Origin: a virus
Length of the DNA stretch: 22,401 bases
Direction: 5' to 3' (one strand)
Virus record (IMG/VR): IMGVR_UViG_3300025037_000007
Location: 1 to 22,401 of that record
In this document: positions 1-22,401 of the stretch, in pieces
How positions within the stretch are numbered: the first letter of the stretch is position 1
Layout: each line of letters begins with the position of its first letter
Translations under genes and position numbers: made by a program
Notes under the pieces: model-generated
The model's input: only the letters and a program-made list of their open reading frames with translations
Told to the model about the DNA's origin: nothing
Database searches by the model: none

Positions 1-221
1 AACAAATACATCGCAACCATTGTGACAAGTGTTTAATAAAGACTGATAACTATGTATGGTAGGTGTTTAAAGGGCTTGAGGTAATGCGAGGTTATGTCTA
101 AATACAATGATTGGTGCGCTTACAGGTACTCGAATTTATTTAGTAAGGTGCTGATATTTATAGTTATTATTATAATATATGTTGACGATACCGCCATCGA
201 TACCGTCATAGGTGAAAATGG
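1..221. other. Left edge, no supported gene
   Basis: I see no convincing gene here. A short plus-strand reading frame starting at 94 runs antisense through the Xis-like gene, is of low complexity where it crosses this AT-rich stretch, and is rejected. Just beyond the stop of the left operon is an imperfect inverted repeat: GACGATACCG at 184-193 and CGATACCGTC at 198-207 match at 8 of 10 paired positions around a 4-bp loop. It could be a weak hairpin at the operon end or a protein-binding site, but it lacks a clean U-tract. No attachment-site core or integrase start can be identified. Confidence 0.4.
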
Positions 222-431
222 CTACTCTTGCGCTTCGAGTTCGACCCCTTCTTTTGGATTCGAATCAATGCCAACAATAGCATCAATTTTTGATTTTAGC
301 CACTTGTTAGGGCGGCCTTGAATATCTGGCTCAGGTAAAAAACCAGACTTACGGCGTTGGGCCAGTGTGTCGTCAGACTTCCATTGGAATATCTGCTTAA
401 GGTCCTGAGTGGTGTAGTAGATTCCCGTCAT
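222..431 (-). CDS. Excisionase-like (AlpA/MerR-fold) DNA-binding protein
   Basis: A 69-residue protein whose core (about residues 5-52) reads as a winged-helix excisionase/AlpA type: YTTQDLKQIF, then W-S-D-T at the turn, R at the recognition helix, G-F-L-P-x-P, and RPNKWLKSKIDAIV, where AlpA/Xis proteins have G-x-x-x-R/K-W and a final helix. Such proteins bend attachment-site DNA with integrase during excision or act as small transcription factors. It is the last gene of the leftward operon and sits at the window's left end, where xis is expected in a lambdoid map. The start overlaps the stop of the upstream gene (ATGA), with GAGGTGA as ribosome binding site. Family recognition is by motif pattern only. 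Confidence 0.6.
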   Translation of the reverse strand: MTGIYYTTQDLKQIFQWKSDDTLAQRRKSGFLPEPDIQGRPNKWLKSKIDAIVGIDSNPKEGVELEAQE

Positions 432-745
432 TTTGTCACCTCACTTAATTCACCATCGTAAACATAACGCTCGTAAATATTAACCTCTAATCCTGCTGCC
501 TCAAACTTAACCGCTTTCAACCCCTCGATACTTTCTGCCGCTAAAATCAAAGGTCGGACACGCTTCAAGTCAGCTATAACATCATCCCAGAATTTATCAT
601 TATGTGATTCAAGCTCTTTGATTTGATCATCAACCTGACTCATTACAATATGCTTGGCTTTTGCTAACAGGTCACCGCCATCTGATACTAAGCAACCATG
701 ACCACCCTCATGCACACATACCACCTCAACCTCAATTACTTTCAT
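428..745 (-). CDS. Hypothetical phage protein
   Basis: A 105-residue acidic protein of no family I recognise. The start chosen is the ATG at 745 rather than the GTG six bases upstream, because AAGGAGAG lies at good spacing before it. It begins 2 nt after the stop of the upstream gene and overlaps the Xis-like start, so it is translated within the early-left operon. The N-terminal part, MKVIEVEVVCVHEGGHGCLV, looks like a short beta-rich segment; residues about 35-70 (SQVDDQIKELESHNDKFWDD) look helical and possibly coiled. No transmembrane segment, signal peptide or catalytic motif is visible. It probably belongs to the variable accessory genes of the operon. Confidence 0.7.
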   Translation of the reverse strand: MKVIEVEVVCVHEGGHGCLVSDGGDLLAKAKHIVMSQVDDQIKELESHNDKFWDDVIADLKRVRPLILAAESIEGLKAVKFEAAGLEVNIYERYVYDGELSEVTK

Positions 746-747
746 AA

Positions 748-1242
748 TCACTCTCCTTTATGCAAATTTTGCATAGTGCTAAATTCACTAGCCAACATCC
801 AAGCGACAATCTTAAACGGATGCCAACCTTCCTTTTGAGTCCAGCCGTGCAAGTACCAATCATCAGGCTTGATATACATATTGTAGAAACCAGTCCATAC
901 CTTGCCGCATTCAGTTAATACTAGGCATTTATCTTTGTCGGTTAGCAACTCCTTGCGCTCAGGCAACCGCTCATTAACATCAATCCAAGTCGGCATCGGC
1001 TTAACATACGGCTGCATCTTCTCGTTGTAGTGATTCCAAGCCCATGCTTTGGCTTCATCAATGGTTGCAAAGCCAGTGGCAAACTTTGTGTATGTACCAC
1101 CTGATAGTAAGTAGTACGCCACCTTAAACTTGCCATTGCCATCATTCATTACTATATAGCCATGCAACAAGCTGTTACTTACAGGCTCTCCAGTGTATTC
1201 ATCAACACCCCAAACCAACGGCTGTAACGGTAAATCACTCAT
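748..1242 (-). CDS. Two-domain phage protein with DUF551-like C-terminus
   Basis: A 164-residue protein with two recognisable parts. Residues about 28-76 contain a small domain ending in IDEAKAWAWNHYNEK that recurs in the gene just upstream (1235-1444). Residues about 85-160 begin WIDVNERLPER and end near VAWMLASEF, the pattern of DUF551 (W-I-x-V-x-x-R-L-P ... variable beta-strands ... W), a family common in phage early operons and of unknown function. The ATG at 1242 is preferred over the one at 1254 because it overlaps the upstream stop and matches operon packing; the ribosome site is weak, implying translational coupling. A second DUF551-like gene lies at 20607-20807. Confidence 0.7.
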   Translation of the reverse strand: MSDLPLQPLVWGVDEYTGEPVSNSLLHGYIVMNDGNGKFKVAYYLLSGGTYTKFATGFATIDEAKAWAWNHYNEKMQPYVKPMPTWIDVNERLPERKELLTDKDKCLVLTECGKVWTGFYNMYIKPDDWYLHGWTQKEGWHPFKIVAWMLASEFSTMQNLHKGE

Positions 1243-1444
1243 GACTTGCCCCATATTTATTATGATAGTTTTGCGCCCATGCCTTAGCCGCTGCTACGCT
1301 GTCAAAGTCGCTTGATTGAAAAACTGGGTAATCACCTTTTGCGCTATAAATCACACGATGACTACTGCCGATAGTCTCAATTCGATAGCTGTGACTATCG
1401 GTGTACGCCATATCGTTTGTCGTCCAGTTTAGTTTTTGGGTCAT
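1235..1444 (-). CDS. Small phage protein sharing a domain with its neighbour
   Basis: A 69-residue protein consisting almost entirely of the small domain also found in the next gene: VIYSAKGDYPVFQSSDFDSV leads into AAAKAWAQNYHNKYG, against the neighbour's FATIDEAKAWAWNHYNEK. The two are adjacent and overlap by 8 bp, which suggests tandem duplication of the domain followed by fusion of one copy to a DUF551-like unit. AAGGAT lies 8 nt before the ATG. No function is known to me; the A-K-A-W-A helix after a beta-hairpin is the only conserved signature. Expressed within the leftward operon. Confidence 0.65.
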   Translation of the reverse strand: MTQKLNWTTNDMAYTDSHSYRIETIGSSHRVIYSAKGDYPVFQSSDFDSVAAAKAWAQNYHNKYGASHE

Positions 1445-1456
1445 TTGTTTTTATCC

Positions 1457-1777
1457 TTATCTACTGACTTCAATTATTGCATCAGGGTATTCAATGCAAG
1501 CATCTAAATAACTTTTAGTGAAATTTATCAATCCGTCAACATCACCCCAGCCATTTTCAGGGTTCATCGCTTTCATTCTTTCATAGTTTAAATACATCAT
1601 GCCAAGCGAGCGCCTTAGGTTTTCGATATTATCGGCAGCCCTAACCACGCCTACGTTTTCAGGTCGCCATAAGTAGTGATAAGCGCCGACTATCGCAGCC
1701 ATATCATTGACGTTATGCGTTATATTTCGCGACCACGCACATTCGCCATCTATAATTAAATCAATATCTAAGCTCAT
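1457..1777 (-). CDS. Conserved hypothetical phage protein
   Basis: A 106-residue protein of a type often seen in phage early regions: WSRNITHNVNDMA near residues 16-28, LWRPENVG, then NPENGWGDVDGL and a C-terminal LDACIEYPDAIIEVSR. Its function is unknown to me. The ATG at 1777 is chosen because AGAGGA stands 8 nt upstream. The frame stays open upstream, and an alternative ATG at 1855 would add 26 residues, but that start has no ribosome site at usable distance. The 82 bp between this start and the preceding stop contain a short GCCC/GGGC hairpin. The gene lies in the leftward operon. Confidence 0.7.
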   Translation of the reverse strand: MSLDIDLIIDGECAWSRNITHNVNDMAAIVGAYHYLWRPENVGVVRAADNIENLRRSLGMMYLNYERMKAMNPENGWGDVDGLINFTKSYLDACIEYPDAIIEVSR

Positions 1778-1859
1778 AACCTCAATCCTCTTATAAAATA
1801 GGGTGCCCGTATCGTGGGCGTTCGGCTTTGCCTTGACTGCTTTTTCAAAGCACATGTAT

Positions 1860-2396
1860 TTATGCTTTCGCTTCCTTAGTAAATTCATCCCATAAATATT
1901 CATAGTCAAACGGCTGTACCAAGCCCATGACCGGCACTTTCTTCTGCTGCTTAGCTTTAAGCGCTTCAACATCAATTTCTTTCGGGAATTTGGTCATATC
2001 TTTTTGAGCGCGAACAATGATGTAAGTTTCGCTCATATTCATAAGACCACTACCGTTACGTGCTGCATCGACTGCCATGTTTGCGGCGTCCGGTATCGTT
2101 TCCCGACCGCCATAACTTTGATATTCAATAGTCGCGCAATATCTTTTGCCGTCGGTCATAAAGACGTGGGCAGTGACTACAAACATACGCGGCTCATTCA
2201 TGATCGTTGCGCGCACTTTTGGGCTTACCCAGTCGCCTTCGTACTCAGTGCGGATTCTTACTTCATTCGGGGTGAATGAGTTATTAAGCGGTATGCGCAT
2301 AAAGCCTTCGTACATTTCAGGCTTACTTGCTTTAACCTGGTTCGCCTTTTTTATTGCCGACTTTTTGCGTTTGTCGCGGTTCTTAATCTTGGACAT
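1860..2396 (-). CDS. Hypothetical phage protein, basic N-terminus
   Basis: A 178-residue protein with a strongly basic leader (MSKIKNRDKRKKSAIKKANQ), followed by a predicted mixed alpha/beta body and an acidic-aromatic C-terminus (FDYEYLWDEF). The lysine-rich start suggests nucleic-acid contact, but no motif supports a specific function and I do not recognise the family. AAAGGA is 7 nt before the ATG. It is separated by 11 bp from the helicase gene upstream, so it probably shares its transcript and may be functionally linked to DNA replication or recombination. Confidence 0.65.
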   Translation of the reverse strand: MSKIKNRDKRKKSAIKKANQVKASKPEMYEGFMRIPLNNSFTPNEVRIRTEYEGDWVSPKVRATIMNEPRMFVVTAHVFMTDGKRYCATIEYQSYGGRETIPDAANMAVDAARNGSGLMNMSETYIIVRAQKDMTKFPKEIDVEALKAKQQKKVPVMGLVQPFDYEYLWDEFTKEAKA

Positions 2397-2407
2397 GGTT
2401 TGGTCCT

Positions 2408-4117
2408 TTAAAATGGAATTAAGTTGCCCGCACTGCTGGGTTTATAACTGATAACTTTTGGCATGTTTGGCGTATTACCGTACTGATATTTTTTAACTTG
2501 CATAAACTTGCCGTTACGTTGGCACATAATGCGAGTTGGTAGAGCAATAACGCCTTGGCTTGGGTCGTGAATAACTTCAAGCGCTTCATCTACGGTAAAT
2601 GGCACATTGGCGTGTGGCATGTGATCAGTCCACCATTGGCAGCCCATGCGTAGAGCAAAGCCTTCGTGTTCGAAGCACTTCCATTCGCTGATAGGTTCTT
2701 CAAGCTCGCTGTAAAAGTAATCAATCCGCATGGTTGGCGCTTTGCCATTCTTGCCCGGGTGCTTGTAATAACCGATTTGCTGAATATCAAACCATTCTTC
2801 AGGCGGCGTTTGGAAGCCATGCAAGGGCATTGCTTGACCAGCCTTAAAGCCGTGCGGGTCTTTGCTATCACTTGGCATGAACGCGCCACACTCGATACAT
2901 TCATCAAGGTGGATAGGATTAGGGTTTCCGCAATCAGGGCAATATTTAAATGGTGCGCCTTGTTCGGTTGTACTGTTCTGCTTGTTGCGACCTTTGATCA
3001 GGTTGACGGGCCCAAGGTCACGAGTGGTTGATGTGTAATCAAGCCATAAGCAATCCTTTTTACCATCTGCAATCCGCATACCGCGTCCAGCAATCTGCAC
3101 GTAAAGAACGGGCGATTTGGTCGGGCGAAGCAGGGCGATAAGGTCAGTTTCAGGCGCATCAAATCCGGTGGTTAAGCAAGCGACGTTGACAAGGCAATCA
3201 ATAACATCGGGGTGACTGCCAGTGGGTGCTTTGTAGTCAAGCAATGTTGCATCGCGTATTCGTGCGGGCGTTTTGCTAGTGACAATGCTTGCTTTAATCT
3301 TGCCACGGTGATTGATTTCATCGAGTACCGCTTGGGCATGAGCAATGGTGACGCAGAACACTAACCACTTTTTGCGCTCTGTGCCACGCTTGAACATATC
3401 GTCAACGGTTGATTTAATGATGGCGGGGTCAATAACTGCACCTTCCAAGTCTTTAATCACATAATCACCGCCAGCTACTTTTACATTGCTTGTATCGATG
3501 GTTTCAGGCGTTTCAGTATCGATGACGAGTGGCGCAAGGTATCCTTGTTCAAGCAATTCATCCATGGACACGCGAGTGGCTGTGCCTTTAAATAATGGGT
3601 CCTTGCCTTGCCATAGCCATACGCCATCACCGCGAAAGGGCGTGCCAGTAAAGCCAATGGTGCAAAGGTAAGGACTGCCAAATTCTTTAAGCTGACTGAT
3701 AAAGGTGCGGTACATACCGGCATTGTCGGTATTGACGTTATGACATTCGTCGACGACCAGTAGATTTACAGTGCCGAGCTCGTGAGCTCGTTTTGCAATA
3801 CTGCCAATGGTTGCAAAGATGATTTGTGATTCAACGTCTTTTTGACCAAGGGCAGCACTGCAAACACCGGCGGGTGCTTCTGGCCATATTGCCCGTAGCT
3901 TGTCCAAATTTTGTTGGCACAGCTCTTTGCTAGCGACGCACATAACAATGCGCGTCTGTGGGTACTGCTCAATAGCACGTCGGCAAAATTCAGCAATGAT
4001 GATTGACTTACCTGCGCCGACACAAGCATCGACAACGGGATTGCCGTCAGGGTGACGATTCAGCCAATCATACAATTCAGTGAGCGTGCGCTCTTGGTAG
4101 TTTCTTAGCTTATACAC
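2408..4117 (-). CDS. SF2 DNA/RNA helicase with C-terminal zinc ribbon
   Basis: A 569-residue superfamily 2 helicase that should unwind or translocate on nucleic acid using ATP. Visible motifs: Q-type residue near YQERTL (8-13), Walker A GAGKS (34-38), DECH Walker B (123-126), TGTPFRGDG (157-165), and the second RecA lobe with TTGFDAPETD and QIAGRGMR near residue 345. A four-cysteine zinc ribbon (CPDC...CIEC) follows near residues 390-410, then a C-terminal domain of about 150 residues without a clear match. The gene starts with GTG, directly after the TAA of the upstream gene; GAGAGGA at 7 nt spacing supports this start. Its place beside the Cas4-like nuclease, Sak4-like ATPase and DUF669 protein suggests a role in phage recombination-dependent replication. 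Confidence 0.92.
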   Translation of the reverse strand: MYKLRNYQERTLTELYDWLNRHPDGNPVVDACVGAGKSIIIAEFCRRAIEQYPQTRIVMCVASKELCQQNLDKLRAIWPEAPAGVCSAALGQKDVESQIIFATIGSIAKRAHELGTVNLLVVDECHNVNTDNAGMYRTFISQLKEFGSPYLCTIGFTGTPFRGDGVWLWQGKDPLFKGTATRVSMDELLEQGYLAPLVIDTETPETIDTSNVKVAGGDYVIKDLEGAVIDPAIIKSTVDDMFKRGTERKKWLVFCVTIAHAQAVLDEINHRGKIKASIVTSKTPARIRDATLLDYKAPTGSHPDVIDCLVNVACLTTGFDAPETDLIALLRPTKSPVLYVQIAGRGMRIADGKKDCLWLDYTSTTRDLGPVNLIKGRNKQNSTTEQGAPFKYCPDCGNPNPIHLDECIECGAFMPSDSKDPHGFKAGQAMPLHGFQTPPEEWFDIQQIGYYKHPGKNGKAPTMRIDYFYSELEEPISEWKCFEHEGFALRMGCQWWTDHMPHANVPFTVDEALEVIHDPSQGVIALPTRIMCQRNGKFMQVKKYQYGNTPNMPKVISYKPSSAGNLIPF

Positions 4118-4447
4118 TTAATCATCCTCTCTATCTATCAAACTATGTTCCCAATCGTCGGCATCAAAACCCTTTCCGATGAAAAGTCTGTCTGTGAAAT
4201 CACCTGTTAGAGTGTGTACGAATTGGTTTCCACAACTCTCAACCGGCAAATCGTAGGCAAAAGCGCAGCCGTCTGCCTCTATGCCTATATGCCGCCATCT
4301 CTCATGTAGGAAGCAAAAAATACTAGGGTCTAATTTTTTAAACTTTGATAGCTGACTAACATAAATCTCGTCACCGGTAAGGTCGCTCGAAGAACCTTTC
4401 ACTGTCTTAGTTTCCTTATTGATTACCGCTTGCGTTAGCTTTTTCAT
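4118..4447 (-). CDS. Hypothetical phage protein
   Basis: A 109-residue acidic protein with no family I can name. It sits between the nuclease and helicase genes, its ATG overlapping the nuclease stop by 4 bp (ATGA) and its own stop touching the helicase GTG. Three cysteines and several aromatic residues in the middle (FCFLHERWRHIGIEADGCAF) suggest a compact folded domain, but there is no paired CxxC motif. Such strict translational coupling inside a recombination module suggests it is a partner or modulator of the adjacent enzymes; this is inference from position only. Confidence 0.65.
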   Translation of the reverse strand: MKKLTQAVINKETKTVKGSSSDLTGDEIYVSQLSKFKKLDPSIFCFLHERWRHIGIEADGCAFAYDLPVESCGNQFVHTLTGDFTDRLFIGKGFDADDWEHSLIDREDD

Positions 4448-5619
4448 AATTTCACCTCATATTCTGCTTGGCTAACAATTGAGCCGTTGCCGTTATTCAC
4501 GTAGCAATCACTGTCACCCGTTCTGCAGTACCAAACAACGGTTGCGCCAAGTGCGGTTTCTTCAGCTTCTAGCACGCTTAGATTTGGCAGTAATTGCGGC
4601 ACCCATCTGTGTTCGCTACAGCCTTCTAATTGCTGCTCATAGGGCAATGTAGTGTTACGCAGCTCGCATAACCATGTGCCGTCAGTTTGCGGTGTGCTAT
4701 GTATGCAAGTACGGCAATTGACGTTTGGCAGTGGGTCGGGGATAACATCAACACCACCATGGCAGTAATCAGAATAGGCGCAAAATCTGCACTCAAACCA
4801 ATCAGGCTTTTCGCTTATTCGCATTGGTGGTTCTTCAGCAAAGATAATGCGACGTGCACGCTCAACGTATTCTTCAGCTTTTACTTTGTCGTACTCGATG
4901 CGCTCAGCGTAGAGCGTGTCATCGTTCTTGTTTTTTGCTAAGTAGAAAGCACGAGTTAAGCCAAGGCCCAGCATATAAACTTGGACTTGTGCAAAGTGCA
5001 TGGGCTTTGATTTTTCAACGCCGTCTTTTAATAGCAGCTTGAATGACTTGTCGTTGTGCGTTTTAAACTCGCATAAGTGCCACGTCTTAGGTGCTTCCTT
5101 AATGCCAATGGCAACGCCGTCCGCATGACCTCGAAAGTGTCCGCCATGGAACTGAACGCCAAACTGTTGGCCAGTACGATCATCGACTTCGTAAACTTCG
5201 ATACCAGCATCACGCATGTTTTTGACCATGCGCGGTTCTTCAAGATGACCCGTTTCAAACAAGCGCAGTAAGCGACCGTCGAAGTCTTCAAAGTGTACCC
5301 AGCGGAAGTCGTACCACAATTGACGGGCGCATGACTTACCAATGATAGAGCCGCCAAGGTAACGACGTGGTGAGTCGCTGTGCTTGGCTTTGATGCCGTC
5401 ATATAAGGCATTCAATGTTGCGTCGTCTTTGACGTGTTCGGTTAAATCAGCCATTTCTAATGATTCCTGATGTTTGCGCTCTTTAAATTCACGCATAGCA
5501 AATACGCAATCGGCATGAATGGTTCGCCATTCGCCACAATTACGCTCGAAGTGTCCTTGACCTTTTTCTACCCAACCTTTGCAGTAGTAACATGGCCCAG
5601 GATGTTTATTCCTAGCCAT
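4444..5619 (-). CDS. Cas4/RecB-like PD-(D/E)XK nuclease, probable 4Fe-4S protein
   Basis: A 391-residue nuclease of the Cas4/AddB type, probably an exonuclease making single-stranded tails for recombination. The core reads G-H-A-D-G (Asp167), then CEFKTH with Glu184 and Lys186, followed by Q-V-Q-V-Y (about 211-215), the order D...ExK...QxxxY of RecB-family nucleases. A cysteine at 97 (GKSCARQLWYDF) plus C-x2-C-x5-C at 277-286 match the iron-sulfur pattern of Cas4 and AddB. An N-terminal segment (C10, C13, C28, C38) looks like a zinc finger, and another cysteine-rich unit follows at about 300-345 (CRTC ... WLCEL ... GCSEH). Start ATG overlaps the upstream gene by 8 bp with GAGGG before it. There is no cas context, so this is a phage recombination nuclease and not a CRISPR adaptation gene. 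Confidence 0.85.
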   Translation of the reverse strand: MARNKHPGPCYYCKGWVEKGQGHFERNCGEWRTIHADCVFAMREFKERKHQESLEMADLTEHVKDDATLNALYDGIKAKHSDSPRRYLGGSIIGKSCARQLWYDFRWVHFEDFDGRLLRLFETGHLEEPRMVKNMRDAGIEVYEVDDRTGQQFGVQFHGGHFRGHADGVAIGIKEAPKTWHLCEFKTHNDKSFKLLLKDGVEKSKPMHFAQVQVYMLGLGLTRAFYLAKNKNDDTLYAERIEYDKVKAEEYVERARRIIFAEEPPMRISEKPDWFECRFCAYSDYCHGGVDVIPDPLPNVNCRTCIHSTPQTDGTWLCELRNTTLPYEQQLEGCSEHRWVPQLLPNLSVLEAEETALGATVVWYCRTGDSDCYVNNGNGSIVSQAEYEVKL

Positions 5620-6109
5620 GTTTTAAGCCCTCTAAGGTGTCTTCCAATATCCAGCCGACTGCTGTTTTGTCACTGGTGCTGAGTGTGAGCACGTTTAAGT
5701 CATTATCACGTAGCTGTCTGATCATCTTAAAAATGGTCTGACGTGAGCGTTCGCCAAAGTCTTCAATCTTGATAAGCTCTTTGTTTCTTAGACGCATTTC
5801 AAAATTTGCCAAGTCATCGTTGTACTGCTTGACGCTTTCGCTAAATCTAATCTGACCAGTTGACACTCTGGTGTAGGTCTTAGCGGGCTTTCTTTTGACA
5901 GCTTTGGCACGCTTGGGTGCAAGCTCATCTTTGGGCTTGTCTTTATCAAACAAGCGTGACGGGTTTCTGCCATACGCTGCATGGACTTCATCACTGACGG
6001 TAATGCCAGTCATGTTTTCAGCTTTACGGTGAGGATTATCTTCAAGCCACTGATCAGCAACCGATAGAGGCGTTATTTCGCGTTTGATTTGATTGGTACG
6101 TATAAGCAT
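5612..6109 (-). CDS. Winged-helix-like phage protein
   Basis: A 165-residue basic protein with a proline/lysine-rich middle (about 55-80) and a C-terminal domain (about 103-162) that looks like a winged helix: LRNKELIKIEDF, SRQTIFKMIRQLRDND and KTAVGWILEDTLE. The same domain makes up nearly the whole of the small gene at 11828-12055 on the opposite arm, so the two are paralogues. The N-terminal segment (ITPLSVADQWLEDNP, MTGITVSDEVHAAYGR) resembles regulatory helix-turn-helix partners but I cannot name it. AAGGAAT precedes the ATG at 6 nt. A 141-bp gap with strong secondary structure lies upstream, so the gene may be separately controlled within the operon. Confidence 0.7.
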   Translation of the reverse strand: MLIRTNQIKREITPLSVADQWLEDNPHRKAENMTGITVSDEVHAAYGRNPSRLFDKDKPKDELAPKRAKAVKRKPAKTYTRVSTGQIRFSESVKQYNDDLANFEMRLRNKELIKIEDFGERSRQTIFKMIRQLRDNDLNVLTLSTSDKTAVGWILEDTLEGLKHG

Positions 6110-6152
6110 CGTTTTATTCCTTACTTTCGTTTTAGTTTGCGTTCATTTTGAG

Positions 6153-6197
6153 GTGCCAACTGGTTCGACTGTGTGATTACTTACACCCAGTTGACAC
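6153..6197 (-). repeat. 11-bp inverted repeat with nested hairpin in operon gap
   Basis: GTGCCAACTGG at 6153-6163 and CCAGTTGACAC at 6187-6197 pair at 10 of 11 positions. Inside the 23-nt interval GTGT and ACAC form a second short stem, so the minus-strand RNA could fold into a two-tier hairpin. It lies in the only long gap of the recombination operon, upstream of the winged-helix-like gene. It may be an RNA control element or an operator; no known family is recognised. Confidence 0.5.
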
Positions 6198-6211
6198 ATG
6201 AAAATAAAGGC

Positions 6212-6241
6212 GGGTAAGCGATGTTCTGCTTACCCTTTTTT
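6212..6241 (+). terminator. 8-bp hairpin, intrinsic-terminator-like
   Basis: GGGTAAGC (6212-6219) and GCTTACCC (6228-6235) form a perfect 8-bp stem with an 8-nt loop, followed on the plus strand by six Ts. All nearby genes are on the minus strand, where the same stem is followed by GCC and an interrupted T-tract (TTTATTTT), so it could act in both directions: stopping antisense transcription and attenuating leftward transcription after the DUF669 gene. Confidence 0.6.
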
Positions 6242-6250
6242 ATCTAACGA

Positions 6251-6775
6251 TTAACCACGCTGCCAAGGTGGTAAATCACTTTGAGCTGCTGCAGGTTGCT
6301 GTGCTGAGGTTGGTTGACCCTGGGCAGTCACTTGCGGTTGTGCGCTAAACTGTGGGCGACCACCACCAGCGATGGCGGCGAACTTCTTAACTTCATTGCT
6401 TGGGTCATATTGGCCAGTCTTGTCTATACGGATAGACACTTTGATTTCCATCGGGATACCGTGCAAATCGCTGCTGTCTTGTACTGATGACTTGCCGCAC
6501 GCACTAACAAGCTGTGCCATTTGCTTACGTCCGATTTGCTGTGCAATAGGATTGCTATTGCGTAGCGTGATATCTTGAAAGATAAGGCGACCCGCGTGAT
6601 GGCCGTCAAGGATTTTTAAGCCAAGGCTTAAGCGGTTGCCACTGCCTGAGTTGTTATCTTTAATCTCAGAGCGGGTGATTTCAGCGGTATAAGTACCGGC
6701 TGGAATTGGGTCGAAATCGTTTTTGTGTGCTTCTTGGATTTCGGTTTGGTCAAACTGCAGGTCTAATAGAGCCAT
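6251..6775 (-). CDS. DUF669 family single-strand DNA-binding protein
   Basis: A 174-residue protein of the DUF669 type, which in phages behaves as an ssDNA-binding protein acting with annealases and Sak4-like recombinases. Seen: the family opening LLDLQFD, then DFDPIPAGTYTAEITRSEIKD (an OB-fold beta-strand pair), N-S-G-S-G-NRLSLGLKI, GRLIFQDITLRNSNP and QMAQLVSACG. The last 45 residues are glutamine/alanine/proline rich and end SDLPPWQRG, resembling the flexible tail and terminal contact peptide of SSB proteins, though without the classical DDIPF. AAGGAAT lies before the ATG. It follows the Sak4-like ATPase gene by 11 bp. Confidence 0.87.
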   Translation of the reverse strand: MALLDLQFDQTEIQEAHKNDFDPIPAGTYTAEITRSEIKDNNSGSGNRLSLGLKILDGHHAGRLIFQDITLRNSNPIAQQIGRKQMAQLVSACGKSSVQDSSDLHGIPMEIKVSIRIDKTGQYDPSNEVKKFAAIAGGGRPQFSAQPQVTAQGQPTSAQQPAAAQSDLPPWQRG

Positions 6776-6786
6776 GATTAAATTCC

Positions 6787-7533
6787 TTATGCTTCGTTAG
6801 TTTCGATACTGGTTTCAGTTTCGTTTGATTGGATTACTTCGATTTGTTGCTTATCGCCACGAATTTTCGCAGCGATGGCGGCCAAGTTGGGACGTTCTGC
6901 CATATCTAATTTGCCGCTACGGTCTTTTGCAGGGTACTTAGTATCGGCTTGGGTTTGCAGGTAATGCAGGGGAATACCTTGATCATCTTTCTCGACTTTC
7001 ATTAAAAATACTTCATCGAAAAAGTAGGGGATGTTTGCGGTCAGCTTTTGACCAGGGAACATCGGACGGTAACGGACGACTTTTGCATCGTCTTGGTAAG
7101 ATTCCATCTTGGCGCTAAAGTAGACATTGCGTGGCAAGTCACGATAAGCACGGATAACGTCTTCCACCTTTTCTTGCATGACGCCGTAAGCGGCGCGTGG
7201 ATCCTTCGATTCTTTCTTGGCTTGGTTCAGCACGACTTCTGCAATCTCACTGATACTGTCTAAGCAAATCCAGTCGTATGACAGACCTTGCTCAGTCGTC
7301 GTGAGCCATGTATAAGCTTCCAATAGGTCGTTATATGACTCGATAAGCACGACTGGTATGTCGGCATCGGCAATTGAAAGCAGACCTGATTCAGCGGATA
7401 GAATGACCGTCTTACTATGGTCGGGCGTGGTGGCGCAAAGGACTGTTTTACCAGCACCCGCTTGACCGTAGACCAGCACTTTGACGCCGTTTGCTTGCGC
7501 TTGTTCGCGGGTGGTCGTTAATTTAATGGCCAT
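6787..7533 (-). CDS. Sak4-like RecA-fold ATPase (AAA_24), recombinase
   Basis: A 248-residue ATPase of the phage Sak4/AAA_24 group, RecA-related proteins that help anneal single strands with the phage SSB. Walker A is GQAGAGKT (23-30), Walker B is WICLDSIS with Asp92, and a conserved YGVMQEKVEDVIRAYRDLP stretch follows the QAKKESKD segment. The family's RPMFPGQKLTANIPYFFDEV is plain, where these proteins decide between nucleotide states. The C-terminal 25 residues are glutamate/threonine-rich and probably disordered. The ATG directly follows the TAG of the upstream gene, and GGAGG at 8 nt supports it. Neighbours (DUF669, Cas4-like nuclease) confirm a recombination module. Confidence 0.9.
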   Translation of the reverse strand: MAIKLTTTREQAQANGVKVLVYGQAGAGKTVLCATTPDHSKTVILSAESGLLSIADADIPVVLIESYNDLLEAYTWLTTTEQGLSYDWICLDSISEIAEVVLNQAKKESKDPRAAYGVMQEKVEDVIRAYRDLPRNVYFSAKMESYQDDAKVVRYRPMFPGQKLTANIPYFFDEVFLMKVEKDDQGIPLHYLQTQADTKYPAKDRSGKLDMAERPNLAAIAAKIRGDKQQIEVIQSNETETSIETNEA

Positions 7534-7989
7534 CTACTTAACCTCCACTGATACGCTAGGTTTAGCAGCTTTGGTGGTCATGTACTGCGCCATAAGTGGT
7601 ACAAGGTCATCACGCATGGTTTCAAGTGCGCGCAGCTTAGTGGTATTCAGCGATGCTTTGAAATTGACACACTGCTTAATCTCATTGGGTAGCTTGTCCC
7701 AATCTGATTGAATGGCCTTATCATCTAATGAGCGGGTGAGCTTGCCGACGGTCTTCACTTTAAATAAGATACCTTCAGCGTTTGTGGTACCTTCTTCAGC
7801 GAAGCCTACCAATTCAGTGATTTGGCTTTCGACTTGTATGCGGCGGTCTTTTGCGGCTGCTTCCGCTTCTTTCGCTTCTTGCCAATGACGGGCAAGAACA
7901 TCGATTTCATTGTCCATGGCCGGTGCAACTGGGGCGATGGCGCTTGGTGCGTTGCTTGCTTTAGCAGCTTGGGTGACAAATGCGTTCAT
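7534..7989 (-). CDS. Conserved phage protein of the recombination module
   Basis: A 151-residue protein with an alanine/proline-rich start, a helical, probably coiled segment (LARHWQEAKEAEAAAKDRRI, about 32-60) and a beta-rich middle (ILFKVKTVGKLTRSLDD). It is of the type that precedes Sak4/DUF669 genes in many phages, reminiscent of Gp157-like proteins, but I cannot assign a name or activity. The frame is open 35 codons further upstream; the internal ATG at 7989 is chosen because GGAAGGAAT stands 8 nt before it and the longer form would run into the previous gene. Its stop abuts the ATPase start, so the two are co-translated. Confidence 0.75.
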   Translation of the reverse strand: MNAFVTQAAKASNAPSAIAPVAPAMDNEIDVLARHWQEAKEAEAAAKDRRIQVESQITELVGFAEEGTTNAEGILFKVKTVGKLTRSLDDKAIQSDWDKLPNEIKQCVNFKASLNTTKLRALETMRDDLVPLMAQYMTTKAAKPSVSVEVK

Positions 7990-8014
7990 TGTTTTATTCC
8001 TTCCGTTTGATTGT

Positions 8015-8269
8015 TTACTTCGTTTCGTTTTGCCTATTTGCACGTAAAAATTCATTTGCGTGTTGATTGGCTTTCTTAAAATCGTCGCTGGCAAAATCTA
8101 TGTAGACTTGATCAGCGGGGCTTATATAAGTAGTGCGGATGCTATCTTTGTGTAGCTCGACAGCGGCTTGCTCATTGGCGGCTTGTGTAGCGCACGCTTT
8201 TGGCAGAAATACGATGAATATGGCCAAAGCGATGATCGTTACCATGCCTTTCAATACGTTTCTTTCCAT
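8015..8269 (-). CDS. Small single-pass membrane protein
   Basis: An 84-residue protein, first good gene after pL. Residues about 6-24 (LKGMVTIIALAIFIVFLPKA) form one hydrophobic segment after a short basic N-terminus, followed by a polar, charged tail (about 30-84). It may be an inner-membrane protein with the tail outside, or an exported protein cut after ACA; the lipobox requirement around the cysteine is not met. The ATG at 8269 is preferred to that at 8278, as AAGGA is 8 nt upstream. Position as the earliest leftward gene recalls host-takeover or superinfection-exclusion proteins, but that is inference. Confidence 0.65.
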   Translation of the reverse strand: MERNVLKGMVTIIALAIFIVFLPKACATQAANEQAAVELHKDSIRTTYISPADQVYIDFASDDFKKANQHANEFLRANRQNETK

Positions 8270-8284
8270 ATTGGACATCCTTTG

Positions 8285-8380
8285 TTAGTTGCTTACTGCC
8301 TGCGGTTGCCGTAGCGCCCGCAAGTTTGTAAAAAACCGTACTTCTAATACGCGTGTTTCCACGACTTCCCATTGCGGCAT
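8285..8380 (-). other. pL leader with possible small ORFs
   Basis: The roughly 200-nt leader between pL and the first clear gene contains a near-perfect ribosome site, AAGGAGG, at 8381-8387 read leftward. Two frames could use it. The ATG at 8372 has ideal 8-nt spacing but encodes a 66-residue peptide that overlaps the next gene by about 100 bp and has odd, basic composition. The ATG at 8380 opens a 31-residue frame (MPQWEVVETRVLEVRFF...) that ends neatly at 8285 before the next ribosome site, but its spacing is zero. I cannot decide; at least one leader peptide seems likely. Confidence 0.3.
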
Positions 8381-8480
8381 CCTCCTTAGGTGCAATGTGG
8401 GTTTGGCCTTTTTTGCTGACATGTTTTTAAATAACTAATCGCTGTCTCGTCGACTCGGTGTATCTCGTTGCGATGTGGTA

Positions 8481-8509
8481 ATATTACTACCTAAAGTAGT
8501 ATAGTGCAA
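8481..8509 (-). promoter_or_regulatory. pL, leftward early promoter
   Basis: Read leftward, TTGCAC (plus-strand 8504-8509) and TAATAT (8481-8486) are separated by exactly 17 bp, a good sigma70 promoter. It faces the early-left operon starting at 8269. The repressor site at 8485-8501 covers the -10 and spacer, so bound CI would block polymerase. Confidence 0.75.
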
Positions 8510-8543
8510 CTAATAATAGTAAATAATTCTACTAAAAGTAGTA
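8485..8543. promoter_or_regulatory. Left operator cluster (three CI/Cro sites)
   Basis: Three 17-bp sites of the form TACTAC-N5-GTAGTA. Site 1, 8485-8501, TACTACCTAAAGTAGTA, is a perfect palindrome in its half-sites. Site 2, 8505-8521, is degenerate (TGCAAC and ATAGTA). Site 3, 8527-8543, TTCTACTAAAAGTAGTA, has one half-site mismatch. Centres are at 8493, 8513 and 8535, so spacings are 20 and 22 bp, about two helical turns. The same consensus recurs between cI and cro, which identifies it as the immunity operator. Confidence 0.8.
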
Positions 8544-8573
8544 TTATTTTATAAGTTACTGATTTTTAAGCAT

Positions 8574-8598
8574 AAAAAAACCACCCGTTAAGGTGGTT
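8574..8598 (-). terminator. Leftward intrinsic terminator 3
   Basis: Stem AACCACC (8579-8585) with GGTGGTT (8592-8598), loop CGTTAA; read leftward it is followed by seven Ts. It is the last of three terminators met by transcripts from the toxin-antitoxin pair and protects pL from read-through. Confidence 0.85.
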
Positions 8599-8636
8599 CA
8601 ATGGCTAAATATTACTTAGTTAATTGTAAATTTACG

Positions 8637-8658
8637 AAAAAACCCGCACAAAGCGGGT
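8637..8658 (-). terminator. Leftward intrinsic terminator 2
   Basis: Stem ACCCGC (8642-8647) with GCGGGT (8653-8658), 5-nt loop; read leftward it runs into six Ts (8637-8642). Middle member of the three terminators downstream of the toxin-like gene. Confidence 0.85.
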
Positions 8659-8677
8659 CGGGTGTAGGGTAGGCGAT

Positions 8678-8703
8678 AAAAAACCCACTATCATAGTGGG
8701 TTT
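8678..8703 (-). terminator. Leftward intrinsic terminator 1
   Basis: Perfect 10-bp stem AAACCCACTA (8681-8690) with TAGTGGGTTT (8694-8703), loop TCA, followed leftward by six Ts. It begins 8 bp after the stop of the toxin-like gene and is the first to act on that transcript. Confidence 0.9.
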
Positions 8704-8710
8704 GCCTAAA

Positions 8711-9088
8711 TTATGCGTTCCAATTTAAGTGCTTTTCATCTGGTAGTTCAAAAGGTGGGTGAGGCGACATATACACTAAAGTTATTTGATCATGTACTAC
8801 ATCCAAAGTGTAGTGTAAAACATATTCACTAGTTTTATCACCGTATGTGCCCACATAGTAAGTTATGCCAATATGGTAATGCCATAGGTTGTTGTTTTGT
8901 GCTTGTCTGACCTTACTCAACCAATTAGGGTCATCTGTTGGTACATTATCTGAGGACTTATTGCGACCTTCTAAGTTTAATAATCCGTATTGCTTTACAT
9001 GATCAACAAAAGCACCTATTTTTTGCTGGTCTAACTTTGGATAGTTTTTGAGATAGGATATAAAAATAGGAGATAGGTTGACTAGCAT
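8711..9088 (-). CDS. Candidate toxin paired with Panacea antitoxin (YafO-like)
   Basis: A 125-residue protein encoded 9 bp downstream of a Panacea-domain gene, the position of a toxin in PanAT-type systems. The layout of residues resembles YafO/RelE-superfamily ribosome-dependent mRNA interferases: a helical N-terminus (FISYLKNYPKLDQQKIGAFV), a G-R-N segment like YafO's F-G-R-D, a variable loop, then beta-strands WHYHIGITYY, EYVLHYTLD and ITLVYMSPH with exposed His, Tyr and Arg/Lys candidates. Similarity is weak and judged by eye, so enzymatic type is uncertain. The start lacks a strong ribosome site, consistent with lower toxin than antitoxin synthesis. Three terminators follow at once. Alternative: an uncharacterised Panacea partner of another fold. 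Confidence 0.55.
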   Translation of the reverse strand: MLVNLSPIFISYLKNYPKLDQQKIGAFVDHVKQYGLLNLEGRNKSSDNVPTDDPNWLSKVRQAQNNNLWHYHIGITYYVGTYGDKTSEYVLHYTLDVVHDQITLVYMSPHPPFELPDEKHLNWNA

Positions 9089-9097
9089 AATGAAAAA

Positions 9098-9667
9098 CTA
9101 TCCATTCAACCAAGAAACAAAGTCTTCACCATCAGTAAAATCAGGTACGCGAATAGCTCCGCTATCGATAGAGACCTGCATGGCTTCTACATCGTACGAA
9201 TAAGCATGTTTGTCATCATAAGTGTCTGTCATATCTAATAGTTCTTTAAAAAAATTTTTAATGCTGATACATGAAATTTCATTATTATCATGAGCATATG
9301 CTTCTTTCCATGGGCGTTCTTCATGAGTCATGTCACGAAGTTTCCATGGTGAGTACTGACCATACTCGAGTGCTATGCGATTCAAGATAGCTAAGTCATC
9401 GTAATCGAATACATTGTCATTAAAACTATCTATCGATGGGATACATTGATCACGATAATGCTTATAACAGTGGTAAACACTTTCGACCACGGGGCCGTGT
9501 CGCCAACACTCGATGGGCTCATCAAACAACGGTCTATCCAAAATAGCTAATGAATACCCTTGGGCATAGTACAGTAGCTTTTGTAGTTTGAGATTTGAGA
9601 TTTGGTCTCTCTCACCCTCATAGGTATGGTGTAAGAAAAACTGGGCAACTTCATATGCAGTTTTCAT
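9098..9667 (-). CDS. Panacea-domain (DUF4065/SocA-like) antitoxin
   Basis: A 189-residue protein carrying the Panacea domain, known as an antitoxin domain that neutralises many unrelated toxins and first seen in the SocA proteolytic adaptor. Signatures: ISNLKLQKLLYYAQGYSLAI (about 23-42), PLFDEPIECWRHGPVVESVY (about 46-65), an acidic middle, and LRDMTHEERPWKEA (about 110-123). The C-terminal about 60 residues are likely the toxin-specific part. Of two successive ATGs the second (9667) is preferred, as AGGAG is only 2 nt from the first. An extended -10 promoter lies upstream. Located between cI and pL, it is placed to be expressed in the lysogen, as with rex genes. Confidence 0.9.
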   Translation of the reverse strand: MKTAYEVAQFFLHHTYEGERDQISNLKLQKLLYYAQGYSLAILDRPLFDEPIECWRHGPVVESVYHCYKHYRDQCIPSIDSFNDNVFDYDDLAILNRIALEYGQYSPWKLRDMTHEERPWKEAYAHDNNEISCISIKNFFKELLDMTDTYDDKHAYSYDVEAMQVSIDSGAIRVPDFTDGEDFVSWLNG

Positions 9668-9707
9668 CATATCTCCTATTAGGTAAGTAAGTGGGTTTAT
9701 TACAACT

Positions 9708-9740
9708 ATTATAACAAATCAATTTATTTACAATGTAAAT
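9708..9740 (-). promoter_or_regulatory. Promoter and palindromic operator of the TA pair
   Basis: Read leftward, TGTTATAAT (plus-strand 9708-9716) is a perfect extended -10 element; the matching -35 is poor (ACATTG at 17 bp), normal for this class. The -35 region is occupied by a 15-bp palindrome ATTTACAATGTAAAT at 9726-9740, a natural place for autoregulation. A second imperfect palindrome, ACGnCAACnGTTGnCGT in form, lies at 9753-9769. A plausible model is that the antitoxin or toxin complex binds here; nothing in the sequence proves which protein does. Confidence 0.6.
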
Positions 9741-9790
9741 TTAAAAACAGACACGTCAACAGTTGTCGTAAGCGTTAAAAATTTATTCAA

Positions 9791-9901
9791 CTAATCCCAA
9801 TCCAATGCCTCACGATACACGCACCAACCAAATGGAAGCGTATCGACCGGTGTGGCGTGTTTCAAAAAATGGCATATCCAATAGTATTCGTATGGTTTCA
9901 T
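9791..9901 (-). CDS. Small ORF directly after cI
   Basis: A 36-residue frame starting 3 nt after the repressor stop: MKPYEYYWICHFLKHATPVD, then LPFGWCVYREALDWD. The composition (many aromatic residues, two cysteines, varied residues) looks like real protein and the ATG is positioned for coupling to cI, with only a weak ribosome site (AGG in the cI end). No family known to me. Could be a small lysogenic peptide or a remnant of a longer gene. Confidence 0.45.
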   Translation of the reverse strand: MKPYEYYWICHFLKHATPVDTLPFGWCVYREALDWD

Positions 9902-9904
9902 AGT

Positions 9905-10663
9905 CTACCTATACCTAGTTAGCTTGCTGTCTACGATGCCAACAAGTGTGCATTCACCCATTGGTACGATTTTCTGATCGGGCCAATCTTTATTCAAAGG
10001 CTTTAGATACATATCATCAGGACTGTCGCCAATGATCAACTGCTTAAAGGTCGCTTGTTTGTCGTCATTGCAGTGAATAACAATCAGTGCGCCATCTTTT
10101 AGTTCTAGAGGTGATATATCGGGCTCTACATAAATAATCTCGCCTGGTTTAAAGTCTGGCCACATGCTACGACCTTCTATAATTAAACCAAATGCTCTAG
10201 GCGATAAGTTGCTAGGCCTATCTATCCACTCAATAGCATCATCAATAGTAACAGGCATCACATCAGAAAAACATCCAGCGGCGACCCAGCTTATTACCGG
10301 CATCTGGCCTAACATACCGTGGTCAACGGGTACCTTCTTAGTGCCTTCGGGTGTATCTGATGCTCTAGGGCTAATATTATTGCCGTTTTCAATAGCTTTT
10401 ATTTTTTCCAATAATTCTGCATGGCTAAGTTTTGTAGTAAATTCCCCACCGTATTCAAGATATTGAGCCGTAGTACCTAAAGCCTTGCTTATATTCTCAA
10501 GACCTTTGCGTCTTGGTTTAGCTATACCTTCGCTGTAACGCCTGATCATCTCGTAGCTTATCTTGGTTTTGTCGCTTAAAGCGGTTCTATCCAATCCTCT
10601 TGCATTCATTAAATTAATTAATCGCTTTGCAAACTCAGGATATTTTACCTCTAAATCGCTCAT
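9905..10663 (-). CDS. cI: CI-like LexA/S24 phage repressor
   Basis: A 252-residue repressor that maintains lysogeny and is probably self-cleaved after RecA activation. N-terminal XRE helix-turn-helix at about 10-65 (LDRTALSDKTKISYEMIRRY) binds DNA; a linker of about 40 residues follows; the C-terminal S24 domain shows cleavage site W-V-A-A-G (Ala129-Gly130), nucleophile Ser166 in GRSMWPDF and general-base Lys207 in ATFKQLI. Length and residue order are those of a functional inducible repressor, with no missing key residue. TAGGA precedes the ATG. Transcribed divergently from cro, with operator sites beside its start (10668-10684), indicating autoregulation. Confidence 0.95.
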   Translation of the reverse strand: MSDLEVKYPEFAKRLINLMNARGLDRTALSDKTKISYEMIRRYSEGIAKPRRKGLENISKALGTTAQYLEYGGEFTTKLSHAELLEKIKAIENGNNISPRASDTPEGTKKVPVDHGMLGQMPVISWVAAGCFSDVMPVTIDDAIEWIDRPSNLSPRAFGLIIEGRSMWPDFKPGEIIYVEPDISPLELKDGALIVIHCNDDKQATFKQLIIGDSPDDMYLKPLNKDWPDQKIVPMGECTLVGIVDSKLTRYR

Positions 10664-10667
10664 ATTA

Positions 10668-10758
10668 TCCTACCCTTAGTAGTAAAAATATAGTTTAGTC
10701 GATATAAGCTCTTGCGTCACTGCTATTAAAAGTAGTAGTATTACTACTTAAAGTAGTA
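10668..10758. promoter_or_regulatory. Right operator cluster between cI and cro
   Basis: Three sites sharing TACTAC-N5-GTAGTA. OR1, 10742-10758, TACTACTTAAAGTAGTA, is perfect; OR2, 10721-10737, has TGCTAT and GTAGTA; OR3, 10668-10684, has TCCTAC and GTAGTA and lies next to the cI start. OR1-OR2 centres are 21 bp apart, OR2-OR3 53 bp. A weak leftward promoter for cI may be TTTAAT-N17-TTATAT (10702-10730 on the plus strand) or use TATATT at 10687-10692; neither is strong, so cI may need activation or a second source of transcription. Confidence 0.8.
10712..10741 (+). promoter_or_regulatory. pR, rightward early promoter
   Basis: TTGCGT (10712-10717) and TAGTAT (10736-10741) with an 18-bp spacer face cro. 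OR2 fills the spacer and OR1 covers the start-site region, so CI bound at either would block transcription. The -10 is the same non-consensus TAGTAT, also at 18 bp, as in the late promoter candidate at 16477. Confidence 0.6.
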
Positions 10759-10771
10759 TACGGAGAGTATC

Positions 10772-11029
10772 ATGACTGACAAAACGCCACTTGAACAAGC
10801 GTTTGACATTTTGGGCAATCCCGCTCAATTGGCTTACGCATTAGATATTACCCCTTGGGCTGTCTATAAATGGGATGTTAAAAATCCACCTAAAGACCGT
10901 TGCTTAGACATTCAAAGACTTACTAATGATCAGGTAACCGCTGAGCAACTGCGTCCCGATGTTAATTGGGATTACGAGCGAAGCCAGCGCGAAATTAATA
11001 AAAACAACAAGGAAGTAGAACATGGTTAA
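10772..11029 (+). CDS. cro: Cro-like repressor, YdaS family
   Basis: An 85-residue Cro of the YdaS type. The helix-turn-helix spans about residues 8-35 (LEQAFDILGNPAQLAYALDI, then TPWAVYKWDVK), followed by the YdaS signature P-x-D-R-C-L-D-I-Q-R-L-T and L-R-P-D-V-N-W. It would bind the TACTAC-N5-GTAGTA operators to turn down cI and later early transcription. GGAG lies 6 nt before the ATG. The last about 20 residues are polar and probably unstructured. It is the first gene of the early-right operon and overlaps the next by 8 bp. Confidence 0.9.
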   Translation: MTDKTPLEQAFDILGNPAQLAYALDITPWAVYKWDVKNPPKDRCLDIQRLTNDQVTAEQLRPDVNWDYERSQREINKNNKEVEHG

Positions 11030-11261
11030 TAAACCTAAATTGGCCAGCGCCCTTCAATGCCACTTAACGCCTGAATATGCCAACGCTGTTAAAAATCTTG
11101 CGTATGCAGCGGATATGAAACCTAGTCATTGGCTTAGACGTTTAGTAGTTGCGGAGATTAACCGCCAACACCTACAAGCTAAGGCTACCTTGGCAGCAAT
11201 GGATAGTCTACAAATCGAATCGCTCGAATCGCTCGATGAGGATTATGACGATGACTTGTAA
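11022..11261 (+). CDS. Hypothetical small early protein
   Basis: A 79-residue protein with a helical core (LTPEYANAVKNLAYAADMKP, then SHWLRRLVVAEINR) that resembles the second half of a ribbon-helix-helix or similar small DNA-binding protein, ending in an acidic tail ESLESLDEDYDDDL. The tail is encoded by a 9-bp tandem repeat (AATCGCTCG twice), which suggests slippage growth. AAGGA is 8 nt before the ATG. Overlaps cro, so translation is coupled. Function unknown; DNA binding is a guess. Confidence 0.7.
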   Translation: MVNKPKLASALQCHLTPEYANAVKNLAYAADMKPSHWLRRLVVAEINRQHLQAKATLAAMDSLQIESLESLDEDYDDDL

Positions 11262-11421
11262 AGACTGCCCGCACAAAACTGATGGCAAGTGCTGCCATGA
11301 ATCAATTAAGCCATTGCCTCAACGTGTAGCGCCCGAGCCAATGTGTGAAGAGATATTGGAACGCATGAAAGCTCAATATGACGAAGCCTATGAATATTAC
11401 GGGGATTGTTATGAAGACTGA
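11251..11421 (+). CDS. Small cysteine-rich early protein
   Basis: A 56-residue protein with C-x2-C at the start (MTCKDCPHKTDGKCCHES) and further cysteines near residues 32 and 53, a likely small zinc-binding unit. The C-terminus is acidic and tyrosine-rich (YDEAYEYYGDCYED). ATG at 11251 is preferred over 11245 because GAGG is 9 nt upstream. Overlaps both neighbours. Similar tiny Cys proteins are common in Gammaproteobacteria prophages but have no known role. Confidence 0.65.
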   Translation: MTCKDCPHKTDGKCCHESIKPLPQRVAPEPMCEEILERMKAQYDEAYEYYGDCYED

Positions 11422-11602
11422 CGGTGACGACTTGGCATGGAAGCGTGAGTTTGAGCAGGTGGAACGTAGGCAAAAACAGCGCAAAAGTAAACGCGAAGGT
11501 TGGGATGGTAAAAACCCACCAAAGGGCTGGGTTGGCAATGTAAGGACGGCATCGGCATGGACATACTCAACAAGCCACTCAGAACAGTTTAACGAGGACT
11601 AA
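11411..11602 (+). CDS. Hypothetical small early protein
   Basis: A 63-residue strongly basic, tryptophan-containing protein (LAWKREFEQVERRQKQRKSK, then GWDGKNPPKGWVGN). The N-terminal half is a charged helix, the rest likely extended. GGGGAT is 4 nt before the ATG, which overlaps the upstream stop by 11 bp. No family recognised; the charge suggests nucleic-acid contact, unproven. Confidence 0.6.
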   Translation: MKTDGDDLAWKREFEQVERRQKQRKSKREGWDGKNPPKGWVGNVRTASAWTYSTSHSEQFNED

Positions 11603-11606
11603 GACG

Positions 11607-11834
11607 ATGAAATTCAATGAACGCCAAGCGCACATGGCTCTAGTCCAAACCATAGAGCAAAACAAACAGGATGATTTAAGAGCTATGAATAAAAAGACCA
11701 TCGACGATGAAAGCGAGCGTAAGGATTCGGTAAACATGCAGTTTTGGCGCCGTGTTTGGGTGAGCTGCAACGTATTGCTTTTGCTTGTCGTTATTTACGG
11801 TTTATTCCAATTTTTTACGAGGCAGTTATGTTAG
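11607..11834 (+). CDS. Small tail-anchored membrane protein
   Basis: A 75-residue protein with a charged helical N-terminal half (about 1-44) and one C-terminal hydrophobic segment, VSCNVLLLLVVIYGLFQFF (about 52-70), ending in a short basic-polar tail. This is the layout of a tail-anchored inner-membrane protein with its soluble part in the cytoplasm. GAGGA is 8 nt before the ATG. It could be an accessory inhibitor or exclusion protein; it is too early in the map to be a typical holin. Confidence 0.65.
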   Translation: MKFNERQAHMALVQTIEQNKQDDLRAMNKKTIDDESERKDSVNMQFWRRVWVSCNVLLLLVVIYGLFQFFTRQLC

Positions 11835-12055
11835 ATAGACGTGATCAAGACAAGGTCAAAAGATTGGAAGCGATGCGGGATAAGTTTGAGAAAGGTCAGC
11901 TTTTAGACAGGGAAGACTTTAAAGCGGCTGGGTTTAACGAAGCAGGGACGAAGAACGCGATCGTCATACTTAAAAATAATTACTCGCTGGATATCGTAAA
12001 CATCTGCCGCGGTAAAGCATTGATTGGTTGGATATTGGCGGATGAGATTCTATGA
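11828..12055 (+). CDS. Small winged-helix-like protein, paralogue of 5612-6109
   Basis: A 75-residue protein whose residues about 20-75 match the C-terminal domain of the left-operon gene at 5612-6109: KGQLLDREDF with KELIKIEDF, KNAIVILKNNYSLDIVNI with FKMIRQLRDNDLNVLTL, and KALIGWILADEIL with KTAVGWILEDTLE. The pattern helix - short loop - helix - beta - GWIL fits a winged helix. Both copies are small, early and in opposite operons. GAGG is 5 nt before the ATG, which overlaps the upstream stop. Probably a DNA-binding regulator; target unknown. Confidence 0.7.
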   Translation: MLDRRDQDKVKRLEAMRDKFEKGQLLDREDFKAAGFNEAGTKNAIVILKNNYSLDIVNICRGKALIGWILADEIL

Positions 12056-12129
12056 AAAAACCCTAAGAGCTGCGAACTCAAAGGGCTTAGAACTTCTTTT
12101 AAAACAACTTAGTACTTGGAGATTATAGC

Positions 12130-12882
12130 ATGACAGTTAAAAAAATAGAAATAGGTGATGTGTTCCCTACGAATGGGGGCGGTAGTGTCACGGTTATTGA
12201 GTACAAAGGGTCTAAAAATATCCTCGTAAAACACAATGACAAGCATGAGCATCAGGCCGTTGTTAATTCTACTAACTTAAGAAAGGGTGAGGTTAAAAAC
12301 CCATATCTCCCCGTGATTTTAAATATTGGATTTATGGGAGTGGGTAAATTCAAATCTAAAAAAAATGGCAAGGTCTCTATTGAATATGCCGTTTGGGTGA
12401 AAATTATAGATAGATGCTATAACCCTGAATTCCACGTTAAATTTCCAACCTATGCCGATTGCAAGTTATGTGATGAATGGCGCAACTTCCAAGTTTTTGC
12501 AGAATGGTACACAAGTAATAAGTTTTATGGCCTTGGCTATCAAATTGACAAGGACATTTTAAGCAATGGAAAAGGAAAGGAGTATTCGCCAGAGAATTGC
12601 ACCTTGGTGCCCTTGGAGATCAACTCATTAATTTTAGATAGGGCCGCCAAGCGCGGAGAATATCCAATTGGTGTTAATTATGACAAAAGTAGAGGTAATT
12701 TTTTCTCAAGTATGAACATAAGGGGGAAAACAAAGAATCTAGGTCGTTTTCATTGCCCTGCTTTAGCTCATAAAGCCTATCTATTAGCGAAAGAAGCTCA
12801 TGTCAAGGATATGGCAGAAGAATATAGAGGCAGAGTAGACGATAGGGTTTACGACGCTTTAATGCTTTGGAAAGTAGCTTAA
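12130..12882 (+). CDS. HNH/AP2-like homing endonuclease candidate
   Basis: A 250-residue protein resembling free-standing phage HNH endonucleases with AP2-like DNA binding. Seen: IDRCYNPEFHVKFPTYADC (about 95-115), CDEWRNFQVFAEWY, then YQIDKDIL...KGKEYSPENCTLVPLEIN, where D-K-D and the N-C...P...N residues are the expected metal-finger/HNH region, and YPIGVNYDKSRGNFFSSMNI with LGRF...AHKAYLLAKE, the AP2-like part. The first 60 residues form a small beta domain. GGAG is 8 nt before the ATG. The gene has clear gaps on both sides and looks more AT-rich than its neighbours, fitting a later insertion. Whether it still cuts is unknown. Confidence 0.8.
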   Translation: MTVKKIEIGDVFPTNGGGSVTVIEYKGSKNILVKHNDKHEHQAVVNSTNLRKGEVKNPYLPVILNIGFMGVGKFKSKKNGKVSIEYAVWVKIIDRCYNPEFHVKFPTYADCKLCDEWRNFQVFAEWYTSNKFYGLGYQIDKDILSNGKGKEYSPENCTLVPLEINSLILDRAAKRGEYPIGVNYDKSRGNFFSSMNIRGKTKNLGRFHCPALAHKAYLLAKEAHVKDMAEEYRGRVDDRVYDALMLWKVA

Positions 12883-12904
12883 TAATAAAAACGCTAAAAA
12901 ATAT

Positions 12905-15211
12905 ATGAGTAAATTTATGAGTACAGAATTAAAAAGCAGCCTAGATTACGCCCTTGCTTATGCCGAATTGGGGTGGAAAATATTTCCTGCTTGGAATATT
13001 AAAAAAGATGGCAGCTGCGCCTGTGGCTCTGAAAAATGCAGCCCCGGCAAACATCCGATTAGCACATTGGCGCCACGCGGTCAGGATTCATCTACCAGTG
13101 ATAAAGCAGTTATTACTGAATGGTTTACCACATATCCTGAAGCGAATATCGCAGTTTATTTGGCGGGTAGCGGACTGTGCGCAATCGATATAGACCCTCG
13201 TAACGGGGGTGACTACACGATGGAAGAACTGGAAGCCGAACACGGTGAGCTTGTCGCTGACGTGGTCCAGTTGACCGGCGGGGCGGGTGAGCATCGTTTG
13301 TTCTTACGTCCCGATGGTACGTTGCCCGGTAAGCTTGGTAAGGGTGTCGATGTAAAGCTAAACGGTTACATTATCGCAGAACCTAGCAATCATATCTCTG
13401 GCGGTGAATACGTTTGGGAAGCGTCAAGCTGTCCGCTCGATGGTGCGGTAGCGGGACCATTGCCCGATTGGATTCGCTCATTTAGTACCAGTCCGGCAAC
13501 TGACGGCAATAGCGGTATGGCTATCAATTTTGGTATGGATGACGGTCAGTATTATGACGTATTAGAGGCGCTGCCATTTATTGATAACGACGATCGTGAT
13601 ACGTGGTTACGTGTCGGCATGTGCTTATTCACTAGCAATGATAAGCGTGCTTATGGCATGTGGTGCGATTGGTCAGCGGGCAGTGATAAGTATGATCATG
13701 ATGATCAGTACCGAGTATGGCGCTCATTTCGCCATAAAGGACTAGATAGTGTTGATGTTCCGACCATCTTCCATATGGCGCAGGATAGCGGCTGGATTAA
13801 TACAAAGTCAGGTGTTGGCGTGGTTAGCTCGCAAGATATCGATTATGACGCCGAGGATGTGATGATTGAAAAATATAGCAATGCTGAACAGGTGCCTGAT
13901 TATCTAAAAACGATACCCGTCTATAAGCTCAAAGAAGTTACGGATTGGATTGAAGGTAATAGCCGCCAACCGCAGCGCGAAATAACTGTGCTCACAGCAT
14001 TGTCATTGGCTTGCACATTGGCCGGTCGCAATTATGCTTCAGAAGAAAACAACACGAGCTCAATGTATTTCATGCTACTGGCTGAAACGGGCGTCGGTAA
14101 GAACTACGCCAAAACATCGATTCAAACATTCTTGGTTGAGTCGGGTCTTGAGACGCTGCTATCAGGTAGTGGTAACACGTCACCAGGCGCAGTCTATACC
14201 GCGCTATGTAAATCTCCTTGTCATATTCAGGTGACTGATGAAGTGGGCAAGCAGTTGGCTACAGCTCGCAAGGCGGGTAACGGTCAAATGGCTGAAGCAT
14301 TCAGCACGCTAACTGAAGCATATTCTGCTACCACGTCTTATATGATCCCTAAAAACTACAGTCAGCTTGGCGATATCGCTAAGGGTAAAGCGACGGCTGA
14401 GAAAAACATTGTCATTCATTGGCCAGCTATTACTACTTTTGGCATTGGTACGCCCGGTCAAATTTTTGACAACCTAACGACGGGTGAGATTGAGGATGGC
14501 TTCTTGAATAGACAAGTCGTTATCCAAGCATCTGAACCATTGGCAGCGCGACGCCGCATTAAAAAGCAGTCGGTACCGGAACACTTGAAAGAATGGGCCC
14601 AAGACATACGCCATCCACAACCGCAAAGCCGTACTGATTTGACGGGTAATGTTGAAAGCTATGATTTAACGCCGACGCCAAAGATAGTGGCCATTAGTGA
14701 TGAAGCGATGGATTTGTTCGACGACTTACTTGACACATTAGAAGCGCAAGAGAAAGCCGGTGCATTTTTACTGCCCGATTTAACACGGCGCTGGGTTGAA
14801 AACTCCATGCGCTTGGCCACAGCATTGGCCGTGTGCGAAAACTCAGAAAAACCCGTTATTACCGAATTGATTGCTGATTGGTGCATTGCTTACGTGGTTT
14901 TTTATGGCAAACGGTTTATGCGTGCTGCAGCAACCAATGTGGCGGATGGTGATTTCCATAGATTGTATTTGAATGTGCTTGAAATGGTCAGTCGCACCGG
15001 CTCGAAAGGCGCAACGCAAAGAGATTTATCGCGCAATAGTAAGTTGTTCAGATCGACTAAGCCGAACGACCGTGATCAAGTATTTAAAGCGCTACTCATC
15101 GAAAATCAGATTATGCAGGTATCTATTGATCAGTTTTCTGGTCGAGGTCGTAAAAGAGTCTGTTTTATCACGCCAGATAACTTTGATGATGAAAATATGC
15201 AAAATGCTTAA
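12905..15211 (+). CDS. Bifunctional primase-polymerase / helicase
   Basis: A 768-residue replication protein. The N-terminal Prim-Pol domain (about 10-190) has zinc ligands C-A-C-G...C-S-P-G-K-H-P and the catalytic Asp95/Asp97 (AIDIDPRNGG), with GEHRLFLRP carrying the conserved His. A PriCT-2-like linker follows (about 215-300; YDVLEALPFIDNDDRDTWLR). The C-terminal part has Walker A ETGVGKN (394-400), a VTDEVG Walker B-like site, and the DUF3987-type helicase body. It probably both primes and unwinds at the phage origin. Two in-frame ATGs (12905, 12917) are possible and neither has a good ribosome site, unusual for this operon. The candidate origin begins 5 bp after its stop. Confidence 0.9.
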   Translation: MSKFMSTELKSSLDYALAYAELGWKIFPAWNIKKDGSCACGSEKCSPGKHPISTLAPRGQDSSTSDKAVITEWFTTYPEANIAVYLAGSGLCAIDIDPRNGGDYTMEELEAEHGELVADVVQLTGGAGEHRLFLRPDGTLPGKLGKGVDVKLNGYIIAEPSNHISGGEYVWEASSCPLDGAVAGPLPDWIRSFSTSPATDGNSGMAINFGMDDGQYYDVLEALPFIDNDDRDTWLRVGMCLFTSNDKRAYGMWCDWSAGSDKYDHDDQYRVWRSFRHKGLDSVDVPTIFHMAQDSGWINTKSGVGVVSSQDIDYDAEDVMIEKYSNAEQVPDYLKTIPVYKLKEVTDWIEGNSRQPQREITVLTALSLACTLAGRNYASEENNTSSMYFMLLAETGVGKNYAKTSIQTFLVESGLETLLSGSGNTSPGAVYTALCKSPCHIQVTDEVGKQLATARKAGNGQMAEAFSTLTEAYSATTSYMIPKNYSQLGDIAKGKATAEKNIVIHWPAITTFGIGTPGQIFDNLTTGEIEDGFLNRQVVIQASEPLAARRRIKKQSVPEHLKEWAQDIRHPQPQSRTDLTGNVESYDLTPTPKIVAISDEAMDLFDDLLDTLEAQEKAGAFLLPDLTRRWVENSMRLATALAVCENSEKPVITELIADWCIAYVVFYGKRFMRAAATNVADGDFHRLYLNVLEMVSRTGSKGATQRDLSRNSKLFRSTKPNDRDQVFKALLIENQIMQVSIDQFSGRGRKRVCFITPDNFDDENMQNA

Positions 15212-15215
15212 TTTT

Positions 15216-15442
15216 CATTGTTGTCCATTGTTGTCATTGGTTGAATGACGATTATAACGTATATGTAGTAAGGGTTACATCATTGTTGTCATGATTATTA
15301 TAGGGGTATATGTATATATATTTTAAAAAGAAATAGGGGTATATAGCCATTAATCATGACAACAAAGCGGAAAGGTATATGTAGTAAGGATTATAACCGT
15401 CATTTAGGGTATGACAACAATGCGCAAGAATGGACAACAATA
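15216..15442. repeat. Candidate replication origin: dyad of iterons
   Basis: Six copies of the 10-mer CATTGTTGTC: three forward at 15216, 15226 and 15281, three reverse at 15358 (9/10), 15413 and 15433 (9/10). The 15226/15413, 15281/15358 and ATGACG-TTATAA pairs (15245-15258, 15390-15403) all share one axis at 15324, and the 55-bp spacing is equal on both sides. TTGTTGTCATGATTA (15283-15297) is perfectly inverted at 15351-15365. Inside each arm the 15-mer GTATATGTAGTAAGG (15259-15273, 15375-15389) occupies mirrored positions but in direct orientation. The centre (15300-15344) is AT-rich with two ATAGGGGTATAT copies. Location after the primase gene fits a phage ori. Confidence 0.75.
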
Positions 15443-15560
15443 GAGGTTTTACGAGGTTTGAATTAAACGGAGTTAATCCAAGAACCCTTAATATACATGG
15501 GCTACAGACGATAAGTCAAACACTAAAATAATAAATATTACTTAAATAGGAAAAATAAGC
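15443..15560. other. Gap between repeat block and rusA
   Basis: AT-rich noncoding DNA leading to rusA. A 33-codon frame from 15430 crosses it without any ribosome site and is not called. I see no clear promoter or terminator hairpin; the rusA ribosome site AGGA is at 15548-15551. Confidence 0.5.
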
Positions 15561-15959
15561 ATGACCAGACTAACCTTGATAGCAGAATTATCTATCCCAG
15601 CAATACCGCCAAGCGTGAATCATTACCTCAAACAGCGACGTGGTGGCGGTAAAACGCTTACTGACGCATCAATAGAGTTTAAGCGTACTGCTTATCAAGC
15701 AATTGGACGTTACGCACCGCACAAGCCATCTGAGAAGCGTATAGCAGTGGAAGTCACTTACTATCCAGCACGTAAAGGCGATAGCGATATTGATAACCGC
15801 AACAAACTCGTGATGGACGCATTGGTAGAGGCTCAATTCATTGTTGATGATAGTCAGATTGACGAGATATTGATGAAGCGTGGTAAGGAGATCATAACTG
15901 GTGGCCGTACTGATTTGATTGTGTGTGAGATTGACGATAGACGGCAGTTATCAAAATAA
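15561..15959 (+). CDS. rusA: RusA-type Holliday junction resolvase
   Basis: A 132-residue endonuclease that resolves branched DNA made by phage replication and recombination, cutting symmetrically as a dimer. The N-terminus has IPAIPPSVNHY, where RusA proteins have P-x-P-x-x-N, and the active site reads D-S-D-I-D-N-R-N-K (Asp76, Asp78, Lys82) with LVMDAL (Asp86) and IVDDSQI (Asp96/Asp97), the full acidic set. Length is typical. AGGA precedes the ATG. Positioned between primase and the antiterminator as in many lambdoid phages. Confidence 0.93.
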   Translation: MTRLTLIAELSIPAIPPSVNHYLKQRRGGGKTLTDASIEFKRTAYQAIGRYAPHKPSEKRIAVEVTYYPARKGDSDIDNRNKLVMDALVEAQFIVDDSQIDEILMKRGKEIITGGRTDLIVCEIDDRRQLSK

Positions 15960-16012
15960 CAACGTATAGAAAAGTATATCGAAGTTTATAAATGTTTATT
16001 TGGGATTGAATT

Positions 16013-16480
16013 ATGAGCGACGTAATTGATAGAGACGTAAAAGTAAAGTTGGCTGCTTGGGGCGCATGGACGCGCAATGTTGGAGATAAAGGCGGTTGCT
16101 CAAGTCCAGCGCAAGCACTCATTAACTGCGCACCAGTTTGTGACAGTGACCACAAACGATATGCGAGATACGAAGCATTTGAGCATATAAGCGATGAAGA
16201 AGCGTTAGAGGTGGAATCGGCTATGGCAACGCTTAAACGCTATTCAGCGCGATTAGACGTAGCATTAGGGCACATGCTAGCGCATGAGCTTGAGGACGAT
16301 AACTTACTAATCTGTGCGCTGATGTATTACGTGTTAGAAGAATACTTTAGACACGATGAATCAGCCAGCCACATTGCAAGAGAGCTGACCAAGAGATTAG
16401 GTAAGAAAATAACAGACGTAAAAGTTAAGGTAATCATGGAGCGAGGCGCGGGATTTATTGAAGGCGTATTAATCTCTTGA
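16013..16480 (+). CDS. Q-like late antitermination protein
   Basis: A 155-residue protein of the phage Q type related to phage 82 Q (antitermQ family). Recognised by LAAWGAWTRN near the N-terminus, followed by G-x-x-S-S-P, a helical middle with ICALMYYVLEEYF and a helix-turn-helix-like ESASHIARELTKRLGK, and the closing MERGAGFIEGVLIS. Such proteins bind at the late promoter and let RNA polymerase pass terminators. Support from context is strong: a promoter overlaps its last codons and a terminator follows within 100 bp. GGGA is 7 nt before the ATG. Confidence 0.82.
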   Translation: MSDVIDRDVKVKLAAWGAWTRNVGDKGGCSSPAQALINCAPVCDSDHKRYARYEAFEHISDEEALEVESAMATLKRYSARLDVALGHMLAHELEDDNLLICALMYYVLEEYFRHDESASHIARELTKRLGKKITDVKVKVIMERGAGFIEGVLIS

Positions 16481-16506
16481 CACCTCAATGAGCTATGTAG
16501 TAGTAT
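16477..16506 (+). promoter_or_regulatory. Late promoter candidate (pR'-like)
   Basis: Consensus -35 TTGACA (16477-16482) and TAGTAT (16501-16506) with an 18-bp spacer. The -35 overlaps the stop codon of the Q-like gene. Transcription would start near 16513, only about 60 nt before the end of the terminator stem, giving a tiny constitutive transcript until Q acts. Confidence 0.7.
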
Positions 16507-16548
16507 CCCTTTATGCTCCGCATTTTATGTGTTGAGCAAGCATATTTT

Positions 16549-16578
16549 AAGCCCTACTTTAACGAGTGGGGCTTTTTT
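16549..16578 (+). terminator. Intrinsic terminator (tR'-like)
   Basis: A 10-bp stem AAGCCCTACT (16549-16558) with AGTGGGGCTT (16565-16574), one G-U pair, 6-nt loop, then six Ts. Stands between the late promoter and the late genes, where Q-dependent read-through would be needed. Confidence 0.88.
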
Positions 16579-16604
16579 ATTGTCCAAAATTTGGCAGGGA
16601 AGCT

Positions 16605-16763
16605 ATGGACTACGAGCTAACTAACCAACAGCTTTATCATCGATGGGACGATACTGATAACGAGATTGCAAAGCTATACTGGCTGACCAAGCTAAGAGAC
16701 CGCGCTAATTGCAGATATCGTGACGCACAGTATTACGTTGATTTGATTGAAGCTACTAAATAA
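16605..16763 (+). CDS. Hypothetical small protein of late leader
   Basis: A 52-residue protein rich in tyrosine and charged residues (MDYELTNQQLYHRWDDTDNE, then YWLTKLRDRANCRYRDAQYY), likely one or two helices. The ATG at 16605 is chosen because AGGGA is 4 nt upstream; an in-frame extension to 16566 would run through the terminator stem. Flanked on both sides by terminators, so made only if polymerase passes the first. No family recognised. Confidence 0.65.
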   Translation: MDYELTNQQLYHRWDDTDNEIAKLYWLTKLRDRANCRYRDAQYYVDLIEATK

Positions 16764-16770
16764 CCACTTT

Positions 16771-16800
16771 TGCCCGCCTTGAATGGTCCGGGCATTTTTT
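16771..16800 (+). terminator. Second late-leader intrinsic terminator
   Basis: Stem TGCCCG (16771-16776) with CGGGCA (16789-16794), 12-nt loop, followed by six Ts. Lies between the small ORF and the terminase genes, a second barrier for unmodified polymerase. Confidence 0.75.
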
Positions 16801-16823
16801 ATACTCGCTGATTGGAGGTGAGC

Positions 16824-17486
16824 ATGTCAAAAAAGCTCACTAACACGAAGCATCAAATGTTTGTTGATGAGTACATCATTGACTTCAACGCTAAAGAAGC
16901 AGCAATCAGGGCAGGCTATAGTCCAAAGACGGCAGCACAGCAAGGCTATCGATTATTGCAGGATGAGCTCATAGCCGCAGCTATCGATGAGGCTATTGCT
17001 AAGCGCACTAAGCGCATGCATATCACGCAAGACCATGTTTTAGGAATGTGGTGGCAGATTGCCAATGCTGACTATAATGAGCTGTCTAGCGTGCGTCGTG
17101 TTGCTTGTGGTTATTGCTATGGCGATAACATTACGATGGGCGATGACGATGATGCCCGTGAGATTGACCCAAGCCGCGACCCAAATCCCGACTGCGGTAT
17201 TTGTAGAGGTGAAGGTTCGCCCCATGTGCATATCGCAGATACTGAAAAGCTTTCACCAGCCGCTAAACTGTTATACCAGGGCGCTAAAGAAACGAAGTTC
17301 GGTATCGAGGTTATGACCGCCGACAGAATGAAAGCACTTGATAACGTGGCAAGGCATTTGGGTATGTTTAAAGATACGGTCAATCATGTGTCGGAAGATG
17401 GCAGCATGACGCCGACAATCAACAACTTCAACGGTGACGCTCAAGCAGCAAGCCAAGCCTATCAGGATATTATGGGTGGTAAATAA
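16824..17486 (+). CDS. terS: Terminase small subunit
   Basis: A 220-residue small terminase (Terminase_2 family) that recognises phage DNA and recruits the large subunit. N-terminal helix-turn-helix: [20 protein letters not shown], then [18 protein letters not shown] zinc-ribbon insert with CGYC and CGIC (about 93-140) and [12 protein letters not shown] follows, then [22 protein letters not shown] and a low-complexity tail. This insert is known in one branch of the family. ATG at 16824 chosen for GGAGG 5 nt upstream; an upstream TTG is less likely. TAATG overlap with the next gene. Confidence 0.92.
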
Positions 17487-19099
17487 TGCCTATCCCTTTT
17501 GCATTCGATTTTAAAAATCCTGATTATGCACAGGTGTTTGAATGGCGCATTGAGCGACTACAGCGCATTAGACAAAACCCTGAATCATTACCGGCATTAA
17601 AAGCGTTTTACAAAGACAATCCAGCACAATTTATTATTGACTGGGGTGTGACTTATGACCCGCGTAACATTGAGCGTGGCTTACCGTCATACATACCGTT
17701 TTTGTTATTCCCTAAGCAAGAAGAGTGGATTCATTGGCTGATGGACGGTTGGAAGTTGCAAAAACCGTCCATTACGGAGAAGACACGGGATATGGGTATG
17801 TCGTGGCTCATGATGGGCTTGTCATGCTCACTAGGGTTGCATAACAACGGTTTATCAGTCGGCGTTGGTAGTCGTAAAGAGGAATACGTTGACCTGATTG
17901 GCAGTCCTAAAGCATTGTTTGAAAAAGGCCGTATGTTTTTAAGTGGATTACCGCCAGAGTTTCGCGGTGGCTGGATTCGTGAAAAGCACAGCCCCTTCAA
18001 AAGAATTATATTGCCCGAAACTGGCAGCGTGATTACTGGTGAAGCGGGTGACGGTATTGGTCGTGGTGATAGGGCGTCCTTGTATTTTGTTGATGAAGCA
18101 GCGTTTTTGGAGCGTCCGCATTTGGTCGATGCTTCACTATCTGCTACTACTAACAGCCGAAATGACATATCTACGCCCAATGGCAGCAATAACTCATTTG
18201 CACTGCGCCGACACAGTGGGCGTATTCGTGTATTTACGTTTCATTGGCGTGATGATCCGCGCAAAGATGATGCCTGGTACAACAAACAGTTGGATGAGCT
18301 TGACGCGGTGACAGTCGCGCAAGAGATTGATATTGACTACTCTGCATCGGTTGAGGGTGTGTTGATACCGTCGGCATGGGTCCAGTCTGCTATCGATGCT
18401 CATAAGAAACTGGGCATTACTATCAGTGGCAGTAAGATTATGGCGCTTGATGTGGCAGATGAAGGCGTTGATAAAAACTCTATCGCTGGTCGTCATGGCG
18501 TATTGCTCAATCACTTAGATACATGGAGTGGTAAAGGTTCAGATATTTTTGCCACGTCTAAAAAGGCAGTTGAGATTACAGCCGACAGTCAATCAGAATA
18601 CTTTTTGTATGATGCTGATGGATTGGGCGCCAGTGTCAAAGGTGATGCTCGGGTGGTTAATGAGCAACGCAAAGACTTACCTGATGTTGATGCTCATCCA
18701 TTTAGAGGTTCAGCCGGTATCTATAAGCCGGAGCGTGAGGATATCTTAGGCAAAAAGAACAGCGATGCTTTTGATAACTTCAAGGCTCAAGCAGGGTGGG
18801 CACTACGCAAGCGCTTCTTAGTAACTCATAGAGCAGTGACCGAGGGTACGGCGTTTCATCCTGACGACATTATCAGTATTGATAGCACGCTCGATGAACT
18901 TGCCAAGCTAACCACTGAACTATCACAGCCAACCTACGCAAAAACCAATGCGGGCAAAATATTAATCAATAAGAAGCCAAAAGGTACACCATCGCCAAAC
19001 CGCTTCGATGCGGTAATGATGGTATTCGCTGACAACATGGTTGAGAAGAAATCCACTAAACGACATAGAGCCACTGCTGGCAAACGGACGTACAGATGA
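17486..19099 (+). CDS. terL: Terminase large subunit, Mu gp28-like
   Basis: A 537-residue packaging motor and nuclease. ATPase: RDMGMSW (101-107) is the modified Walker [11 protein letters not shown] with Asp203/Glu204 the Walker B. Nuclease domain: MALDVADEG with Asp322 opens the RNase H fold, followed by [17 protein letters not shown]-like [10 protein letters not shown] and a distal Asp in NRFDAVMMV. Length and motifs are those of large terminases related to Mu gp28. Starts in the stop of terS and ends overlapping the portal gene by 4 bp, so translation is coupled. No truncation seen. Confidence 0.93.
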
Positions 19100-20604
19100 C
19101 AGACATGACTAAAAAGCCGCGTTACCGTGTCAAAGCTGGCGGCACACTAAGCCAAGAGCAAGCGATTGATTTACGCGGTAAGTTGTTTTATCAACAGCTC
19201 ATACGCCAAGATACTGACGAGATACTTAAGAAAGCCGGTATCAGTCGCTATGCGCTTAAGACGTTACTTACTGACCCCGATATTGACCAAGCAGTGGATA
19301 GACGTACAGAGGAGCTAACAAGCTCGCTTTATACGTTGATGCCGAGTGAAGGCAAGGTTGCTGAGTTTATCTATGAGCAATTAGATTTGCACTTAGAGCC
19401 GATATTGCAGGGCGTGATTGACAGTAAGCTATACGGCTATGATGTCGCTGAGATGGTATGGGGACAAGACGATAAAAAGCGTAATGTCGTCACTAAGCTG
19501 ACAAGCAAGCCGATTGATTGGTTTGAGCCTAAAGCCAATGGTGATTTATTGTGGTATCCAAACGATGGCAGCAAGGCAATTACGGTCAGTGACCAAGTGG
19601 ACTATCAGTATCGCTATCTATTCCAGCAGCACAAGCCGACGTACTTAGAGCCAAAAGGTAAGTCATTATTAAGCCGTATTTACTGGTTGCATTACTTTAA
19701 GACCAACGGCTGGCGTTTTTGGTCTAAGTTTTTGGAACGTTTCGGTTCACCACTATTGATCGGTAAGACTGATGCAACCAGTGATGAGGATGCGCAAAAG
19801 TTTGCGGATGCAGTCCTTTCTGCACACAACTCAGGCGTAGTGACTATTGGTATTGACGAGGATGTCACGCCGGTCACAGGTGGCAGTAATGGTGAAGCGT
19901 TTGTATCGTACAACGATGTGACTAAGCAAGGCATTACGACTTATCTGCTAGGTCAGACCCTAACGAGTGGTACAGACGGCGGCGGTACTTACGGGCAAGG
20001 CAAGATACACCAAGAACAGCAAGAGATTATCTTTAACAGTGACCGCAAGCACGCGCTCAAAGCGGTACAACGGTTTATTGATACTATCTGCTATGCCAAT
20101 GGTTATGACGCGCCTGAGTTTAAGTGGATTGCCAAAAAGGTTATTCCAGTTGACCAGTTAGATGCTGACAAAAAAGCCTATGACATGGGCCTACGTTTTA
20201 ACAAGTCATACTTTGTCGATGAGCTTGGTTATGAAGAACGCCATATCTCACACGTTGAAACGTTTGGGAGTGCGACTACATTACCGATATCAGCCAAGGC
20301 TAATTCATTTGCCAGTCAAAAATGGGTGCCGTTTAAAGCCGCTGCCAGTGATAGCGAGTTTACAGACGAACAAATGGAGCTTGAAGCGGTCGCAGATGAT
20401 GCACTAAATGCGAGCGTACAGCCGTTTGATACTAATGCGGTGCTATCGGCTATAAGTAATACTACGGACGCTGACAGCTTACGTGAGGCACTGTTTAACC
20501 TATGCGGTGAGGGATTGGCTGAGAGTGATTTTACACAGTTGGTTAATACGGCGTTGATGGTTGCTGATGTGCATGGTTTTGCTGATGAAAGTAGCGAGGT
20601 TTGA
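19096..20604 (+). CDS. Portal protein, Mu gp29-like (DUF935)
   Basis: A 502-residue portal protein of the DUF935/Mu gp29 family, forming the ring through which DNA enters the head. Seen: [20 protein letters not shown] (about 56-75), [11 protein letters not shown] (about 114-124), [19 protein letters not shown] (about 211-229), a T-G-G-S-N glycine-rich loop and [20 protein letters not shown] (about 291-310), all hallmarks in order. The C-terminal about 100 residues are acidic and less conserved. ATGA overlap with terL. It is complete. Confidence 0.93.
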
Positions 20605-20606
20605 TT

Positions 20607-20807
20607 ATGGATACATGGTTAGAGCTGGACAAATCAAAGCCTGCTAAAAATGGCAGGTACTTAATTATGGGTCGTTATTTTAAGCAGATAGAAATTGCTC
20701 GTTTTAATAATGGCGATTGGTACTCGACAGAAAACAATAACGGTCAAACTATCAATAGTGTTATTACCCATTGGCAACCACTGCCTGAAAAACCTAACGA
20801 GGTTTAA
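20607..20807 (+). CDS. DUF551-like small protein in head operon
   Basis: A 66-residue protein with the small-protein DUF551-like plan: WLELDKSKPAKNGRYLIMGR, strands IEIARFNNGDWYS, and SVITHWQPLPEKP, where DUF551 ends V-T-H-W-M-P-L-P-E-P-P. ATG at 20607 is preceded by GAGG at 7 nt and starts 2 nt after the portal stop. The family is usual in early operons (another copy is at 748-1242), so its presence between portal and MuF genes is unusual. Function unknown. Confidence 0.75.
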   Translation: MDTWLELDKSKPAKNGRYLIMGRYFKQIEIARFNNGDWYSTENNNGQTINSVITHWQPLPEKPNEV

Positions 20808-20810
20808 ACC

Positions 20811-21608
20811 ATGGCAACGACAACAGCAGGATTTGACGTACAGTTTATCGAGGCCATTGCTTACGCTTTAAATCGTAACGTGGTTTTGCCTGATAATTAC
20901 TATAACGTCATGACACCTATTCAGCGTCAACAAGCGGTATCTATCGCAGGGCTTGCACAGACTGAGCAGATTAAGCACGTCATGGGCTTGGTCAACGAGC
21001 AATTAGTTGATGGCGGTACGTTTGCAGACTTTCAAAAGGCGGTAAAGGCGGGCGATATTGATATCAACCTGCCAAAGCATCGGCTGGATAATATTTTTAG
21101 AACCAATATCCAAGGCGCTTATGGTCGAGGTCGTTGGTATCAGCAGCAACAGAATAAAGATGAACGACCTTATTTGATACGTGATGGCATCAATGATATT
21201 AGACAGCGTGATTCTCATAGAAAAATGGACGGCGTTGTAAGGCATATCGACGATCCATTTTGGGATGAATTTTATCCGCCAGACGGTTTTCGTTGTCGCT
21301 GTATAGCGCGCTCACTTACCAAGTCGCAAGCTGAATCAAAAGGTATAACGACTGACGAGGATTTACCGAACATCCCCAATACTGAGGGATTTGGCGGTAA
21401 TCCATCGCAGTACAATAACCGTATGACAGCACTGGTTAATAACAAAATAGCGGAGCTTGCTATCACTTACTACAAGCAGTCAGGTGCGATACTAGCAGCT
21501 AGACAGCGTATTGAGGCGGCTATCACTGTGATGTTGGCACAGCCGATACCTGAGCTTGCGACATTGATTGATGAGGCTAAGGAATTGATTGAGGAGCAAG
21601 GCGAATGA
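20811..21608 (+). CDS. MuF-like head morphogenesis protein
   Basis: A 265-residue protein of the Mu gpF (gp30) family, a minor head component that binds the portal and is injected or helps assembly. Signature: LDNIFRTNIQGAYGRGRWYQ (about 91-110), IRQRDSHRKMDGVV (about 129-142), and DPFWDEFYPPDGFRCRC (about 148-164), the conserved H...DG...C-R-C core. It stops after the core at about the normal length, with no added C-terminal toxin or enzyme domain as some MuF proteins have. GAGG is 8 nt before the ATG. Confidence 0.92.
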   Translation: MATTTAGFDVQFIEAIAYALNRNVVLPDNYYNVMTPIQRQQAVSIAGLAQTEQIKHVMGLVNEQLVDGGTFADFQKAVKAGDIDINLPKHRLDNIFRTNIQGAYGRGRWYQQQQNKDERPYLIRDGINDIRQRDSHRKMDGVVRHIDDPFWDEFYPPDGFRCRCIARSLTKSQAESKGITTDEDLPNIPNTEGFGGNPSQYNNRMTALVNNKIAELAITYYKQSGAILAARQRIEAAITVMLAQPIPELATLIDEAKELIEEQGE

Positions 21609-21700
21609 ATAAGCGCAAACGAATACTCAGAGCCATTGTGCTGCTGATAGATATAGCCGTCGTCACTTACTCAAAGCGACGTAAAAAAGACAATCAATAA
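21605..21700 (+). CDS. Tiny basic membrane-like ORF
   Basis: A 31-residue frame starting in the stop of the MuF gene (ATGA) with AAGG nearby: MNKRKRILRAIVLLIDIAVV, then TYSKRRKKDNQ. One short hydrophobic stretch lies between strongly basic ends. The coupling and clean end just before a terminator hairpin favour a real peptide, but it is short enough to be chance. No family known. Confidence 0.45.
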   Translation: MNKRKRILRAIVLLIDIAVVTYSKRRKKDNQ

Positions 21701-21724
21701 GCCGCCTTAATTGAGCGGCTTTTT
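21699..21724 (+). terminator. Intrinsic terminator inside head operon
   Basis: Stem AAGCCGC (21699-21705) with GCGGCTT (21715-21721), 9-nt loop, then five Ts. It interrupts the head operon between MuF and the protease, so it may lower downstream expression or be read through by Q-modified polymerase. Confidence 0.75.
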
Positions 21725-21737
21725 AATGGGTGATGAT

Positions 21738-21908
21738 ATGAGTGCGACATTAGCTGGACTGATAGCAGTTGCTATTTATGCAATTGGTGTACGTATAGGC
21801 CTTTGGATAGGGCGAGGTCACTATCGCCAAGATAATAATAATTTAACTGGCGGTTATTCACCTAAACCAATATTAGGTGTGCGTCCATCACCACCGGGCA
21901 AGGAATAA
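21738..21908 (+). CDS. Small membrane protein of head operon
   Basis: A 56-residue protein with one N-terminal hydrophobic helix (MSATLAGLIAVAIYAIGVRI, then GLWIGRG) and a polar, proline-containing tail. The ATG at 21738 is chosen over 21726 and over a TTG in the terminator stem because GGTGA stands just upstream. Could be a signal-anchored minor protein; no family recognised. Confidence 0.55.
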   Translation: MSATLAGLIAVAIYAIGVRIGLWIGRGHYRQDNNNLTGGYSPKPILGVRPSPPGKE

Positions 21909-21910
21909 AC

Positions 21911-22401
21911 ATGAACTTACAAGCAAAGATTAAGCGCGATATTGATAGTCATGCGCTCATGAGCTGCACAGGGCTTGAGCATCAGCTTGCGTCTATCGAC
22001 TTCAAGGCGCTATCACGATATAGCGATGACGACAGTGAAGCGGCTTATACCGTTGAGAATGGCGTAGCGACTATCGATGTGCGCGGTCTGCTAGTACCTG
22101 AAACCTCAAGCGATTATCGCTCATGGGGTGTGACAGGCTATGCAAACTTAGCGGACTACATTCAGCAAGCCAATGACGACTACGCAGTGTCCAGTATCGT
22201 TTTAGATATTGATAGCGGCGGCGGTTATATCAAGGGAATTGATATTGCAACTGAGGCGATTTATCAATCCACAAAACCGATTGAAACGTTTGTCAGCGGT
22301 GATATGTATTCAGCTGCTTACTGGCTAGGTGCAAGCACAAGCAAGGTTACAGCAGAAGGTCAGCTTAATGGCATTGGCAGCATCGGTGTTTATGTATTGA
22401 T
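21911..22401 (+). CDS. S49 (SppA-like) head maturation protease, partial
   Basis: The first 163 codons of a phage S49 protease, cut by the window edge. These serine proteases cleave scaffold and capsid proteins during head maturation. Seen: VATIDVRGLLVPE (about 52-64), VSSIVLDIDSGGGYIKGID (about 93-111) with the S-G-G-G oxyanion loop, and DMYSAAYWLGAS with probable nucleophile Ser134; INGIGSIGV-like N-G-I-G-S-I-G-V follows. The general-base Lys would lie beyond the edge. AGGA is 6 nt before the ATG. Scaffold and major capsid genes are expected next. Confidence 0.9.
   Translation, partial: MNLQAKIKRDIDSHALMSCTGLEHQLASIDFKALSRYSDDDSEAAYTVENGVATIDVRGLLVPETSSDYRSWGVTGYANLADYIQQANDDYAVSSIVLDIDSGGGYIKGIDIATEAIYQSTKPIETFVSGDMYSAAYWLGASTSKVTAEGQLNGIGSIGVYVL

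Follow-up and report, generated by a model that had tools for sequence, protein, structure and literature searches.

We analysed a 22.4-kb virus record (22,401 nucleotides; hereafter the window, meaning this whole stretch of DNA), a fragment of a Psychrobacter phage, and found at 15216-15442 a block of facing repeats that is most likely the replication start of the phage, judging from comparisons of sequence. The block contained six CATTGTTGTC-type 10-mers, three facing three, around an AT-rich centre. A first-pass annotation had proposed it as a candidate origin, and this was strongly supported by an array geometry that stays constant while its letters vary, by the linkage with a primase-helicase gene and by a natural cassette swap. 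The features were as follows:

12905..15211, + strand: primase-helicase gene, 768 aa, proposed initiator (Pfam; PHROG 3022 DNA primase)
14942..15181, + strand: coding part for the winged helix (residues 680-759), proposed iteron-binding domain (AlphaFold2 model)
15216..15225, + strand: iteron 1, CATTGTTGTC (10-mer search)
15226..15235, + strand: iteron 2, CATTGTTGTC, last outer iteron of the left arm (10-mer search)
15245..15258, no strand: left-arm mirrored element, half-iteron ATGAC plus TTATAA box (dyad analysis)
15256..15276, + strand: left core AACGTATATGTAGTAAGGGTT, degenerate copy of the family quasi-palindrome
15281..15290, + strand: iteron 3, inner left, 55 bp from iteron 2 (10-mer search)
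15291..15357, no strand: AT-rich centre, 78% AT, proposed unwinding element (base composition)
15303..15311, + strand: GGGGTATAT element, left
15336..15344, + strand: GGGGTATAT element, right
15358..15367, - strand: iteron 4, inner right, one mismatch (10-mer search)
15372..15392, + strand: right core AAGGTATATGTAGTAAGGATT, oriented like the left core
15390..15403, no strand: right mirror partner of 15245-15258, TTATAA box plus CGTCAT (dyad analysis)
15413..15422, - strand: iteron 5, 55 bp from iteron 4 (10-mer search)
15433..15442, - strand: iteron 6, one mismatch (10-mer search)
15443..15522, + strand: strongly conserved stretch lying between the array and the RusA gene, possible leader or 33-aa ORF (alignment with L003 and L004)
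15561..15959, + strand: RusA-type Holliday junction resolvase gene, downstream neighbour (Pfam PF05866)

Four of the 10-mers were exact and two had one mismatch; matches to CATTGTTGTC were confined to the block, with none elsewhere in the 22.4 kb (shuffles expect 1.84 +/- 1.24). The array was mirrored about an axis at 15324, so that the coordinates of each mirrored pair add up to 30648: 15226-15235 with 15413-15422, 15281-15290 with 15358-15367, 15245-15258 with 15390-15403, and the 15-mers 15259-15273 with 15375-15389. The six facing 10-mers, the axis, the spacing of 55 bp between outer and inner iterons in each arm and the AT-rich centre had all been described correctly in the first-pass annotation, as had the mirrored 15-mers in the same orientation, of which the window held exactly two copies, both on the + strand. 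The 72-bp arms, said to align without gaps, did align about the axis, but their identity was 68% (49 of 72 positions paired at 27-98 bp from the axis), not near-perfect, and the outermost iteron pair (15216-15225/15433-15442) lay 10 bp off register. The axis was still the strongest dyad among all axes in the window, 8 s.d. above the mean with a runner-up at 48%, and the best of 500 dinucleotide shuffles of the region paired 38 of 72 positions. A distance of 5 bp from the primase-helicase gene had been given; the array was indeed directly 3' of it, with four bases between the stop codon (gene end at 15211) and the first iteron. The 38-kb contig L005 corresponded to the same phage and carried an identical block, and six of the seven TTGTTGTC copies in the 38-kb sister contig were inside the block. 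The GC skew across the 22-kb fragment showed no turn at the block, an Rfam search returned chance matches only, and the block, used as a query, had no match among phage records at the DNA level. A cruciform formed by the whole dyad is formally possible.

The leftward genes of the window encoded a CI/LexA-like repressor, a Sak4-type annealing protein, an SSB-like protein and a helicase, and the rightward genes YdaS/Cro, an HNH endonuclease, the primase-helicase, RusA, a Q-like antiterminator and a small terminase (Pfam, PHROG). By inspection of the window, the long ORFs after the small terminase corresponded to large terminase, portal and head genes; terminase and portal are annotated in the Mcat relatives. 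The HNH endonuclease (12130-12882), just upstream of the primase-helicase gene, had an AP2-like end and resembled homing endonucleases. On the other side of the block, about 80 bp (15443-15522) matched L003 and L004 nearly letter for letter and were better conserved than the array. A 33-aa ORF (MDNNRGFTRFEL...) begins there in iteron 6 and fits the window and L003, but its start is lost in L004, so this stretch may be a non-coding leader.

The primase-helicase presented a Prim-Pol domain (residues 16-189), PriCT_2 (221-292), a DUF3987 helicase (498-674) and a winged helix at about 680-759. The latter was predicted by AlphaFold2 from the C-terminal 90 residues with high confidence (mean pLDDT 85), the low-confidence helicase part of a first model having been left out. 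The top Foldseek matches of this C-terminal model were winged-helix proteins, none of them significant, and a sequence search against solved structures gave no matches. Covariation between winged-helix residues and iteron class was not significant (Fisher p=0.44), residue 710 being the only winged-helix position that separated all three iteron classes. In L003 an extra 103-aa ORF after the array (7656-7967) resembled the primase winged-helix domain (KGLTKRDL...SGRGRKRV), and may be what remains of an earlier initiator or encode an accessory protein that binds the origin.

Related phages or prophages of Psychrobacter, Moraxella and other Moraxellaceae yielded twelve further arrays, all immediately 3' of DUF3987 primase-helicase genes, giving 13 with that of the window. 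The primase-helicase was 89% identical in a prophage of Psychrobacter piscatorii LQ58 (L003/L008), 88% in the viral contig L004 and 70% in a second genome of the same family (L014); other relatives were present in Moraxella-type genomes and phages (L015-L018, Mcat10, Mcat17, L039 and L040), and the Moraxellaceae genomes L074-L076 and L078 had other helicase versions. The N-terminal domain differed, being Prim-Pol in Psychrobacter and RepB_primase with a zinc ribbon in Moraxella, and the DUF3987 helicase and the 3' array were kept together across these types; from this comparison the primase domains appear to have been exchanged while helicase and array stayed linked.

The first-pass annotation had suggested searching relatives for an arm geometry that holds while the bases vary, and this is what the arrays showed. 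The order in the 13 arrays was outer iterons, core, inner iteron, centre, inner iteron, core and outer iterons, except that some right arms (L014-L018) were without a clear outer set, L074-L076 had additional inner iterons, and L078 had the facing iterons but no core. The iteron itself was GTTGTC in the window, L003 and L004; GCAGAC in L014, L016, L017 and Mcat10; GGGGAC in L015; CTGTCA in L018; GTCAA in Mcat17; and GCTAA/GGCTAA in L074-L076. Of 16 arms that could be measured, 14 had 55-57 bp between the last outer and the inner iteron: 55 or 56 bp in both arms of the window, L004, L074 and L075, 56 and 57 bp in Mcat17, and 55-56 bp in the one measurable arm each of L014, L015, L016 and L076. 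The remaining two arms, both of Mcat10, had 66 bp, a value that hints at helical phasing of the spacing. A random three-iteron arm would hold a 55-57 bp pair with a chance of about 8%; arrays of one lineage are not independent and a joint probability is therefore not given. The TTATAA box was also present in L014-L017 and Mcat10, and GGGGTAT-type elements were found again in the centres of most related arrays, although the centres of L015 and L016 were less AT-rich than that of the window (50% AT in L016).

The array is not a constant feature of the protein family, since a 3' array was not found in Pseudoalteromonas phages C7 and H40/1, Vibrio phage 1.005.O, Serratia phage Bonzee and Roseobacter phage CRP-902, which are more distant but have related primase-helicases. 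A RusA-based search for more arrays recovered the sister contig only and no other primase relative, and a loose pattern scan of viral contigs gave noise. In Sinorhizobium phage AP-16-3 (L275, 2731-2988), facing TTTGGAATT-type repeats with an AT-rich stretch between them lay 3' of a distant primase-helicase, and the layout may thus reach outside Moraxellaceae.

L039/Mcat10 provide the strongest individual argument for a functional pairing of helicase end and array. Their primase-helicase was 92-97% identical to that of Mcat17 across most of the N-terminal primase half, whereas the helicase and winged helix were only 22-43% identical. The gene was followed by a new array 1, next by a remnant of the old gene (its final ~25 codons) and by the old array 2, with downstream genes still of the Mcat12/17 type. 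By this alignment, helicase, winged helix and array were apparently exchanged as a unit into a Mcat17-like phage. At the junction of the new array and the relic gene tail, the deposited Mcat10 record (L030, 3801-3813) has an A-rich 13-mer annotated as 'attL', which may be a mis-annotated recombination scar.

A symmetric-consensus scan revealed a 21-bp quasi-palindrome, AA[GC]CCTTAnnnnnTAAGG[GC]TT, in both arms of most arrays, with the second-best core site above nearly all shuffles in the window, L015, L016, L017, Mcat10, L074, L075 and L076. Its AAGG half was almost invariant and its CCTT half looser; in the window CCTTA had decayed to GTATA, which makes the two copies look like plain direct 15-mers. 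The first-pass annotation had taken these as a possible sign that the core of one arm was once inverted, as would fit identical, direct 15-mers within inverted arms. This is very improbable: in 10 of the 13 arrays, among them all four from Psychrobacter, the two cores were more alike in direct than in inverted orientation, so that a shared orientation is the common state and not an inversion scar; GCTATATATATCAAGGG occurred in the right arm in L003 and in the left arm in L004, oriented alike relative to the genome, and the family as a whole shares a core that is itself quasi-palindromic. The direct cores may give the origin polarity, as the annotation had also suggested. Folding of the single-stranded core into a hairpin was weak or absent in the window, L003 and L004. 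Core palindromy averaged 11/20 in the RepB_primase phages and 8/20 in the Prim-Pol group (p=0.02, for loci that are not independent). The window and L018 shared GTAGTAAGGGTT in their cores while their initiators were only 25% identical overall, which suggests that whatever binds the core, perhaps a host factor, changes less than the domain that reads the iterons. Among six genomes scanned, CCTTAnnnnnTAAGG was above its control in three (partly via tandem repeats) and not in the other three, and the few chromosomal TGTAGTAAGGRTTA matches showed no arrays where inspected; the core is therefore no clear chromosomal motif of the host, an outcome that speaks neither for nor against a host factor.

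Three other functions were considered for the block. Some pac sites typically show repeat arrays close to terminase genes, and the small terminase gene (16812-17486) is only 1.4 kb downstream, so the block could be a packaging site for the small terminase subunit. We hold this to be highly unlikely because the new array of L039/Mcat10 arrived with the helicase and winged helix while the downstream genes remained as they were, and because the partial contig L006 has an almost identical large terminase-like protein without the primase end and the array. In L006 (4914-5396; also in L007) a primase-helicase fragment is fused to the RusA end and the origin array is absent, either a deletion derivative or an assembly chimera. 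An operator array or promoter for the RusA-Q-terminase genes would account for the + strand genes that follow and for the 80 conserved bp past the array. Promoter-like matches did occur in and near the block, but no more than in shuffles; a scan of the block found no terminator-like site, the repressor genes are about 5 kb distant, and the array stays with the primase-helicase while the downstream genes vary (RusA in many, others in L015, L016, L018 and Mcat17), which leaves transcription control with little chance. Finally, the block might serve copy control or partition, like P4 crr or a plasmid centromere, with the true origin elsewhere; P4, with two alpha-binding regions (ori and crr), is the precedent. 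Both the 22-kb window and the 38-kb sister contig had a single iteron cluster, however, and no partition gene was found among the window proteins examined (Pfam, PHROG), so we regard this as scarcely probable.

Taking the observed architecture, its conservation, the linkage to the primase-helicase, the cassette swap and the predicted winged helix together, we consider quite probable a full reading of the block as an iteron origin, in which binding, melting, the two hexamers, bidirectionality and the identity of the core-binding factor are the parts that we infer. The phage's own primase-helicase, in this reading a self-loading initiator, would bind the facing iterons via its C-terminal winged helix and assemble on both arms, probably as one hexamer per arm; the AT-rich centre between the inner iterons would melt, two helicases would leave in opposite directions, and the fused Prim-Pol domain would prime. 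The core in each arm would be a second, slower-changing protein site inside the fixed 55-bp spacing, for a host factor, an accessory protein or a second contact of the initiator. An unlikely elaboration makes the cores primase start sites (or a host-factor site), the whole being a hybrid of PICI-like iteron arms loading two helicases and RSF1010-like priming, with fixed 55-bp spacing and exchange of a helicase-winged helix-array cassette across Moraxellaceae phages. As an iteron origin, the block looks like an exchangeable cassette, because relatives keep the layout within a base or two while the repeat letters change. The family offers origins with one geometry and different iteron letters, plus a natural replacement that left a relic of the old origin, which makes the origin specificity of fused primase-helicases testable by simple swaps.

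Among known systems, SCCmec Cch2 is similar in being a self-loading helicase whose C-terminal domain binds repeats 3' of its gene (PMC7581432), but it has three direct iterons (AAGTG) without a dyad, and polymerase-primase functions on separate proteins. ORF904 of pRN1 also joins Prim-Pol, helicase and winged helix in a single protein, with an essential origin sequence <=166 bp 3' of the gene; that origin is a 100-nt stem-loop without iterons and the helicase is SF3, in contrast to the long-spaced iteron arms here (PMC4234260). A stem-loop origin of the pRN1 type was rejected for the block, where iterons are present and the cores barely fold. The alpha protein of phage P4 has a TOPRIM primase and two separate sites, and we know of no mirror array with a core in P4. 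Alpha does unite a primase, a helicase and a C-terminal winged helix for origin binding, and repeats are present at the origin (PMC4234260). RSF1010 differs in that single strands of the window core hardly fold and the window primase is a Prim-Pol. Its Rep proteins are also separate. Its likeness lies in ssiA/ssiB, one 21-nt hairpin site with single-stranded tails per strand as compared with a core of 21 nt here, and in RepB', whose RepB_primase domain is found in the Moraxella relatives (PMC4434180).

The closest layout is that of PICI and SaPI origins. In PICI origins an AT-rich region 3' of rep is bordered by two sets of iterons, and a PICI rep-ori replicates when cloned (PMC6092414); the C-terminal domain of SaPI Rep and of Cch2 binds iterons directly 3' of its own gene (PMC7581432). 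The novelty claimed in the first-pass annotation is thus not supported in a strong sense. As in SaPIbov1, SaPI1 and EcCICFT073, the origin in the window and its relatives lies immediately 3' of the initiator gene, with iteron sets (here three facing three) around an AT-rich region (here 78% AT); the C-terminal iteron recognition of the PICI/SaPI initiator helicase would be matched by the predicted winged helix, a likeness by layout (PMC6092414, PMC7581432). A PICI satellite identity was rejected, as such satellites depend on a helper phage for capsid and large terminase: the window has its own small terminase, plus large terminase, portal and head genes by inspection, and elements carrying their own packaging and head genes are not PICIs but full temperate phages. 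They also differ from PICI/SaPI origins, as far as these are described in the passages considered, in their strict mirror arms, fixed 55-57 bp spacing and conserved 21-bp quasi-palindromic core. The best reading, by analogy, is a phage origin that would be organised like those of PICIs and SaPIs, but in full temperate phages.
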